From positions 62,001 through 126,000 of the forward strand of contig NZ_LGYH01000004.1 of NCBI RefSeq assembly GCF_001308015.1: DNA of 64,000 nucleotides. The letters are read 5' to 3'. Of the stretch, positions 1 through 64,000 are shown one piece after another (within the stretch, counting starts at the first letter, position 1; every line of letters starts with the position of its first letter). The notes below the pieces were generated by a model that was not told the origin of the DNA, ran no database searches, and saw only the letters and a program-made list of their open reading frames with translations. The position numbers and the translations under genes were made by a program. Origin of the DNA: Neisseria sp. 83E34. GTDB lineage: Bacteria; Pseudomonadota; Gammaproteobacteria; Burkholderiales; Neisseriaceae.

Positions 1-313
1 CTTTGGTGTCGGCTGCGAAGGCGCCTTTTTCTAGAATCTGCGTCCAACGGAAGCTGAAAAAGCCATTGCGCACAATCAAGCATTTTTCGTCGCGCGCAAG
101 TTGGCGTGCCACGGCTTCCATGCCGGAGGTGCCGCTGCCGGGAATCACGGCAACGTGTCGGGCGCGGTAAACTTTTTTGAGTGTGGCGGATATGTGATTG
201 AGCGCGGAGCGGAATTTTTGCGACATGTGGTTCAATGCGCGGTCGGTATAAACCACGGAATATTCCAGTAAGCCGTTTTCGTCAACTTCGGGGCGGGGCA
301 GGGTGCTGCTCAT
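1..313 (-). CDS. Class V PLP-dependent aminotransferase, N-terminal part
   Basis: The gene runs off the left edge, leaving 104 N-terminal residues. The start ATG is preceded by AAGGAGA at good spacing. The segment VAVIPGSGTSGMEAVARQ resembles the glycine-rich phosphate-binding loop of fold-type I, class V aminotransferases (alanine-glyoxylate/serine-pyruvate type). Such enzymes move an amino group between an amino acid and a keto acid in the cytoplasm. The catalytic lysine lies outside the window, so substrate cannot be judged. It is read in the same direction as potD upstream, but a DUS hairpin between them makes a separate transcript likely. Class V assignment is fairly secure; the exact reaction is unknown. 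Confidence 0.7.
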   Translation of the reverse strand, partial: MSSTLPRPEVDENGLLEYSVVYTDRALNHMSQKFRSALNHISATLKKVYRARHVAVIPGSGTSGMEAVARQLARDEKCLIVRNGFFSFRWTQILEKGAFAADTK

Positions 314-451
314 ACTAAAGATTCTCCTTGATTGTTTTATTCATGTAGGCTTGCTGCCTTGTGTCAAAAATATGTTGATTGCCATATTTTGTGCGGTTGC
401 GGCCGCGTTTTAACTGCACGATATTAGCATTCTATGGCTGCAAATAAAAGC

Positions 452-484
452 AATGCCTGTCTGAAAACTTTTCAGACAGGCATT
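452..484. terminator. DUS inverted-pair terminator after potD
   Basis: TGCCTGTCTGAA (454-465) faces its complement (471-482) with flanking A and T runs, giving a strong hairpin just downstream of potD. It can also serve as two uptake sequences. Confidence 0.75.
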
Positions 485-507
485 TGCGCGGGTATAAGCA
501 CTGCGGA

Positions 508-1650
508 TTATTTGCCCGCCTTGAGCTGCTGCCACAAGGCAACGGTTTGTTTTTTCGCTTTGTCGCTCATTTGCGGCATGACAAAACCGTTTTTCATATC
601 TTCGGCGTTCGGGAAGATAGAGCGGGTTTCCACCAGCTCTTTCGGCAGTTTTTCACGCGCAGGCAGGCTGGCCGGTGCGAAGGTTACTTCCAAAGCGTTT
701 TTGGCCGCCACATCCGGGTTCAGCGTCCAGTCGATATATTTGTGGGCGTTGACGATGTTTTTGGCATCGGCGGGAATCAGCCATGATTCAATCCAAAAGC
801 CCATGCCTTTGGGGTTGAGCACTTCGATGCCGACTGTGCTGCCCACTTCTTCGGCGCGTTTCTTCGCCATGTTCAAATCGCCGCCGTTACCCGCTGCGAT
901 ACAGAAGTCGCCGCGCGCCAGCTCGTCGATATAAGATGGGCTGAAACGTTTCACATCGGGGCGGATTTTTTCCAAAACTTTGGCGGCTTCGTCAATGTCG
1001 GCAGGGTTGGTGCCGGCAGGGTCTTTGCCTAAGTAGTTCAATACGATGGGGAACATTTCGCTCGGCGTATCCCACAAGGCGATGCCGCATTGTTTCAGCT
1101 TGTTGGTGTATTCCGGTTTGAATAATAAATCCCAGCCGTTTTCAGGCAGTTGGCCGCCCAGGATTTCTTTGCCTTTTGCGGTGATGGCCAGTGTGTTGAC
1201 GCCGGAGAAATAGGGCACGGCGTATTCATTGCCCGGGTCGGCGGTTTCGAGCATTTTCAGAAGCTCGGGGTCGATGTTTTTATAGTTGGGGATTAAATCT
1301 TTATTGACTTTTTGATAGGCACCCGCTTTGATTTGGCGCGGCAAAAATGCGATGCCTGGCACCACTAAATCATAGCCGGATTTGCCGGTTAACACTTTGG
1401 TTTCCAGGGTTTCGTTGTTTTCGTAAAGGTCGTAGGTGAGCTTCAGGTTGTTTTGTTTTTTGAAGTCGTCTACGGTGCTTTCGTCAACGTAGTTTGACCA
1501 GTTGTAGATGTTTAGGGTGTCAGTTTGCGGCAGGTTGCTGCCGGCAGATGTGGCAGAAGCCGCTTGGCCGTTGGTTGGTTGTTCGGCTTTTTGTCCGCCG
1601 CAGGCGGCCAGCGCGAATGCAATCAGTGCGGTCAATAATGATTTTTTCAT
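508..1650 (-). CDS. potD: Spermidine/putrescine ABC transporter substrate-binding lipoprotein
   Basis: This 380-residue protein begins with a lipoprotein signal peptide ending in the lipobox LAAC (Cys17), so it is probably anchored in the inner membrane and captures polyamines for an ABC importer. LNIYNWSNYVDESTVDDFKK is typical of PotD/PotF proteins, and the length matches the family. The permease and ATPase genes are not nearby, so it is an orphan binding protein, as is common in Neisseria, which carries several potD copies. Putrescine versus spermidine preference cannot be read from the sequence. A DUS hairpin follows the stop codon. Confidence 0.9.
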   Translation of the reverse strand: MKKSLLTALIAFALAACGGQKAEQPTNGQAASATSAGSNLPQTDTLNIYNWSNYVDESTVDDFKKQNNLKLTYDLYENNETLETKVLTGKSGYDLVVPGIAFLPRQIKAGAYQKVNKDLIPNYKNIDPELLKMLETADPGNEYAVPYFSGVNTLAITAKGKEILGGQLPENGWDLLFKPEYTNKLKQCGIALWDTPSEMFPIVLNYLGKDPAGTNPADIDEAAKVLEKIRPDVKRFSPSYIDELARGDFCIAAGNGGDLNMAKKRAEEVGSTVGIEVLNPKGMGFWIESWLIPADAKNIVNAHKYIDWTLNPDVAAKNALEVTFAPASLPAREKLPKELVETRSIFPNAEDMKNGFVMPQMSDKAKKQTVALWQQLKAGK

Positions 1651-1773
1651 GATGGGTTATCATTCCTTGATGAGTGGAAAAAAGAGAGCCTTAGTGGTTT
1701 TGGATTAAGGCGGGAAACGATTTATTGTAATGGAGGATTTACAAAAAATCAAAATGGAAAAACATAGGCTTGA

Positions 1774-1785
1774 TGCCTGTCTGAA
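1774..1785 (+). repeat. Single DNA uptake sequence
   Basis: Exact TGCCTGTCTGAA in the potD-recD divergent spacer, with no inverted partner. Confidence 0.85.
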
Positions 1786-1860
1786 AATAACATTCGCCGG
1801 GTATTTGGCTATAGAATACGGGATTCGTTCCATTTGAAGTGTTGATTGGTAATATTGATT

Positions 1861-3597
1861 ATGAATTCCTTGGCGTTTGATGGTTTTGCGGCTGAAGCGG
1901 CGGTTGGTTTGTTGGAACGGGTTGCGCCCGAGGTTAGCTGTGTTGTATCGCCTTTTGTTGATAAGCTTTTTACTGCTTTGGCTGAAGGCCATTCGTTTAT
2001 TTGGCTGGGCAAACAAGATGTTGCTGCACTGAAAAAAGCGGAGCCTGTTGTGGGTGAGGGGGTTGAAAACCCTCTGATTTTAAAGGGTAATAAACTTTTT
2101 TTTGGCAAAATGTGGCAGCTGGAGCGGGATTTGGCACGGCAGATTCTGCGCATTGCTGAAGTCAAACCGGAGCCGGTGGATTGGTTAAGCGCATCGCACC
2201 ATTTGGCAGACTGGTTTTCAGAGCCCGGCAGCAGGGATCAGAAAGCGGCGGCGGCGTTGGCTTTGCTGCAAAACTTTATGGTCATCAGCGGCGGGCCGGG
2301 CACGGGCAAAACGACTACTGTAGCCAAATTGCTGGCTTTATTGTGCGTAAACTCGGGTAAGTTGCCGCGCATTGCTTTAGTGGCGCCGACAGGAAAGGCC
2401 GCTGCGCATATGGCTAAAGCGTTGCACCGCGCGTTGGGGCAATTTGATGCCGGATCGGATATCAAGGCGCATTTGGAAAATCTGGAAGGGCAAACGGTGC
2501 ACCGTTTGCTTAAATTCAAGCCGCCTTATATGCAGCCGGTTTATTATGCCGATAATCCGCTTCCTTTGGATGTGATTGTGGTGGATGAGGCGTCGATGCT
2601 GGATACGGCGCTCTTATTGCAGCTTTTATCTGCGGTGCCGGACAGGTGCAGGGTGATTTTATTGGGTGACGAAAACCAATTGCCTTCCGTGGGTGCGGGC
2701 GCAGTTTTGGCTGCGCTTGCCCAACAAACAATGCTAACGGAAACAACTGCGCAGGAGCTTGCTAATTTATTGCCGGAACAGCCGTTTGACGTTTCAGACA
2801 GGCCTGTGCCTTTAGCAGAAAACATTGCACGTTTAACCATTAGCCATAGGTTTGGGGAACACAGCGGCATCGGCTGTTTATCGCGTGCGGTTGTGTGTGG
2901 GAATGCAGAAGATGCTATTGCGCAGTTTGAGCGGTTTCCAAATGAAATCAGTATTAACGATATGAATATTGACAAGCAGCTTGAAACTTTACATCGACTG
3001 CAGCAAAGCTACTGGCAGGCTGTGGCGCAAAATGATGTGAAAGCGGCTTTCGGGCATCAGGCCAACTGTGTGGTTTTGACAGCATGGCGCAGCAATGCAG
3101 AGCATTTCAATCAAGCATATCAGGCCTATCTGAAAAAAATCGGCATCATCAAGCAGGAAGAGCGTTGGTTTGCGGGGCAAATGCTGATGATAAGCCGCAA
3201 TGATTATACGTTGGACTTGTTTAACGGCGATATTGGTTTGGTGCTGCGCGATAGCGAATCTGATTCGGGCGCACTGGCAGTTTATTTTCCCGATGGTACA
3301 GGGTTTCGCAAAATCGCCTTAAGCCGTTTGCCGGAATGCGAAACAGCGTTTGCTATGACGGTGCATAAAAGCCAGGGTTCCGAATATAAAGAAGTGTGGT
3401 TGCTGCCGCCCATGGGCTATGGAGTTGTTGAAACGGCGGAAGGCGGATTAAACCGGGCTTTGCTTTATACGGCGATTACCCGGGCGCGCGAGCGTTTTGT
3501 GTTTTTAGGCAAACAGGAAGCTCTTAAAGCTGCTTGTTTGCAGGAAGAAACGCGCCGAAGTGCGGTAAGGGAGATGTTGGCGGAAGGGATAAGTTGA
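1861..3597 (+). CDS. recD: Exodeoxyribonuclease V subunit alpha
   Basis: RecD is the 5'-3' helicase motor of the RecBCD enzyme, which processes double-strand ends for recombination. The 578-residue product has a Walker A loop GGPGTGKTT near residue 145, a Walker B DEAS motif near 242 and the C-terminal helicase motif TVHKSQGSE followed by YTAITRARE, all standard for superfamily 1B RecD. I chose the ATG at 1861. A TTG at 1846 would add five residues, and neither has a clear ribosome site. recB and recC are not adjacent. Expression appears to end at the DUS hairpin that follows. Length is normal and no motif is missing. Confidence 0.93.
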   Translation: MNSLAFDGFAAEAAVGLLERVAPEVSCVVSPFVDKLFTALAEGHSFIWLGKQDVAALKKAEPVVGEGVENPLILKGNKLFFGKMWQLERDLARQILRIAEVKPEPVDWLSASHHLADWFSEPGSRDQKAAAALALLQNFMVISGGPGTGKTTTVAKLLALLCVNSGKLPRIALVAPTGKAAAHMAKALHRALGQFDAGSDIKAHLENLEGQTVHRLLKFKPPYMQPVYYADNPLPLDVIVVDEASMLDTALLLQLLSAVPDRCRVILLGDENQLPSVGAGAVLAALAQQTMLTETTAQELANLLPEQPFDVSDRPVPLAENIARLTISHRFGEHSGIGCLSRAVVCGNAEDAIAQFERFPNEISINDMNIDKQLETLHRLQQSYWQAVAQNDVKAAFGHQANCVVLTAWRSNAEHFNQAYQAYLKKIGIIKQEERWFAGQMLMISRNDYTLDLFNGDIGLVLRDSESDSGALAVYFPDGTGFRKIALSRLPECETAFAMTVHKSQGSEYKEVWLLPPMGYGVVETAEGGLNRALLYTAITRARERFVFLGKQEALKAACLQEETRRSAVREMLAEGIS

Positions 3598-3653
3598 GCG
3601 GGTTGGTGTTTATTATCGGTTAAGTATAAGCTTTCACGGAGTTTGCTATTCTT

Positions 3654-3688
3654 ATGCCTGTCTGAAAACTATTTTTTCAGACAGGCAT
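3654..3688. terminator. DUS inverted-pair terminator after recD
   Basis: TGCCTGTCTGAA (3655-3666) and its complement (3676-3687) form a hairpin ending in a T run, about 55 bases after recD. Confidence 0.75.
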
Positions 3689-3699
3689 TTTTACAGTTT

Positions 3700-3899
3700 T
3701 ATAGTTAATCAACTTAGAAAAATCACATGTTTAAATCATTAACGAATCTTGGCTATTACTGCCTGTCCGCTGGTACCTTTCTTTGCTTACTTTCTTCAGC
3801 GAAACAAAGAAAGTGAGTGCTGCGCGGCCATGAAGCGCAAGGGAATACAAAAATTAAAGGCGCACATTGCTATACCAAACTTTAAGTTGGTTAACTATA
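3700..3899. repeat. MITE-like 200-bp element with terminal inverted repeats
   Basis: The left end TATAGTTAATCAACTTA (3700-3716) and the complement of the right end, TATAGTTAACCAACTTA (3883-3899), match at 16 of 17 positions. The inside holds a secondary inverted repeat built on CTTTCTTTG/CAAAGAAAG (about 3778-3812) and no convincing gene. The TATAGT termini recall Neisseria Correia-type repeats (TATAGTGGATTAA), but the rest differs. It fills most of the 430-base gap between recD and metS. Confidence 0.65.
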
Positions 3900-3970
3900 G
3901 TGAAATCGCTTATTTAAACAGTTGTGTCATAGTTTAGATCTTATCCGAGTGTGCTTTCCTTTTATTTATA

Positions 3971-4017
3971 GTAAAAAATGCCTGTCTGAAAGCCGCTTTC
4001 AGACAGGCATTTTTTAC
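3971..4017. terminator. Long DUS hairpin terminator after metS
   Basis: Two inverted DUS copies (3979-3990 and 3998-4009) are extended on both sides so that about 23-base arms pair almost without a loop, with six A and six T residues at the base. It serves metPS on the minus strand. Confidence 0.8.
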
Positions 4018-4028
4018 AGCTTGATAAG

Positions 4029-4121
4029 TTACTCTTTAGGCAGACGCAGAATAGATACAATCAATCCGCCCCAAATAACCAAAATTGAAATAACCATCAT
4101 AATGATTGCAGGCGTACTCAT
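4029..4121 (-). CDS. metS: Small subunit of methionine/alanine importer (MetS-like)
   Basis: This 30-residue membrane peptide, [20 protein letters not shown] followed by [10 protein letters not shown], has one hydrophobic helix and a short charged tail. It begins inside the last codons of the large transporter gene (ATGA overlap at 4118-4121), so the two are translationally coupled. In Corynebacterium the pair MetP-MetS imports methionine and alanine, and MetS is a tiny one-helix partner of this shape and position. The identification rests on context and pattern rather than on length-rich homology. Confidence 0.75.
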
Positions 4122-5644
4122 GATTTGTCTCCTGTCGGTTGGGTGGGTTTGTCTTCGTGCGGCCAGCTCAGTTGGGATAGCATGAAGGCGATGACCAATA
4201 AACCGATTGCCATGCCCCAGCCCAAGCTGCCGACAAACCATGCCGGATAGCCTTCGTAGCCTTCAGACAGGATTTTTTTCGCCTCGGTAAACAGCATGAA
4301 GCCTAAGATAGCCGGTGTGATGATGCCTGCAAACAAGCGCCACAAGAAACCGAGTTTGAATGATGAAGTGGTGTTGACATGCGTGGTGAGCTGGTTGAAA
4401 TTTTTAGTCAGCGTGATGCAGAGGATAGAAATAAAGCCTACGGCCACAATGCCGAAACTGTTTACAAATTTATCCATCACGTCTAAAACCGGCAAGCCTG
4501 TGGTGGTGCCGAACAGCAGGGTGGAAATCACCATTAACGGCAGGCACACGATAATGGTGGAGGTGATGCGGTGCATGCGCAGTTTATCTTGAATGGCTGC
4601 AATGATCACTTCCAAAATTGAAATCAGAGAAGTCAAACCGGCAAACACCAAAGAGCCGAAAAACAATACGCCGATAATGGCACCAAACGGTGCTTTGTCG
4701 ATAATTGCCGGGAACGCGATAAATGCCAAACCGATGCCGGAAGTGGCGACTTCGCTCACTTCTTTACCTGCCGCAGCAGCCATAAAACCCAATGCGGCAA
4801 ACACGCCGATACCGGCCAGCAATTCAAAGCTGCTGTTGGCAAAGCCCACAACCATGCCCGTGCCGGTTAAATCCGTATCTTTTTTCAGATAAGAGGCATA
4901 GGTGATCATGATGCCGAAACAGATGGAAAGTGAAAAGAAGATTTGGCCGTAAGCGGCGAGCCACACGGTAGGCTCGGTAAGTTTTTCCCAGTTAGGTGTA
5001 AACAAAGCGTTCAAGCCTTGGGATGCGCCGGGTAAAAATAATGCGCTGACCACCAGAATCAGGAACATCACTGTCAACAAGGGCATGAAAAACTGAGAGG
5101 ATTTACCCACACCTTTTTGAACGCCCAAAGCCAAAATCAGCAAAGTAACTACCCAAACACCGATTAAGGGGCCGACGATGTTGTCGACGAAATTGAGACC
5201 CAGCGAGGCGCCGTCGGCCATTTGCAGATAATCTTTAAAGAAGAAAGCCGACGGATCAGCGCCCCAGCCGCTAAAAAATGCGAAATAGGTATAGCTGGCG
5301 GCCCAACCGATGATTACGGCGTAATAAATCGAGATAATCACATTAATCAGTACCTGCCACCAGCCGAAGGTTTCAAAATGCTTACTCATGCGGCGGTAAG
5401 CCAGCGGTGGAGAGCCGCGGTATTTATGCCCGATGGCATAGTCTAAGAAAAGCAATGGGATACCGGCGGTGAGCAGGGCAACCAAATAGGGGATGATAAA
5501 GGCGCCGCCGCCGTTGTCGTAAGTGATATAAGGAAAGCGCCAAATATTGCCCAAGCCCACAGCAGAACCGATGGCGGCAAACATAAACGCCTTGCGGGAG
5601 GAGAAAGTTTCCCGCTGGTGTTTTTTCGGATTTGAATCAGACAC
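4118..5644 (-). CDS. metP: Sodium-dependent NSS/SNF family amino-acid transporter
   Basis: The 508-residue protein has about twelve hydrophobic segments and the signature [18 protein letters not shown] in the first helix, the unwound sodium and substrate site of the neurotransmitter:sodium symporter family. It sits in the inner membrane and should take up an amino acid with sodium. Coupling to the small metS gene points to the MetPS subgroup that imports methionine and alanine, although substrate is an inference. The length is normal for the family. It is divergent from the membrane-stress operon, with a 399-base spacer between them. Confidence 0.85.
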
Positions 5645-5905
5645 GATAAATACCTCAATGAAATATGTGGTAAATCAGTTGCTTATGAAATAATTTCTGG
5701 CAACAGTTATCTTTATGGTTGCAAACAAACCGACTTACTTTTAGCGTTTTGTAAAGTTATGCCATAAAAAATTAGGGTTATCGTAAAAAAAAATCAGAAA
5801 AATGGCAAGCAACAGGTCGATATTTGTTTGTGTTGGTGATTTGGTTATTTGCAAAGCAGGATGTGGAACTTAATTATTTAGAGATGGCTGAAAAGCGGTA
5901 TTTTA

Positions 5906-5938
5906 AATGCCTGTCTGAAAGGTTTTCAGACAGGCATT
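5906..5938. repeat. DUS inverted pair in divergent spacer
   Basis: DUS copies at 5908-5919 and 5925-5936 form a hairpin between two divergent starts. Here it cannot be the terminator of either neighbour, so an uptake role is more likely. Confidence 0.75.
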
Positions 5939-5980
5939 TCTTCGTTTGCAAAATTTTTGCACAAGTGATGCATATTTTTC

Positions 5981-6009
5981 TTGCTATTTGAATTCATGTT
6001 TTGTATATT
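5981..6009 (+). promoter_or_regulatory. Predicted promoter of the PspA/flotillin operon
   Basis: TTGCTA (5981-5986) and TATATT (6004-6009) are separated by 17 bases, a good sigma-70 match. Transcription would start within or just after the palindrome at 6008-6029. Confidence 0.45.
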
Positions 6010-6029
6010 TGTATTCAAATGAATACAAA
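6008..6029. promoter_or_regulatory. 22-bp palindromic operator candidate
   Basis: TTTGTATTCA and TGAATACAAA are perfect 10-base complements separated by AA. The site overlaps the predicted -10 box and ends 14 bases before the first gene. Related half-sites (TTTGTAT at 6000, TTTGAAATGAA near 6039) lie close by. It is a natural place for a repressor to bind. Confidence 0.6.
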
Positions 6030-6043
6030 AGAAACTATTTGAA

Positions 6044-6544
6044 ATGAATGCAGGCAACAGAATACCGGTTAGCGTGAGAATTTCTCAGGAAGATGCTGAT
6101 TTTATAGCAAATTTAAATATAGAAGATGCGAATACACCTTCTGAGAAAATCCGCGAATTATTAAAGCAGGCGCGTTTGGCGCATACGCAGATGCATGATT
6201 ACGGCTCGGCGTTGAATGCGACGGAGCAGTTTTTCCAATCAGCCAAGCATAAAGTGCTGCATGCTGAAAAAGAATATGGTGTGCACTCCCACATTCTGGC
6301 GCGGGTGTTTGAATTGCTGCCGGATTTGAGCGCGACATTGGCGGCCGATTTACCCGAGGGTGCTGATTTGGACATGCTGAAAAAATATGAGCGTGAAGTG
6401 ATGTGGCGCATTGTCCGCCTGACAGACAGCATCCTCCAGCTGGCGATTACCGGAAAAGGCGCGGCATATGACGATAATGTGTTGGGCGAGTTGGAAAACA
6501 CATTGAAGCTGGCGCAGATTGTGCAGCAGGCCGGCGATGTATAA
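6044..6544 (+). CDS. Hypothetical protein with ribbon-helix-helix-like N-terminus, first gene of PspA operon
   Basis: I do not recognise this 166-residue protein by name. Its first 45 residues (IPVSVRISQEDADFIANLNI, then PSEKIRELLKQAR) read like a CopG/MetJ-type ribbon-helix-helix: a short strand followed by two helices. The remainder is predicted helical, with few hydrophobic stretches, so it is cytoplasmic. It lies 27 bases before pspA and 14 bases after a perfect palindrome at the promoter, which suggests an autoregulator of the operon. It could instead be a PspA partner protein. Both roles are inference; only the fold pattern and the position are visible. Confidence 0.6.
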   Translation: MNAGNRIPVSVRISQEDADFIANLNIEDANTPSEKIRELLKQARLAHTQMHDYGSALNATEQFFQSAKHKVLHAEKEYGVHSHILARVFELLPDLSATLAADLPEGADLDMLKKYEREVMWRIVRLTDSILQLAITGKGAAYDDNVLGELENTLKLAQIVQQAGDV

Positions 6545-6571
6545 ATGCAGACAAACAGGAAAGGAAAGAAT

Positions 6572-7234
6572 ATGAGCGAAACATTGGCACGCAGAGTGGG
6601 GCGTTTGGTTAGCGGTGGTTTTCATGCCTTGGTGGACGCTGCGGAAAACTTGGCTCCAGAAGCGGTAATGAACGAAAGTATGCGCGAAATCGAGCGGGCG
6701 ATTGATGAAGTGCGCGCGGAATTGGGCAAGGTGTTGGCGCAAAAGCATTTGGCCGCTAAGAAAATGGCGGATGAAAGTAACCGCCACGAAGCTTTGAGTG
6801 AAAGTTTACAGGCTGCGGTTAACAACGGCCGCGATGATTTGGCCGAGGCGGGCATTGCCGAGCAAATGGATATTGAAGCGCGTTTGCCTGTGTTGGAAAA
6901 CACGATTGCCGATTGCGCTACGCAAGAAAAAGAATTGGAAAGCTTTATCGCGGCCTTACAGGCGAAAAAGCGAGAGATGCAGCAGCAATTGCAGCAATGG
7001 CGCGCGGCGCAGCAACGTTCGGCAGGCCCTGCGGACGCCGCAGGCGGTGATTTAAACCGCATTGCGCGCGATGCCGAAAAAAGCGGCAACACGTTTGACC
7101 GCGTAATGGGCCGCCAAAATGCCGTGCACAGCAGCACCGAAGCCGCGCAGTTGGCCAAGTTGAAGGAATTGGAAGATTTAAGCCGCAGCAATCGGATTAA
7201 AGAGCGGCTGGCCGCTTTGAAAGCCAATAAGTAA
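6572..7234 (+). CDS. pspA: PspA/IM30 family membrane-stress protein
   Basis: PspA/IM30 proteins are bacterial relatives of ESCRT-III. They assemble on the inner membrane and protect it when it leaks. The 220-residue product is almost entirely helical: an amphipathic start (LARRVGRLVSGGFHALVDAA), then the family pattern PEAVMNESMREIERAIDEVR and a long coiled coil to about residue 150. I chose the ATG at 6572 because AAGGAAAG precedes it; an ATG at 6545 would add nine residues. It lies between the RHH-like gene and a Sel1 protein. There is no pspBC, so control probably differs from the enterobacterial system. Confidence 0.85.
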   Translation: MSETLARRVGRLVSGGFHALVDAAENLAPEAVMNESMREIERAIDEVRAELGKVLAQKHLAAKKMADESNRHEALSESLQAAVNNGRDDLAEAGIAEQMDIEARLPVLENTIADCATQEKELESFIAALQAKKREMQQQLQQWRAAQQRSAGPADAAGGDLNRIARDAEKSGNTFDRVMGRQNAVHSSTEAAQLAKLKELEDLSRSNRIKERLAALKANK

Positions 7235-7238
7235 GCCG

Positions 7239-7281
7239 TTTTCAGACAGGCATCAATCATTCAGGTATGCCTGTCTGAAAC
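7239..7281. repeat. DUS pair, outward orientation, between pspA and the Sel1 gene
   Basis: TTCAGACAGGCA (7241-7252) and TGCCTGTCTGAA (7268-7279) can pair with a 15-base loop. No T run follows, so read-through into the next gene is plausible. Confidence 0.7.
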
Positions 7282-7297
7282 ACTTGGAAAGCAAACC

Positions 7298-8290
7298 ATG
7301 TATCCATCTGAGCCTAAGCAAAAAAATAACAATAAATGGCTGGCTGTTGCGGCTGTTGTGTTGGTGTTGAGCATTGCCGGCTTGGTTTATGACAATTGGG
7401 ATGGTGCGGCTGTTGAGGCATCATCATCCGAATCTGCTCTGCCTAAACCGGTATCACCGGCACAAGCTAACCGATCCGAAGCCGCCGTTGTTGAGCAGCG
7501 GAAAATTCCCCTTGTTGCTGCGCCTACACCTACGCCCGCCTCAGCCGCATTGCCCAGCAACACGCCGCAAGATGCCGAAGTTAATGAGTGGTATGCACAA
7601 GCTCAGGCTCATATGCGTAATGATGAATGGGATAAGGCTTTTCCGCTTTGGGAAAAAGCGGCAGCAAAAGGGCATGCCCGAGCTTTAAACAATCTTGCAG
7701 CTGCTTATTTGGAAGGAAGAGGAGTCAACAAAGATATCGAGCGTGGCTGCCAGCTGATGGAGCAGGCGGCAAACAAAGGCGCTTCTGTGGCTACTTGGTC
7801 AAATTTGGGCATGTGTATTGAAGATTTGCCTTCTCCCGATTACGAAAAAGCGGCTGCGGCTTATCAAAAAGCGGCTCATGGCGGCATGGGCGATGCGCAA
7901 ATGGCCTTGGGCAGAATGTATGCCATTGGAAGAGGCGTGCCACAGGAAACTTCTTTTGCGCTTTATTGGATGGGCATGGCTGCGGGTAACCGTTACCCGA
8001 ATGCGCTGCGTAGATTGGGCGAGTGTTTTTCACAAAGGGGATGCAGTAAACAATATTATGATCCGGCCATCGGTTATGCTTTGCAGCAGGCTGCATTTGA
8101 GCGTAGCGAAAAAAGCAGGAGTATTTTGAAACCTTTCCATCAATGGCGGCTGCGTTCCAAAGCTTTAAGCGGTTTGAGTGAACGCGACAAAAAATACGCC
8201 GAAGAATATCGGGCTGAATGGTCTGAACTGGACGATAAACAACTGGTGGAAGCCGCTTTGCTTGAAAGTGGTGCTGTCAAGCCGAGGTAA
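7298..8290 (+). CDS. Membrane-anchored Sel1/TPR-like repeat protein
   Basis: The 330-residue protein has a short cytoplasmic start, one membrane helix (about residues 12-28) and a Pro/Ala-rich linker. Sel1-like repeats then run from about residue 100 to 260, for example AAAKGHARALNNLAAAYLEG and GDAQMALGRMYAIGRGVPQE. Such repeats bind other proteins, and the anchor would place them in the periplasm. A charged helical tail ends the protein. It is the third gene of the PspA/flotillin operon, so it may be a scaffold for that envelope system; this is inference. Two cysteine pairs (ERGCQL..GMCIED; ECFSQRGC) may form disulfides. Confidence 0.75.
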   Translation: MYPSEPKQKNNNKWLAVAAVVLVLSIAGLVYDNWDGAAVEASSSESALPKPVSPAQANRSEAAVVEQRKIPLVAAPTPTPASAALPSNTPQDAEVNEWYAQAQAHMRNDEWDKAFPLWEKAAAKGHARALNNLAAAYLEGRGVNKDIERGCQLMEQAANKGASVATWSNLGMCIEDLPSPDYEKAAAAYQKAAHGGMGDAQMALGRMYAIGRGVPQETSFALYWMGMAAGNRYPNALRRLGECFSQRGCSKQYYDPAIGYALQQAAFERSEKSRSILKPFHQWRLRSKALSGLSERDKKYAEEYRAEWSELDDKQLVEAALLESGAVKPR

Positions 8291-8337
8291 ATGTTTTTCA
8301 GACAGGCCATCTGCCTTGCAAACACAAAGGAACGATT

Positions 8338-9003
8338 ATGTGGGATTTAATCAATGCGCCGCAAACCCAGATTTTCGGCATAGCCATCATGTTGATGGTG
8401 TTGCTGGGAGTGGTGGAAACTTTATCGCTGGTGTTTGGCGGCATCAGCAATTGGGTAGATGGTTTGCTACCAGACAGTTTAACGGAGCCGACACACGCCG
8501 AAATCGGGCTGGACGGTGCGGATGCAGGCGCACTGGTGCGTTTTTTAAGCTGGCTTTATGTGGGCAAAATTCCGTTGCTGATGTTGATGGTGGTGTTTCT
8601 GGCTGTGTTCGGTTTGCTCGGCTATATCTTGCAGGCCTGTCTGAAAAACTTTGTCGGCTTTTATCTTAACGGTTTTCTGGCTGCGGGGGCAGTGTGGTTT
8701 GCCAGTTTGCCGGTTGTACGGGTGGTAGGCGGCAGGCTTTATAAAATCATGCCGAAAGACGAAACCACCGCCGTCGAGCAAAAAAGCCTGGTCGGCCGCG
8801 TCGGCGTGGTGGTGTTGGGCGAAGCGAGACACGGCAGCCCGGCAGAAGTGCGCGTGAAAGACGGCTTTGGCCAGCAGCATTATGTAATGGCGGAGCCGGA
8901 CAACGGCGGCGTGCTGCAACAAGGTGAGGCTGTGTTGCTGGTATCGTTGGAAGGGAACACGTTTAAAGCGATTGCCAATCCGAGCGGCAGCTTGGTGGAT
9001 TAG
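8338..9003 (+). CDS. yqiJ: YqiJ-type inner-membrane protein with C-terminal OB fold
   Basis: Hydrophobic segments at about residues 12-34, 78-103 and 105-128 are followed by a soluble C-terminal domain (about 145-221) containing LVGRVGVVVLGEARHGSPAE. This is the OB-fold arrangement of YqiJ and the related NfeD proteins. NfeD/YqiJ proteins are regularly encoded beside flotillins and are thought to act with them in organising the inner membrane. Here flotillin follows after about 760 bases, separated by a foreign-looking insertion. An imperfect uptake sequence (GGCCTGTCTGAA) sits inside the gene near 8634. The 221-residue length is normal for YqiJ. Confidence 0.85.
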   Translation: MWDLINAPQTQIFGIAIMLMVLLGVVETLSLVFGGISNWVDGLLPDSLTEPTHAEIGLDGADAGALVRFLSWLYVGKIPLLMLMVVFLAVFGLLGYILQACLKNFVGFYLNGFLAAGAVWFASLPVVRVVGGRLYKIMPKDETTAVEQKSLVGRVGVVVLGEARHGSPAEVRVKDGFGQQHYVMAEPDNGGVLQQGEAVLLVSLEGNTFKAIANPSGSLVD

Positions 9004-9064
9004 TTAAGATTTAAAGAGAAGTTTGTAGAAGTGATTTTGTAATTATTTATTTAGGGAAACAGAT

Positions 9065-9466
9065 ATGCCAAGAAGATTGGATCCCATTCCTGAAGGAATG
9101 AAGCAAACTTTATGAAATACATCTTTTGAAAATCAAGTTGTTACTTGGTTAATGCAAGACGGGTGGCAGGTATTTACACCTATTTTAGATCATGGTCATA
9201 AAACAGATGTATTAATTTCTGACGGTAAACGCTATTTTCGTATCCAAATCAAAACGGTAGATGCTAACAAGGGAAAGAAACAAGAAATTTTTAATGTTTG
9301 GGGAGAGTGTAAGATTGATTTTGTTATTTACTTTGCTCGTAATGGAGAATGGGGTTTTATAGTACCTGCTTTTTATGAGAATAAAAAGGTTTTAAATGAT
9401 CCCGAGCATAAAATGTTTTTGTTGAAGAAAAATGAATTTTTAACTGCATTTCACATGGTTGATTAA
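9065..9466 (+). pseudogene. PD-(D/E)XK nuclease-like gene with in-frame stop
   Basis: An ATG with a fair ribosome site (AGGG) opens a frame of 16 codons, meets TGA at 9113-9115 and continues open in the same frame to 9466. The joined reading is about 132 residues. It contains TDVLISDGKRYFRIQIKTVD, the Asp...Gln-x-Lys pattern of small PD-(D/E)XK nuclease-like proteins. An internal ATG at 9152 could still produce a 104-residue product with that motif. The base composition is markedly AT-richer than its neighbours, and it interrupts the yqiJ-flotillin order, so acquisition by transfer is likely. Family assignment is tentative. Confidence 0.55.
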
Positions 9467-9689
9467 CAATTTGATTTATTTATATATTTTTCTAATTTAC
9501 GTTTTGGTCAGCCTATATTTCAAATGGCTGCTTTCATGGGGTGGCGCGGAAAGGATAGAAGGCTGGCTGGCCGGTTTTTTAATCAATTTGCAGTCAACCG
9601 GTTGGGATACCGAGCAAATCCGGTTTTATGCTTTGCTCTCGTGGATTGCGTGGACGGTTTTTTGCGTGGTGTTGCTGTTGGCAAGTTGA
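9459..9689 (+). CDS. Small two-helix membrane protein before flotillin
   Basis: I do not recognise this 76-residue protein. Two hydrophobic helices (about residues 3-24 and 58-74) flank a loop containing WGGAERIEGWLAGFLI. The only start that gives this whole frame is TTG at 9459, inside the last codons of the nuclease-like gene, so the true beginning may have been replaced by the insertion. It ends 72 bases before flotillin and probably belongs to the yqiJ-yqiK operon. A role with flotillin is inference from position only. Confidence 0.5.
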   Translation: MINNLIYLYIFLIYVLVSLYFKWLLSWGGAERIEGWLAGFLINLQSTGWDTEQIRFYALLSWIAWTVFCVVLLLAS

Positions 9690-9761
9690 TGTGAAAAACA
9701 TCAATATGCCTGCTTAAAAATTTGTTGAGTGGTATTGAATTAAAAGAAGAAAGGAAAGTTT

Positions 9762-11474
9762 ATGGGTTGGATTTCAATTGCGAGCATTGCCGGTATCGTG
9801 CTGGTTGCCTTGTTTGTGCTCGGCCTGATTTTGGCGCGTCTGTATCGCCGTGCGAGCAAGGAAGTGTCGTTTGTGCGCACCGGCTTTGGCGGGGAAAAGG
9901 TGATTATGAACGGCGGTGCATTGGTGTTGCCGGTGTTGCATGAAGTGATTCCGGTGAATATGAACACTTTACGGCTGGAAGTGCGCCGTGCTGCGCAGCA
10001 GGCTCTGATTACGCGCGATCGGATGCGTGTGGACGTGGCGGCGGAGTTTTATGTGCGCGTGAAGCCTACCTCCGACAGCGTGGCCACGGCGGCGCAGACT
10101 TTGGGAATGAAAACCATGTCGCCCGAGCAGCTGAAAGATTTGGTGGAAGGTAAATTTGTGGATGCGCTGCGTGCGGTGGCTTCCCAAATGGCAATGGAAG
10201 AATTGCACGAAAAACGGGGCGATTTTGTGCAGAAAGTGCAGCAAGTGGTGTCCGAAGACTTGTTCAAAAACGGCCTGGAGCTGGAAACCGTGTCGCTGAC
10301 CGGCTTGGATCAAACAGCGTTTGAGTTTTTCAACCCGCAAAACGCGTTTGATGCCGAAGGTTTGACCAAGCTGACAGAAACCATCGAAGTGCGCCGTAAA
10401 AAGCGCAACGATATCGAGCAAGACACGGATTTGGCGATTAAAACCAAAAACTTGGAAGCGGAGCGCACACGCCTGCAAATTCTGCGCGAAGAAGAATATG
10501 CCAAATTGGAGCAGGAGCGTGAAATTGCGGTGCGTAAAGCCGAGCAGGAAGCCAGTATTGCCGAGCAGGAAGCGGCTAAAAAACGTGAAGCCGAAGAAGC
10601 GCAAATTGCCGCTGCACGCGAGGTAGATTTGAAACGCATTCTGGCCGAGCGCGATATTAAAAACGAAGATATCCGCAAAGCGCAGGCCGTGGAGCAGGCA
10701 GAGGTAGAACGCCGCAAAGCGATTGAGTTGGCCGAGCAAGACCGCGCGATTGCGGTGGCGGAAAAATCCCGCGCCGAATCGGAGGCTAAAGCCGAAGCCG
10801 ACAAAGCGCGTGCGGCTGCGGTGCGCGAAGAAGAAAGTGTGATAACCGTGCGCGAAACCGAGCGTGCCGAGCGCGCCAAAGCAGTAGAATTGATTGCGGC
10901 AACCGAGGCGGCGCAGAAAGAAGCGATTGCCGTAACCGTGGCTGCGGAAGCCGAGAAGCAGGCAGCGCAAGACCGCGCGGAAGCCGTTCGCATCGCGGCG
11001 CAGGCGGAGGCAGAGCAGGCACGTTTGGAGGCGCAAGGTCAAGCCGATGCGCAAGTGTTACTGGCCCAGGCGCAAGAGCAGCAGTATAAAGTTGATGCCG
11101 AAGGCAAACGCGCGGTAAACGAAGCGGCCAATGTGCTTTCGATTGAGCAGATTGAAATGCAAATCCGTTTAGCTATGTTGAAACACCTGCCTGACATTAT
11201 CCGCGAATCGGTTCGCCCGATGGAAAACATCGACGATATCAAGATTCTGCAAGTCAACGGCTTGGGTGGTTTCGGCAGCACAAGTGCGTCAGAAGGTGTA
11301 GAAGGCGCTACACCACAAGGCAATCTAGCCGATCAAATGGTCAACAGCGCTTTACGCTATCGCAGCCAAGCCCCTTTGGTTGATAATCTGTTGAAAGAAT
11401 TGGGTTTAAACGGTGGTGACATCAATGGGCTGACTCAAGGCTTGGATAAAACAATCAGCCCGAAAACGGAATAA
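9762..11474 (+). CDS. yqiK: Flotillin family protein YqiK
   Basis: Flotillins are SPFH-domain scaffolds that form assemblies on the inner membrane. The 570-residue product starts with a membrane helix (about 6-27), followed by the SPFH/band-7 domain (about 28-220). A very long coiled coil rich in Ala and Glu (about 220-460) comes next, then a C-terminal region with IQVNGLGGFGS. Order and length match YqiK. AAGAAAGGAAAG supplies the ribosome site. It is the last gene of the PspA/Sel1/YqiJ set and is closed by a DUS hairpin. It probably works with YqiJ, and perhaps PspA, in membrane-stress protection. Confidence 0.92.
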   Translation: MGWISIASIAGIVLVALFVLGLILARLYRRASKEVSFVRTGFGGEKVIMNGGALVLPVLHEVIPVNMNTLRLEVRRAAQQALITRDRMRVDVAAEFYVRVKPTSDSVATAAQTLGMKTMSPEQLKDLVEGKFVDALRAVASQMAMEELHEKRGDFVQKVQQVVSEDLFKNGLELETVSLTGLDQTAFEFFNPQNAFDAEGLTKLTETIEVRRKKRNDIEQDTDLAIKTKNLEAERTRLQILREEEYAKLEQEREIAVRKAEQEASIAEQEAAKKREAEEAQIAAAREVDLKRILAERDIKNEDIRKAQAVEQAEVERRKAIELAEQDRAIAVAEKSRAESEAKAEADKARAAAVREEESVITVRETERAERAKAVELIAATEAAQKEAIAVTVAAEAEKQAAQDRAEAVRIAAQAEAEQARLEAQGQADAQVLLAQAQEQQYKVDAEGKRAVNEAANVLSIEQIEMQIRLAMLKHLPDIIRESVRPMENIDDIKILQVNGLGGFGSTSASEGVEGATPQGNLADQMVNSALRYRSQAPLVDNLLKELGLNGGDINGLTQGLDKTISPKTE

Positions 11475-11492
11475 TGACTGAGTGAAAGTATT

Positions 11493-11530
11493 AATGCCTG
11501 TCTGAAAAGTAGTTTTCAGACAGGCATTTT
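11493..11530. terminator. DUS inverted-pair terminator after flotillin
   Basis: DUS copies at 11495-11506 and 11515-11526 form a hairpin followed by TTTTTATTAG, 20 bases after the flotillin stop. Confidence 0.8.
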
Positions 11531-11640
11531 TATTAGTCCGGTCACATCAGACTCAGGTTTGCCCCGAGTATTTTGAGTTTCAGTAAATTTTGGGATTCTC
11601 GGGACAAGCCCAAGCCTGACGTGTGTACTTTTTAAGCTAA

Positions 11641-11681
11641 TTGACTATATACCAAAATTTAGGGCTAATTTACATAGTCAA
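11641..11681. repeat. Short inverted repeat, origin unknown
   Basis: TTGACTAT (11641-11648) and ATAGTCAA (11674-11681) are complementary ends around 25 AT-rich bases between two converging genes. It may be a remnant of a small mobile repeat; nothing more can be said. Confidence 0.35.
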
Positions 11682-11714
11682 AAAAAAAACGGGATATTAA
11701 CTATCCCGTTTTTG
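11681..11714 (-). terminator. Intrinsic terminator of acnB
   Basis: On the minus strand AAACGGGATA pairs with TATCCCGTTT and is followed by about ten T residues. It lies about 55 bases after the acnB stop. Confidence 0.85.
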
Positions 11715-11731
11715 TCCAGACAAACATTTAA

Positions 11732-11743
11732 TGCCTGTCTGAA
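11732..11743 (+). repeat. Single DNA uptake sequence
   Basis: Exact TGCCTGTCTGAA between the acnB stop and its terminator. Confidence 0.85.
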
Positions 11744-11768
11744 AGATTAACAGCGTACCGTTTAACAT

Positions 11769-14354
11769 TTAAACTTTAACAGTCTCTGCTACTTCATTGT
11801 AGCTGTCGATTTCATTGAAGTTCATGTAACGGTAGATTTGATCACCTTGCTCATTGATGATGCCGATATTGGCTTGGTATTCCTCAATAGTCGGGATTTT
11901 ACCTAGCTTCGAGCAGATGGCCGCCAACTCCGCAGAACCCAAGAACACGTTGGTGTTTTTACCCAAACGGTTCGGGAAGTTACGGGTTGAAGTCGACATC
12001 ACGGTTGCACCTTCGCGCACTTGTGCTTGGTTACCCATACACAGTGAGCAGCCCGGCATTTCCATACGGGCACCGGCACGGCCTAACACGCCGTAGTGGC
12101 CTTCGTTAGTCAGCTCTTGGGCATCCATCTTGGTCGGCGGGGCTACCCACAGGCGTACCGGAATATCGCTCTTGCCTTCCAACAGTTTGGAAGCTGCGCG
12201 GAAGTGGCCGATGTTGGTCATACAAGAACCGATAAACACTTCGTCAATCACGGTACCAGATTTTTCTGACATGAAGCATACGTCGTCAGGGTCATTCGGG
12301 CAGGCAATAATTGGCTCTTTGATGTCGTCCATATTGATTTCGATAACAGCAGCGTATTCTGCATCTTTATCGGCTTCCAACAGTTTAGGATCGGCCAACC
12401 ATGCTTCCATGGCTTTGATACGGCGTTCCAAAGTACGCGGATCTTTATAGCCGTCTGCAATCATGTTTTTCATCAACACGATATTGGACTTCATGTATTC
12501 GATGATCGGCTCTTTGTTGAGCTTCACGGTACAGCCCGCAGCAGAACGTTCGGCAGAGGCATCAGACAATTCAAATGCTTGCTCTACTTTCAAATCAGGC
12601 AAACCTTCGATTTCCAAGATACGGCCGGAGAAGATGTTTTTCTTGCCGGCTTTGGCTACAGTCAGCAAACCTTGTTTGATGGCATACAGCGGAATGGCGT
12701 TTACCAAGTCGCGCAGGGTTACGCCCGGTTGCAGTTTGCCGCTGAAACGTACCAATACTGATTCAGGCATATCCAAAGGCATTACGCCGGTTGCCGCAGC
12801 AAACGCTACCAAACCAGAACCGGCCGGGAAGGAAATACCTAACGGGAAGCGGGTGTGAGAGTCACCGCCGGTACCGACAGTATCGGGCAGAAGCAGGCGG
12901 TTCAGCCATGAGTGGATCACGCCGTCTCCCGGACGCAAAGCCACACCGCCGCGGGTAGAAATGAATTCAGGCAGTTCTTTATGGGTTTTCACGTCAACCG
13001 GTTTCGGATAAGCGGCGGTATGACAGAAAGACTGCATTACTAAATCAGCAGAGAAGCCCAAACATGCCAAGTCTTTCAACTCGTCGCGGGTCATCGGGCC
13101 GGTGGTATCTTGAGAGCCGACGGTAGTCATGCGCGGTTCGCAGTAAGTGCCGGGGCGAACGCCTTGACCTTCAGGTAAACCGCAAGCACGACCAACCATT
13201 TTTTGTGCCAAAGAGAAACCGGCTTTGCTTTCGGTAGGAGCCTGAGGCAGGCGGAATTCGGTAGAGGCGGGCAAGCCCAAAGCTTCACGGGCTTTGGCAG
13301 TTAAACCACGGCCGATAATCAGGTTGATACGGCCGCCTGCTTGTACTTCGTCCAGTAATACTTGTGATTTCAGTTGGAACTCGGCAACGGTTTCGCCGTT
13401 TTTCACAATCTTGCCTTCGTAAGGCAGGATGTCAACTACATCACCCATTTTCAGTTGAGATACATCTACTTCGATAGGCAACGCGCCTGAGTCTTCTTGA
13501 GTATTGAAGAAAATCGGAGCAATTTTGCCACCCAAGCATACGCCGCCGTAACGTTTGTTCGGTACGAAAGGAATATCCAAACCGGTATGCCAAATCACAG
13601 AGTTAGTGGCAGATTTACGGGAAGAACCGGTACCCACTACGTCGCCCACATAAGCAACAGGGTGGCCTTTGGCTTTTAATTCTTCCAGCAGTTTGATGGG
13701 GCCGACTTCACCCGGTTTATCGGGGTTGATGCCGTCGCGCGGGTTTTTCAGCATGGCCAATGCATGCAGTGGAATATCGGGGCGGCTCCATGCGTCAGGA
13801 GCGGGAGAGAGGTCGTCGGTATTGGTTTCGCCGTCGACTTTGAATACGGTAACGGTAATTTTTTCAGGCACTTTTTCGCGTGAAGTGAACCATTCGGCGT
13901 TAGCCCAAGATTCCAAAACAGCTTTGGCGTGTGCATTGCCTTTGTCTGCTTTTTCTTGTACATCATGGAATGCATCAAACATCAGCAGAGTGTGTTTCAA
14001 ACCTTCAGCGGCAATCGGAGCCAGTTTTTCGTTGTCTAAAAGTTCAATCAGCGGATGAATGTTGTAACCGCCAAGCATAGTGCCGAGAAGTTTAGTTGCA
14101 TACTCGGGAGAAACCAACGGGCTGGTTACGCTGCCTTCAGCAACGGCGGCAAGGAAAGATGCTTTTACTTTTGAAGCATCGTCCACGCCGGGCGGTACGC
14201 GGTTGGCAAGCAGATCAACCAGAAATTCACCTTCACCTGCAGGCGGATTTTTCAACAGCTCTACTAAATCAGCGGTTTGTTGTGCAGTGAGAGGAAGGGC
14301 GGGAATACCGAGCGCTTCGCGCTCTGCAGCAGCTTTGCGATAAGCTTCTAACAT
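11769..14354 (-). CDS. acnB: Aconitate hydratase B (bifunctional)
   Basis: AcnB interconverts citrate and isocitrate through cis-aconitate in the TCA cycle, and often 2-methylisocitrate as well. The 861-residue product starts [20 protein letters not shown] and contains [19 protein letters not shown]. Cluster-ligand regions are visible ([26 protein letters not shown]), which place the 4Fe-4S cysteines. The first of two adjacent ATGs at 14357 would add one Met; I chose the second, since it sits seven bases after AAGGA. Longer starts upstream lack support. It appears to be a single-gene unit, with its own terminator on the minus strand. Length and motifs are normal. Confidence 0.96.
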
Positions 14355-14500
14355 CATTTGTTCCTTTATGCGTGTTTTTCTTCTGAAACCGCATGTAGTC
14401 ATGCGGACTTACCAGCTATCATAAACTAAATTTTATGAAACAGGAAGAGTTTATGAAGCTTAGTTTTTGCTTGATTCACAAAGTGGTGTTTTGAGGGTAA

Positions 14501-14512
14501 TGCCTGTCTGAA
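14501..14512 (+). repeat. Single DNA uptake sequence
   Basis: Exact TGCCTGTCTGAA upstream of acnB, unpaired. Confidence 0.85.
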
Positions 14513-14600
14513 AGCTTTATGGGGTTTGTTGTAAAAGGCCGGATAATTGAGCGTGCTGCCGGTTTGTAAAACAGCTGTGGTGTACTTTGGGAGCGTTGGC

Positions 14601-14635
14601 AAAAAAAAACCGCCCGATTGGTTTCGGGCGGTTTT
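14601..14635 (-). terminator. Intrinsic terminator of the first M48 peptidase gene
   Basis: On the minus strand AAAACCGCCCGA pairs with TCGGGCGGTTTT and is followed by a run of nine T. It lies 10 bases after the stop codon. Confidence 0.9.
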
Positions 14636-14645
14636 GAGTGTCGGG

Positions 14646-15449
14646 TTATCGGCGTTTTTTACTTTGTTCGTAAATAGGCATGACTTCCGGCATCATTCTG
14701 CGCAGGTTTTTCATGCGGGCGTCGTTGGATGGGTGGGTGGATAATATAGTACCCAAGCCGCCGTTGCTGCCTGCTACACGATTCATTTTTTCCCAAACGG
14801 TAATGGCTGCTTCGGGGTTGTAGCCGGCTTGTGCCATCAGGCGTAGACCGCCTTCGTCTGCTTCGTCTTCCTGTTTGCGAGAGAAAGGTTTGGTAATGCC
14901 CAAATCGCTAACCAGCGTTGTGCCTAAATTAACCATATCGCTGCTGGCGCCTGTGGAAGATTGCAATACGGCACCGCCGATGTCGGCAGCCAAACCTGTT
15001 AAGACTTGCTGGCCGACGGCTTTTTTACTGTGTTCGAGCAAGGCATGAGTCATTTCATGGCCGACAACGGCAGCGATTTCGTCATCGGTAAGTTTCAGGC
15101 GATCAACGATGCCGGTGTAAACTGCCATTTTGCCGCCGGGCATGGCCCAAGCATTCATTTCATTCGATTTGATAACAGTCATCTGCCATACGAAAGGCAC
15201 GCCGGTTTTGTTGGCTTGATTAGCATAAGGCTTCATGCGGTTGAACACGGTATGTACGCGGCGAGAAGTTTGAGACGTGTTGTCTATCATGTTTTTATTA
15301 CGTGCGGTAGTCACAACGTCGGTGTATTGTTTGGCCGCTGCTTGATTCAGCGTGGCTGTGTCATAGCCGACAACGTCGGCTATTCCGGTACAGCCCGACA
15401 TACTTAAGCTTATCGTGGCGATCAAGGCTGTAAAGGTGGTTTTTTTCAT
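14646..15449 (-). CDS. M48-family metallopeptidase lipoprotein, copy 1
   Basis: The 267-residue product starts with a lipoprotein signal (lipobox MSGC, Cys20). It carries the zinc motif AAVVGHEMTHALLEH and a downstream Glu in RKQEDEADEGG, the LoiP/YcaL-like M48 arrangement. Such periplasmic proteases help quality control of envelope proteins. I placed the start at MKKTTF, since the longer frame adds a short tail lacking signal features. A close paralogue lies immediately upstream in the same direction. The two share the TASLNQ/TATLNQAAAKQY region, so they arose by tandem duplication. A strong terminator follows. Confidence 0.88.
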   Translation of the reverse strand: MKKTTFTALIATISLSMSGCTGIADVVGYDTATLNQAAAKQYTDVVTTARNKNMIDNTSQTSRRVHTVFNRMKPYANQANKTGVPFVWQMTVIKSNEMNAWAMPGGKMAVYTGIVDRLKLTDDEIAAVVGHEMTHALLEHSKKAVGQQVLTGLAADIGGAVLQSSTGASSDMVNLGTTLVSDLGITKPFSRKQEDEADEGGLRLMAQAGYNPEAAITVWEKMNRVAGSNGGLGTILSTHPSNDARMKNLRRMMPEVMPIYEQSKKRR

Positions 15450-15487
15450 GTATATAAACTCCTGCAAATTCGGCATTAATTATCAAA

Positions 15488-15499
15488 TGCCTGTCTGAA
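15488..15499 (+). repeat. Single DNA uptake sequence
   Basis: Exact TGCCTGTCTGAA between the two M48 genes. Confidence 0.85.
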
Positions 15500-15506
15500 A
15501 ATATCG

Positions 15507-16340
15507 TTATGGTTGGTTTTCGGTTTGGCTGCATCCGCCGTTTGGTTTGTAATATTTTGTCGCTTCGGGCAACAATTTTTGCAGATTATCTATCCGCTGC
15601 TTATTGGTAGGGTGGCTTGAGGCGACAATGTTTTTAAAATTATGGTTACTTTTGAGGTTTTCCATTTTTTTCCACAAGCTTACGGCTTCTTGCGGATGAT
15701 AACCTGCTTGTGCCATCAATTGCATGCCGCCTTTATCGGCTTTATTTTCTTGACTGCGCGAATAGGTCATTTTAACGCCATAGTGAGTGATGACATCTGT
15801 GCCGAGATTGGCGAAACCGCCGCTCACGCCGGTGGTGGCCTGTAAAGCGATGCCTGCTGTTTTGCCGGCAAGTCGGGTAAGCACTTGTTGGCCTGCTTTC
15901 TTTTTGCCGTGTTCTTTTAATGCGTGGGTCATTTCATGGCCGATAACGGCTGCGATTTCTCCATCGCTCAATTTAAGCGTGTCGGCCATTCCGGTGTAAA
16001 ACGCCATTTTCCCACCGGGCATAACCCATGCGTTCAGCTCTTTGGATTTGATAACTGTTATCTGCCAGTCGAATGGTGTACCGGTTTGGTTTGATTGTTC
16101 TGCATAGGGTTTCATGCAGTTGAAAATCCGGTGGACGCGGCGGGCAGTTTCCGACTCAGTATCTACAAGATAGCGGCCGTCGGCAATCCTCATCATTTGG
16201 CGGTATTGTTTGGCGGCGGTCTGGTTGAGAGAAGCTGTATCATGGCCGGCCATTTCTGCAACGACATTACAACCGCCGAGTAACAGTGAGACGGACGATA
16301 ATGCGAAGGCTTTTACAATGGTATGTTGGGTTTTGATCAA
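15507..16340 (-). CDS. M48-family metallopeptidase lipoprotein, copy 2
   Basis: This 277-residue paralogue of the next gene has a signal peptide with lipobox LGGC (Cys24) and the zinc motif AAVIGHEMTHALKEH. YSRSQENKADKGG supplies a further zinc ligand. The reading frame has no ATG near its start. A TTG at 16340, preceded by AGGAAG, is the best start and gives an intact signal peptide. It differs from copy 1 mainly in the C-terminal tail. Having two copies suggests separate substrates or expression levels, which the sequence does not reveal. Confidence 0.85.
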   Translation of the reverse strand: MIKTQHTIVKAFALSSVSLLLGGCNVVAEMAGHDTASLNQTAAKQYRQMMRIADGRYLVDTESETARRVHRIFNCMKPYAEQSNQTGTPFDWQITVIKSKELNAWVMPGGKMAFYTGMADTLKLSDGEIAAVIGHEMTHALKEHGKKKAGQQVLTRLAGKTAGIALQATTGVSGGFANLGTDVITHYGVKMTYSRSQENKADKGGMQLMAQAGYHPQEAVSLWKKMENLKSNHNFKNIVASSHPTNKQRIDNLQKLLPEATKYYKPNGGCSQTENQP

Positions 16341-16443
16341 AATTCACACTTCCTGAGCTTAAGGAACATAGCATAAATAAACGGGTTGATTAATGCTTTT
16401 CGATGAAAGGTTACTCCGATAGCGTTTCGTGTCAGTGTCATAC

Positions 16444-17127
16444 CTACATTTGAATGGAGCCGCTTACGGTTTGTATGATTTCTTCTGTGCCCGGGTTGTC
16501 GGCTGTCATTTCCGGTACGGAGGAAAGTGCGGCGTCCATAGTTTGGGATTTCATGGCTGCGGTTTGGCGCGTACGGAAATTGCTGTCTATTTGGATATTC
16601 ACGATTTTATAGCCTCTGAAACCTAAAGTTTGGCTGATCACCTCGGCGCGTTTTTTAAAATTTTTTAAAGCCTGTTTGCTCAACTCATTGGTGATTTCGC
16701 TGCGTTTTTCAGGCGATACTGTAAAGCTTAAGCGCATTACGGCAGCATCATTTTGGCTGGCGGCAATCAGTTTGTTTAATGCTTGAAAATCTTTGCTTTC
16801 CACACTGACATACGCGCTGTCGTACCAGCCGGTTACTTTACCTTTTTCATTGTAATGGGGTTGGGTGCTGCGATTGATTACCGCACCTTTAAACGCTTTG
16901 TTGGCTGAAATTCGAGCATTGAGCGTATTGAGGCGTTGAGTAATCCGGTTGCTGACCGCCTGACGGTCTTTGCCTTCTTCTTCAATAGCAAAAACAACGC
17001 TCATTAAGTCGTTATCGGCAGTTGTGCTAACACTTTCCGAAAAAGAGACCACGTTGTAGTTTAAAGGTTCGGCAAATACCGGTGTAGCAATTAACGGCAG
17101 TAATAACAGAGCAATGGCTTTACGCAT
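16444..17127 (-). CDS. SIMPL-domain (DUF541) periplasmic protein
   Basis: A cleavable signal peptide (about residues 1-19, ending PVFA) is followed by a SIMPL domain. Visible family features are LNYNVVSFSESVSTTADNDL near the start, TQRLNTLNARI in the middle and QTLGFRGYKIVNIQI near residue 180. SIMPL/YggE-type proteins are periplasmic or outer-membrane-associated, and some reduce oxidative stress, but their biochemical role is unclear. The 227-residue length is typical. It lies upstream of the M48 pair on the same strand, about 100 bases away, and is probably its own unit. Confidence 0.8.
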   Translation of the reverse strand: MRKAIALLLLPLIATPVFAEPLNYNVVSFSESVSTTADNDLMSVVFAIEEEGKDRQAVSNRITQRLNTLNARISANKAFKGAVINRSTQPHYNEKGKVTGWYDSAYVSVESKDFQALNKLIAASQNDAAVMRLSFTVSPEKRSEITNELSKQALKNFKKRAEVISQTLGFRGYKIVNIQIDSNFRTRQTAAMKSQTMDAALSSVPEMTADNPGTEEIIQTVSGSIQM

Positions 17128-17435
17128 AAGTTTCTCCTTTTGAGTTGGAAAAAAACAGGTTACATATAAACGGAGATTATTTTATTCCTACTTTGACCAT
17201 CTTAAGGGTTTACTTGTTTTGCATTTTAGACAAATACCGGCCATGAAACTTAAAATTTCCTACCATGTTGTTTTGTATTGTATGAAATATTGATTTTTAC
17301 AGCTATACAAATGCCTGTCTGAAAAAAACTGTAAGTAAATTTGCTCTAATGGCTTGTCAAGCCTACTGCTTTAGCAGTATAACCGAATAGGCGTTATCAT
17401 TAACGATTATTCATCTGTGTAAAAAGGTATTTATC
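17128..17435. other. Divergent spacer before the aminotransferase gene
   Basis: The 308-base gap holds an exact DUS and a short palindrome, TACTGCTTTAGCAGTA (17364-17379). No gene is visible. Confidence 0.6.
17312..17323 (+). repeat. Single DNA uptake sequence
   Basis: Exact TGCCTGTCTGAA upstream of the aminotransferase gene. Confidence 0.85.
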
Positions 17436-18629
17436 ATGTTTTTTGACAAAATCGAAGCAGCACCTGCCGACCCCATTTTGGGTTTGGGCGAAGCATTTAA
17501 AGCAGAAACCCGCGAGAACAAAGTCAATCTGGGTATTGGCGTTTATAAAGACTCAAAAGGTCAAACACCGATTGTAAAAGCCGTGAAAGAAGCTGAAAAG
17601 CGTCTGTTGGAAACTGAAAATACCAAAAATTATTTAACCATCGACGGTGTAGCAGAATACAACGCCCAAACGCAAAAATTACTCTTCGGCGCAGACAGTG
17701 AAATCATTGCTTCCAAGCGAGCGAAAACAGCGCAAAGCTTGGGTGGCACGGGCGCGTTGCGTGTGGCGGCTGAATTCATCAAACGTCAAACCAACGCTAA
17801 AAACATTTGGATTTCATCACCTACTTGGCCGAATCATAATGCGATTTTTAAAGCTGTGGGCATGAATATCCGCGACTACCGTTATTATGATAAAACCACG
17901 CATGGCTTGGATTGGGATGGCCTGATCGAAGATTTGGGTCAAGCCGAAGCGGGAGATGTCGTGCTTTTGCACGGCTGCTGCCATAACCCGACAGGTATTG
18001 ACCCTACGCCAGAGCAATGGGAAACCTTGGCGAAAATGTCTGCCGAAAAAGGCTGGCTGCCATTGTTTGACTTTGCTTATCAAGGTTTTGCCAATGGGCT
18101 GGAAGAAGACGCTTACGGCCTGCGTGCCTTTGCCAAGCTCAATAAAGAATTGTTGGTGGCCAGCTCTTATTCTAAAAACTTTGGTATGTACAACGAGCGC
18201 GTGGGTGCGTTTACCGTGGTGGCTGCCGATGAGGAAACAGTCAACCGCGCGTTTAGCCAAGTGAAAACCATTATCCGCACAATATATTCCAATCCGGCTT
18301 CGCACGGCGGCGCGACTGTGGCTTTGGTGTTGAAAGACGAAGCTTTAAAAGCGCAATGGATTGCCGAGCTGGATGAAATGCGCGGCCGTATCAAAGAGAT
18401 GCGCCAGCAATTTGTAGATTTGCTGAAAGAATATGGAGCGGAGCAGGATTTCAGCTTCATCGTGAAACAAAACGGTATGTTCTCATTTTCGGGCTTAACG
18501 CCTGAACAGGTTGACCGCTTGAAAGATGAGTTTGCGATTTACGCTGTGCGTTCAGGCCGTATCAATGTGGCGGGTATCACACAAGACAATATCCGCTATT
18601 TGTGCGAAAGCATAGTGAAGGTATTGTAA
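17436..18629 (+). CDS. aspC: Aspartate/aromatic amino acid aminotransferase
   Basis: The 397-residue enzyme belongs to the AspC/TyrB type of fold I aminotransferases, which make aspartate from oxaloacetate and glutamate and may also act on aromatic keto acids. [18 protein letters not shown] matches the family cofactor region. [15 protein letters not shown] holds the PLP lysine (SKN) and nearby phosphate contact. Length is exactly that expected. Whether aspartate or tyrosine is preferred cannot be told, so tyrB is an alternative symbol. AAAAAGG-type spacing before the ATG is acceptable, and an intrinsic terminator follows. Confidence 0.9.
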
Positions 18630-18640
18630 GCACTGAAAGA

Positions 18641-18675
18641 TAAAGCGGCTGAATTTTGAAAGCCGCTTTATTTAT
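18641..18675 (+). terminator. Intrinsic terminator of aspC
   Basis: TAAAGCGGCT and AGCCGCTTTA form a 10-bp stem with a 10-base loop, followed by TTTATT, 12 bases after the stop. Confidence 0.8.
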
Positions 18676-18745
18676 TGAATATGGTGGAATTCCGCATAAA
18701 GCGCGGACAAATACTGTATAGCAGTTACATGGATTTCATTATAAA

Positions 18746-18776
18746 AATGCCTGTCTGAATTTTTCAGACAGGCATT
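18746..18776. terminator. DUS inverted pair between convergent genes
   Basis: DUS copies at 18748-18759 and 18763-18774 form a tight hairpin about 20 bases after the stop of the minus-strand small gene. Confidence 0.75.
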
Positions 18777-18794
18777 GTAATCATTTCGGTGGTT

Positions 18795-19034
18795 TTAATT
18801 TTCAGATTTGTTTTGAGCCTTATCTGTTTTTTCGCTTTGCGAGCTTTGAAACAGCGGCGCTTTGTTATTTTCGTATTCCTTTTGCTTTTCTTTATCCTTG
18901 AACTTCACTTCAAAAAGCTCCGCGCGGCTGAAAGTTTTGCTGATTTTTTCTTCCATGCCCGGCGTGTTCTGCACCCAATAAAGTGCAGCAATGGGGAGCC
19001 CTACAAGCAGTAAAACCGTTTTGCTGATTCGCAT
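18795..19034 (-). CDS. Small membrane-anchored hypothetical protein
   Basis: I do not recognise this 79-residue protein. It has one hydrophobic helix (about 6-22: VLLLVGLPIAALYWVQ) that could be a membrane anchor. A strongly charged, Lys/Glu-rich tail ends in SEKTDKAQNKSEN. It begins with ATG preceded by a weak GAGGG and is closed by a DUS hairpin, which supports its being a real gene. No neighbour suggests a job. Confidence 0.55.
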   Translation of the reverse strand: MRISKTVLLLVGLPIAALYWVQNTPGMEEKISKTFSRAELFEVKFKDKEKQKEYENNKAPLFQSSQSEKTDKAQNKSEN

Positions 19035-19145
19035 TGTTATACCCTCGTGTTTTATTAATTTGTTTAGTCATTTATATGTTGTTTACGATATTTTAACAAT
19101 CACGGTTTGATGGAAAACAGGTTTTGGATAAACGCTATCATATTT

Positions 19146-20606
19146 TTATTCAACGGTTTTATTGTTCTTTTTTCTGAAGCTCATAATCTGCCGGATGGCA
19201 TTCAAACTGGTGCCTATGCCGCCGACCAGCAGTAATAAGAGCAGGGGCCATAATAGAATTTGCGGTACGAACCATAATAATAATGCGGCGAGCAATAAAA
19301 CAGTGCCTATCGCCAAATAAGCCCATGCTTCGCTTTGGTCGACAAGGCGGGTTTGCGATATGTTGGTGTCGAACACATGGCTCAATTGCATCACTTGGCG
19401 CATCACGCCTTTTACGTGCCCGCGGTGCAGGGCTTTATGGTGTCGGTAGATAGGGCGTCGGTCGGTGCGGGGTTCAACGCGGGCTTTTTGTACCAATACT
19501 ACTTCTGTGGCGTTTTCCAAGTCTTTCAGAAAAATTCGCTCAAGTTGGTAAACGGTGGCAGGGTCTTCTATGGAAATATCCAATTCGCGGTTGGCATACC
19601 AGCTGGAAAGATTCAGATTGGTGCTGCCTACGCGCGCCCACTGGCCGTCGATAATGGCGCTTTTGGCATGAATCATGGTGCCGTCCCATTCAAAAACGCG
19701 CACGCCTGATTCAAGCAATTGGCGGTATTGGGTGCGCGATACTGTGCCTATCCATTTGATGTCGGAGGTGCGCGGAACCAGAATGCGCACGTCGACGCCG
19801 GCTTTGGCTGCGTTAATCAATGCCTGTACATACATGCGGGTCGGCATGAAATAAGCGTCGGTAATCCAAAGGTTTTGGCGGGCCAGCCCGATAATGTTTA
19901 AATCCAGCCGCATGGTGTTGGTGTTGGCCGGCGTGGTGGCTAGAACACGGGCGCAGGATGAGCCGGAAGGATCGGCTTCGCCGCTTTCATAATTGCGCAT
20001 CTTGGCAGGCATCGTGCCGTTTTGGGAGCGCAAAGTGTCTTCAAAGGCATTTAAGATGTCGTGCACAACCGGGCCGGTTACTTGCAGGCCGGTGTCGCGC
20101 CAAACGGAAATTCCTTTTTCCGGCCTGCCTTCCCATGCGGAGGAAATACACAATCCGCTCACAAATGCGATGCGTTCGTCAATAATAATAGACTTCCGGT
20201 GGTTGCGCGATAATACACCTAAGCCGCCAAACCAGCCGGGCGGATTGTATGCTTTGACTTCGGCTCCGGCTTGGATTAGAGGCTTGAAAAATCCGCGCAG
20301 ATGGGCGTTTATCGAGCCCACCCAGTCATATATTAAAGCGACGGCCACGCCCTCGGCCAGTTTTTCCAGCAGAATATCACGTATGGTTTTGCCGAATTTA
20401 TCTGGTGCAAAAATATACATTTCAATACAGATACTTTCTTTGGCCGAACGCAATGCCGCTTCCCAGGCAGGAAAGTTTTCGGTGCTGTCTAGCAGAATGG
20501 TAATGTCGTTGCTGCAAGAGGGGCGGGCACCGGAAGCACGCTGAATCATTTGCTCAATCAGCGTGTTTTGATTTGCGATGTGGACGGTGGGTATCTGCGT
20601 ATTCAT
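19146..20606 (-). CDS. cls: Cardiolipin synthase (phospholipase D family)
   Basis: The enzyme joins phosphatidylglycerol molecules to make cardiolipin at the inner membrane. Both catalytic HxKxxxxD motifs are present: HRKSIIIDERIAF in the first half and HAKSAIIDGQW in the second. Unlike E. coli ClsA, the two hydrophobic helices lie at the C-terminus (about residues 420-475, AYLAIGTVLLLAALLLWFV), not the N-terminus. The 486-residue length fits. It is a single gene, with a DUS hairpin between it and mnmC. Closely related phospholipase D-like proteins could use other alcohol acceptors, so exact product is inference. Confidence 0.85.
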   Translation of the reverse strand: MNTQIPTVHIANQNTLIEQMIQRASGARPSCSNDITILLDSTENFPAWEAALRSAKESICIEMYIFAPDKFGKTIRDILLEKLAEGVAVALIYDWVGSINAHLRGFFKPLIQAGAEVKAYNPPGWFGGLGVLSRNHRKSIIIDERIAFVSGLCISSAWEGRPEKGISVWRDTGLQVTGPVVHDILNAFEDTLRSQNGTMPAKMRNYESGEADPSGSSCARVLATTPANTNTMRLDLNIIGLARQNLWITDAYFMPTRMYVQALINAAKAGVDVRILVPRTSDIKWIGTVSRTQYRQLLESGVRVFEWDGTMIHAKSAIIDGQWARVGSTNLNLSSWYANRELDISIEDPATVYQLERIFLKDLENATEVVLVQKARVEPRTDRRPIYRHHKALHRGHVKGVMRQVMQLSHVFDTNISQTRLVDQSEAWAYLAIGTVLLLAALLLWFVPQILLWPLLLLLLVGGIGTSLNAIRQIMSFRKKNNKTVE

Positions 20607-20642
20607 AGCGGTTATTATAGCGTGATTGGTGCGGATAAACTC

Positions 20643-20676
20643 AATGCCTGTCTGAAAGGTTTTTCAGACAGGCATT
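20643..20676. terminator. DUS inverted-pair terminator after mnmC
   Basis: DUS copies at 20645-20656 and 20663-20674 form a hairpin just past the mnmC stop. Confidence 0.8.
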
Positions 20677-20702
20677 GTTTGAATTGGTTTGATGGGTAAG
20701 GT

Positions 20703-22268
20703 TTATGATGAGCTGCCGCTGCGCACGATGGAGCGGATGATAAAGCGGTTGGGGTGCAGTGCTTCGCGGATGCGACGTGAGAACGGGTTGGGCAAACCAA
20801 GTATTTCTGCGGCAAGGCTTTCTGCGCAGATGGGTGCGCTGGCTAAACCGCGTGTGCCGTGCGCAGTGTTGACATATACATTGGGCAGATAGGGGCAGGG
20901 AGCGGAGAGGCGGTAATTGCGGTCGAGTGCGAGTTTGGCGTACACCTTTTGCATGGCTTCGTAATCGCCTAGCGGGCCGACAAGTGGCAGATGGTCGCTG
21001 CTGTCGCAACGCACGGCGGCATGGCCTTGCAATGAATGCCTGTCTGAAAGCAGGCTGCGGGCAAGTTTGGGGTGCAGCTCGCGAAGCATTTCTTGATTGG
21101 CTTGCTCTTCTGCTTCTCTCCACTCGCTTGAGCTATCGTGTTGGATAAATGTAGCGCCATAACAATGAATGCCTTGCCAGGCAGGAGCCATATAGCTGGC
21201 GCCGGAAAGTGCTATGTGCAGGTTTTCAGACAGGCTTGTGGCAGGTGCCAAAGCGGTTTGACCGCGGATGAACCTTAATGGCAAATGATTCAACGGCGGT
21301 ATTTGGCCGCTTGAGGCGCCGGTGCAATAAACTATGCAATCAGCTTCTATTGTGGTTTGCGGTGCGGTGAGCTGCCATTGTTTCCCTGTGTGGCGGGCTT
21401 TTTGCAGTGGGGCGTGGGTGTGCAATGTGATATTGGGATGGGTAAGTAGAGCGTTGACAAAAGCAGGCGGGTTGAGCCATATGCCTTGCGGCCAGAATAA
21501 GCCGCCTTGTGCTAAAGTTACCCCGGCAAGGGACGAGGCTTCTTCTGCGTCAATGCTGCGGTAAAGATGGGTATGATGGGCTTGCTGACCGAGCAAGGCG
21601 TTGCGCTGTGTTTCTGCTTTGTTGTGATTCAGATGAAGAACACCGTTGCCGCCCCAGCTGCCTTGTTGGGGCAGCAAATGCTCCAGCAGCCTCCGGGTAT
21701 GGCCGTAGCCGCAGAGTAGAAGCTCGGTTTGTTCGGTGTTGTGCGGCGAGATTTTGGCATAGAGCAAGCCCTGTCTGTTGCCTGATGCAGCCTGTGCGGG
21801 TTGGTTTGCTTCTAAAACGCTCACGTGCACGCCATGCTCCGCCAATGCTCGTGCTGTTGCCGCGCCGGCTATACCGGCACCGACAACAGCCACATGTTTT
21901 GGTTTGGATAATGCGGGTGGAATGAACCAAGGTTTTTGCGGCCTTTCCGGCGCTTGTGCTACGGCCTCAGTCTGCCATTGAACGGGTTCGCCGAAATGTT
22001 CGTATAAATGGGCAGCGGCAGAGGGAGGCATCAGCCATAAAGAAGTGTTGGGTAAAACCTTGTGCAACACATTCGGCCCGCTGAATTGCAAACAGGACAA
22101 TTCTTTGTGTAAGAGCAAGGCGAGCTCCTGTTCGGCAGGTTCAGGCTCTTCAGACAGGCATAGTTCGGGCTGCACCAAATCCGGTAAACAAATGACGATA
22201 TGCCGATATGATTCGGCAGTTTTCAGTAATGTTGCAAGAGCGGGAAAATGGTTGAAGGTTGCAGGCAT
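20703..22268 (-). CDS. mnmC: FAD-dependent tRNA wobble-uridine oxidoreductase (MnmC C-terminal type)
   Basis: MnmC finishes the modification of wobble uridine 34 in certain tRNAs. This 521-residue form has a FAD-binding Rossmann motif VAVVGAGIAGAATARALAEH near residues 126-145. Typical C-terminal family motifs such as RFIRGQTALAP and VYVNTAHGTRGLASAPICAE are also present. It lacks most of the methyltransferase domain found in the 668-residue E. coli enzyme; the first 120 residues show no SAM motif. So it probably supplies only the oxidase step, with methyl transfer done elsewhere. The gene contains two exact uptake sequences in coding DNA. An alternative is a generic DAAO-family oxidase, but the motifs favour MnmC. 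Confidence 0.82.
   Translation of the reverse strand: MPATFNHFPALATLLKTAESYRHIVICLPDLVQPELCLSEEPEPAEQELALLLHKELSCLQFSGPNVLHKVLPNTSLWLMPPSAAAHLYEHFGEPVQWQTEAVAQAPERPQKPWFIPPALSKPKHVAVVGAGIAGAATARALAEHGVHVSVLEANQPAQAASGNRQGLLYAKISPHNTEQTELLLCGYGHTRRLLEHLLPQQGSWGGNGVLHLNHNKAETQRNALLGQQAHHTHLYRSIDAEEASSLAGVTLAQGGLFWPQGIWLNPPAFVNALLTHPNITLHTHAPLQKARHTGKQWQLTAPQTTIEADCIVYCTGASSGQIPPLNHLPLRFIRGQTALAPATSLSENLHIALSGASYMAPAWQGIHCYGATFIQHDSSSEWREAEEQANQEMLRELHPKLARSLLSDRHSLQGHAAVRCDSSDHLPLVGPLGDYEAMQKVYAKLALDRNYRLSAPCPYLPNVYVNTAHGTRGLASAPICAESLAAEILGLPNPFSRRIREALHPNRFIIRSIVRSGSSS
21037..21048 (+). repeat. Uptake sequence inside mnmC
   Basis: Exact TGCCTGTCTGAA within coding sequence, on the strand opposite to the gene. 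Confidence 0.85.
22149..22160 (-). repeat. Uptake sequence inside mnmC
   Basis: Exact TGCCTGTCTGAA in the coding strand of mnmC, encoding CLSE near residue 39. Confidence 0.85.
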
Positions 22269-22274
22269 GGCATT

Positions 22275-22286
22275 TTCAGACAGGCA
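22275..22286 (-). repeat. Single DNA uptake sequence
   Basis: Exact copy just upstream of mnmC. Confidence 0.85.
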
Positions 22287-22343
22287 TGATAAAAAGGCAT
22301 ATTAGCCTTATGCTGCTTTTAAATAAAGGGTAAATACCAGCAA

Positions 22344-22355
22344 TGCCTGTCTGAA
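22344..22355 (+). repeat. Single DNA uptake sequence
   Basis: Exact copy in the mnmC/CoA-transferase spacer, 58 bases from the previous one in opposite orientation. Confidence 0.85.
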
Positions 22356-22529
22356 AACCCAAATAAAATACATAAAAGCAGTTTCCATTCTGCTGCGTTT
22401 ATTATATATTTCAAAAAATCGGCTACGGCCGACTACAAACATTATCGCTTGGATAACACTCACACTTCATTCCGGGCTTTTTTGAAATCCAAAAAGGTAA
22501 ACGCCTTTACCAAAATTAGGAGAATATTT

Positions 22530-24053
22530 ATGACAAACCAGGCAGCGGAACGCATACAACACGAAGGCCTGCGCAGCAAAATCATGTCGGCCGAACAGGC
22601 GGCCGAGTTTATCAAAAACGGTATGACGGTCGGCATCAGCGGCTTTACTGGCGCAGGTTATCCGAAAGCCGTACCTACCGCGATTGCAGAGCGTGCAAAA
22701 GCCGCACACGCGCGCGGCGAAGAGTTTGCATTCGGCATGATTACAGGTGCTTCTACTGCCCCGGAATGTGACGGCGTATTGGCGGAAGCCAACTGCATCA
22801 GCTTCCGCAACCCTTTCCAATCAGACCCAACTTTGCGCAAAAGCATCAATGCCGGCAACACCGCTTACCAAGACATGCATTTGTCGCATGTTGAGCAACA
22901 AATCCGTAACGGTTTCTATGGAGAAATGCAGGTTGCCATTATCGAAGCAACCGGCATTACCGCAGACGGAAAAATCATTCCTGCGATGGGTATCGGCCAC
23001 TGTAACGAAGTGTTGAAAGCAGCCAAGCACGTTATCATCGAAGTGAACACCAAGCAAAACCCGCTGTTGGAAACCATGCACGATGTGTATTTCGATATCG
23101 GCACTCCGCCAAACCGCCAGCCGATTCCTTTGGTAAAACCTGATGACCGCATCGGCACGCATTATCTTGAATGCGATTTAAATAAAGTGGTGGCCATCGT
23201 ATTAACCGATGCTTTCGACCGCAACAGCAAATTTGCCGATCCTGATGAAAACTCAAAACGCATTGCTGCACAAATCATTGACTTCTTCTCTCACGAAGTG
23301 AAAGCGGGCCGTTTACCGAAAAACCTGTTACCGCTGCAATCAGGTGTGGGCAATGTGGCTAATGCCGTGTTGGCAGGCTTGTTGGATGCGCCGTTTGACG
23401 ATTTGACCGGCTTTACCGAAGTATTGCAAGACGGCATGCTCGATTTGATTATCGCCGGTAAAATGAAATCCGCATCAGCAACTGCTTTGTCATTCAGCCC
23501 GGATGCTTTGCAACGTTTCAACGATAATATCGAATTTTTGCGCGACAAAATCGTTTTGCGCCCGATGGAAATCACCAACAATCCCGAGCTTATCCGTCGC
23601 TTGGGTGTAATTGGTATGAATGCCATGATTGAGGCCGATATTTACGGTAATGTAAACTCGACTCACGTTATGGGCACCAGAATGATGAATGGTATCGGTG
23701 GCTCAGGCGACTTTACCCGCAATGCATTCTATTCATTCTTCGTAAGCCCTTCAGTGGCTAAAGACGGTGCAATTTCCTGCATCGTGCCGATGGTTTCACA
23801 TCACGACCATACCGAACACGACGTAATGTTTATCGTTACTGAGCAAGGTATGGCTGATTTACGCGGCAAATCACCGCGTCAACGTGCCAAACTGATTATT
23901 GAGAATTGTGCACACCCTGACTACCGCGATATGCTTCGCGATTATTTCGATCGCGCAGAAAAAGCAGGCGGTCTGCACACTCCGCACCTGTTGAACGAAG
24001 CCTTATCATGGCACCAACGTTTTGTTGAAACAGGCGACATGCGTGTGAAGTAA
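22530..24053 (+). CDS. Acetyl-CoA hydrolase/succinate CoA-transferase family enzyme
   Basis: The 507-residue protein belongs to the class I CoA-transferases that move CoA between acetate and succinate (AarC/SCACT/Cat1 type) or hydrolyse acetyl-CoA. Family motifs include GMTVGISGFTGAGYPKAVP near the start, GFTEVLQDGMLDL with the probable catalytic Glu, and VTEQGMADLRGKSPRQRA near the end. I placed the start at 22530 because TTAGGAGAA precedes it; a longer frame adds 27 poorly supported residues. The upstream region contains a TCGGC/GCCGA palindrome near 22421. It is a single-gene unit with a strong terminator. Which acid is preferred cannot be told from sequence. Confidence 0.88.
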   Translation: MTNQAAERIQHEGLRSKIMSAEQAAEFIKNGMTVGISGFTGAGYPKAVPTAIAERAKAAHARGEEFAFGMITGASTAPECDGVLAEANCISFRNPFQSDPTLRKSINAGNTAYQDMHLSHVEQQIRNGFYGEMQVAIIEATGITADGKIIPAMGIGHCNEVLKAAKHVIIEVNTKQNPLLETMHDVYFDIGTPPNRQPIPLVKPDDRIGTHYLECDLNKVVAIVLTDAFDRNSKFADPDENSKRIAAQIIDFFSHEVKAGRLPKNLLPLQSGVGNVANAVLAGLLDAPFDDLTGFTEVLQDGMLDLIIAGKMKSASATALSFSPDALQRFNDNIEFLRDKIVLRPMEITNNPELIRRLGVIGMNAMIEADIYGNVNSTHVMGTRMMNGIGGSGDFTRNAFYSFFVSPSVAKDGAISCIVPMVSHHDHTEHDVMFIVTEQGMADLRGKSPRQRAKLIIENCAHPDYRDMLRDYFDRAEKAGGLHTPHLLNEALSWHQRFVETGDMRVK

Positions 24054-24075
24054 ATAGTTATATTGATAAAAAGCC

Positions 24076-24106
24076 AACCTCCGCTTTATATAGCGGAGGT
24101 TTTTTT
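24076..24106 (+). terminator. Intrinsic terminator of the CoA-transferase gene
   Basis: AACCTCCGCT and AGCGGAGGTT form a 10-bp stem with a 5-6 base loop followed by seven T. Confidence 0.92.
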
Positions 24107-24147
24107 AGGCCTGTCTGAAAGCAGAGTCTGAGCGGAAGTAAAATGCT

Positions 24148-24159
24148 TTCAGACAGGCA
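24148..24159 (-). repeat. DNA uptake sequence with imperfect partner
   Basis: Exact copy next to the ychJ stop; an imperfect inverted copy (GGCCTGTCTGAA) lies at 24108-24119. Confidence 0.8.
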
Positions 24160-24163
24160 TTGT

Positions 24164-24637
24164 TTATCCGCGTAGAAACTGCCCGCAACATTGCTTGAAT
24201 TTTTTTCCCGATCCACAAAAACAGGGTGTTTTCATGCTTGGCAGCGGCACGGTAGGATCGATAAAATACCAAGTTCCATCAATGCTCACAAAAGCTGATA
24301 GCTCACGATGAATATGGGTTTCACCTTGCTCGCTGAAGCGTGCTTCAAATTCTACTTGAGCGTGGTGTTTTCCCGCTTTAGGACGGTGTTGTAGAACGGT
24401 TAACCCTAGCCATTCAGCGCTCCGGCTCCACGCATTAATGTCTGCACGGTTTAATAATGCTTGTTGCGCAGGCACTGTGGTCGATACAATATAATCGATT
24501 TGTTGTAAAACATAAGCTGCATAACGCGAACGCATCAATGTTTCGGCATCAGTTGCAGAATGTTTACCTTGATGCAGAGGGGCGCAACAGTCTGCGTAAA
24601 ACAAGCCTGATTGGCAGGGACAAAGCGAAACGTTCAT
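24164..24637 (-). CDS. ychJ: YchJ-like protein with SEC-C zinc motifs
   Basis: The 157-residue product has an N-terminal cysteine cluster (CPCQSGLFYADCCAPLH) and a C-terminal SEC-C motif (CFCGSGKKFKQCCG), each able to bind zinc. Between them is an NTF2-like fold region. This is the YchJ/UPF0225 layout; its function is unknown. I chose the ATG at 24637, since AAGGG stands nine bases upstream; a TTG two codons earlier is possible. It faces the CoA-transferase gene and is not obviously linked to rpsT, which runs the other way. Confidence 0.88.
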   Translation of the reverse strand: MNVSLCPCQSGLFYADCCAPLHQGKHSATDAETLMRSRYAAYVLQQIDYIVSTTVPAQQALLNRADINAWSRSAEWLGLTVLQHRPKAGKHHAQVEFEARFSEQGETHIHRELSAFVSIDGTWYFIDPTVPLPSMKTPCFCGSGKKFKQCCGQFLRG

Positions 24638-24690
24638 TGTCAAAAGCCCTTAATTTGAGGAGTGGCGAAATTTTACTCCATAAAGATTTT

Positions 24691-24702
24691 TTCAGACAGG
24701 CA
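24691..24702 (-). repeat. Single DNA uptake sequence
   Basis: Exact copy in the ychJ/rpsT divergent spacer. Confidence 0.85.
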
Positions 24703-24844
24703 CGGAAATAATCTGTTGCGTTGCGCTAATACCGTTATGAGAGACTCTTTGCAGGTTTATTGTGAAAAAACTTGCTTTTGCCAAGTTAAGTAATTAAAAT
24801 TACGAGTTTACGAAAATTCAGATTTATTTCAGGAGACATCAAAT

Positions 24845-25108
24845 ATGGCAAATAGCGCACAAGCCCGCAAACGTGCTCGCCAAGCTGTTAAAAACCGTGC
24901 ACACAATGCCAGCCTGCGTACTGCTTTCCGCACTGCGGTTAAAAAAGTATTGAAGGCGGTTGAAGCAGGTGATAAAGCTGCTGCCCAAGCAGTTTTCCAA
25001 GAAAGCGTTAAAATTCTTGACCGCATCGCCGATAAGGGCGTGTTCCACAAAAACAAAGCTGCTCGTCATAAAAGCCGTTTGTCTGCCAAAATTAAAGCAA
25101 TGGCTTAA
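24845..25108 (+). CDS. rpsT: 30S ribosomal protein S20
   Basis: S20 binds 16S rRNA in the body of the small ribosomal subunit. The 87-residue, very basic, helical product begins [20 protein letters not shown] and ends [13 protein letters not shown], both diagnostic. AGGAGA precedes the ATG. It is a single-gene unit, as usual, and is closed by a strong intrinsic terminator. Confidence 0.98.
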
Positions 25109-25145
25109 TTTCAGTAGACCTTCAGCTGGTTCGACGCATTAAGCA

Positions 25146-25190
25146 TGCCCCCAGATAGCCCGTCGGTTTATATTTGGGGGCATTGTTATT
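25146..25190 (+). terminator. Intrinsic terminator of rpsT
   Basis: TGCCCCCA (25146-25153) pairs with TGGGGGCA (25175-25182), followed by TTGTTATT. Confidence 0.85.
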
Positions 25191-25251
25191 CTTAGTCCGG
25201 TTGTATCTGTTGAGCATAAAACGGGTAGGCTAATATATTGAAGATTGTATT

Positions 25252-26385
25252 ATGAATCGGTTGAAATATAGTGCGCTGATTTGTATCGGTATGTTGCCCT
25301 TGTCGGTGCAAGCCTCGGATCCGGCACTGCAATGTACGCTTTTAAAAGACAATGCCTTGCGTTTGGCTTGTTTCGATAAAGTATATGCTGCACAATTTCC
25401 GCCACAGAGCTTACCGAAAGCGCCTAAACCGCAACCTAAATCAGTAGATTTGGTTAAGTCAATTGAAAGCAGTATTGATAATCAAGAAACGGTTGTGGTA
25501 TTCGACGGTGCAGGGAAGGCCGGAGAACCTTTATCAGACCTGATTGAATCAGCAGATGCCTACACCCCGCTCAGCCAGCTATATGATTTGGATGAAAATA
25601 ACCAAAACGGTATTTTGTCGCTGCGGGAACATAATCCTATGTACATCCTGCCTGTTTGGTATAACAGCGCGCCAAACGCTAAACCACACAGTTCCACGAG
25701 GGGTGAGACGGCTGCGGAAAAGTTTTCCGATCAAAAGCGCCTAGAAACCAAACTGCAAATTTCTTTTAAAACTAAAATCATGGAAGATCTGTTTAAAACG
25801 CGCGCAGATATGTGGTTTGGTTATACTCAAAAATCAGATTGGCAGGTTTGGAATCAAGGGCGGAAATCTGCACCTTTCCGTAACAGCGATTACATGCCTG
25901 AATTGTTGATTACCCAGCCAGTGAAAGCCAATTTGCCATTTGGCGGGAAATTGCGTGTATTGGGAGCCGGTATCGTGCACCAATCAAACGGCCAAAGCCG
26001 GCCTGAGTCACGTTCGTGGAATCGTGTTTATGGCATGGCCGGAATGGAGTGGGGTAAACTTACCGTCGTTCCGCGTGTATGGATGCGTGCTTTCGATATG
26101 AGCGGCGAAAAAGATGATAATCCGGATATTATGGATTACATGGGTTATGGTGATCTGAAGTTACAATACCGCTTTAATGACCAGCAAACTTTGGGAACCA
26201 CGCTGCGGTATAACCCGAAAACCGGTAAAGGTGCGATAGAAACAGGTTATGCATTCCCGGTAAAAGGTAAATTGAAGGCCTATGTGAGAGGTTTCCATGG
26301 CTACGGTGAAAGTTTGATTGATTACAATCATAAACAAAGCGGTATCGGTATTGGTGTGATGTTTAATGACTGGGATGGTTTTTGA
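25252..26385 (+). CDS. pldA: Outer-membrane phospholipase A
   Basis: PldA (OMPLA) hydrolyses phospholipids that reach the outer leaflet of the outer membrane. The 377-residue product has a signal peptide (about 1-21, ending VQA) and an N-terminal extension with Cys pairs (LQCTLLKDNALRLACFD) common in Neisseria homologues. The catalytic signature is VHQSNGQSRPESRSWNRVYG, with the active His, Ser and downstream Asn. C-terminal beta-strands end in GVMFNDWDGF, with a final Phe typical of outer-membrane barrels. Single gene; the next gene follows after about 80 bases. Confidence 0.92.
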   Translation: MNRLKYSALICIGMLPLSVQASDPALQCTLLKDNALRLACFDKVYAAQFPPQSLPKAPKPQPKSVDLVKSIESSIDNQETVVVFDGAGKAGEPLSDLIESADAYTPLSQLYDLDENNQNGILSLREHNPMYILPVWYNSAPNAKPHSSTRGETAAEKFSDQKRLETKLQISFKTKIMEDLFKTRADMWFGYTQKSDWQVWNQGRKSAPFRNSDYMPELLITQPVKANLPFGGKLRVLGAGIVHQSNGQSRPESRSWNRVYGMAGMEWGKLTVVPRVWMRAFDMSGEKDDNPDIMDYMGYGDLKLQYRFNDQQTLGTTLRYNPKTGKGAIETGYAFPVKGKLKAYVRGFHGYGESLIDYNHKQSGIGIGVMFNDWDGF

Positions 26386-26468
26386 TTGTTGAATCCACTC
26401 GTTTCTTTGAGCCCGGATGCGTATAATAAGCGTTTGGGCCGTTCTATTTATTATGGAAAAATCAAGTA

Positions 26469-27164
26469 ATGGCAGAGAAAAAACCGGAAAGCGGGAGCAT
26501 TGGCAAGGCGCTGAAAAAATATCTGATTACCGGTATTTTGGTATGGCTGCCGATAGTGGTTACCGTTTGGGTAATCACTTATATTGTCGGCGCTTCCGAT
26601 CGTTTGCTTAATCTTTTACCTTCATATTGGCGTCCGGAACAATATATCGGCTTTAAAATTCCCGGGTTGGGTGTCATCGTTGCCATTGTGGTACTTTTTA
26701 TAACCGGGGTGTTTGGCGCTAACGTATTAGGCAGAAAAATTCTAGAGGCATGGGATAGCCTGCTGGGTCGTATTCCGGTTGTGAAGTCCATTTATTCCAG
26801 TGTGAAAAAAGTGTCTGAATCATTATTTTCAGATAATGGACGATCTTTCAAAACGCCGGTATTGGTGCCGTTTCCACAGCCAGATATTTGGACAATCGCT
26901 TTTGTATCAGGAAGCATTCCTCCTTCAGTTGAAAGAGGCCTGTCTGAAAACGGTGGGGAATATATTTCTGTGTATGTGCCTACCACACCTAACCCCACCG
27001 GCGGTTATTACATCATGGTTAGAAAAAGCGATGTGCGCGAGTTAAACATGAGTGTAGATGAAGCGCTGAAGTATGTGATTTCTTTAGGGATGGTAATGCC
27101 TGATGAATCGCCGGTAAAAATTTTACCAGAAGTGAAACAGATAGAAAAACAAGCAGATAAATAA
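26469..27164 (+). CDS. DUF502 inner-membrane protein
   Basis: The 231-residue protein has two predicted membrane helices (about residues 18-40 and 65-90) and the family pattern GRIPVVKSIYSSVKKVSESL. PTTPNPTGGYYIMVRKSDVR follows, in the soluble C-terminal half. DUF502 proteins are widespread in proteobacteria and of unknown function. In many genomes they stand beside aspS, as here, with only a decayed gene between. An imperfect uptake sequence (GGCCTGTCTGAA) lies in the coding region near 26938. Confidence 0.88.
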   Translation: MAEKKPESGSIGKALKKYLITGILVWLPIVVTVWVITYIVGASDRLLNLLPSYWRPEQYIGFKIPGLGVIVAIVVLFITGVFGANVLGRKILEAWDSLLGRIPVVKSIYSSVKKVSESLFSDNGRSFKTPVLVPFPQPDIWTIAFVSGSIPPSVERGLSENGGEYISVYVPTTPNPTGGYYIMVRKSDVRELNMSVDEALKYVISLGMVMPDESPVKILPEVKQIEKQADK

Positions 27165-27175
27165 ACTGGTAATTG

Positions 27176-27600
27176 ATGAAACAAATTTTATTGTTGGTTT
27201 TTGTTTTGTTGGGTATCACTACACTCGCTTATTCGGCATTTGAACATGATGTGGTAAATGCAAAAGATGAGCCGGTTTATCTCTTTAATTGAATGAAATA
27301 ATTGGAATTTAGACAATGATGGCTGAAACAGGTGTGGCGGGATACGCCAAAAGAGCCGATAAACCGTTGGGTTAAAAAATATGAGTTGGGCCAATGCCGC
27401 CTTTACAGGCTGTGGGGATTGGCGGTAAGCAGTATTACCGAACTTGGATGTGTCAGCTTCATAATTGGCCAGACAACAAACTTTATGTATTAAACGAATA
27501 AGAAAAAATATTTGCTTATCATGTGGTTTTCCGTGAATTCCAAAATTCTGAAGAATACCAAGCATATATCTACGGCAGACCAAATGCAGAGCAACTGTAA
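27176..27600 (+). pseudogene. Decayed gene between DUF502 and aspS
   Basis: An ATG 11 bases after the DUF502 gene opens a signal-peptide-like sequence (MKQILLLVFVLLGITTLAYS) but stops after 38 codons. The same frame, after three more stops, continues as WLKQVWRDTPKEPINRWVKK. A one-base shift near 27385 then gives GIGGKQYYRTWMCQLHNWPD, a stop, and VVFREFQNSEEYQAYIYGRP, ending at 27600. The pieces together look like an exported protein of about 140 residues inactivated by several stops and a frameshift. I do not recognise the family. Confidence 0.55.
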
Positions 27601-27628
27601 TATTTAAAAACAGGATTCGAGTAATTTA

Positions 27629-27640
27629 TGCCTGTCTGAA
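27629..27640 (+). repeat. Single DNA uptake sequence
   Basis: Exact copy upstream of aspS. Confidence 0.85.
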
Positions 27641-27699
27641 ACATTATTCAGAGGGTGTGAGCGATAAATTTAAATTAAAACAAATAACAAGGTGATTTT

Positions 27700-29499
27700 A
27701 TGCGTACCAATTATTGTGGCTTAATCAGCGAGCAATATCTAGATCAGATCGTTACTGTAAAAGGCTGGGTACACCGCCGACGCGACCACGGCGGTGTGAT
27801 TTTTATCGATTTACGTGACCGCGAAGGCATTGTGCAGGTGGTTATCGACCCTGATACCCCCGAAGCATTCAAAACCGCCGATTCAGCCCGTAACGAATAC
27901 GTGTTAAGCATTACCGGTAAAGTACGCAACCGCCCCGAAGGTACGGCCAACGATAAAATGATTTCCGGCAAAATTGAAATTTTGGCGAAAGAAATCGAGA
28001 TTTTAAACACCGCCGCTACGCCTCCGTTCCAAATCGACGACGAAAACATCAGCGAAAACGTGCGCTTGACCAACCGCGTTATCGACCTGCGCCGTCCGCA
28101 AATGCAGCGCAATTTGCGCCTGCGCTACCAAGTGGCCATGGGCGTGCGCCGTTATTTGGACAGCCAAGGCTTTATCGACATCGAAACGCCGATGCTGACC
28201 CGTTCCACTCCCGAAGGCGCGCGCGACTACCTCGTGCCCAGCCGCGTGCATCAGGGCGAGTTTTTCGCCTTGCCGCAATCTCCACAATTGTTTAAGCAAC
28301 TGCTGATGGTGGCCGGTTTCGACCGTTATTACCAAATCACCAAATGCTTCCGCGATGAAGACTTGCGTGCCGACCGCCAGCCTGAATTTACCCAAATCGA
28401 TATTGAAACTTCGTTCTTGAACGAAGATGAAATCATGGACATTACCGAAGGTATGGCCAAACAGGTATTCAAAGAGGCATTGGGTGTAGAGTTGGGCGAT
28501 TTCCCGCGCATGCCTTTCTCTGAAGCCATGTTCTACTACGGTTCGGACAAACCCGATATGCGTGTGTCGCTCACATTCACCGAGCTGACCGACTTGATGA
28601 AAACCGAAGAATTCAAAGTATTTCGCGCTGCAGCCGACATGAAAGGCGGCCGCGTGGTGGCTTTGCGTGTGCCGAACGGTGCGAAACTGAGCCGCAAAGA
28701 TATCGACGAATACACCAAATTTGTCGGCATCTACGGCGCGAAAGGCTTGGCTTACATCAAAGTCAACGACGTAAACAATATTACCAACGGCGAAGACAGC
28801 GGCCTGCAATCTCCGATTGTGAAATTCCTGTCTGAAAACTGCCTGAAAGAAATCATCGCCAAAACCGAAGCGCAAAACGGCGACATCATTTTCTTCGGTG
28901 CCGACAAAGCCAAGATTGTGAACGAAGCCATCGGCGCATTGCGTATCAAAATCGGCCACGAACACGGCGCGGAAAACGGCTATTTCGTAGACGAGTGGAA
29001 ACCGTTGTGGGTAGTGGATTTCCCGATGTTCGAATACGACGAAGAAAACGACCGCTATGCCGCCATGCACCATCCGTTTACTTCACCCAAACAAGGTCAT
29101 GAAGATTTGATGGAAAGCGATCCCGAAAACTGCTTGGCGCGTGCCTACGATATGGTGCTGAACGGTTGGGAAATAGGCGGCGGCTCTATCCGTATCCACC
29201 GTGCCGACATTCAGGAAAAAGTGTTTGCCGCCCTGAAAATCACCCCCGAAGAGCAGCAAAACAAATTCGGCTTCCTGCTCGATAACCTGAAATTCGGTGC
29301 GCCTCCGCACGGCGGTTTGGCGTTCGGCTTAGACCGTTTGGTCACTTTGATGACCGGTGCCGAATCCATCCGCGATGTGATTGCTTTCCCGAAAACCCAG
29401 CGCGCCCAATGCTTGTTGACCAATGCGCCGAATGCGGTTGATGAGAAACAACTGCGCGAATTGAGCTTGCGTTTGCGTGCTAAATCAACAGAAAACTAA
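27700..29499 (+). CDS. aspS: Aspartyl-tRNA synthetase
   Basis: The enzyme charges tRNA-Asp (and possibly tRNA-Asn) with aspartate. The 599-residue product has the N-terminal OB anticodon-binding domain ([20 protein letters not shown]), class II motif 2 ([20 protein letters not shown]), the bacterial GAD insertion and motif 3 ([13 protein letters not shown]). Order and length are those of bacterial-type AspRS. The gene is richer in GC than the accessory DNA on both sides. Whether it is discriminating or non-discriminating cannot be settled here. Confidence 0.97.
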
Positions 29500-29525
29500 A
29501 TGTGAGACGTAGGAAAAAGCTTGTT

Positions 29526-29786
29526 ATGGTGAACGTTCTAGGAGTTAAATTTGTAACTAAGGTTCAGTCTCAAAATAAGTGGATTACCATTCCTGCAGAT
29601 ATAAAACGTATTCTTGGTATTTTTGAAGACACAGACTTACATGATTTAGTTATTGAAATAAATTCTGCGAAAGGAACAAAAATTCAAGTCATGAGAACTG
29701 CTTCGGGTGGTGAAATCACGAAAAATTTTAATGAGCATATTGAGCTTGATGAATTAGTCACTGTTTGTATAACCAAGGTAGGATAG
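29526..29786 (+). CDS. AbrB/SpoVT-like small protein
   Basis: The 86-residue product has a swapped-hairpin-like start, VTKVQSQNKWITIPADIKRI, recalling AbrB/MazE DNA-binding domains (x-V-x-SQGRITIP pattern). A hydrophobic-polar tail follows. I chose the ATG at 29526 after AGGAAAAAG; an earlier GTG at 29502 is possible. The gene is clearly AT-richer than aspS. It ends at a hairpin made of decayed uptake sequences of another dialect, which suggests import. AbrB-type proteins act as transcription regulators or antitoxins, but no toxin gene is adjacent. Assignment is tentative. Confidence 0.5.
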   Translation: MVNVLGVKFVTKVQSQNKWITIPADIKRILGIFEDTDLHDLVIEINSAKGTKIQVMRTASGGEITKNFNEHIELDELVTVCITKVG

Positions 29787-29798
29787 TTTATTTGATTG

Positions 29799-29825
29799 GG
29801 GCCGTTTGAATTTTCAGATGGCCCT
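29799..29825 (+). terminator. Hairpin of decayed foreign-dialect DUS
   Basis: GGGCCGTTTGAA and TTCAGATGGCCC pair with only wobble mismatches and are followed by TTTATT. Each arm is one base from GGCCGTCTGAA, the core of AG-DUS rather than of the local dialect. Confidence 0.6.
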
Positions 29826-29852
29826 TTATTATTTGAGACTGAAAAGTTGATG

Positions 29853-29902
29853 GTAAGACTTTTAGTAGAGTTCCTCATTAATTACTATGGTCTTACTTTT
29901 TT
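29853..29902 (+). terminator. Possible second hairpin with T run
   Basis: GTAAGAC (29853-29859) pairs with GTCTTAC (29890-29896), with TAGTA/TACTA pairing inside, and six T follow. Confidence 0.4.
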
Positions 29903-30008
29903 GTAGTACGATTATTTGTAATTTATGATCTTATATCAATTAATTAGAAATGCGATTATATTTAGTAAAATTTTATTGTTTTTCATGTAAAGCTGGAAGA
30001 AATTAGTT

Positions 30009-31796
30009 TTGGAAAAGAATCCTTTAAAAACAATGACAATTGTAGCAGTAGCCGTGGCTCTGGCTATTAGTTTCTGGTATAGCTCAGCTTGGCTGCAGCT
30101 CTGTTATGGGCTGGCTTTATTTTTATTTGGCATGCAGAGCATTGAAGAAGGCTTGCATAATGCGGCGGGAGGCATGCTGGAGCGATTGATGACCAGAAGT
30201 ACAGCTACTCCGTTAAGAAGTATGCTCTTCGGTATGGGAGCAACATTTGTTTTACAATCAAGCACATTGGTTTCTTTGTTAACCATGGCATTTCTTAGTG
30301 CAGGCTTGATTTCTTTAGTAGGGGGTATTGCGGTTATTTTAGGAACCAACTTGGGTGCAACCAGTGGTATTTGGCTGTTGGCTTTGGCAGGACAAAGTAT
30401 CAGCTTAAGTCCTGCTGCTGTGCCTATGTTGGTGTTTGGTATTTTAGCCGGATTCTTTAAAGGAAAAATGAAAGGATTCGGCAGAGTTTTGGTGGGCATC
30501 TCGCTTATATTTCTAGGAATTGATGCCATTAAAGGTGGCTTTCAGAGTGTAGGGAGTGCTTTTGATTTTGCTTCGGTTCAAGTTCAAGGCGCTGCCGAAG
30601 TGGCTATTTTCAGCTTTATCGGTTTGTTATTGACCATTGTGTTGCAATCCACCCATGCTACGCTGATTCTTACGCTTGCGGCTTTGGCCGGCGGGCAAAT
30701 CAGTTTGGCGCAGGCTTTTGCTATCGCGATAGGCTCTAATGTAGGAACCAGTGTTTCTACGGCTTTTGTTGGTATGTTGGGCAGTGACCGTGGAGGGCAA
30801 CGGCTGGCTATGGCACATTTGCTGTTTAACGTTGTAACTGCGCTTTTGTCTTTGTTGTTGTGGATTCCGATTACATCTGCGGTTCAAGCAGTAGGTGTTT
30901 GGTTAGGGATGAGCGATTTGCTTCAGTTGGCATTCTTCCATACGATATTTAATGTGTTGGGTTTGGTTGTATTTTGGAATTTTCAAAACCAATTGGCAGA
31001 CGAACTATTGCGCCGTTTGCCCGATGCCGTACAAACAGGTTTGCAGGAGCCGAAAAGAGAAAAAAAACGCCATGCCTTATATCTGAATGAAAATATGCTG
31101 CGTTCGGGTGATACCGCCTTGCGTGCCGTATGTAAAGAAATCGAACATCTAAATACATTGAGTTTGGAAGTGATCTGTCAGGCACTGTTCATTCCTGAAC
31201 AAGCGCTTTATGAGGATACGTTATCGTCGGAACTGAGCCTGCCTGAAAAAGTGCAGAAAATTGATGTTCAAACGCTTTACCAAGACCGGATCAAGCCGTT
31301 GTATGGGGAGTTGGTGGAATTTACCAGTAAAACCGATATTGACGAGCGTGATGATAAACAGAAATTGTTGATGAATGCGCATATGGCGGCGATGCAAATG
31401 GTGGAGATCGTTAAAGGTTGCAAACACCTTCAAAAAAATATGCAGCATTATTTGCAACAGCCACAATCTCCTGTGTACAAAGAATATTTGGATTTGCGTG
31501 CGCATTTATTTGATACGCTGAAATATTTTTACCGAACATCTTTATCGGAAGCCGATTCGCCAGAGCGTACCGATAATATTGCAATATTAGCGCAGCATGT
31601 TGAAATACTGGATACTGTTTTCCGAACCGGAATATTGGAAAAATTGCGCGCAGGAAAAATTGACAGTTGGCAGACAACCTCTTTAATGAATGACATCAAT
31701 TACGCCAAGCGCATTGGCTTGGGATTTTTGGATATTCTGAGGGAGGAAAAAGAGCTGATGATGCACCCTACCGAAAAGGAGCAAGAAGCTGCATAG
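30009..31796 (+). CDS. Na/Pi cotransporter family protein with PhoU-like tail
   Basis: The 595-residue membrane protein has two inverted Na/Pi-cotransporter repeats, each with the QSS/QST motif (FVLQSSTLVSLLTMAFLSAG and IVLQSTHATLILTLAALAGG). A C-terminal cytoplasmic helical region (about 350-580) resembles PhoU. It should import phosphate with sodium, or export it, as proposed for some YjbB-like relatives. The first plausible start is TTG at 30009 behind GGAAG; an ATG nine codons later would remove only polar residues. It stands alone, closed by a DUS hairpin. Confidence 0.88.
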   Translation: MEKNPLKTMTIVAVAVALAISFWYSSAWLQLCYGLALFLFGMQSIEEGLHNAAGGMLERLMTRSTATPLRSMLFGMGATFVLQSSTLVSLLTMAFLSAGLISLVGGIAVILGTNLGATSGIWLLALAGQSISLSPAAVPMLVFGILAGFFKGKMKGFGRVLVGISLIFLGIDAIKGGFQSVGSAFDFASVQVQGAAEVAIFSFIGLLLTIVLQSTHATLILTLAALAGGQISLAQAFAIAIGSNVGTSVSTAFVGMLGSDRGGQRLAMAHLLFNVVTALLSLLLWIPITSAVQAVGVWLGMSDLLQLAFFHTIFNVLGLVVFWNFQNQLADELLRRLPDAVQTGLQEPKREKKRHALYLNENMLRSGDTALRAVCKEIEHLNTLSLEVICQALFIPEQALYEDTLSSELSLPEKVQKIDVQTLYQDRIKPLYGELVEFTSKTDIDERDDKQKLLMNAHMAAMQMVEIVKGCKHLQKNMQHYLQQPQSPVYKEYLDLRAHLFDTLKYFYRTSLSEADSPERTDNIAILAQHVEILDTVFRTGILEKLRAGKIDSWQTTSLMNDINYAKRIGLGFLDILREEKELMMHPTEKEQEAA

Positions 31797-31808
31797 GTTT
31801 GGAAACGT

Positions 31809-31844
31809 AATGCCTGTCTGAAAGTTGCTTTTCAGACAGGCATT
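31809..31844. terminator. DUS inverted-pair terminator
   Basis: DUS copies at 31811-31822 and 31831-31842 form a hairpin 14 bases after the phosphate transporter gene. Confidence 0.8.
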
Positions 31845-31859
31845 CTTATCATAACCGTT

Positions 31860-31968
31860 TATAGTCAATCAACACATTTTTGACACCAAGCGGCAAGCCG
31901 CAGGCAGTGAAGATGGTACGGTGAGGAACAGCAACGCCGTAACAGAAATAAAGTTTATTTGCGATATA
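31860..31968. repeat. Second, degenerate MITE-like repeat
   Basis: It begins TATAGTCAATCAAC, nearly the same as the left end of the element at 3700, and has a decayed right end near 31951-31968. The inside (CGGCAAGCCGCAGGCAGT ... GCAACGCCGTAAC) recalls an intergenic repeat common in Neisseria genomes that carries GCCGCAGACAGTAC and CAACGCCGTAC. No gene is present. Confidence 0.45.
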
Positions 31969-31973
31969 TATTC

Positions 31974-33893
31974 TTACGTTAATCTTGAAAACCTGCGATT
32001 ACTATAGGGAAAATCTACACCATACACAAACCAAATCAATAAGGCATATAAAAAAGCCTGAATCCATAAGCTTGTACTTAAATTTCCTGCCTTCAAAGGA
32101 ATAGAAGGGATACAAGTCATCACCATTCCAAGCAAAATTGAAGCAATTGCCAGCCATTGGTAAGCGCGCATACCCATAAAGTAGGGGGTTTGCGGTTCGC
32201 CGCGAAGTGATTCTTCTACAAACCGGAAAATGCCGCTGAGAATGAAATATATGCCTGTTACGAATGATGCGGGCATTTCCAGTGTATACAATCGCCACAA
32301 AAGAAAGAAACTGAGAAAGTTTGCCGCCATTGAATAAAACTGTGTGGGATAAAGGTTTTGTCCGCATAAACCGGCCAATTTGTTGACTCGGGATTTGGGG
32401 TGTGTGAACCGTAAACCCTGTACCGTGTCGGTGGGTTTGCCATGGCAGCAGCCTTGAACCAAGCAGCGGCATCTGCCGAAAAACTGGATAGGGCATGCAG
32501 CTAGAGCTGCCGCCGCTAATAGTGACCAGATATCTGCTCCGAACAGCCCTGCCGTAAATACTGCAGTCAAAATGCCGATAACGCTGCCATAGTAACCAAA
32601 GGGGCGCAATAAGGCGGCGGAACCTTCTACCCATTGCGCCCACAATCCGGCACCGATAAAGCCGGAAAAGCCTATCAGATAAACGGCCCACAGGTTGCCG
32701 GGCAATAGATAAGCCATGATTAAAAAACCGAAAAATCCGCCCAAAGCCGCATAAAATCCGTGATTAATCAGGCGCACTTTGCCGAATTGCCATTCACGCC
32801 AGGAATTTGCAATCCGTTCGCAGAAATGCAATAAGCCCATATAAACCGACTTCCTATATCTGATCAGGCAATACACCAAAACAGCAGAAGCGGCATCTGC
32901 AAGGGTATGGTTGTGGGTGGTCAGGCAGCTTAAGATGACCAGCCATGCTGCTGCTACAAGATAGCGGCGGTATGGTACAGGTGTGCCGGCGAAGTAATGC
33001 GCGGCAATGAGTGCCCAAAAAATATGGAAAGACGGAAATGAAGCCATGGGCGAATCGTATTGACGCCCCCATTCAATGATATTGCTGAAAAGCGAATCGG
33101 GCAGCGTTTGGTAATCTATTGCTGCCGGAACAACCAGATAGCTATAAAAGATCAGTAACATTCCCCAAAAAGCGTCACTCATCCATGCCCGCAAACGTTG
33201 GTTGCTGTCGATAACAAACGGAACGGCTATGGTGAGCGGGTAAGCCAACAGATAAAACAATACGGTAAACGGCAAAATCGGCACATAAGCATCGGCCGCG
33301 GTGTTGCTGTAAAACATATCTGAAGGTAAACCTAGCCAAACAAATATTTCGTAGCCCAACAGCCATGGCACAAACACCAGCAAGGCGGCCCGTGTTTTTT
33401 CAGACAGGCCTGGTTTGCGCACATTAGGGGGAGGAAGATCCAGCCATGTTTTGTGCAACAAAGGCTTGGCACCGAATTGCCGTTCGATAATTTCACGCTC
33501 AAAGCCGTATATGTAAGCCACAATCATCAGTGCAAATAGCGGTGTAACCAGCCACATGCCGGCAGACGAACCGTTCAGCCATGACCAACCCAAACACAGC
33601 AAGACCGCGCCTGCGTAAATCGGATGCCGGCAAACGCGGTAAGCGCCTGAAAATACATATTCCTCAGGAGGAAACGCATTCATCGGCAAACCTTTGCCTG
33701 TGTGCCATAAACCGATCATCGCCCATAACATCAAAGCTATTCCGGCCGCCGCGATCAATCCGCCCGGCCATTGTGCAACGGGTAAAGGTAGTGTAACCGC
33801 ATGATCGGCGTATATTGCCCATTGCCACAGTAATGCTGGTAGAAGCAGGCAAAACACGGCAGCATAGAGTATTTTTTGCAAAATTAAAGGCAT
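31974..33893 (-). CDS. Three-domain membrane protein: ICMT-, PAP2- and Lgt-like domains fused
   Basis: This 639-residue, almost wholly hydrophobic protein joins three lipid-enzyme modules. Residues about 1-150 carry SGAYRVCRHPIYAGAVLLCL, the pattern of isoprenylcysteine/phospholipid methyltransferases. Residues about 170-350 hold a PAP2/Aur1-like phosphotransferase core, with FPSFH (286-290) and HNHTLAD (327-333). Residues about 380-600 match Lgt, the prolipoprotein diacylglyceryl transferase, with GRCRCLVQGCCHGKP (473-487), YPTQFYS and GIFRFVEESLRGEP. The frame is unbroken, so this is a true fusion. I infer modification or transfer of a lipid head group or diacylglycerol unit; the substrate is unknown. 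The canonical lgt should lie elsewhere. The next gene upstream, 57 bases away, probably shares its transcript. Confidence 0.75.
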   Translation of the reverse strand: MPLILQKILYAAVFCLLLPALLWQWAIYADHAVTLPLPVAQWPGGLIAAAGIALMLWAMIGLWHTGKGLPMNAFPPEEYVFSGAYRVCRHPIYAGAVLLCLGWSWLNGSSAGMWLVTPLFALMIVAYIYGFEREIIERQFGAKPLLHKTWLDLPPPNVRKPGLSEKTRAALLVFVPWLLGYEIFVWLGLPSDMFYSNTAADAYVPILPFTVLFYLLAYPLTIAVPFVIDSNQRLRAWMSDAFWGMLLIFYSYLVVPAAIDYQTLPDSLFSNIIEWGRQYDSPMASFPSFHIFWALIAAHYFAGTPVPYRRYLVAAAWLVILSCLTTHNHTLADAASAVLVYCLIRYRKSVYMGLLHFCERIANSWREWQFGKVRLINHGFYAALGGFFGFLIMAYLLPGNLWAVYLIGFSGFIGAGLWAQWVEGSAALLRPFGYYGSVIGILTAVFTAGLFGADIWSLLAAAALAACPIQFFGRCRCLVQGCCHGKPTDTVQGLRFTHPKSRVNKLAGLCGQNLYPTQFYSMAANFLSFFLLWRLYTLEMPASFVTGIYFILSGIFRFVEESLRGEPQTPYFMGMRAYQWLAIASILLGMVMTCIPSIPLKAGNLSTSLWIQAFLYALLIWFVYGVDFPYSNRRFSRLT

Positions 33894-33950
33894 ATATTTT
33901 CTTCAATAAAACCGTTATTGCGTTGGTTTTCTCTATTTATTAAAAGGCAA

Positions 33951-34739
33951 TTAAGAGCGCCACAATACTTTTTCATACAGCGCCCAACCTGTTTCAGCCG
34001 GTGCACCGGGTATAACGAGTTCGGCGCGGCTTTTCCACTTGGTTTCGCGTGTTTTCAAGAAATCTTTACCGAACACGCGGTTGAGCACCGGAAAACGCCG
34101 GGCCAGTGTCAGTAAAGGTTCGTCTTTGATCACAGCAGGTTCGTGAAAGTTTAAATGCAAGCTATGCTCAGGCAGTAACAAACTGTATTGATCCAAGATG
34201 AAATTTTGATAGCACTTGCCATCCAGATAAAGCAGTTTCAAAGGATTTGTGCCGCGCCATTCCAGCCATACCAGTGTATGGGAAGGAGAAAGGAAACGCC
34301 CCCAATACAATTCGTTTAAAGGCAGACGCCACGGCTCTAAAGTCAGCATTAGTGTTTCTGCGTAGCCAAGGCCTTGAAAATGTTGCCCATTCAGCAAACA
34401 GGAAAACCGGGCCTTGGGTGTGTGGCAATGCCAGCGGACATATTTATTTGTATCAGTAAAAGTGGCGGCGTTGAGTAAATCTACATCGTTAAGGGGTGCG
34501 TCCAGAGCTTGCCATTTAGCCGATACGGATAAGTTTGATTGCTGAAAAATACGGTGATTTTCACCAAGCTTTGCAGCTTTCAGACAGGCATCTTCATGCA
34601 AAACGTTATCCGAACTGTGAAGCATCACTGAAGAATACGGTAGGCGGACGCCCAGGAATGATAGTTCCGCAGCATACGCAATCATGGCATTGCCGTGTTG
34701 GTCGATGCCGTCGAAATAATGTTTGCGGAGGGTAAACAC
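33951..34739 (-). CDS. Hypothetical protein, weakly CrtC/lipocalin-like
   Basis: I cannot name this 262-residue protein with confidence. It is soluble and rich in Trp and aromatic residues, and contains KYVRWHCHTPKARFSCLLNG and GLGYAETLMLTLEPWRLPLN. This style recalls the beta-barrel carotenoid hydratase (CrtC/AttH) superfamily. GTG at 34739, seven bases after AGGA, is the best start. An ATG at 34820 would place the start inside the terminator hairpin of the neighbouring gene. It shares direction and closeness with the ICMT-PAP2-Lgt fusion, so a joint role on a lipid substrate is possible. One exact uptake sequence lies in the coding region. Confidence 0.6.
   Translation of the reverse strand: MFTLRKHYFDGIDQHGNAMIAYAAELSFLGVRLPYSSVMLHSSDNVLHEDACLKAAKLGENHRIFQQSNLSVSAKWQALDAPLNDVDLLNAATFTDTNKYVRWHCHTPKARFSCLLNGQHFQGLGYAETLMLTLEPWRLPLNELYWGRFLSPSHTLVWLEWRGTNPLKLLYLDGKCYQNFILDQYSLLLPEHSLHLNFHEPAVIKDEPLLTLARRFPVLNRVFGKDFLKTRETKWKSRAELVIPGAPAETGWALYEKVLWRS
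34579..34590 (-). repeat. Uptake sequence inside a coding region
   Basis: Exact TGCCTGTCTGAA in the coding strand, encoding part of EDACLKAAK. Confidence 0.8.
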
Positions 34740-34813
34740 GTGATGTTCCTGTGGGGCTGGTAATGGAAGAATACAAATTGAAAACAGATACAGATTGCTT
34801 AGTATCAACCGAC

Positions 34814-34864
34814 ATAACACTGATGCCTGTCTGAAAACAACGTTCAGACAGGCATCAGTGTTAT
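34814..34864. terminator. Extended DUS hairpin after the NlpC/P60 gene
   Basis: The two DUS copies (34824-34835, 34843-34854) are extended by ATAACACTGA and its complement, giving perfect 22-base arms and a seven-base loop. It starts five bases after the stop codon. Confidence 0.85.
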
Positions 34865-34868
34865 GTGT

Positions 34869-35399
34869 TTAATCAAAGAAAGTACCGGCTTTCACCAAGC
34901 GTTTGGCGTAATAAGGTTTATCCAGACTTTCTGTACGCACAACGCTACCGGACGAAGGGGCATGGATAAATTGGTTATTACCGATATATAAGCCGACATG
35001 GGAAATGCCGCGACCGGAAGTGTTGAAGAACACCAGATCGCCCGATTTCAGTTTTTTGGGGTTAATACTGCGGCTGGCCGCTGCCATTTGGCGGGATGTG
35101 CGCGGGATATTAACATCCAATGCGTTTTTATACAGATATTGAATCATGCCGCTGCAATCGAAGCCGGTGTCGGTGGTGCCGCCCCAACGGTAGGGCGTAC
35201 CGACCAAATCCATACTTTGCAAAATCAGCTCCCGTCCGCCTTCTTGCTGGCTGATGTGCTTGATGCGTACGGGCTTGACGCTGCTTTTAGACGCATGGGT
35301 TTTGGTTTTTTTGCTTGATGAAAAAATGCCGCAAGATGAAAGCGTAACAGTCAATATACCCAAACAGGCGGCGCGGTAAAGCGGTTTCAGATTCTTCAT
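34869..35399 (-). CDS. NlpC/P60 (C40) peptidoglycan endopeptidase lipoprotein
   Basis: The 176-residue product has a lipoprotein signal (lipobox LSSC, Cys23), a basic linker and an NlpC/P60 domain (about 60-170). The catalytic Cys lies in TDTGFDCSGMIQYLYK, the His in ISHVGLYIGNNQFIHAP. It resembles E. coli Spr/MepS, which cuts peptide cross-links in the cell wall so that it can grow. It is closed by the long DUS hairpin. A 38-base gap separates it from the upstream narL-type gene on the same strand, so some read-through is possible. Confidence 0.88.
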   Translation of the reverse strand: MKNLKPLYRAACLGILTVTLSSCGIFSSSKKTKTHASKSSVKPVRIKHISQQEGGRELILQSMDLVGTPYRWGGTTDTGFDCSGMIQYLYKNALDVNIPRTSRQMAAASRSINPKKLKSGDLVFFNTSGRGISHVGLYIGNNQFIHAPSSGSVVRTESLDKPYYAKRLVKAGTFFD

Positions 35400-35437
35400 G
35401 GCGGTTCCTTGAATGAAATGCGTTTTCAGCCGGCGGT

Positions 35438-36088
35438 TTAGTCGGGCTGCGGCACTTTATGCTGCACCGCATACACCGCAGCTTGTACGCGGCTGCTTAA
35501 TTCCAGCTTGCGCAAAATATTCTGCACGTGCACTTTAATGGTGGACTCGGCTAAATCGAGGCGGCGGGCGATGATTTTGTTGCTGTGGCCGGCAGCCAGA
35601 TAACCGAGGATTTCCAGCTCACGCGGGGTCAGGCCGGCGAGTTGGTTGTTTTTAGGCGCCGGTGTCGGTGAAATGAGCGATTGAACCAGGCGGGCGGTCA
35701 TTTCGGGTGAGAACACATTGTCGCCGTCAACGGCTTTGCGGATGGAATCAAGCAGAAAATCGGCATTGATGTTTTTCAACAGAAAGCCGCGAGCGCCCAA
35801 ACGCATGCATTCGGTGAGATCCTCGCTGTCTTCCGATACGGTAAGCATCACCACGGTTTGCTCGGGGTTGGCATTAAGGATTTGCTCCAATGCTTCCCGC
35901 CCGTTCATCACCGGCATATCCAAATCCAGCAATACGATGTCGGGGCGTAGCTGCTCCGTGATTTTTACGCCGGCCAAGCCGTCTTCAGCTTCGCCGACAA
36001 CATTGAAGTCTTCTTGGCGGGAAAGCAGGGCTTTAATGCCGCTGCGGAAAAGTGTATGGTCGTCGATCAGTACGATATTGATGCTCAT
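35438..36088 (-). CDS. narL: NarL/FixJ-type response regulator
   Basis: The 216-residue protein has a receiver domain with the phosphoacceptor Asp in DIVLLDLDMPVMNG (about residue 55). A LuxR-type helix-turn-helix follows (LTPRELEILGYLAAGHSNKI and AESTIKVHVQNILRK). It is the partner of the sensor whose gene overlaps its start by four bases. Family members NarL/NarP control genes for nitrate, nitrite or nitric oxide respiration. Neisseria homologues are usually called NarP, and the symbol here is therefore provisional. Its target genes cannot be read from this window, although molybdopterin genes stand next door. Confidence 0.85.
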   Translation of the reverse strand: MSINIVLIDDHTLFRSGIKALLSRQEDFNVVGEAEDGLAGVKITEQLRPDIVLLDLDMPVMNGREALEQILNANPEQTVVMLTVSEDSEDLTECMRLGARGFLLKNINADFLLDSIRKAVDGDNVFSPEMTARLVQSLISPTPAPKNNQLAGLTPRELEILGYLAAGHSNKIIARRLDLAESTIKVHVQNILRKLELSSRVQAAVYAVQHKVPQPD

Positions 36089-37971
36089 GTGGCTTCTCTT
36101 TTATTCTCATGTAAAGTCAATGTGATGGTGGTGCCCTGGTCTGGTACGGACGCTATGTTTAGATCCGCATGAATTCTGCGCGCCCGCTCGTGCATAATGC
36201 CGATACCGACATGGTTGCTGCCCATAGCTTTCAGCCTTTCCGGGCTGAATCCGATGCCGTTATCATGGATGCTCAGAACGAAATCTTGGTTGTTTTGTAG
36301 GGTTATTTCAACGCTGTCTGCACGGGCGTGTTTGCGGATGTTGGACAAGCTTTCCTGCAAAATGAAGATTACTTGCAGCTGCTGCTCCGGGCTGAGCGGC
36401 AAACCATGCCCTTGCCAGGTAACCCGAGCCGGAATATGGGTTTGCTGGGTAAACCGCTTCGCCAGGGTTTCAACTGCTTCGGTAAAGTCTTTTCTGCTGA
36501 CTTTTGTGCGGAAGTTTAGCAGAAGTTCGCGCACATCGTCATAGCATTCTTGCACGCCTTCTTTGATGAAATTCATATTTTCCTGAACCTGCTCCTGCTG
36601 GCCGGTTTGCATGGCGTTTTCAAGCATTTGTACTTGCAGGTTTAGAAAAGTCAGAGTTTGTGCAATGCTGTCGTGCAGGCCTTGGGCCAACAGATTGCGC
36701 TCCTGTAAAACGGCAAGCTGGCGGTTTTCTTCTATGAGCCGGATATTGGCTATGGCCAAGCCGAGCTGGTCGCATAAAGTATTCAATAAATCGGTTTCTG
36801 CGGGTTCTAATGTGGTTTCTTCTTTGAAGTAGAGCGTAAAAATGCCGATATCCTGCTCTTTATGGCGCACATGAAACACAGCCACATCTTTGAAACCGAC
36901 TTTTTCACAAAGGTTGGCTTGAGCCGGTGGCTCTTTGTGGAAAAAATGCACTATTTGCTCACCGGCCCGGCTGGCTGCGTGGCCGCAAAAGCAAGCTTCC
37001 AAACGCTCGCACTGTTCGGCAGTTTGCAGATTTTCAGGCAGGCCTTTACTGGCTGCCAAGTCCATGCGGTTTCGTGTGAAATCCAGCAGGCGAACGCTGC
37101 CGGCGGACGCTGATGTTTGCGGCAGCACATGGTTGAGGAAATCTTGTGCGGCTTCTGTGGACGCATGGGTTTGGTGGAGTTGGCGGGTGGTTTGATAGAG
37201 TGTTTCCAGCTCATGGTTTTTGCGGGCAAGGTCGTGCGTTTTGCACTGAACTTCCTGCTCAAGATTGTTGTAAAGCTTTTGCAGATGAGCACCCATTTGA
37301 TTGAAGCCGTCGGCAAGTTGGGCAAATTCGGCCACGCTGCCCAGCGCCACTTTTTTACCGAACCGTCCGGCTCGAATGGCTTCCACGCCCAACCGCAAAT
37401 GGTTAATCGGATGGATAACCCAAGCGTAGAGTAAAACCATCATCACCGCCGCGCCAATCAACACCATAATCATCAGGCCTGTCTGAAAAAGCCGTAGCCA
37501 TTCGGTGTCGCGGGCGTTTTCAAGTTCGGTTAGATGAACCAGCCGGCTGATTTCTTTAACGAAGTTTTGTAAAGTTTCAGCCGAGGCAGGTTGCTGCCCG
37601 GTTGCGGCGGCAAGCAGCATGGGGCGGGTCAGCTTTTGCCAGTGATGCACCACTTTTTCCATTTGCTCGTGAATCTCTTCTGATTCGGGTAAAAAAAGCG
37701 GGCGTTTCGGGTCTCCGTTTTGCAGGTTGGTAAGGATGCGGTCAAATTCTTGAATGTCAGGCTGAATAGTTTGCGTATCGGCACTTTTTGCGAGCTTGAA
37801 AGCCATCAGATAAGTACGCATACGTAGGCTGCCTGCATCGTTGATGGCTGCCCCCGCCCCTTCCATGCGCCAAGACAAAACAAGCGTAAAAGCAATGGAT
37901 ACCAAGGCTGCCGTTACGCCAAACGCGGTCAGCAGTTTCAAACGGGACGAAAGGCTGAGGTGGCTGTTCAT
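36085..37971 (-). CDS. narX: NarX/NarQ-type sensor histidine kinase
   Basis: The 628-residue kinase has two membrane helices (about 14-34 and 165-188) around a periplasmic four-helix nitrate-sensor-like domain. HAMP follows (about 190-240), then a GAF-like region with clustered cysteines (CERLEACFCGHAA), a HisKA_3 domain (GLHDSIAQTLTFLNLQVQML, His in HDS) and an ATPase domain (DNGIGFSPERLKA, HVGIGIMHERA). This is the NarX/NarQ order. Neisseria forms are often named NarQ. It is transcribed before its regulator with a four-base overlap. The signal may be nitrate, nitrite or redox state. Confidence 0.85.
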   Translation of the reverse strand: MNSHLSLSSRLKLLTAFGVTAALVSIAFTLVLSWRMEGAGAAINDAGSLRMRTYLMAFKLAKSADTQTIQPDIQEFDRILTNLQNGDPKRPLFLPESEEIHEQMEKVVHHWQKLTRPMLLAAATGQQPASAETLQNFVKEISRLVHLTELENARDTEWLRLFQTGLMIMVLIGAAVMMVLLYAWVIHPINHLRLGVEAIRAGRFGKKVALGSVAEFAQLADGFNQMGAHLQKLYNNLEQEVQCKTHDLARKNHELETLYQTTRQLHQTHASTEAAQDFLNHVLPQTSASAGSVRLLDFTRNRMDLAASKGLPENLQTAEQCERLEACFCGHAASRAGEQIVHFFHKEPPAQANLCEKVGFKDVAVFHVRHKEQDIGIFTLYFKEETTLEPAETDLLNTLCDQLGLAIANIRLIEENRQLAVLQERNLLAQGLHDSIAQTLTFLNLQVQMLENAMQTGQQEQVQENMNFIKEGVQECYDDVRELLLNFRTKVSRKDFTEAVETLAKRFTQQTHIPARVTWQGHGLPLSPEQQLQVIFILQESLSNIRKHARADSVEITLQNNQDFVLSIHDNGIGFSPERLKAMGSNHVGIGIMHERARRIHADLNIASVPDQGTTITLTLHENKREAT

Positions 37972-38106
37972 AAGCGGGCCGTTTATAAACTTAATTAAGA
38001 ATTAGGCCAAAAGTAGCATTTAAAAGAACTAGCTTCAATTCTACTAAAGAATAGGGCATCTTCCCAGCTTACGGAATTCAGGTAGAATCCGCCTGTATTT
38101 CATTTT

Positions 38107-38118
38107 TTCAGACAGGCA
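38107..38118 (-). repeat. Single DNA uptake sequence before moaD
   Basis: Exact copy ending eight bases before the moaD ATG, so it must be in the 5' leader. Confidence 0.85.
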
Positions 38119-38125
38119 TTCCAAC

Positions 38126-38374
38126 ATGATCAGCATTCTTTATTTCGGCGTATTGAAGCAGCGCCTGCAAACCGAGCAGGAAACCATCGAATGGCAGGGC
38201 GGCAGCGGCAATGATTTGCTCCGGCTGCTGCGCGCTCGCGGTGAAGAATGGAACGATGCGCTGGCTGAAGACAAAATATTCCGTATCGTGATTAATAAGC
38301 AGATTAGCCCGTGGAGCGCAGACATTCCCGACGGCGCCGAGGTGGGATTGCTGCCGCCGGTAACGGGAGGCTGA
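38126..38374 (+). CDS. moaD: Molybdopterin synthase small subunit
   Basis: MoaD is a ubiquitin-like sulfur carrier that gives its C-terminal thiocarboxylate to MoaE for the dithiolene of molybdopterin. The 82-residue product ends GLLPPVTGG, with the required terminal Gly-Gly. It starts a tight four-gene set moaD-moaE-mobA-moeA; moaE follows after two bases. The start has only a weak ribosome site, and an uptake sequence lies immediately upstream. It is divergent from the sensor kinase gene. Confidence 0.92.
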   Translation: MISILYFGVLKQRLQTEQETIEWQGGSGNDLLRLLRARGEEWNDALAEDKIFRIVINKQISPWSADIPDGAEVGLLPPVTGG

Positions 38375-38376
38375 AG

Positions 38377-38835
38377 ATGAAACTGACCGTGCGTGTGCAA
38401 CAAGAAGATTTCAATTTGCAAAACGAATACGATGCGTTGCTGGAAGAAGCGGAAAATACCGGTGCGGTGGCGGCATTTGTCGGGCGGGTGCGCGACAGAG
38501 ATACCGACACACCTTTGTCGCATCTTTTTCTGGAACATTATCCCGAAGTTACCGAGCATGAAATCAAACGCATTGCACATGAAGCCGACACGCGCTGGCC
38601 GCTTACCGCCTGCACCGTTATCCACCGGGTGGGGCTGCTGGGGGCAGACGATCAAATCGTGTTGGTATTAACGGCCGGCGAACACCGCAAAGCCGCATTT
38701 TCCGCGGCTGAATTTTTGATGGATTATCTGAAAACCCAAGCACCGTTTTGGAAGCAGGAACGTTTTACCGACGGGCGGGAACATTGGGTGGAAGCCAAAC
38801 AAAGCGATGCCGAGGCCGCGGATAAATGGCGCTGA
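38377..38835 (+). CDS. moaE: Molybdopterin synthase catalytic subunit
   Basis: MoaE converts precursor Z into molybdopterin, using sulfur from MoaD. The 152-residue product shows the family patterns GAVAAFVGRVRD, EHYPEVTEHEI and HRVGLLGADDQIVLV; the Lys of LKTQAPFWKQE is probably catalytic. I chose the ATG at 38377, two bases after the moaD stop with GGGAGG as ribosome site; earlier in-frame starts lie inside moaD. Its end overlaps mobA by ten bases. Confidence 0.93.
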   Translation: MKLTVRVQQEDFNLQNEYDALLEEAENTGAVAAFVGRVRDRDTDTPLSHLFLEHYPEVTEHEIKRIAHEADTRWPLTACTVIHRVGLLGADDQIVLVLTAGEHRKAAFSAAEFLMDYLKTQAPFWKQERFTDGREHWVEAKQSDAEAADKWR

Positions 38836-39407
38836 ACGCATTAATCCTGTCAGGCGGGCAGGGCAGCCGCATGGGCGGCTGCGATAAAGGGCTGGCAACA
38901 TATCAGGGCGAAGCGTTTGTCGACCATATCATTCGCCGCTTGAATTTGCCGCGGGCCCAAATTGCCGTGAGTGCCAACCGCAATCAAACGGAATATGCAA
39001 AGCGCGTGCCGCTGGTGTTTGGCGATTTGCCGGCTTATCAAAACTGCGGCCCGCTCGCTGCGTTGGCCAGCGCGGCTGAAACAGTGTTGGCTGATGCCGG
39101 TTGGTTGCTTGTCGTGCCTTGCGATACCTTGCATTTGCCGCAAGATTTATGCGGCAGGTTGGCCGAGGCGGCAAAACGAACCCCCGATTGCCGCGCTTTT
39201 TATGCCGCTACCGAAACACAGCAACATTACGGAGTGATGCTGGTACACACGGATTTGCTCGGTTCGGTTGCCGCTTATCTTGATGCGGGCGGGCGCAGCA
39301 TACAAGGCTGGCTGCGTGAACAACGCGCCAGCGCCGTGCATTTTCCAAGCGAAGCCGAATTCCGAAACTACAATACCTTGCAAGATATGGAGAACCCACA
39401 TGCTTGA
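38826..39407 (+). CDS. mobA: Molybdenum cofactor guanylyltransferase
   Basis: MobA attaches GMP to molybdopterin to make the bis-MGD cofactor used by DMSO-reductase-family enzymes such as nitrate reductase and formate dehydrogenase. The 193-residue product has the nucleotide-binding loop LSGGQGSRMGGCDKGL at its start and VVPCDTLHLP at the metal-binding Asp. It overlaps moaE and moeA by 10 and 8 bases. Its presence means the cell makes at least one bis-MGD enzyme, which is not in this window. Confidence 0.92.
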   Translation: MALNALILSGGQGSRMGGCDKGLATYQGEAFVDHIIRRLNLPRAQIAVSANRNQTEYAKRVPLVFGDLPAYQNCGPLAALASAAETVLADAGWLLVVPCDTLHLPQDLCGRLAEAAKRTPDCRAFYAATETQQHYGVMLVHTDLLGSVAAYLDAGGRSIQGWLREQRASAVHFPSEAEFRNYNTLQDMENPHA

Positions 39408-40596
39408 TTTTGAAACCGCGCTTACCCAATTGCTTGCCACGCATTCCTGCCGCTTGGGCAGCGAAACCGTATGCCTGTCTGAAAGCATGGGCCGGATACT
39501 GGCAGAGCCGCTGATTGCGCGCTATCCAAGCCCTTTGTTCGACAACAGCGCGATGGACGGCTACGCCGTATGCGACACTCAAGGCGGCTTGCAAGACTTT
39601 ACCGTAGTCAGCCGGGTGATGGCCGGTGAAATCAGCAACACGCCTTTGCAACACGGGCAGGCCGTGCGCATTTTTACCGGTGCCGCATTGCCCCCGCAAG
39701 CCACTGCGGTGGTGTTGCAGGAAGACTGCCGTGTCGAAGGCGACAAACTGCATGTCGGAGCGACCATCAAAGCGGGGCAGCATATGCGCTTGAAAGCAGA
39801 AGAAATAAAAGAAGATGATATTTTACTGGCGCGCGGCAGCATGATGTCTGCCGCTGCCGTGAGCCTGACCGCATCGCAAGGCTGCCATGAATTGCCGGTT
39901 TACCGAAAAATGCGGGCCGTTGTGTTTTCCAGCGGCAACGAATTAACCGAACCCGGTGCCGGGTTGGGCGAAGGCAAAATTTACGATGCCAACCGCTACC
40001 AGCTGATTGCATGGCTGCGTACTTTAGGAATCGAAACCAATGATGGCGGCATACTGCCCGACGATTTAATGCAAACCCAAGCCGCTTTGCAGCAGGCGGG
40101 TGATCAATACGATGTGATTATCACCAGCGGCGGCGCGTCGGTGGGCGATGCCGATTATTTGAAACAAGCCTTGCAGAATATCGGCGAGCTTACCGAACAC
40201 AGCATCGCCATCAAACCCGGCAAACCGTTTGCCTGGGGCAAAGCAGGCGGCGCGCATGTGTTTGTGTTGCCGGGCAATCCGGTTTCCGCGTTTGTAACCG
40301 GGCAGATATTGCTGCTGCCGGTGTTGAACAAATTAATGGGCAAAAATGAAGCAGATTGGCAGCTTGCAGAGTTATATGTTACCGCTGCATTTACCACCAA
40401 AAAAGCCATCAAACGCCGCGAGTTTCTGCGGGTGAGGGTGGAAACGGCCGATAACGGAGAAACCGTCGCCCGCCTGCTGCCCAACCAGGGTTCGGCTATG
40501 TTGGCTACTTGCGTGGCGGCCAATGCCTTATGCGACGTGCTGCCGAATACTTTGATAAAAGCCGGCAACAAAGTGCGCGTAGTGTTGTTGAAGTAA
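39400..40596 (+). CDS. moeA: Molybdopterin molybdenumtransferase
   Basis: MoeA inserts molybdate into adenylated molybdopterin. The 398-residue product contains LFDNSAMDGYAV near residue 50, RIFTGAALPPQATAVVLQED, VFSSGNELTEPG and ITSGGASVGDADYL, all normal MoeA motifs. The start at 39400 overlaps the mobA stop and gives the usual family length; an earlier frame would extend deep into mobA. An exact uptake sequence lies within the coding region (39472-39483). A DUS hairpin closes the operon. Confidence 0.94.
   Translation: MLDFETALTQLLATHSCRLGSETVCLSESMGRILAEPLIARYPSPLFDNSAMDGYAVCDTQGGLQDFTVVSRVMAGEISNTPLQHGQAVRIFTGAALPPQATAVVLQEDCRVEGDKLHVGATIKAGQHMRLKAEEIKEDDILLARGSMMSAAAVSLTASQGCHELPVYRKMRAVVFSSGNELTEPGAGLGEGKIYDANRYQLIAWLRTLGIETNDGGILPDDLMQTQAALQQAGDQYDVIITSGGASVGDADYLKQALQNIGELTEHSIAIKPGKPFAWGKAGGAHVFVLPGNPVSAFVTGQILLLPVLNKLMGKNEADWQLAELYVTAAFTTKKAIKRREFLRVRVETADNGETVARLLPNQGSAMLATCVAANALCDVLPNTLIKAGNKVRVVLLK
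39472..39483 (+). repeat. Uptake sequence inside moeA
   Basis: Exact TGCCTGTCTGAA in the coding strand, encoding CLSE. Confidence 0.85.
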
Positions 40597-40600
40597 AAAG

Positions 40601-40650
40601 AATGCCTGTCTGAAAAAATGTTTAACTTCACTGATTTTCAGACAGGCATG
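40601..40650. terminator. DUS inverted pair between moeA and nadC
   Basis: DUS copies at 40603-40614 and 40637-40648 with a 22-base loop lie between two converging genes and could stop both. Confidence 0.7.
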
Positions 40651-40673
40651 TTCATGATTTTGGTTTCAGTGTT

Positions 40674-41546
40674 TCAGCTCAAAAAATCCAAGCCGATATC
40701 TAAAGCACGGCTGCTGTGCGTCAGATAGCCGAGCGCGATAAAGTCCACGCCGGTTGCGGCCACTTCGCGCAGGCGGTTGAATGTGATGCCGCCCGACGCT
40801 TCGCAGCGTGCTTTGCCGCGGCACATGGCTACGGCTTGTTTTAAAGTTTCGTTGTCCATATTGTCGAGCAGCACCAAATCCGCGCCGCCCGCCAAAGCCT
40901 GCTCCAACTGGGCTAAAGTGTCCACTTCCACCTCAACGGGAATCAGATGCCCGGCAAGCTGTTTGGCGCGTTGAACGGTTTCTTTCAGGCCGCCCGAATA
41001 GACCAAATGGTTGTCTTTAATCAGAATCGCATCGTCCAAACCCATGCGGTGGTTGCAGCCGCCGCCTGCCCGCACGGCGTATTTTTGCAGCGTGCGCAAG
41101 CCGGGAATGGTTTTGCGGCTGCAGGTAATGCGCGTTGGATAATCTTTGATTTCGGCAACGGCAGCAGCAGTCATGCCGGCAATGCCGCTGAGATGGGTCA
41201 GATAATTGAGCGCGGTGCGTTCGGCGGTGAGTAAGGCGTGCGCTGAACCTTTTACCTTAGCCAACACTTGGCCTGCCTGAATATCAGCGCCGTCTGCCGC
41301 CAAAGCCTGAAATTCAATCGAAGCATCGGTTTCGGCAAACGCCAGCCGAGCCAAATCCATACCGGCCAATACGCCGTTTTCACGGCTGACCACCGCCAAT
41401 TCGGCCTGCACGCCGGCAGGAATGGTTACTGCAGACGTTACATCACCGCGTCGCCCCAAGTCCTCCAGCAAAGCCTGCCGGACAAACGGCTTCAACACCA
41501 CATCGGGCAAAGGAAACAATAAAGGTGAGGTGGCAGCTTGCTGCAT
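40674..41546 (-). CDS. nadC: Quinolinate phosphoribosyltransferase
   Basis: NadC turns quinolinate and PRPP into nicotinate mononucleotide, the last step specific to de novo NAD synthesis. The 290-residue product has VRQALLEDLGRRGDVTSAV near the start, TRITCSRKTIPGLRTLQKYA in the middle and EASGGITFNRLREVAATGVD near the end, all typical. I chose the ATG at 41546 because GGAG lies seven bases upstream. It is the last gene of an operon with the pfpI-like and NrtR-like genes, so it should share control with nadA-nadB across the divergent promoter. Confidence 0.94.
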   Translation of the reverse strand: MQQAATSPLLFPLPDVVLKPFVRQALLEDLGRRGDVTSAVTIPAGVQAELAVVSRENGVLAGMDLARLAFAETDASIEFQALAADGADIQAGQVLAKVKGSAHALLTAERTALNYLTHLSGIAGMTAAAVAEIKDYPTRITCSRKTIPGLRTLQKYAVRAGGGCNHRMGLDDAILIKDNHLVYSGGLKETVQRAKQLAGHLIPVEVEVDTLAQLEQALAGGADLVLLDNMDNETLKQAVAMCRGKARCEASGGITFNRLREVAATGVDFIALGYLTHSSRALDIGLDFLS

Positions 41547-41591
41547 AGGGTTCTCCATGAATGTGTGTTCGGATACTTTTAACATCTAACA

Positions 41592-42188
41592 TCAATCGGC
41601 AGCCAGGCGGGCGAAATCGTCCCGTTCGGGCTGGTTTTGCCAAAGGTATTCGGTGTGCGTGGCGATTTCGTGTGCCAACGGTGCGCCGTATTGGTCGGCG
41701 ATAAAGCCTAATGCCATGTCCATGCCCGCCGATACGCCTGATGAAGTATAAAATGTTCCGCTGCGTACCCAGCGGGCGACGGGCTGCCAATCCACCGCGG
41801 CGTTGACGCTGCGCACCCATTCAAAGGCTTTTTTATTCGACGTGGCGCGCAGACCGTTGAGTTTGCCGGTGGCGGCCAGCAATGCCGAGCCGGTGCAGAC
41901 GGCCAAGCAGTAACCCGCTTGGTCTGCCCATTGTGCTAAACGCCCGATAAATTCTTTATCATGCACCAAACCGCGCGTGCCCTGCCCGCCGGGGATAAGC
42001 AGAATACTGTTTTCAGACAGGCATTCGAGTTTCTGCGTATCGGTGTAAAAGCCTTGATGGCTGGGTATCAAGCCGCCGCTGAGGGAAACGTAATGCATGT
42101 CGGCGCCGGGAATGCGGTGCAGAAATTCTATCGGCCCCATCAAATCGAGCGTTTCGTAATCGTTGAAAAACAAGCAGTAAATATCCAC
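41592..42188 (-). CDS. DJ-1/PfpI family protein
   Basis: The 198-residue protein has the DJ-1/PfpI fold with the nucleophile elbow CLAVCTGSALLAATGKL (about residue 96). An early acidic residue in GPIEFLHRIPGADMHYVSLS recalls the isonitrile hydratase/GlxA-N-terminal subgroup. Its reaction is unknown. It lies between the regulator and nadC, with short gaps (about 22 and 45 bases), so it is probably co-expressed with NAD synthesis genes. A link to NAD repair or pyridine metabolism is only inference. An exact uptake sequence is in its coding region. Confidence 0.82.
   Translation of the reverse strand: MDIYCLFFNDYETLDLMGPIEFLHRIPGADMHYVSLSGGLIPSHQGFYTDTQKLECLSENSILLIPGGQGTRGLVHDKEFIGRLAQWADQAGYCLAVCTGSALLAATGKLNGLRATSNKKAFEWVRSVNAAVDWQPVARWVRSGTFYTSSGVSAGMDMALGFIADQYGAPLAHEIATHTEYLWQNQPERDDFARLAAD
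42012..42023 (-). repeat. Uptake sequence inside the pfpI-like gene
   Basis: Exact TGCCTGTCTGAA in the coding strand, encoding CLSE. Confidence 0.85.
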
Positions 42189-42210
42189 AGTTTACCCTTT
42201 CAAACAGGCA

Positions 42211-43152
42211 TTATTTGCGCAACGGCAGTTTGATGTCGGAAATCAGGCTTTCCAGCAATACGTTGTCTTTAAATCGATAAAGCTGTGCCGGACGGCCGAT
42301 GCCGCCGGCAGTGTTACCCGCTATCGGTTCGATTAAATCCTGATGCTTGATCTGGCGGCGGAAGTTTTGTTTGTGCAGCCTGCGGCCGGTTAAGGCTTCG
42401 ATGCTTTGCTGCAATTGCAGCAGGGTAAATTGCGGCGGCAGTAATTCGTAAATAATCGGGCGGTATTTGATTTTGGCGCGCACACGCGACATGGCGGTGG
42501 CCAATACGCGCCGGTGGTCATGCGCCATAAACTTGCCTGTTGAGGCCAAATCAAATCCTGACGACTGCTCCGGCGATTCGTGAATCAGCCCCGCTTCATA
42601 CAGCAATTCGTAGCGCAGCAGCACATATTCCTCCGACCATTCGTAAGGTGCCAGCCCCCAGCACAAATTCATACGGTTTAAGCGTTCCTGCCGCCCGGCT
42701 TCCGTGTCGGCCGTATTGGCCCAGCGGCGGATATGCTGCACGATATGGGCGACGGTCTGTTCATGATCGGCACAGCAGGCGTTTTCCCACGGGAAATAGC
42801 CGTACCAGTCGCACCATTTGGCCGTGCCGCTCAAAATCGTTTCGTCGGCTTCGCGCACCAAGCCCAAATAGCTCACATACAGCACGGGCAAGCCGTGTTC
42901 GTTTTTGCGGTCGGCATCGATAAACGTGTAGAGCTGTTCCACATAACCCATAGGCTGGCCGGTTTTCTTCGCCACCCAAACGCGCACGCCCGCCTGAAGC
43001 GAACGGTGCACCGGCAGCAAAGGGCCGTTGAGCAGCAGGCTGCCGTTATCAACGGTGAGCACGCGCGGCCGGCCGCCGGTTACGGCAATCAATACCGCCA
43101 CCAATTCCACCAAGCCTTCAACGCTGCCGCTTACTTCGGGAAATGAATCCAT
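42211..43152 (-). CDS. Nudix-related transcriptional regulator of NAD synthesis (NrtR/NadQ type)
   Basis: The 313-residue product has an N-terminal Nudix-like domain (VAVLIAVTGGRPRVLTVDNG). Its Nudix box is not recognisable, which fits a sensor rather than a hydrolase. The C-terminal winged helix contains LHKQNFRRQIKHQDLIEPIA and GRPAQLYRFK. This layout is that of the NrtR/NadQ regulators, which sense a pyridine nucleotide and repress NAD genes. It is the first gene of an operon with pfpI-like and nadC genes and is divergent from nadA-nadB, with a palindrome between. I therefore infer control of all NAD de novo genes and of itself. The ligand is unknown. Confidence 0.75.
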   Translation of the reverse strand: MDSFPEVSGSVEGLVELVAVLIAVTGGRPRVLTVDNGSLLLNGPLLPVHRSLQAGVRVWVAKKTGQPMGYVEQLYTFIDADRKNEHGLPVLYVSYLGLVREADETILSGTAKWCDWYGYFPWENACCADHEQTVAHIVQHIRRWANTADTEAGRQERLNRMNLCWGLAPYEWSEEYVLLRYELLYEAGLIHESPEQSSGFDLASTGKFMAHDHRRVLATAMSRVRAKIKYRPIIYELLPPQFTLLQLQQSIEALTGRRLHKQNFRRQIKHQDLIEPIAGNTAGGIGRPAQLYRFKDNVLLESLISDIKLPLRK

Positions 43153-43206
43153 CTGCTTTGCGTCCGGTTGTTGATTGAAAACAGCATTTTACTGCATATA
43201 TCGCAA

Positions 43207-43218
43207 TGCCTGTCTGAA
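43207..43218 (+). repeat. Single DNA uptake sequence
   Basis: Exact local-dialect copy in the regulator/nadA spacer. Confidence 0.85.
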
Positions 43219-43240
43219 ACCTCGTGCCGCAGATTTCTTC

Positions 43241-43269
43241 TTGCCTATTATACTCAATATGAGCATAAT
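43241..43269 (+). promoter_or_regulatory. Predicted nadA promoter
   Basis: TTGCCT (43241-43246) and CATAAT (43264-43269) are 17 bases apart. On the other strand an exact TATAAT (complement of 43247-43252) would serve the regulator gene. Confidence 0.5.
43247..43269. promoter_or_regulatory. Palindromic operator between nadA and the regulator
   Basis: ATTAT-A-CTCA, three central bases, then TGAG-C-ATAAT: nine of ten bases per arm are complementary. It overlaps the predicted -10 boxes of both divergent promoters, as expected for a repressor site of the NrtR/NadQ-type protein. Confidence 0.65.
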
Positions 43270-43316
43270 GCAAAAAAAAGAAATGTATCCGAATAAAGAT
43301 TAAGAGGAATCCTGCC

Positions 43317-44435
43317 ATGCAAACCGGCCAATACCGTGCTTTCGACTACGATGCCCCCCTGTCGAACCAGCCCACTTCCGCCTGCCAAATCCGCCAAGCG
43401 TGGGCGCGCGTGCCCGAGCCTTTGTCCCATGAAGCAACAGGCCGTCTGAAAAACGACATCCGTGATTTATTGAAACAGCACAATGCCGTATTGGTGGCGC
43501 ATTATTATGTCGACCCGCTGATTCAGGATTTGGCTCTGGAAACGGGCGGCTGCGTGGGCGACTCTTTGGAAATGGCGCGCTTCGGTGCGGAACATCCCGC
43601 GCAAACGCTGGTGGTGGCCGGCGTGCGCTTTATGGGCGAAAGCGCCAAAATCCTCAGCTCCGAAAAAACCGTGTTGATGCCGGATTTAGAGGCGGAATGT
43701 TCTTTGGATTTGGGTTGTCCGGCCGATGAATTTGCCGCGTTTTGCGACCAGCATCCCGACCGCACGGTGGTGGTGTATGCCAACACTTCCGCCGCCGTTA
43801 AAGCACGCGCCGATTGGGTGGTTACTTCTTCGATTGCGCTGGAAATCGCCACGCATTTGCATCAACAGGGCAAAAAGCTGATTTGGGGCCCCGACCGCCA
43901 TTTGGGCGAATACATCCGCAAAGAAACCGGCGCCGATATGTTGCTGTGGCAAGGTTCGTGCATCGTGCATAACGAATTTAAAACGTCCGAACTGGCCGCC
44001 CTCAAAGCCAAGCATCCTGAAGCCGTGGTGTTGGTGCACCCCGAATCTCCGGCAGGCGTAACCGAATTGGGCGATGTGGTCGGCTCCACCAGCAAACTCT
44101 TGAAAGCAGCCATCGAGCGGCCGGAGCATACCTTTATTGTGGCCACCGATTTAGGCATTCTGCACGAAATGCGCAAACACGCACCGCATAAAACCTTTAT
44201 CGCCGCACCCACCGCCGGCAACAGCGCCACCTGCAAAAGTTGCGCGTTCTGCCCATGGATGGCGATGAACTCGCTGCAAGGTATCCGCCATGCGCTGGAA
44301 AACAAAACCGGGGAAATCCTGCTGGACGAGCAGCTGGGCAAAGCCGCCAAACTGCCGCTCGACCGCATGTTGAATTTTGCCGCCGTCTTAAAACAACCCA
44401 AGCAAAACCCTTTCAACGGAATCGGGCCTGCATAA
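43317..44435 (+). CDS. nadA: Quinolinate synthase A
   Basis: NadA condenses iminoaspartate with dihydroxyacetone phosphate to form quinolinate, using an oxygen-sensitive 4Fe-4S cluster. The 372-residue product contains [20 protein letters not shown], a Cys in [14 protein letters not shown], and the cluster region [23 protein letters not shown] precedes the ATG. The stop overlaps nadB by one base, and both share the palindrome-controlled promoter. An exact AGGCCGTCTGAA, a DUS of another Neisseria dialect, lies at codons 41-45. Confidence 0.96.
43439..43450 (+). repeat. Foreign-dialect uptake sequence (AG-DUS) in nadA
   Basis: Exact AGGCCGTCTGAA, differing from the local TGCCTGTCTGAA; one of two such copies in nadA-nadB. 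Confidence 0.85.
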
Positions 44436-45937
44436 TGAACACCGAATGGGACATTATCATCGCCGGCAACGGCTTGGCCGCCTTAACGCTGGCACTCTCG
44501 CTGCCTGAAAGCTGCCGCATCGCCGTTTTGTGCAAAAACCGCCTGCAACACAGTGCCAGCAGCCATGCTCAAGGCGGCATTGCCGCCGTTTTGTATGATC
44601 CCGACACGTTGGACAGCCACGTTGCCGACACCTTAACCGCAGGAGCGGGATTGTGCGATGAAACGGCAGTGCGCGAGATTTTGGCGCAAGGCGGCCAAGC
44701 GATTGAATGGCTACTGCAATTTGACGTGCCGTTCGACCGAAATTCAGACGGCCTGCTGCATTTAACTCGCGAAGGCGGCCACAGCATGCGCCGCATCGCC
44801 CATATTGCCGACCACACCGGCAAAGCGGTAATGGAAAACCTGCATCACGCCTTACGCAACCGAGCCAATATCCATGTGCTTGAACGCCATACGGCGCTGG
44901 ATGTGTTGAAAAATCCCGAAGGCTCGGCTTGCGGCTTGCGCGTGTTGTCGCAAGAAAACGGCCAGACAGCCGAATGGCACGCCCGCTATACCGTGTTGGC
45001 CGGCGGCGGCTTGGGGCAGATTTATCCGCACACCACCACGCCGCCGGAATGCACAGGCGACAGTATTGCCATGGCTTTGCGGGCAGGCTGCACCATCGAA
45101 AACGCCGAGTTTATCCAATTCCACCCCACCGGCTTGGCCTTGCCGCGCAAAACAAACGGGCGGACTTTTTTAATTTCCGAAGCCGTCCGCGGCGAAGGCG
45201 GCGTGTTGCGCAATCAACAAGGCGAACGCTTTATGCTGGGTCGGCATCCTTTGGCCGAACTGGCGCCGCGCGATATTGTCGCCCGCGCCATTGCCCGCGA
45301 AATCGCCAAGCAAAGCGAACCGTTCGTGTGGCTCGATATCAGCCACCGCCCTGCCGAATTTATCCGCAGCCACTTCCCCAGTATTTACGCCCACTGCCTG
45401 AAAAACGGCATCGACATCACCCGCGAAGCCATGCCCGTTTGCCCCGTGCAGCACTACACTTGCGGCGGCGTAGCCACCGACACTTGCGGCAGAACCCAAA
45501 TCGCCAACCTGTTCTGCCTAGGCGAAGCCGCCTGCACCGGCCTGCACGGAGCCAACCGCTTGGCCAGCAATTCGCTGCTGGAATGCGTGGTAACGGCACG
45601 CAAAGCGGCTGAAATGATAGAGAAGGGCGGGAAACAGATTTTGTTGAAACGCACAGAGCCAAGCGTTCACGCACCGGCGAATCCACCCTCAAACCTGCCT
45701 GTATTCAGCCGCGAAAATCTGCACCAACTCACTGCTTCGTGCTTAGGCATTCTGCGCAATCATAACGGTTTAGCCGAAGCGCAGACCGTCTTAAACGCTT
45801 GGCTGAATACCTTACCCGAACCGCAAACCGCACGGGAATACGAAGACCGCAATCTCTTGCTGTGCGCCAAAGCCGTGGCCGATGCCGCCGCGCAACAATG
45901 CCGCAATGTCGGCGCACACTTAAATACTGATTTATAG
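44435..45937 (+). CDS. nadB: L-aspartate oxidase
   Basis: NadB oxidises aspartate to iminoaspartate, which NadA uses at once. The 500-residue flavoprotein starts with [20 protein letters not shown] (FAD loop). It has [40 protein letters not shown] and [20 protein letters not shown], all family motifs. The start overlaps the nadA stop (TAATG), giving the usual length; earlier in-frame starts lie inside nadA. A foreign-dialect uptake sequence lies near codon 103. No local-dialect DUS occurs within nadA-nadB. Confidence 0.96.
44743..44754 (-). repeat. Foreign-dialect uptake sequence (AG-DUS) in nadB
   Basis: Exact complement of AGGCCGTCTGAA, 1.3 kb from the copy in nadA. Confidence 0.85.
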
Positions 45938-46023
45938 CGAGATAGTAATAAGTGAGGCCGGCAGCGGACAAAAAGATATTCAGGTTGGGCACGAGTGTGG
46001 CGGTAAATGATCAGGATGATGGA

Positions 46024-46059
46024 AATGCCTGTCTGAAAAGTGGTTTTCAGACAGGCATA
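46024..46059. terminator. DUS inverted-pair terminator after nadB
   Basis: DUS copies at 46026-46037 and 46046-46057, about 90 bases after nadB. Confidence 0.75.
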
Positions 46060-46186
46060 TATTATATGCACCATCACAGTTTGAAGAATCAGCGTAATAT
46101 AGAATTTCCGTTATTTTTGGGTTCAACCTTGAAGATGGCAGAAAGGTTAAATATTTAAACTTCATAATCTATTTGGTTGTATGATA

Positions 46187-46198
46187 TGCCTGTCTGAA
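46187..46198 (+). repeat. Single DNA uptake sequence
   Basis: Exact copy upstream of the CDF gene. Confidence 0.85.
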
Positions 46199-46212
46199 AA
46201 ACATTTTCATCC

Positions 46213-46233
46213 AACCTATCGGAATAGGTTTTT
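46213..46233 (+). promoter_or_regulatory. Leader hairpin with T run before the CDF gene
   Basis: AACCTAT and ATAGGTT form a 7-bp stem with a four-base loop followed by TTT, ending about 10 bases before the GGGAGG ribosome site. It could be a weak attenuator or a small terminator. Confidence 0.35.
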
Positions 46234-46251
46234 GAGGTCCGGGAGGCCGCC

Positions 46252-47202
46252 ATGTCTGCATCTCATGAACATCACCACAGCCACACAGCCAATAAGCAGG
46301 TTTTGCGCACTTCATTGATTGTTATCGGCGTGTTTATGCTGATTGAGGTGATTGGCGGTATGGTGACCAACAGCCTTGCATTGCTTTCCGATGCAGGGCA
46401 TATGTTTTCCGATGCGCTTTCTTTGGGTATTTCGCTGCTGGCGATGAAGCTTGGCGAGCGTTCGGTAAACCGTTATAAAACTTTTGGTTATAAGCGTTTT
46501 GAGATTCTGGCTGCGGCGTTTAACGGGTTGACTTTACTTGTGATTTCGCTTCTGATTGCTTGGGAGGCGATCGGCCGCTTTATCCAGCCGCCTCCGGTTG
46601 CGACGACCGGCATGCTGGTGGTCAGCACGCTGGGTTTGCTGATTAATATCTGGGTGGCGTGGTATATGCTGAAAAACAGCGATACCGAGGAAAACCTCAA
46701 TATGAAAAGCGCTTATCTGCATGTGTTGAGCGATTTGTTCGGTTCGCTCGGTGCGATTGCAGCGGCTTTGTTGATGATGGCGTTTGGCTGGCAGTGGGCT
46801 GATCCGCTGGCAAGCATGTTGGTGGCGGCTTTGATTGCACGAAGCGGCTGGGGCGTGATGCAGCGTGCTTCCCATATTTTGATGGAAGGTGTGCCGGCCG
46901 ATGTGGATTTAGACCATATTTCCGGCATTATCCGGCAAACCGAAGGTGTGGATGCCGTGCATGATTTGCATGTGTGGAGCATCAGTAACGGCATACATGC
47001 TTTATCTTGTCATATTGTGGTGGACGGCGGTATGAGTGTCGCCGAGGCGGAGCAGATTGTTTACCGTTTGGAGCATAGCTTGGCGCACGAGAATATCCAG
47101 CATGTTACGGTGCAAACGGAGAGCAGGGTGCACCCGCACGGCGATGATTTATTATGTAAAATGCCTATTCATGAGCACCATGAACATCATCACCATCATT
47201 AA
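46252..47202 (+). CDS. Cation diffusion facilitator, probable zinc exporter
   Basis: The 316-residue protein has six membrane helices. The CDF metal-site pattern is LALLSDAGHMFSDALSLGIS in helix 2, with a second conserved Asp in HVLSDLFGSLGAI. A cytoplasmic C-terminal domain follows. Both ends are His-rich (HEHHHSH; HEHHEHHHHH), which is common in zinc-exporting ZitB/CzcD-type members, although cobalt or iron is possible. It should use the proton gradient to expel metal from the cytoplasm. GGGAGG precedes the ATG. A hairpin with an imperfect DUS follows the gene. Confidence 0.88.
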   Translation: MSASHEHHHSHTANKQVLRTSLIVIGVFMLIEVIGGMVTNSLALLSDAGHMFSDALSLGISLLAMKLGERSVNRYKTFGYKRFEILAAAFNGLTLLVISLLIAWEAIGRFIQPPPVATTGMLVVSTLGLLINIWVAWYMLKNSDTEENLNMKSAYLHVLSDLFGSLGAIAAALLMMAFGWQWADPLASMLVAALIARSGWGVMQRASHILMEGVPADVDLDHISGIIRQTEGVDAVHDLHVWSISNGIHALSCHIVVDGGMSVAEAEQIVYRLEHSLAHENIQHVTVQTESRVHPHGDDLLCKMPIHEHHEHHHHH

Positions 47203-47208
47203 TGTTAA

Positions 47209-47240
47209 AATGCCTGTCTAAAAAAATTCAGACAGGCATT
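47209..47240. terminator. DUS hairpin with one decayed arm
   Basis: TGCCTGTCTAAA (47211-47222) pairs with an exact DUS complement (47227-47238); one base of the first arm has changed. Confidence 0.7.
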
Positions 47241-47261
47241 TTACAGAAAGAATAATTCACA

Positions 47262-47912
47262 ATGACTATCCAAGCCGTATTATTTGACCTCGACGGCACT
47301 TTAGCCGACACCGCTCTTGATCTGGGCGGCGCATTGAATTCACTGCTTCGCAAACACGGTTTGCCGGAAAAGCCGATGGAAGAAATCCGCCCCGTTGCCA
47401 GCCACGGTGCGAGCGGGTTGATTATGCTGGGTGCAGGCATCTCGACATTCCATCCGCATCATGACCGCTGGCGTAAAAACTATTTGGCCGAATACGAACA
47501 ATGCTTTGATAAAGACACGGTTTTGTTCGATGGTATCAACGAATTAATCGGCAAATTGGTTGGCCGCGGTTTGAAATGGGGCATCATCACCAATAAGCCG
47601 CAAACCTTTACCGACCGCCTGGTGCCCAAGTTGGCATTTGCGGAGGAACCGGCCGTGGTGGTGAGCGGCGATACCTGCGAAGAGCCGAAACCGAGCGTAA
47701 AACCCATGCGCCATGCTTGCGCCGAACTCGGTATTCCGCCGGAAGCCTGCCTTTATGTGGGCGATGCTGAGCGTGATATGATTGCCGCCAGAAAAGCCGG
47801 TATGACATCGGTTTTGGCAGAGTGGGGCTATATCTCGCAAGACGATACTGTGGAAGATTGGCCGGTGGATTTTTCCATTGAAAAGCCGCTGGATTTATTG
47901 AAACATTTATAA
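47262..47912 (+). CDS. gph: Phosphoglycolate phosphatase-like HAD hydrolase
   Basis: The 216-residue HAD-family phosphatase starts AVLFDLDGTLADTALDLGGA, with both catalytic Asp residues. It continues with IITNKPQTFTDRLV (motif 2 Thr) and LYVGDAERDMIAARKAGM (motif 4). It resembles Gph, which removes 2-phosphoglycolate released from damaged DNA ends, though HAD substrate range is broad. It is followed by recR after 11 bases, so the two are probably co-transcribed, which suits a link to DNA repair. Confidence 0.85.
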   Translation: MTIQAVLFDLDGTLADTALDLGGALNSLLRKHGLPEKPMEEIRPVASHGASGLIMLGAGISTFHPHHDRWRKNYLAEYEQCFDKDTVLFDGINELIGKLVGRGLKWGIITNKPQTFTDRLVPKLAFAEEPAVVVSGDTCEEPKPSVKPMRHACAELGIPPEACLYVGDAERDMIAARKAGMTSVLAEWGYISQDDTVEDWPVDFSIEKPLDLLKHL

Positions 47913-47923
47913 AACCAAAGATA

Positions 47924-48529
47924 ATGACCCGTAAACCCGATGCGTTTGGCCGCCTGATTAATGCTTTGAAAACATTGCCCAATGTAGGCCCCAAATCCGC
48001 TCAGCGCATGGCTTACCAGCTTTTGCAGCATAACAGGGAAGGCGCAGCCGAACTGACGGCCGCATTGCAGTACGCGCTCAAGCAGATTCGGCACTGCCGC
48101 CTGTGCAATACATTCTGCGAAGATGAAATCTGCCCCATCTGCGCCGATGCCGAGCGCGACCCGCGCCGTTTGATGATTGTGCATATGCCTGCCGACGTGG
48201 CGGGCATGGAAGCCGCGCGCTGCCACGACGGGCTTTATTTTGTATTGATGGGGCAGGTTGATCCCGCTCAGGGCATGGATTTAACGCATATTGCGCTCAA
48301 CCCTTTAATCGAAAGGCTGAAAAACAGCGAGGTTGAAGAAATCATCATTGCCACTAATTTCACTGCCGAAGGCGATGCCACGGCTTATGTATTGTCTGAA
48401 TTATTTAAAAACCTGCCGTATAAAGTGAGCCGCCTTTCCCGCGGCATACCGCTGGGTGCCGAGCTGGAATATGTGGATGCGGGCACACTGGCGCAGGCTG
48501 TGTATGAGCGGCGGCAGTTAAAAGATTAA
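47924..48529 (+). CDS. recR: Recombination mediator RecR
   Basis: RecR works with RecF and RecO to load RecA on gapped DNA. The 201-residue product has an N-terminal helix-hairpin-helix (LPNVGPKSAQRMAYQLLQHN), a four-cysteine zinc finger (CRLCNTFCEDEICPIC) and a Toprim domain (GLYFVLMGQVDPAQGM). The length is standard. It follows gph closely and is closed by a DUS hairpin. Confidence 0.96.
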   Translation: MTRKPDAFGRLINALKTLPNVGPKSAQRMAYQLLQHNREGAAELTAALQYALKQIRHCRLCNTFCEDEICPICADAERDPRRLMIVHMPADVAGMEAARCHDGLYFVLMGQVDPAQGMDLTHIALNPLIERLKNSEVEEIIIATNFTAEGDATAYVLSELFKNLPYKVSRLSRGIPLGAELEYVDAGTLAQAVYERRQLKD

Positions 48530-48535
48530 ACACAC

Positions 48536-48569
48536 CATGCCTGTCTGAAACAGTTTTCAGACAGGCATT
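48536..48569. terminator. DUS inverted-pair terminator after recR
   Basis: DUS copies at 48538-48549 and 48556-48567, six bases after the recR stop. Confidence 0.8.
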
Positions 48570-48587
48570 TCAAACGAAGGAAAATTT

Positions 48588-49658
48588 ATGTATCAAAAGA
48601 GAGCGCGCCCGATAAGGCCATGGATTATCATGTGCGTGGTGTTGATATTGTTTGTGTGGCTGCTTTATGCCTTGGGCAATATTCTGACGCCTTTTATCGT
48701 TGCCGCTGTGATGGCTTATATCCTGAACCCGCTGGTGGAAAAGCTGCGCAACCGTGGTGTTAAACGCGGCTTGGCTTCCATGCTGGTTATGGTGTCGGCT
48801 TTGGTGTTGCTGCTGGCTTTGGTGCTGGTGATTGTGCCGATGCTGATTAATCAGTTCAACAATATGCTGGAGCGGCTGCCGCAAATCGTGAATTTTATTC
48901 AACACAAGATATTGCCTTGGCTGAACAATATGGTGGGCGACAGGGTGACCATCAACACTCATACCGTAGCGGTGTGGCTGCAATCGCAAACCGGAGAGTT
49001 GAGCAAAGCATTGAAACAGGCTGCCCCCGCGCTTATGCGGCAAAGCGGCAATGTGGTAATGGGTTTGAGCAATTTGCTGCTGTTGCCTTTCCTATTGTAT
49101 TACTTCCTGCTCGACTGGCAGCGCTGGTCGCACGGTATCCGGGCGTTGGTGCCGCGCCGCTTTATCGAAAGCTACATACGGATTGCCGGCAATATGGATA
49201 AAGTGTTGAGCGAGTTTTTGCGCGGCCAGCTGATGGTTATGCTGATTATGGGCTTGGTTTACGGACTAGGCCTGATGCTGGTGGGGCTGGATTCGGGTTT
49301 CGCCATCGGCATGATTGCCGGTATTCTCGTGTTTGTGCCTTATTTAGGCGCATTCACCGGTTTGCTGCTGGCTACCGTTGCCGCTTTGCTTCAATTCGGT
49401 TCTTGGCAAGGGCTGTTGATGGTGTGGGGCGTGTTTGCAGTGGGTCAATTTTTGGAAAGCTTTTTCATCACGCCGAAAATTGTGGGCGACCGCATCGGCC
49501 TATCGCCTTTCTGGGTAATCTTCTCTCTGATGGCATTTGGCCAGTTGATGGGATTTGTCGGCATGCTGGTCGGCCTGCCTCTTGCCGCGGTAACTCTGGT
49601 GTTGCTGCGCGAAGGTGCGGATGCTTATTTCGGCAGCCGCTTTTACAAACACAAATAA
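48588..49658 (+). CDS. AI-2E/PerM family membrane protein
   Basis: The 356-residue protein has an N-terminal pair of helices, a soluble middle region (about 85-150) and five or six further helices. [20 protein letters not shown] near the start and [14 protein letters not shown]-type sequence near 245 fit the AI-2E transporter family. Members export AI-2 or are sodium/proton antiporters, or have unknown roles. GAAGGAAAATTT precedes the ATG. Function here cannot be chosen from sequence alone. Confidence 0.83.
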
Positions 49659-49676
49659 ACCATGCACTTTAAAATA

Positions 49677-49706
49677 TTTTCAGACAGGCATATGCCTGTC
49701 TGAATT
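49677..49706. terminator. Tail-to-tail DUS palindrome after perM-like gene
   Basis: TTCAGACAGGCA (49679-49690) directly adjoins TGCCTGTCTGAA (49693-49704), giving a palindrome without a loop, followed by TTTTTTT. The orientation is opposite to nearly all other pairs here. Confidence 0.75.
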
Positions 49707-49750
49707 TTTTTGTCGGCTTAACTATATATCTTTGGAAGGATTAACCTCCA

Positions 49751-49771
49751 TTACTTTTATCTGTAAAGTAA
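49751..49771. promoter_or_regulatory. Inverted repeat upstream of hemerythrin gene
   Basis: TTACTTT and AAAGTAA are perfect complements separated by seven bases, 24 bases before the start codon. The spacing fits a dimeric regulator site. Confidence 0.4.
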
Positions 49772-49794
49772 CAGGGAATCAGAAAAAGGATGTC

Positions 49795-50304
49795 ATGATG
49801 AATTTATTCGACACACGCAACGTTACCTTTGCCGAGCCGATAGAAATGCTTTACGCCTGCCACGAAAAAGTGCGCCGCTTTTGCAGCCAGCTAAATATGC
49901 TGCTTGCTTATATTGCCGAAAATGGTTTCAACGAAATTGCGGAACAAGCCGTTAAGCAAATTGTCCAATATTTTACCGTCGCCGCGCCGCTGCACCATCA
50001 AGACGAAGAGCAGGATTTTTTTCCGCTGCTGCTCAAATACGCGCCCCAAGCACAAAGCAGCATCGAAGAGTTGGAAAAACAGCACGAAAGCCTGCATGAA
50101 AACTGGTTGGCATTGCATGAAGAACTTGTCCGGCTTAAAACCAACCCGCAACATATTCCAAACGAGCATCTGATAAAACGCTTTACCGATGGGTATGCGG
50201 CCCACTTGGCGGTGGAAGAGCCTTTATTCGAAATGGGCAAACAACATATTCCTACCGGAGAGTTGGCTGAAGCGGGCAAACAAATGGCAGCACGCAGGGT
50301 GTAA
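49795..50304 (+). CDS. Hemerythrin-domain protein
   Basis: The 169-residue helical protein has the ordered His/Glu ligands of hemerythrin-like four-helix bundles: an early His ([11 protein letters not shown]), [22 protein letters not shown] and [12 protein letters not shown]. It should hold a di-iron centre. Relatives in Neisseria and other bacteria sense or store oxygen, or help repair iron-sulfur clusters after nitrosative stress. Two ATGs stand together (49795, 49798); AAGGA precedes both. An inverted repeat upstream suggests regulation. The exact role is not known. Confidence 0.8.
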
Positions 50305-50435
50305 ATTATCCGGAGATGATTCATTTTTCAGCGGTTATGTTTTTTGGGTTTATTGACAAGCAGTATCCCGGTTGATTATAGTTTGCCGCAAAAGTTGGTT
50401 GATGATGAACGTACTTTATAACAAAGGAGTAAATT

Positions 50436-50762
50436 ATGGCGACATTTGAATTGAAAAAAAACGATGCAGGTGCATACCATTTCAACTTTGTGGGTGCCGA
50501 AGGAAAAACCATTCTGCGCAGCGAGCAATACAGTAGCAAAGCCGCAGCGCAAAACGGCATAGAATCAGTGCGTAAGAATGCCGATCAAGAAGGGCGCTAC
50601 GAATTGAAAGAGAGTAGCTCGGGCCAATTCTACTTCAACTTGAAAGCGGCCAACGGCCAAATTATCGGCACCAGCATGATGTATGCCGACAATGCCGAGC
50701 GGGAAAAGAAAATTGCAGAAGTGAAACAAGGCGCAGCAAAAGCAAGCGTAATGGAAGTTTGA
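50436..50762 (+). CDS. YegP family protein (two DUF1508 repeats)
   Basis: The 108-residue cytoplasmic protein is made of two copies of the same unit: FELKKNDAGAYHFNFVGAEG (1-50) and YELKESSSGQFYFNLKAANG (about 53-100), each a small beta-rich DUF1508 module. The function of YegP is unknown. AAGGAG stands before the ATG. A weak DUS-based hairpin follows. Confidence 0.9.
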   Translation: MATFELKKNDAGAYHFNFVGAEGKTILRSEQYSSKAAAQNGIESVRKNADQEGRYELKESSSGQFYFNLKAANGQIIGTSMMYADNAEREKKIAEVKQGAAKASVMEV

Positions 50763-50782
50763 TGAGCAGTTATTTCGAGTGG

Positions 50783-50812
50783 GGCCTGTCTGAAAATAAA
50801 TTCAGACAGGCT
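50783..50812. terminator. Imperfect DUS hairpin after yegP-like gene
   Basis: GCCTGTCTGAA (50784-50794) pairs with TTCAGACAGGC (50801-50811). Both arms lack the leading T of the exact DUS. Confidence 0.65.
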
Positions 50813-50839
50813 TTGGTTTTTGCAATATAAGGAAACACA

Positions 50840-51127
50840 ATGAAGCAAAACAAAAAATTATGGCTGTTATGCCTAGCCGCAGCATTAAGCTTGGGCGCTT
50901 GCGGCGGCAACGAAGATTCAGACCGCGACGACAGGGGTTCAAAATACGAACGCGAAGCCGACGATAGAGATCGGGAGGATCACAACCGCCGTGATAGCGA
51001 TGACGATAGAGAGCGCCATGATGACGATCGTGATGACGACAGAGACAGAAAATATGACCGCGATAGAGACGATGACCGCGATAGAGATGATGATAGAAAC
51101 GACAAGCGTCGCGATAAAGACGATTAA
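50840..51127 (+). CDS. Asp/Arg-rich low-complexity lipoprotein
   Basis: The 95-residue product has a clear lipoprotein signal (lipobox LGAC, Cys21), and almost everything after it is Asp, Arg, Glu and Lys. It is built from short repeats such as DRDRDDDRDRDDDRNDKRRD. The mature protein must be an extended, highly charged lipid-anchored chain without a normal fold. It may bind cations or charged surface polymers, but this is guesswork. Coding repeats (GATAGAGA, GATGACCGCG) could slip during replication and change its length. A perfect DUS palindrome follows, and GGAAAC precedes the ATG. Confidence 0.75.
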   Translation: MKQNKKLWLLCLAAALSLGACGGNEDSDRDDRGSKYEREADDRDREDHNRRDSDDDRERHDDDRDDDRDRKYDRDRDDDRDRDDDRNDKRRDKDD

Positions 51128-51148
51128 CCGCTAAGCAGCCACGACACA

Positions 51149-51186
51149 ATGCCTGTCTGAAAAGCCTAGGCTTTTCAGACAGGCAT
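51149..51186. terminator. Perfect DUS palindrome after the Asp/Arg-rich gene
   Basis: DUS copies extended by AAGCC/GGCTT give 18-base arms with a two-base loop. Confidence 0.8.
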
Positions 51187-51312
51187 GATTGTTCGCCATA
51201 TAAGCCTGCCGCTTATACTGAGCAGTTATCCATTTATACCGCCATAGCGTATAATCTTAAAGTGATACACAACCATAACCTACTCATTATTATCTACATT
51301 TTAGGAACTTGC

Positions 51313-52980
51313 ATGTTACAAGGCGAACACAAACCCACTAACACCCATTCCGCAAACTACGGCTTTCTGATTATGCCGCGTTACGGTTTATTTTGGCTGT
51401 TTATCGCTTTAACCGTCATCAGCCTGCTATGGCAGATTTGGTGGCTTTTTATCATATCGCTCTCATTTACTGCGCTCGGTATCCACGACGTTACCCAGAA
51501 ACGCCGCGCCATCTTGCGCAACTATCCAATTGGCGGCCATATCCGATTCTTATTGGAAAACTTCCGCCCCGAAATCCGCCAATATTTTCTGGAAGACGAC
51601 CAAGAACAAGTGCCGTTTTCGCGCCAGCAGCGCTCGCTCGTGTACCAACGCGCCAAAAATTTAGACAGCACCACCGCATTCGGCAGCATCAACGACCTCA
51701 ACAAAACCGGCAGCGAATGGTTTCTCCATTCCGGCAACAGCCATAAAATCAGCGACAGCAAATTCCGCGTACACGTGGGCAACGAGCGCTGCCTGCAACC
51801 CTACGACTTATCCGTGTTCAACATTTCCGCCATGAGCTTCGGCGCACTTTCCGCCGCCGCCATCGAAGCCCTCAACAAAGGCGCCAAAATGGGCGGCTTC
51901 GCCCACGACACAGGGGAAGGCAGCATCAGCCCCTATCACCAAAAACACGGCGGCGACCTGATTTGGGAGCTGGGCACAGGCTATTTCGGCTGCCGCGACG
52001 AACAAGGCAACTTCAATCCCGAAACCTTCGCTAAGCGCGCCGCACTCGAGCAAGTGAAAATGATCGAAATCAAGCTTTCACAAGGCGCCAAACCCGGCAA
52101 AGGCGGCGTGTTGCCCGCATCCAAAATCACCGAAGAAATTTCCAAAACCCGCGACGTGCCCATGGGCATAGACTGCATTTCCCCGCCCAGCCACCCCGCA
52201 TTCTCCACCCCGCGCGAACTGGTTAAATTCTGGCAGCAGCTGCGCGAACTTTCCGGCGGCAAACCTGTAGGCTTCAAGCTTTGCATAGGTATGCCGTGGG
52301 AATTTATGGCCATCGTCAAAGCCATGATGGAAGAAGACAATTATCCCGACTTCATCGTGGTTGACGGCGCAGAAGGCGGCACCGGTGCCGCGCCCGTAGA
52401 ATTTATGGATTCACTCGGCATGCCGCTGGTCGACGCCCTGATTTTCGTACAAAATACTTTGGTCGGCGCAGGCATCCGCGACAAAATCAAAATAGGCGTG
52501 AGCGGCAAAATCGTGAGCGGCTTCGACATCGCCAAAATGATGAGCCTCGGCGCCGACTGGTGCAACAGCGCCCGCGGTTTCATGTTCGCCGTAGGCTGCA
52601 TCCAATCCCGCTCCTGCCACACCAACAAATGCCCCACAGGCGTAGCCACCCAAGATCCGTCGCGCCAGAAAGCCCTGGACGTGCCCGACAAATCCGAGCG
52701 CGTGAAAAACTTCCACGCCAACACCCTCAAAGCACTGGCCGAAATCGTAGGCAGCACAGGCCTAACCCATCCCTCGCAGCTCAAACCGCACCACATCGTG
52801 CGCCGTCAGCCCGACGGCTGGATCAAACTCCTGTCTGAACACTACCAATTTATCGAACCCGGCTCGCTGATTACAGGACACTGCGGCCGCCCCATTCTCG
52901 ACCGCATGTGGAAACTCGCCGATCCCGACAGCTTCCAAGCCATGGGCATTGCTGATGAAATTATTAAAGGCGAAGATTGA
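51313..52980 (+). CDS. FMN-binding glutamate synthase-like protein
   Basis: The 555-residue protein has two N-terminal membrane helices (about 20-60), then the GltB-type FMN/TIM-barrel domain. Visible motifs are MSFGALSAAAIEALNKGAKM, VDGAEGGTGAAPVEFMDS and the 3Fe-4S cysteines in CHTNKCPTGVATQD. It lacks the amidotransferase and beta-helix domains of true glutamate synthase, as in the YerD/archaeal-type group whose reaction is unclear. I placed the start at 51313 with AGGA six bases upstream; a GTG at 51262 would add 17 residues. The gene is more GC-rich than its neighbours. Confidence 0.87.
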   Translation: MLQGEHKPTNTHSANYGFLIMPRYGLFWLFIALTVISLLWQIWWLFIISLSFTALGIHDVTQKRRAILRNYPIGGHIRFLLENFRPEIRQYFLEDDQEQVPFSRQQRSLVYQRAKNLDSTTAFGSINDLNKTGSEWFLHSGNSHKISDSKFRVHVGNERCLQPYDLSVFNISAMSFGALSAAAIEALNKGAKMGGFAHDTGEGSISPYHQKHGGDLIWELGTGYFGCRDEQGNFNPETFAKRAALEQVKMIEIKLSQGAKPGKGGVLPASKITEEISKTRDVPMGIDCISPPSHPAFSTPRELVKFWQQLRELSGGKPVGFKLCIGMPWEFMAIVKAMMEEDNYPDFIVVDGAEGGTGAAPVEFMDSLGMPLVDALIFVQNTLVGAGIRDKIKIGVSGKIVSGFDIAKMMSLGADWCNSARGFMFAVGCIQSRSCHTNKCPTGVATQDPSRQKALDVPDKSERVKNFHANTLKALAEIVGSTGLTHPSQLKPHHIVRRQPDGWIKLLSEHYQFIEPGSLITGHCGRPILDRMWKLADPDSFQAMGIADEIIKGED

Positions 52981-53277
52981 TTTAAGCCGTATAGCCGCCC
53001 CGCTTACATTGTAAAAGCCCGAGTATGACGAGTGTACTATTTTGAAGTTGATTAAACCCATCGCTTAAAAAAATGCCTGTCTGAAAAAACAACTTAATGT
53101 TTTTCAGACAGGCATTTTTTTAATCACAGTTTTTAAAATCAATACCTCGTTTTATTGAGCTTTGTAAGTCGGATACTTCCATCCGACAAATCGGTTCAGA
53201 TAAGTAGAGCAGATAACTAGAATTATCAAGCGCACTTTTCAAATCCGAATCCGCTAGGCTTCTTTCATGTTCGGGAA
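52981..53277. other. Spacer between convergent genes
   Basis: This 297-base gap contains one DUS hairpin and otherwise AT-rich DNA. Short frames within it are not convincing. Confidence 0.55.
53066..53121. terminator. DUS inverted pair between convergent genes
   Basis: DUS copies at 53074-53085 and 53103-53114, flanked by A and T runs. Confidence 0.75.
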
Positions 53278-53802
53278 TCAATAAGCGGATATGTAAAATC
53301 TTTGCTTGCTGCTGCCATCGCAATGATATAGGCGGATTTGGTTTTTATGCTTGCCGGCATCCAGGCATTTACCGTTCAGCGAGCTGCGGATGGTTTTGCC
53401 TTCGCGATACCATTTCTGGTTGCTTTTGCCATGACATTGGTAGGCGATAACGGGTGCGCCGTCTTGGGTTTGATTGCCGGCCACATCCAAACATAATCCT
53501 TGTATGCGGATGCTGTCATTGTGGAAAGTGAATTGTTGGTTGCTTTTACCGTGGCAAGTATGGGCGATGATATCTTTATTGTTAACACCACTCAAATCAA
53601 GACATCTGTCATCGGGAGTTCGGATAAGGTAGGTGCTTGATTGCTCATGCTTGCGTGGCAGCGGGTTGAGCTCAGAGCGGGGCGCTTCTGTGTGGATATC
53701 GGGAATGGTGTTATACCCGTCGTTAGGATGGCCGATATAAATGCAGCCGCCAAGCAAAAGAGGTACAAGATACAGACTGTGTTTCAATTTCATAAGTTTC
53801 AT
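53278..53802 (-). CDS. Ricin-type beta-trefoil lipoprotein
   Basis: The 174-residue product has a lipoprotein signal (lipobox LGGC, Cys20) and a linker to about residue 55. One ricin B-type lectin domain follows, with three repeated units: CHGKSNQQFTF, CHGKSNQKWY and CDGSSKQRFY, each an imperfect QxW repeat with paired cysteines (CLDLSG, CLDVAG, CLDAGK). Such domains bind sugars or, as in CdtA-type subunits, cell surfaces. The lipid anchor suggests an outer-membrane or surface position. No toxin partner is adjacent. AAGGAA precedes the first of two ATGs. Confidence 0.82.
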   Translation of the reverse strand: MKLMKLKHSLYLVPLLLGGCIYIGHPNDGYNTIPDIHTEAPRSELNPLPRKHEQSSTYLIRTPDDRCLDLSGVNNKDIIAHTCHGKSNQQFTFHNDSIRIQGLCLDVAGNQTQDGAPVIAYQCHGKSNQKWYREGKTIRSSLNGKCLDAGKHKNQIRLYHCDGSSKQRFYISAY

Positions 53803-54017
53803 AAGTTGTTTCCTTGTTACATTGTGTTTGATTAATTTTGTAGACTTTCAGACAAGCATATTGCTTGTATTGCTATGAAGTTGGATATTTTGTACAGGCT
53901 CTTTACGTGCAGCAGGTTTTGTATTTCCTGCGGTCGCTGCCTTGTATGAAATATGTGTTTCATAGCAAGATTTTGAAACATTCAGTTTCATAGTTTTTAT
54001 GGGTTATTGTGCTTACA

Positions 54018-54049
54018 AATGCCTGTATGACATTTTTCAGACAGGCATT
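54018..54049. terminator. DUS hairpin with decayed arm after ctpA
   Basis: TGCCTGTATGAC (54020-54031, two changes) faces an exact DUS complement (54036-54047), about 27 bases after the ctpA stop. Confidence 0.65.
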
Positions 54050-54075
54050 TATGTTTAACGGCACTATTTGAAAAA

Positions 54076-55533
54076 TTATTCTTTATCTTCTTTGTTTTCT
54101 TTTTTCGGTGCGGGTTTTTTCGCAGCCAAACCTAAAGATTTTTGCCATTGGGCGGGCGATTTCACCAGCTCTAAGGCTTTTCTCAATTGGTCGTCTTTAG
54201 CCGGATTGGGTTCGCGGCGAGAAGAAAGATCTTCTTTTTCTTCTTTTTCATCTTTTGCACCGGGCGAAGATGAGGCTTCGTCTGGCTCGAAGATGTTGCC
54301 GTTAACTTCTGTACCGCCGCTTGGATTGCCGATGTGGCCGGCAAGGTCGGCTTCTCGGCTTTCGAATAAGCGTTTTTTATCTTTCACTTCCACATCGGGC
54401 ACGATGCCTTGCGCTTGAATCGAACGGTCGTTAGGTGTGTAGTAAAGAGCGGTTGTCAGTTTGACCGCGCCGCCGTTGGAAAGGGGTAACACGGTTTGTA
54501 CGGAACCTTTACCGAAACTTTGCGTACCTACGATAACGGCACGTTTATGATCCTGCAATGCACCGGCCACGATTTCGGAAGCCGAAGCCGAACCTGAGTT
54601 AATCAGGATGGTAATCGGGATGTTTTTCATTTCGGCAGGCACGCCAACCAGCGGGTCTTGCCCCATACCGATCATATAGTCTTTCTTGACGGCGGAGAGT
54701 TTCAAGCCTTCTTTGCCGTCGCGCCCTTTGGTGCTGACTACCGGCTGGCCTTCTTTTAGAAATGCAGCCGACACACCAACAGCGCCGTTAAGTAAACCGC
54801 CCGGATCGTCACGCAAATCAATAATCAAGCCTTTGAGTGCGCCGCTGTTTTGTTTATGCAGGGTTTTGAGGGCATCGTTTAAAGCGGTGACAGTGCGCTC
54901 TTGGAATTGGCTGATGCGTACATAGCCGTAGCCCGGTTCGAGTAGCTTATAGCGCACGCTTTTCACTTTAATGATGGCGCGGGTGATTTTTACGGTAATC
55001 GGCTTATTAACGTCTTTACGTGAAAGAGTTAATGTAATGGATGTGCCGGGTTTGCCGCGCATTTTTTTCACAGCTTCGTGTACGGTCATGCCGCGGGTGG
55101 ATACGCCGTCGATTTTGGCAATAAAGTCACCGCTTTTTACCCCGGCACGTTCGGCCGGCGTATCTTCAATCGGAGCAATTACTTTAACGAAGCCGTCTTC
55201 TGCACCGATTTCCATACCTAAACCGCCGAATTCTCCAGAGGTTGATTCTTTAAGGTCGGTATAGTCTTTTTTGGTCATAAACTCAGAATGCGGATCCAAA
55301 CCGGCAACCATGCCTTTCATGGCGCCTTCAAGCAAAGCTTCGTCGGTTTTGTCTTGGTAATAATTGGCTTTAATCTGCCCGTATACCTCAGCCATGGTGC
55401 GGATAGACTGCACGGGCAGTGAGCTTTGGCTGTCTTTTTCTGCTGCATAGCTCTGAACACTCAGGCTCAGTATCACGCCGCTGAAAGCGCCGAGGGTATA
55501 AAGAGCGACTTTTTTCAAAGTGGAATTGGCCAT
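54076..55533 (-). CDS. ctpA: S41 carboxy-terminal processing protease
   Basis: The 485-residue protease has an N-terminal signal/anchor (about 9-28) and a PDZ domain (GGLGMEIGAEDGFVKVIAPI to FIAKIDG). The S41 catalytic core has Ser in INSGSASASEIVAGAL and Lys in GTQSFGKGSVQTVLPL. A disordered acidic/basic tail (DEASSSPGAKDEKEEKEDLS) ends the protein. CtpA proteases trim C-termini of periplasmic proteins, often peptidoglycan hydrolases. It follows the envC-type gene on the same strand, a common Neisseria order that suggests a shared cell-wall role. Confidence 0.93.
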   Translation of the reverse strand: MANSTLKKVALYTLGAFSGVILSLSVQSYAAEKDSQSSLPVQSIRTMAEVYGQIKANYYQDKTDEALLEGAMKGMVAGLDPHSEFMTKKDYTDLKESTSGEFGGLGMEIGAEDGFVKVIAPIEDTPAERAGVKSGDFIAKIDGVSTRGMTVHEAVKKMRGKPGTSITLTLSRKDVNKPITVKITRAIIKVKSVRYKLLEPGYGYVRISQFQERTVTALNDALKTLHKQNSGALKGLIIDLRDDPGGLLNGAVGVSAAFLKEGQPVVSTKGRDGKEGLKLSAVKKDYMIGMGQDPLVGVPAEMKNIPITILINSGSASASEIVAGALQDHKRAVIVGTQSFGKGSVQTVLPLSNGGAVKLTTALYYTPNDRSIQAQGIVPDVEVKDKKRLFESREADLAGHIGNPSGGTEVNGNIFEPDEASSSPGAKDEKEEKEDLSSRREPNPAKDDQLRKALELVKSPAQWQKSLGLAAKKPAPKKENKEDKE

Positions 55534-55650
55534 TATTTTTTGCTTTCTCTTTCTTTCTGTGTCTGTCGGAGACAGTTGCGAACTGTGGAACTTTATTGGA
55601 TTTGTTTTTCAGTATCAACCAATCACGGGTAAAAATATGCTAATGAATCG

Positions 55651-56907
55651 TTACCTTATCCATGAAAGTGGGTTCATGGGCTGGTTGCGGTAACGGACTT
55701 CGAAATACAAACCTTGCTCGCCGGCCGGTAATGTGCCGCTTGTACCGATGTAGCTGCCGGAGCCTACGTTTGCACCGCCGCTCACACCGATACTATTAAG
55801 GCCGGTATAAATGCTGACATAGCCGCCGCCATGATCGACCACAACGGTATTGCCGTAGCCGCCGAGCGTGCCGGCATAGGCAACGGTGCCTGATGCGACA
55901 CTGCTTACGCCGGATGGCGGGGTGGCGAAGAATACGCCGCGCCATGTGCCGCCGCTGGCACGCGCTTGACCGAAACGGCCGGTAACGCTGCCGCCGACGG
56001 GCTTGCGCAATCTGCCCTGCATACGGCTGAAGCTGCTGCCTTGACTTTGATCCGGCCCGGATAAGGCGCGGTCTTCAGCAGTAAGGTTGCCGCGCGGAGC
56101 AGTGTTGTTTTTTTGTTTGGTTTGTTTTTGCGCTTGGTTGGATTTGTTAATACGCTCTTGAGCAGCCTGTTTGCGGCTTTGTGCTTGAGCTTTTCGGTTA
56201 GCGGCGGTGCGTCGGGAAATATCGGCAAGGATGTTGTTTAAGCGGCGTTCGTCTTCGCGTAGTTTGGTAATTTTCTGGGTTTGACTGCTGATTTGGGCGT
56301 TGAGCTCGTTGCTTTGCTGCTGCGCTGCGCTGCGGGTTTTTCCCAATTTTTTGAGCGCGGCTTGTTGGGCCGCTTTGAGTTTTTTCAGGCGGTTCAGCTC
56401 GGCATCAATGGCTTTTTCTTGCTGCTCGAGCTCTTTTTGCTGCTTAACCAGATTGTGTATCACTTTTTCGTTGGCCTGGTTAATGTGTTTGATATATTCC
56501 AGATAACGGGCTTTTTGACCGGGCTCGGCATTTTTTAGGAACAATGAAATAGAGTTGGGTTGGCGGTTTTTATAGTGGCCTGCGAGCAGACGGGTAATTT
56601 GGGCTTTTGTGCCGGTAACTTCGGTTTTGACTTTTTCTAACTCGTTTTGTAATTTCTGCAACTGATTCCAGGCTGCGTTTTGCTGGCGGGTGATGGCGGC
56701 CAGCTCTGCCCGGGCTTTTTCTAATGCTTTCAGACTGGCATTTAATGCTGCTTGCGCGCGGCGTTGGGCGGCCTGTTTTTGTTTCAGGTCGGTTTGCGCA
56801 TTGCTGATGGCTTTTTGGATATTTTGCAGCTCTTTTTGGCCGGGCTGGGCAAATGAGGGAAGGCTCAGACACAAAAGAACAGTGAGCAATAGGGGCTTCA
56901 GTTGCAT
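55651..56907 (-). CDS. envC: EnvC-like murein hydrolase activator
   Basis: The 418-residue protein has a signal peptide (about 1-20, ending SFA) and long coiled coils (about 25-250). A C-terminal LytM/M23-type domain contains VVVDHGGGYVSIYTGLNSIG and LYFEVRYRNQPMNPLSWIR. The metal-binding residues of active M23 enzymes are largely absent: the usual His after YxH is replaced (YTGL). This matches EnvC, which activates amidases rather than cutting the wall itself. It lies about 117 bases upstream of ctpA. Confidence 0.88.
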   Translation of the reverse strand: MQLKPLLLTVLLCLSLPSFAQPGQKELQNIQKAISNAQTDLKQKQAAQRRAQAALNASLKALEKARAELAAITRQQNAAWNQLQKLQNELEKVKTEVTGTKAQITRLLAGHYKNRQPNSISLFLKNAEPGQKARYLEYIKHINQANEKVIHNLVKQQKELEQQEKAIDAELNRLKKLKAAQQAALKKLGKTRSAAQQQSNELNAQISSQTQKITKLREDERRLNNILADISRRTAANRKAQAQSRKQAAQERINKSNQAQKQTKQKNNTAPRGNLTAEDRALSGPDQSQGSSFSRMQGRLRKPVGGSVTGRFGQARASGGTWRGVFFATPPSGVSSVASGTVAYAGTLGGYGNTVVVDHGGGYVSIYTGLNSIGVSGGANVGSGSYIGTSGTLPAGEQGLYFEVRYRNQPMNPLSWIR

Positions 56908-57034
56908 GGTTAATTATAGTTAAGCAGACGAAATCTTGCTGATTATAACGGATTTGTGCGTGCCGAACAGCCCTATTGTATTTAGTGGATTGATACCCAT
57001 ATTAGCCGTTATCTTTACGGAATGAATTAATAAT

Positions 57035-57595
57035 ATGAAATCCAGCATGAATCTGACAGATCATTTTCTGATTGCCGCTCCTTCTATGAACGATATGTTT
57101 TTTGAAAACAGTGTGGTTTATCTATGCGAACACAATGAAGACGGTGCACTAGGTGTCATTATCAATAAGCCTTCGCCGGTTACGATGGATTTGGTGTTTG
57201 AAGCGGCAGGGCATCATACACCGGAGCGTTTTAAAGGGGAGTGGGTGATGATGGGCGGCCCTGTGCAGATTGATCGTGGTTTTGTGGTGCATATGCCGAT
57301 CGGTTCCTGGCAGAGCAGTTTGGCGGTAAATGATCATGTGGCAATGACAACTTCACGCGATATTATCGAGAAACTCAGCCAGCCGGACTTGGTTCAAAAA
57401 GCTGTGATTACCATTGGTTATGCGAGTTGGTCGAAAGGGCAGCTCGAGCAAGAGCTGATGGACAATTCTTGGTTGACTGTGTCTGCTGATGAGCGGATTT
57501 TATTTGATTTGCCGCATGAGGAGCGCTACGAAGCGGCAATGGCGAAACTGGGTGTTTCTCCGCAAACGCTGATGGGAGGCGCAGGCCATGCCTGA
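57035..57595 (+). CDS. YqgE/AlgH family protein
   Basis: The 186-residue protein has the UPF0301 patterns [20 protein letters not shown] and [20 protein letters not shown] and a C-terminal [20 protein letters not shown]. Its function is uncertain. It almost always precedes ruvX, as here, where the two genes overlap by eight bases. An internal ATG four codons in is a possible alternative start. Confidence 0.93.
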
Positions 57596-58070
57596 GGCAA
57601 TCAAGGTGCCGAGAGGTACGGTTTTGGCTTTTGATTTCGGTGAGGTACGTATCGGGGTGGCGCAAGGTGATGCGGAAATCGGTTTGGCACATCCGCTCGC
57701 GACGGTAACGGGTGAGAGCAATGAAGCGAAGTTTGCCGCGATTGATAAGCTGGTTAAGGAATGGCAGCCGCATTATTTTGCTGTGGGTTTGCCTACGCAT
57801 ACGGACGGCGCGGAACATGAGTTGACCCGGTTATCACGCAAATTTGGCCGTCGTCTGCATGGCCGTTATAAGCTGCCTGTGTATTGGGTGGACGAGCGCT
57901 TGTCGTCGGTTTATGCAGAGGGTTTGTTGGCTGAGGCGCAGGTGTTTGGCCGTAAACAGAAAAGCGTGCTTGATCAAGTAGCGGCGCAGGCGATTCTACA
58001 TAGTCTTTTTGAAAGTGGTGCGGTTGAATGGTTTGATGGAAATAATAACGGCGATACAATGCCTGTCTGA
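57588..58070 (+). CDS. ruvX: RuvX/YqgF Holliday-junction resolvase-like protein
   Basis: The 160-residue RNase H-fold protein has the conserved Asp in [40 protein letters not shown] and the [11 protein letters not shown] motif. RuvX/YqgF acts in pre-16S rRNA processing and may resolve junctions. It overlaps yqgE. The last residues (GDTMPV) and its TGA stop are provided by an exact uptake sequence (58060-58071). Confidence 0.93.
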
Positions 58071-58106
58071 AAAATAATCCAAGATGTTTTTCAGACAGGC
58101 ATTGTG
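58056..58106. terminator. DUS hairpin overlapping the ruvX stop
   Basis: DUS copies at 58060-58071 and 58090-58101, extended by ACAA/TTGT, pair as a terminator. The first one contains the ruvX stop codon. Confidence 0.8.
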
Positions 58107-58171
58107 TTGCATGATTTAGTTGAAGTAGCGTAGTCGGCTATAAATCAATATGTTTGGTATAAGGAAATGAA

Positions 58172-58585
58172 ATGAATTTGATGGATACTTTAATCGGTGC
58201 GGCAAGCTCTGCACTTGGCGGTTCGGGCAGCCAGAATACGGCGTTGCAACTGGTTATGCAGCTGATGCAGCAAAACGGTGGCGCGGGCAATCTGATTAAC
58301 CAGCTTCAACAAGGCGGCTTGGGCGATATATTGAATTCGTGGGTTTCCAACCAAAGCAGCAACGAATCGGTTTCCGCCGCCCAGATACAGGATGCTTTGG
58401 GTAGCGGCGCGTTGGAAAAAGCAGCTTCTGCGGTGGGCGTGGACAGTACGCAGGCGGGTAATCTGTTATCACAATATCTGCCGCAAATTATCGACAGCCT
58501 AACTCCGAACGGCAGTGCAGCAGATGCGGATGGTTTCGGTTTGGATGACATCGCCCGTATTGTGATGCAGAATTTTCTGAAATAA
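58172..58585 (+). CDS. YidB-like (DUF937) protein
   Basis: The 137-residue protein is small, polar and rich in Gln, Gly, Ser and Asn. It starts MNLMDTLIGAASSALGGSGS, with VSAAQIQDALGSGALEKAAS in the middle and NLLSQYLPQIIDSLTPNG near the end, the YidB/DUF937 pattern. Function is unknown. AAGGAAATGAA precedes the start. It is a single gene between two DUS hairpins. Confidence 0.85.
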   Translation: MNLMDTLIGAASSALGGSGSQNTALQLVMQLMQQNGGAGNLINQLQQGGLGDILNSWVSNQSSNESVSAAQIQDALGSGALEKAASAVGVDSTQAGNLLSQYLPQIIDSLTPNGSAADADGFGLDDIARIVMQNFLK

Positions 58586-58602
58586 GTGCTGCTTTGGTAA
58601 AG

Positions 58603-58636
58603 CAATGCCTGTCTGAAACGTTTCAGACAGGCATTG
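58603..58636. terminator. DUS inverted-pair terminator after yidB-like gene
   Basis: DUS copies at 58606-58617 and 58622-58633 pair with a four-base loop, arms extended by CAA/TTG. Confidence 0.8.
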
Positions 58637-58701
58637 TTGTTTATTCGTTATAATGTTTGCGTTTTAAATGCTGATATACCTTTAATTAAGGAACACAAGA
58701 A

Positions 58702-59592
58702 ATGGAACGAGAAAAAATCCCTGCATCTGTAAAAGCGAATATTTTGGGAGAAGCGCTGCCTTATATCCGTCATTTTTCCGGCAGCACTTTCGTGATTAAA
58801 TATGGCGGCAATGCCATGACCGAAGAGCATTTGAAAGAGGGTTTTGCCAAAGATGTGACCTTGCTCAAACTGGTTGGCATTAACCCTGTGATTGTGCACG
58901 GCGGCGGGCCGCAGATTAACGAAATGCTCGAGAAAGTGGGTAAGGAAGGCGTGTTTGTACAAGGCATGCGGGTTACCGATACGGAAACCATGGATATCGT
59001 GGAAATGGTGTTGGGCGGCCATGTAAACAAAGAAATTGTTTCTTTACTCAATCAAAACGGCGGTAAAGCGGTTGGGATTACAGGGCGTGACAACCATTTT
59101 ATTAAAGCAAAAAAACTGTTTATCAACACGCCTGAGCGCAACGGAGTGGACATCGGCCAAGTGGGCGTGATCGAAAGTATAGACTGCACTTTGATCACCC
59201 AAATGATACGTGGGGGCTACATTCCTGTTGTAGCGCCGATTGGTGTCGGGCGGCAGGGTGAAGCGTTAAATATCAACGCTGATTTGGTAGCGGGCAAGCT
59301 GGCGGAAGAATTGAATGCGGAAAAACTGATTATGATGACCAACATCACGGGCGTGATGGATAAAGACGGTAATCTGCTAACCAACCTGACTCCGCGCAAG
59401 ATTGACAACCTAATCGCAGACGGTACGCTCTACGGCGGCATGTTGCCGAAAATCAGCTCGGCTATCGAGGCAGCTACCAACGGCGTGAAAGCCGTGCACA
59501 TTATTGACGGGCGCGTGCTGAATGCTCTGCTGTTGGAAATTTTTACCGACAAAGGTGTGGGTTCGATGATTTTGGGCAAGGAAACAGAGTAA
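58702..59592 (+). CDS. argB: Acetylglutamate kinase
   Basis: ArgB phosphorylates N-acetylglutamate, the second step of arginine synthesis. The 296-residue product has [20 protein letters not shown] (ATP-binding Lys), [20 protein letters not shown] and [20 protein letters not shown], all family motifs. The length is normal. AAGGAA precedes the ATG. It is a single-gene unit closed by a DUS hairpin; other arg genes are not nearby. Confidence 0.96.
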
Positions 59593-59609
59593 AGCCGGTT
59601 TACACTTAA

Positions 59610-59654
59610 TTAAACAATGCCTGTCTGAAAAGATTTCAGACAGGCATTGTTTAA
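59610..59654. terminator. Extended DUS hairpin between argB and pilU
   Basis: DUS copies at 59618-59629 and 59635-59646 are extended by TTAAACAA/TTGTTTAA to 21-base perfect arms with a three-base loop, serving two converging genes. Confidence 0.85.
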
Positions 59655-59672
59655 TAAGCTTACACTTTTTGT

Positions 59673-60812
59673 TTAACCGATGATTTCTAAATCTACGCCT
59701 TGGCTGCGGCCGCGACGGCTGCGCAATTGGATATCGAGGCGTAAGTCGTTGGCTGAATCGGCATTTTTAATGGCTTCCTGGAAGCTGATAGAACCTTGCT
59801 CATACAGTTTGTATAAAGCCTGGTCGAAAGTTTGCATACCGATATCGGTCGATTTTTTCATAATCTCTTTGATGTTGTGGATTTCGCCGCGGTGAATCAA
59901 ATCGGAGATTAGCGGGGAATTCAGCAACACTTCCACTGCGGCAATACGCCCTCTGCCGTGTTCCAATGGGATTAGGCGTTGTGAAATAAAAGCCTGCAAG
60001 TTTAATGACAGATCAGTTAAAAGCTGGTTGCGGCGCTCTTCGGGGAAGAAGTTGATGATGCGGTCAAGCGCTTGGTTTGAACTGTTGGCATGCAGTGTGG
60101 CCATGCACAAGTGGCCTGTTTCGGCAAACGCCAAGGCATATTCCATGGTTTCACGGTCGCGAATCTCGCCAATCAGAATCACATCAGGCGCTTGGCGCAA
60201 AGTGTTTTTCAAGGCGGCAAACCAGTTTTCCGTATCTACCCCCACTTCGCGCTGGGTGATGATGCAGTTTTTATGCTGATGCACAAATTCAATCGGGTCT
60301 TCAATGGTAATAATGTGGTCGTTACCGTGTTCATTACGGTAGTCGATTAGCGAGGCCAGCGAAGTGGATTTGCCGGAACCTGTGCCACCGACAAAAATAA
60401 CCAGGCCGCGTTTGCGCATAACCACTTGCTGCAAAACAGGCGGCAGATTCAATTGCTCGAAAGAAGGAATTTCGCTGCTGATCTGACGGAACACCAAAGC
60501 GGTTGCGCCGCGCTGCACCATAGCGTTTACGCGGAAACGGGCTGTGCCGGGCAGCTGGATTGCGAAATTACATTCGTTGGTGGTGGTGAATTCTTCAAGC
60601 TGCTTCGGGTTCATCACTGAAGCGGCGATTTCTATGCAGCGCTCGGGCGTGAGCGGCTGGTCGTTTAAACGGGTAATTTTACCGTCGAGTTTTACAGCCG
60701 GAGGAAAGCCTGTGGTTATGAATAAATCAGACGCTTTGTATTGCACCATGTACCGAAGCCATTGGTAAAGCTCGTCTTTTGTGTCAATTGAATCGTGTAA
60801 TGTGTTATCCAT
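59673..60812 (-). CDS. pilU: Type IV pilus twitching ATPase PilU
   Basis: PilU works with PilT to power retraction of type IV pili, which in Neisseria drives twitching and DNA uptake. The 379-residue ATPase has Walker A VFVGGTGSGKSTSLASLIDY, the Asp box HIITIEDPIEFVHQHKNC, Walker B PDVILIGEIRDRETMEYAL and the His box GHLCMATLHANSSNQALDR. Its length and C-terminal tail (about 350-379) favour PilU over PilT, which is nearer 345 residues. pilT is not in the window. Start is ATG at 60812. Confidence 0.9.
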   Translation of the reverse strand: MDNTLHDSIDTKDELYQWLRYMVQYKASDLFITTGFPPAVKLDGKITRLNDQPLTPERCIEIAASVMNPKQLEEFTTTNECNFAIQLPGTARFRVNAMVQRGATALVFRQISSEIPSFEQLNLPPVLQQVVMRKRGLVIFVGGTGSGKSTSLASLIDYRNEHGNDHIITIEDPIEFVHQHKNCIITQREVGVDTENWFAALKNTLRQAPDVILIGEIRDRETMEYALAFAETGHLCMATLHANSSNQALDRIINFFPEERRNQLLTDLSLNLQAFISQRLIPLEHGRGRIAAVEVLLNSPLISDLIHRGEIHNIKEIMKKSTDIGMQTFDQALYKLYEQGSISFQEAIKNADSANDLRLDIQLRSRRGRSQGVDLEIIG

Positions 60813-61123
60813 GGGTGAGGCAACCTTTAGAAGACAATGGTATTGTTTATTAAGTAATGAAAGTGTTTGAAATGTTTAAAGTTCTTTTTTCTGATATGGC
60901 ACTCTTTCGCGTCGAGTGCGCTTGCAGGAAGGCGGAACCGTGCAATTATATCAGACCATATGTATAATCGGACTTAAGTTCCCTTGCTTTTACAGGTTTT
61001 ACAACAAATGACCGAAACCAACATTAATAAGAAAACAAATAGACACAGTTTCAGCCTTGCTTGTGTTGCAGTAAGGTTGCATTATGCCTTTGTGAACGAT
61101 AGCAGCCGGTCGGAAGGAAGCCT
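60813..61123. other. Divergent spacer pilU/mtn
   Basis: The 311-base gap has no DUS. It contains a short leader frame that overlaps the mtn start; a TATAAT-like box (60963-60968) could be a promoter. No other gene is visible. Confidence 0.5.
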
Positions 61124-61127
61124 ATGA
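61008..61127 (+). other. Possible 39-residue leader peptide overlapping mtn start
   Basis: An ATG at 61008 opens 39 codons (MTETNINKKTNRHSFSLACV onward) whose TGA overlaps the mtn ATG. This is a layout typical of translational coupling. The ribosome site is weak and no homologue is recognised, so it may be chance. Confidence 0.3.
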
Positions 61128-61825
61128 AAGCCAATACGATTGCCATTATTGGTGCGATGGAGCAGGAAATCGAGCTCTTGAAAAATTTGATGCACCATCC
61201 TGAAGAAGAAAAATTCGGTAATTTCACCTTTTACCGCGGCAGCTTATTTAATAAAGAAGTGATTCTTTCACTCAGCGGCATCGGTAAAGTGAATGCTGCT
61301 ATTGCAACTACTATGGCAATTAACCGCTATCAGGCCGACTGCGTGATTAATACGGGCAGCGCCGGTGGGTTGGGTGCGGCTTTACAGGTGGGCGACGTAG
61401 TGGTGGGTACGCTGATTGCGCACCACGATGTGGATGTGACCGCATTCGGTTATAAAATCGGCCAAGTGCCGAAATTGCGGCCTGCGTTTGAAAGCGATAC
61501 TGATTTGGTTCGCGCGGCGGGTAAAGCGGCAAGGGTTTTTGCCGGTGCGCGGATTCATAAAGGTTTGATTGTGAGTGGCGATCAGTTTATTCATAGCGTG
61601 GAGCAGGTGGCGCGTATCCGCCAGAATTTCTTTGGTGTGCAGGTGGTGGAAATGGAGGCTGCGGCGATTGCGCAGACATGCGAGCAATTCGGTGTGCCGT
61701 TTGTCATAATCCGCGCCGTATCGGATTTGGCTGATGAAAAAGCCAATATCAGTTTTGAAGAATTCTTGGAAACGGCGGCGGTCAATTCCGCCAAGATGGT
61801 TAATTCGATTATCAGCAGTCTGTAA
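61124..61825 (+). CDS. mtn: 5'-methylthioadenosine/S-adenosylhomocysteine nucleosidase
   Basis: Mtn (Pfs) cleaves MTA and SAH, recycling methionine-cycle by-products and releasing the precursor of AI-2. The 233-residue product has IAIIGAMEQEIELLKNLMHH, LSLSGIGKVNAAIATTMAIN, VEMEAAAIAQTCEQFGVPFV and RAVSDLADEKANISFEEFLE, with the catalytic Glu and Asp in place. GGAAGG precedes the ATG. It is followed after 18 bases by a small membrane protein gene. Confidence 0.96.
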   Translation: MKANTIAIIGAMEQEIELLKNLMHHPEEEKFGNFTFYRGSLFNKEVILSLSGIGKVNAAIATTMAINRYQADCVINTGSAGGLGAALQVGDVVVGTLIAHHDVDVTAFGYKIGQVPKLRPAFESDTDLVRAAGKAARVFAGARIHKGLIVSGDQFIHSVEQVARIRQNFFGVQVVEMEAAAIAQTCEQFGVPFVIIRAVSDLADEKANISFEEFLETAAVNSAKMVNSIISSL

Positions 61826-61843
61826 TCCAGAAAGGCCGGTAGT

Positions 61844-62221
61844 ATGGGTTTCAGACAGGCATTTCCGAAAAATAATTGCCAATCTGTGTGTTACAGGATA
61901 AAACTTTGGCTTAAACCCGCGTGGATTGGGATATGGTTTGCGGCGGTTTATTTTGCCGGTAATGCTTTGGTGTTTTGTGTGAAAGGCGGTAGTTTGGCCG
62001 CGCCGTTAAGCTATATAACTGCTTGGCCTTTTTCTCTTTTCTCTTCGGAATATACGGATCATTACGGCAGCTTTCTGATGCTTAATTCAGTGTGTTGGTA
62101 TGCGGTGGGGCATGTACTGTATAACATCTGCCGCATCATTAACCGGGGCGTGCCGGCAATTTCTGTGATGTTTATGTTTGGTTATGCTGCGATACTTGCG
62201 TTGGTATTTGTGTTGCTGTAA
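61844..62221 (+). CDS. Small membrane protein, unknown
   Basis: I do not recognise this 125-residue protein. It has three hydrophobic helices (about 25-48, 78-95 and 104-124) and a loop with WPFSLFSSEYTDHYGSF. The first codons are built from an uptake sequence (61850-61861, read as GFRQA). The true start may therefore lie further in, for example at a downstream in-frame site near residue 20. It follows mtn closely and ends at a DUS hairpin. Confidence 0.6.
   Translation: MGFRQAFPKNNCQSVCYRIKLWLKPAWIGIWFAAVYFAGNALVFCVKGGSLAAPLSYITAWPFSLFSSEYTDHYGSFLMLNSVCWYAVGHVLYNICRIINRGVPAISVMFMFGYAAILALVFVLL
61850..61861 (-). repeat. Uptake sequence at start of small membrane protein gene
   Basis: Exact complement of TGCCTGTCTGAA, overlapping codons 3-6. 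Confidence 0.8.
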
Positions 62222-62244
62222 ACAAGAATTGGTAAGCGATATGA

Positions 62245-62280
62245 ACAATGCCTGTCTGAAAGGTTTTCAGACAGGCATTT
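62245..62280. terminator. DUS inverted-pair terminator
   Basis: DUS copies at 62249-62260 and 62266-62277, 28 bases after the small membrane protein gene. Confidence 0.8.
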
Positions 62281-62299
62281 TGTTCGTTTGGAATGCTTA

Positions 62300-62320
62300 T
62301 AACTAAAGTGTATTTAGTTA
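62300..62320. promoter_or_regulatory. Palindromic operator candidate before cysT
   Basis: TAACTAAA and TTTAGTTA are perfect 8-base complements separated by GTGTA, 122 bases upstream of cysT. The symmetry is like LysR-type sites, and CysB would be the natural regulator; this is inference. Confidence 0.5.
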
Positions 62321-62395
62321 CAATTTTATGTTCTTTTTCAAATGGCCGTGTAGTCTTTAATATGTGCCGGCTGTTGTTGTGTTATGGAATCTAAC

Positions 62396-62429
62396 AATGC
62401 CTGTCTGAATCGTTTTTCAGACAGGCATT
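62396..62429. repeat. DUS inverted pair in the cysT leader
   Basis: DUS copies at 62398-62409 and 62416-62427 lie between the operator candidate and cysT, ending 14 bases before its start. A hairpin here would be in the leader RNA. Confidence 0.75.
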
Positions 62430-62442
62430 AAGATAAGGTGGA

Positions 62443-63273
62443 ATGATGCTGTTGTTGAAAACACAAACTGTTTTGCCCGGTTTCAAGCTTACACTTGGGT
62501 TGAGTATGCTGACGCTTTCTCTGATGGTGTTGATGCCGTTTGCCATGTTGGTTGTTGCGGTAACGGGCATGGGTTGGGCGGGTTTTGTGGAGCAAATTGC
62601 CGAACCGCGCACATTGGCTGCTGTGTGGCTGACTTTGAAAACCTCTTTTTTTGCGATGTTGGCCAATGTGGTGTTCGGTACTCTGGTAGCGTGGGTGTTG
62701 GTGCGTTACCGCTTTTGGGGAAAAGGGTTGGTAAATGCCTTGGTTGATCTGCCTTTTGCATTGCCTACCGCGGTAACCGGTGTAGCGCTGGCCACGCTTT
62801 ATGCACCCAACGGCTGGCTTGGTAGTTGGCTGGAACCTTTCGGTATCAAAGTGGCGTTTACGCCGCTTGGAATTTGGGTGGCACTAGTGGTAGTGAGCCT
62901 GCCGTTTATTGTTCGCTCCGTTCAGCCGGTGCTGGAAGAATTGTCTCCAGAATATGAAGAGGCAGCGGCATCTTTGGGGGCGAACCGTTTTACAGTGCTT
63001 TATCGCGTGCTATTGCCGGAAATTTCGCCTGCTTTGTTAACCGGTGCGGGTATGGCGTTTGCAAGGGCAACGGGTGAATATGGTTCTGTGATTTTTATTG
63101 CGGGAAACATTCCGATGGAATCGGAAATTCTGCCTTTGATTATTGCCGGCAAATTTGAGTTGTTTGATGTGAACGGAGCAAGTGCGGTAGCTTTGTTTAT
63201 GCTGGGTATTTCGTTTGTGATTTTATTTGCTTTGAATATTTGGCAATGGCATTTGAATAAGCGCGGGCGTTGA
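62443..63273 (+). CDS. cysT: Sulfate/thiosulfate ABC transporter permease CysT
   Basis: CysT (CysU) and CysW form the inner-membrane channel for sulfate and thiosulfate. The 276-residue product has six membrane helices and the coupling (EAA) motif EYEEAAASLGANRFTVLYRV. LPFALPTAVTGVALATLYAP is typical for this subfamily. Two ATGs stand together; AAGGTGG fits either. cysW follows after 22 bases. A palindrome and a DUS hairpin lie upstream. The ATPase and binding protein are outside the window. Confidence 0.92.
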   Translation: MMLLLKTQTVLPGFKLTLGLSMLTLSLMVLMPFAMLVVAVTGMGWAGFVEQIAEPRTLAAVWLTLKTSFFAMLANVVFGTLVAWVLVRYRFWGKGLVNALVDLPFALPTAVTGVALATLYAPNGWLGSWLEPFGIKVAFTPLGIWVALVVVSLPFIVRSVQPVLEELSPEYEEAAASLGANRFTVLYRVLLPEISPALLTGAGMAFARATGEYGSVIFIAGNIPMESEILPLIIAGKFELFDVNGASAVALFMLGISFVILFALNIWQWHLNKRGR

Positions 63274-63295
63274 GCCTGCTTTGCGGAGTAAGACT

Positions 63296-64000
63296 ATGAA
63301 TACAGCTAAAACCAATCCCCTTCTTACTGAGTCGCGTATTGTACGTTATGTCTTAATCGGCACTGCATTGTCGTTTCTTGGGCTGATGCTGGTGGTGCCT
63401 TTAGTTGCCGTGTTCTGGAACGCTCTGGAAAAAGGATGGCAGCTTTATCTTGCTGCGCTGACTGAGGCGGATGCTTTGCATGCGGTTAAGCTGACAGTGT
63501 TGATTGCGGCAATAGTGGTGCCGGTAAATATAGTCATAGGTATCGCGCTGGCTTGGCTGCTCACACGTTTTGATTTTCGCGGCAAGCAGCTGTTCACTAC
63601 ATTGTTGGACTTGCCTTTTTCTGTGTCGCCGGTAGTAGCGGGCTTGATGTTTGTACTTTTATTCGGTGCTAACAGTGTGATGGGGGCTTGGTTGGAGGCG
63701 CATGGTGTTCAGATTGTGTTTGCTTTGCCCGGGATGGTGTTGGCTACCTTGTTTGTAACTTTTCCGTTTGTGGCACGCGAGCTGATTCCTTTAATGCAAG
63801 CACAAGGCGATAGCGAAGAACAGGCCGCCTTGATTCTGGGGGCGAGCGGCTGGCAGATGTTTTGGCGCATTACTCTGCCTAATATCAAATGGGCGCTGCT
63901 TTACGGGATTATTCTGACTAATGCGCGTGCTATGGGTGAGTTTGGTGCGGTGAGCATGGTATCCGGCCATATCCGCGGACAGACTAATACACTACCTTTG
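63296..64000 (+). CDS. cysW: Sulfate ABC transporter permease CysW, N-terminal part
   Basis: The gene runs off the right edge after 235 codons. GGAG stands before the ATG. Membrane helices and LDLPFSVSPVVAGLMFVLLF and the coupling motif AALILGASGWQMFWRITLPN match CysW, the second permease subunit that pairs with CysT. It is co-transcribed with cysT. The visible part has no stop or frameshift. Confidence 0.93.
   Translation, partial: MNTAKTNPLLTESRIVRYVLIGTALSFLGLMLVVPLVAVFWNALEKGWQLYLAALTEADALHAVKLTVLIAAIVVPVNIVIGIALAWLLTRFDFRGKQLFTTLLDLPFSVSPVVAGLMFVLLFGANSVMGAWLEAHGVQIVFALPGMVLATLFVTFPFVARELIPLMQAQGDSEEQAALILGASGWQMFWRITLPNIKWALLYGIILTNARAMGEFGAVSMVSGHIRGQTNTLPL

Follow-up and report, generated by a model that had tools for sequence, protein, structure and literature searches.

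A three-domain PEMT-PAP2_3-Lgt-like fusion protein and its AttH/CghA-type partner in Neisseria: a possible two-gene lipid-tailoring system

What might a Neisseria cell with an ordinary lgt gene do with a second, Lgt-like domain that is joined to phosphotransferase-type and methyltransferase-type domains in one polypeptide? The question is raised by gene B (31974..33893, minus strand) in a 64,000-nucleotide stretch of the genome of Neisseria sp. 83E34, the whole of which is called the window below. The first-pass annotation described B as one unbroken 639-residue frame, and the ORF check on the minus strand bears this out, with an ATG start and zero internal stops. It covered B alone and missed the co-occurring gene next to it, gene A (33951..34739, minus strand), which codes for a 262-aa protein assigned to the AttH/CghA type by fold prediction.

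B is a three-domain fusion with the order PEMT, PAP2_3, LGT, as read from its ORF, Pfam and homologue comparison. The first domain (residues 42-142; 33468..33770, minus strand) matches the PEMT family (PF04191) at 34.6 bits against a cut-off of 25, and all four B proteins scanned exceed that cut-off (34.6, 28.0, 43.9 and 30.6 bits). The same region was first called ICMT-like. The ICMT match in the window protein reaches 13.8 bits, below its cut-off of 24, and PEMT-type is therefore the better name on profile scores. The middle domain (residues 212-344; 32862..33260, minus strand) is absent from the matches of a whole-protein Pfam scan of window B. When the middle region is scanned alone, the Aur1-type family PAP2_3 (PF14378) passes its cut-off of 27 bits in two of the four B proteins scanned, L008 (32.6) and L007 (28.4), while the window protein (24.4) and L030 (25.0) fall below it. 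The Lgt-like region (residues 357-639; 31977..32825, minus strand) has a Pfam match to LGT (PF01790) over residues 431-594 at 73.7 bits, against a gathering score of 24.9, and a profile-profile comparison with genuine Lgt gives a probability of 92.8 and an E-value of 4.1e-7. The three lipid-enzyme signatures originally noticed thus hold, with PEMT-type preferred to ICMT-like as the label of the methyltransferase part. The structure prediction for B has a pLDDT of 48, so its folds are read from sequence profiles. A Foldseek search with that model returned zero matches at E <= 0.001 (best E 0.35), and a weak match to steroid 5-alpha-reductase (E 2.8) was given no use. PDB sequence searches with B and with its LGT part returned no match, and hydropathy gave no clear topology.

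Putative catalytic residues of each domain are invariant in all six complete B proteins, among them that of the window. The PEMT part keeps HPIY at positions 90-93 and E132. It shares the invariant HPxY with the PEMT-type membrane methyltransferases, which are related to ICMT, but differs from them in being fused to other domains and in the residue preceding HP, which is R, K or S, the usual basic residue being Ser in G899. The PAP2 part keeps H290, H329 and D333 in a P-[SA]-F-H and H-x3-D pattern; as in the PAP2_3/Aur1 family, these three are presumably catalytic. The pattern is shared with Aur1 and bacterial inositol phosphorylceramide synthase (PF14378), from which the B domain differs by its place in a fusion and by the sub-threshold PAP2_3 scores of the window protein and L030. 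A bacterial Aur1 homologue in Bacteroides makes phosphoinositol dihydroceramide, according to passages of PMC9246714. In the LGT part R474, R476, C477, C482, C483, H484, R557, E561 and R564 are invariant, and S288, T326, N328, C475 and Q518 of B differ in G899. Relatives of the middle domain were also met elsewhere in the order, in L021 (760-2190, minus strand) and L026 (1393-2820, plus strand); the C-terminal part of these proteins resembles, as we take it from motifs, a dual-specificity phosphatase.

B is present in six genomes besides the window's, one copy (G1276) being truncated at the end of a contig. The other five are complete, have the same layout and are 95, 84, 65, 60 and 38% identical to window B; the nearest named relative, from Neisseria wadsworthii 9715, is 95% identical over all 639 residues. 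The searches were made within the phylum, in family, order, class and phylum samples that overlap. B occurs in 5 of 83 family genomes, the window's own included, and in 3 of 12 genera. In the order draw a full-length match is found in one of 300 genomes, the window's own (77 of the 78 matching genomes gave single-domain matches only), and an even draw across the phylum likewise yields just the window's own genome among 398. The most distant complete copy, in G899, was found via gene A: it belongs to the same class but another order, and its B has 651 residues, 38% identical over the full length. B is found in one of 246 genomes of G899's order and in 2 of 107 of its family (G899 and G1276). 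A query with the LGT part alone matched four of the 274 class genomes at E <= 1e-11: two of the matches are B, and those in G744 and G1000 are short Lgt frames without a fusion. Plasmid searches gave nothing except one weak Lgt match in Thermomicrobium, and searches of viral contigs gave no match. Such a rare and scattered distribution fits horizontal transfer or repeated loss.

The full-length frame is conserved in four genera. Between the window and its two closest homologues dN/dS is 0.155 and 0.050 in the PEMT part, 0.148 and 0.115 in the PAP2 part, and 0.061 and 0.044 in the LGT part, which is the lowest of the three in both pairs; dS in the second pair is 1.3-1.9, near saturation, and L007 and L008 were left out because their dS was saturated or nearly so. 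These values indicate strong purifying selection on each domain and, by sequence criteria, a functional protein. An ORF artefact was considered and rejected on the strength of the five complete homologues of the same layout and the low dN/dS. That the fusion is a product of sequencing or assembly, or a chance joining with no function, has a negligible probability, given a full-length frame that is conserved in four genera under strong purifying selection.

The separate, normal lgt gene whose presence the first-pass annotation had set as a check is there: the window genome carries a canonical lgt apart from B (262 bits, G000:C32:217998-218795), and one of 257-270 bits is found in all seven B-carrying genomes, so the idea that B is the sole lgt of the cell was rejected. 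G899 and G1276 each encode one further Lgt-family protein, their third, which is not fused (106 and 112 bits; L063 1450-2340 and L062 839-1693, both minus strand); it carries an HR(V/I)GCFLAGCC motif, and its gene adjoins a putative ABC-transporter ATPase gene.

B resembles Lgt (PF01790) in its family match and in retaining the equivalents of E. coli G142, R143, G154, R239, E243 and R246; R474, R557 and R564 of B correspond to R143, R239 and R246 in all six complete proteins. Unlike Lgt, it is fused to two other enzyme domains, with a canonical lgt elsewhere in the genome, and it reads H, Y, R, C and C at E. coli Y26, H103, G145, N146 and E151 in the four B rows aligned (Y26H, H103Y, G145R, N146C and E151C, with Y235S as well, as aligned). 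That alignment includes four of the six complete B proteins (L005 and L006 are absent), and frames of at least 420 aa were dropped (the L017 match). All five residues are present in each of 15 distinct rows of ordinary Lgt from Pseudomonadota, while a Thermomicrobium Lgt reads H, Y, G, C and D; G145R is confined to B among the Lgt rows examined. Passages of PMC13251419 state that E. coli Lgt function needs Y26, H103, R143, N146, G154 and R239, and passages of PMC4728403 that changes of G145 inactivate it. For E151 the two conflict, an inactive change being reported in PMC4728403 and a functional E151A in PMC13251419, and no weight is therefore put on E151C. PMC13251419 also places Y26H, H103Y and N146C in other Lgt relatives, so these changes alone do not rule out lipoprotein modification by B.

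The NCBIfam Lgt equivalog cut-offs are missed by B (65.1 against 334; 27.8 against 118.9). In a tree of the Lgt rows, from which second copies of the E. coli and Thermomicrobium sequences in the alignment had been removed, the B clade sits on a branch of 6.2 changes per column with long-branch warnings, owing to which the tree is used solely for the statement that B is divergent. An ordinary recent lgt duplicate was rejected as the origin of the LGT domain because of the missed cut-offs, the changed residues and the divergent tree position. The Lgt-like domain is accordingly placed on a divergent branch near the recognised divergent part of the Lgt family. Passages of PMC13251419 and PMC4728403 link R143 and R239 with the phospholipid donor, and link H103, together with the head and arm regions, with the acceptor protein. 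Donor arginines kept beside acceptor-side residues lost is, we infer, what would be expected had the acceptor changed. The substrates of characterised Lgt enzymes are lipoproteins (PMC13251419); the domain in B, we think, serves a substrate of another kind than ordinary lipoproteins.

Gene A is on the same strand as B, 57 bases upstream of it. Its GTG start was picked by comparison with relatives, the mechanical frame beginning further upstream; under the start choices made here, the two genes overlap in G003, G899 and G1276. The family genomes that carry A are the same five that carry B (5 of 83), a coincidence expected by chance once in 29 million or, with species collapsed to genera, 1 in 220, the fairer figure since species share ancestry. 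A was present in all six B carriers searched and in a seventh, G1276, where it lies on one contig with B and is 30% identical to the window's A, so that A accompanies B in 7 of 7. Two overlapping class draws found A in 2 of 274 genomes with a first profile and in 2 of 203 with an improved profile, in both cases the window's own genome and G899, both of which carry B; no case of A without B was met among the genomes searched for A. G065 retains both genes, on separate contigs and with about 13.6 kb or more between them. This co-occurrence, kept even where the genes are unlinked, argues more strongly than any other finding for a shared function, and A and B very probably form a functional unit.

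What A contributes is suggested by its predicted fold. Pfam scans of five members of A gave zero families at E <= 10, a PDB sequence search gave no match at E <= 10, and no signal peptide is evident by eye at the N-terminus. The AlphaFold model is mostly beta (pLDDT 79, pTM 0.75), and with it Foldseek finds 22 PDB chains at E <= 0.001, all from the AttH/CrtC/CghA group. They include CghA, Fsa2, AttH NE1406 and kievitone hydratase (probability 1.00, E 1.5e-8 to 2.2e-6), as well as Phm7 and other [4+2] pericyclases; TM values of 0.43-0.58 on A and identities of 10-13% make this a fold-level likeness only. A is thus predicted to have a lipocalin-like fold with a duplication, of the AttH/CrtC/CghA group, and may be a carrier or an enzyme. 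It shares its predicted fold with that group (NE1406, CrtC, Fsa2, Phm7 pericyclases, kievitone hydratase), but is shorter (262 aa against 320-381), has no Pfam family and is paired with a membrane enzyme. Trp103, Tyr126 and Glu128 are invariant, the Tyr-x-Glu motif being present in all seven A rows, of which L005 begins inside the gene. For NE1406 passages of PMC2954199 propose a role in lipid metabolism and note a remote similarity to the CrtC family.

The 12-mer TGCCTGTCTGAA occurs in 63 copies in the 64-kb window and in none of the shuffles; we take its letters to be those of wadDUS. Its sites often form close inverted pairs between genes. The wadDUS is the uptake-sequence dialect of Neisseria wadsworthii described by Frye et al. 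2013 (passages of PMC3630211). A repeat scan finds a perfect inverted pair of such uptake-sequence-like 12-mers downstream of B (31809..31844), which is not flagged as a terminator, and a second one, built of that 12-mer too, in the stretch that separates gene A from an NlpC/P60 gene (34812..34866), terminator-like on the plus strand only; none was found in the gap between A and B. Paired uptake sequences can serve as terminators in Neisseria. A scan found no promoter-like site directly before A, and the region shows no excess over shuffles of terminator-like (8 against 5.5) or promoter-like sites (3 against 5.8), so an A-B transcription unit is not established. A Na+/Pi-cotransporter family gene (30009-31796, plus strand) is convergent with B across the downstream inverted pair. 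On the other side, gene A and the NlpC/P60 gene are preceded by the genes of a LuxR-type response regulator and of a PilJ/HAMP/GAF/HisKA_3 histidine kinase, which overlap by four bases (35438-37971, minus strand). The neighbours of A and B are common to the three carriers of the window's genus and different in G065 and G899, and give no hint of a pathway; Rfam has no match in the window.

From the domain matches, the invariant residues and the pairing of A with B we infer a system in which the two would act together at the inner membrane to tailor a lipid, a tentative reading that is quite possibly right. The Lgt-like domain would bind a phospholipid such as phosphatidylglycerol through R474 and R557 and transfer the diacylglyceryl group from it to an acceptor other than the ordinary lipobox cysteine. 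By an Aur1-like His/His-Asp mechanism the PAP2_3 domain would remove or transfer the phosphate head group of that product or of its by-product; the PEMT-type domain would methylate the product with S-adenosylmethionine as donor, and A would hold and present, or chemically finish, the hydrophobic substrate. This particular order of steps is rather unlikely to be exact. Whether the outcome is a lipid or small molecule, rather than lipoprotein modification, appears evenly poised. Against a lipid-tailoring system stand the PAP2_3 score of the window protein, which is under the Pfam threshold, the occurrence of Y26H, H103Y and N146C in other Lgts, and the very different chemistry done by members of the AttH/CghA fold group.

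The nearest competing explanation keeps lipoproteins as the substrate. B would be a specialised second Lgt for few lipoproteins, with the PAP2_3 and PEMT domains clearing the glycerol phosphate by-product or trimming the protein. The LGT score far over the Pfam cut-off and the retained equivalents of G142, R143, G154, R239, E243 and R246 agree with this, as do passages of PMC13251419 that count two lgt copies in about 1,300 genomes and describe a second mycobacterial Lgt with Y26H and N146C. It is nevertheless unlikely: Y26, H103, G145 and N146, kept in the 15 ordinary rows, are changed in B, the equivalog cut-offs are missed by far, and the partner A has the predicted fold of proteins with hydrophobic substrates. 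Several residues that E. coli Lgt requires are lost and the B branch is very long, long-branch warnings included; this could instead mean that the LGT domain is a non-catalytic, lipid-binding scaffold and that B is mainly a head-group phosphatase or transferase with a methyltransferase. This is improbable for a domain that is better conserved than the whole of B (48% against 38% identity to G899), has the lowest dN/dS in both close pairs and keeps its arginine pair.

An isoprenoid-lipid hybrid has also been weighed, in which A, acting like a carotenoid 1,2-hydratase, would attack a double bond by acid catalysis, PAP2_3 would remove a prenyl phosphate, PEMT would methylate the new hydroxyl and LGT would add diacylglycerol. 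It draws on the match of A to AttH NE1406, profile-related to the CrtC family (passages of PMC2954199), and on the Tyr-x-Glu found in all seven A rows where CrtC has Tyr266-x-Asp268; CrtC hydratases require His239, Trp241, Tyr266 and Asp268 (passages of PMC4717167). However, A has Glu in place of Asp, in a correspondence that is drawn from the motif and not from a tested alignment, and its rows show no invariant upstream His at the spacing of CrtC His239, the invariant H154 lying downstream; nor were isoprenoid genes recognised beside A or B in the regions read. We consider such a hybrid quite improbable.

The lipid-tailoring reading has a bolder form, which is possible though doubtful: an Lgt-family enzyme, joined in one polypeptide to a head-group phosphotransferase and a methyltransferase and needing a dedicated lipocalin-like carrier or cyclase, would transfer diacylglyceryl to a non-protein acceptor and so make an undescribed membrane lipid. 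In the open-licence PMC literature no description of such a fusion or of the A-B pair was found among the matches listed, and in passages of the lipocone paper Lgt and PAP2 are mentioned in separate contexts. The pathway of head-group or diacylglycerol transfer suggested by the first-pass annotation as undescribed is plausible, and the same matches contain no description of it. A conserved fusion that retains the donor-binding arginines of Lgt beside a normal lgt gene would offer a handle on other uses of the Lgt fold, and the strict pairing of A with B makes this a small, testable two-gene system.
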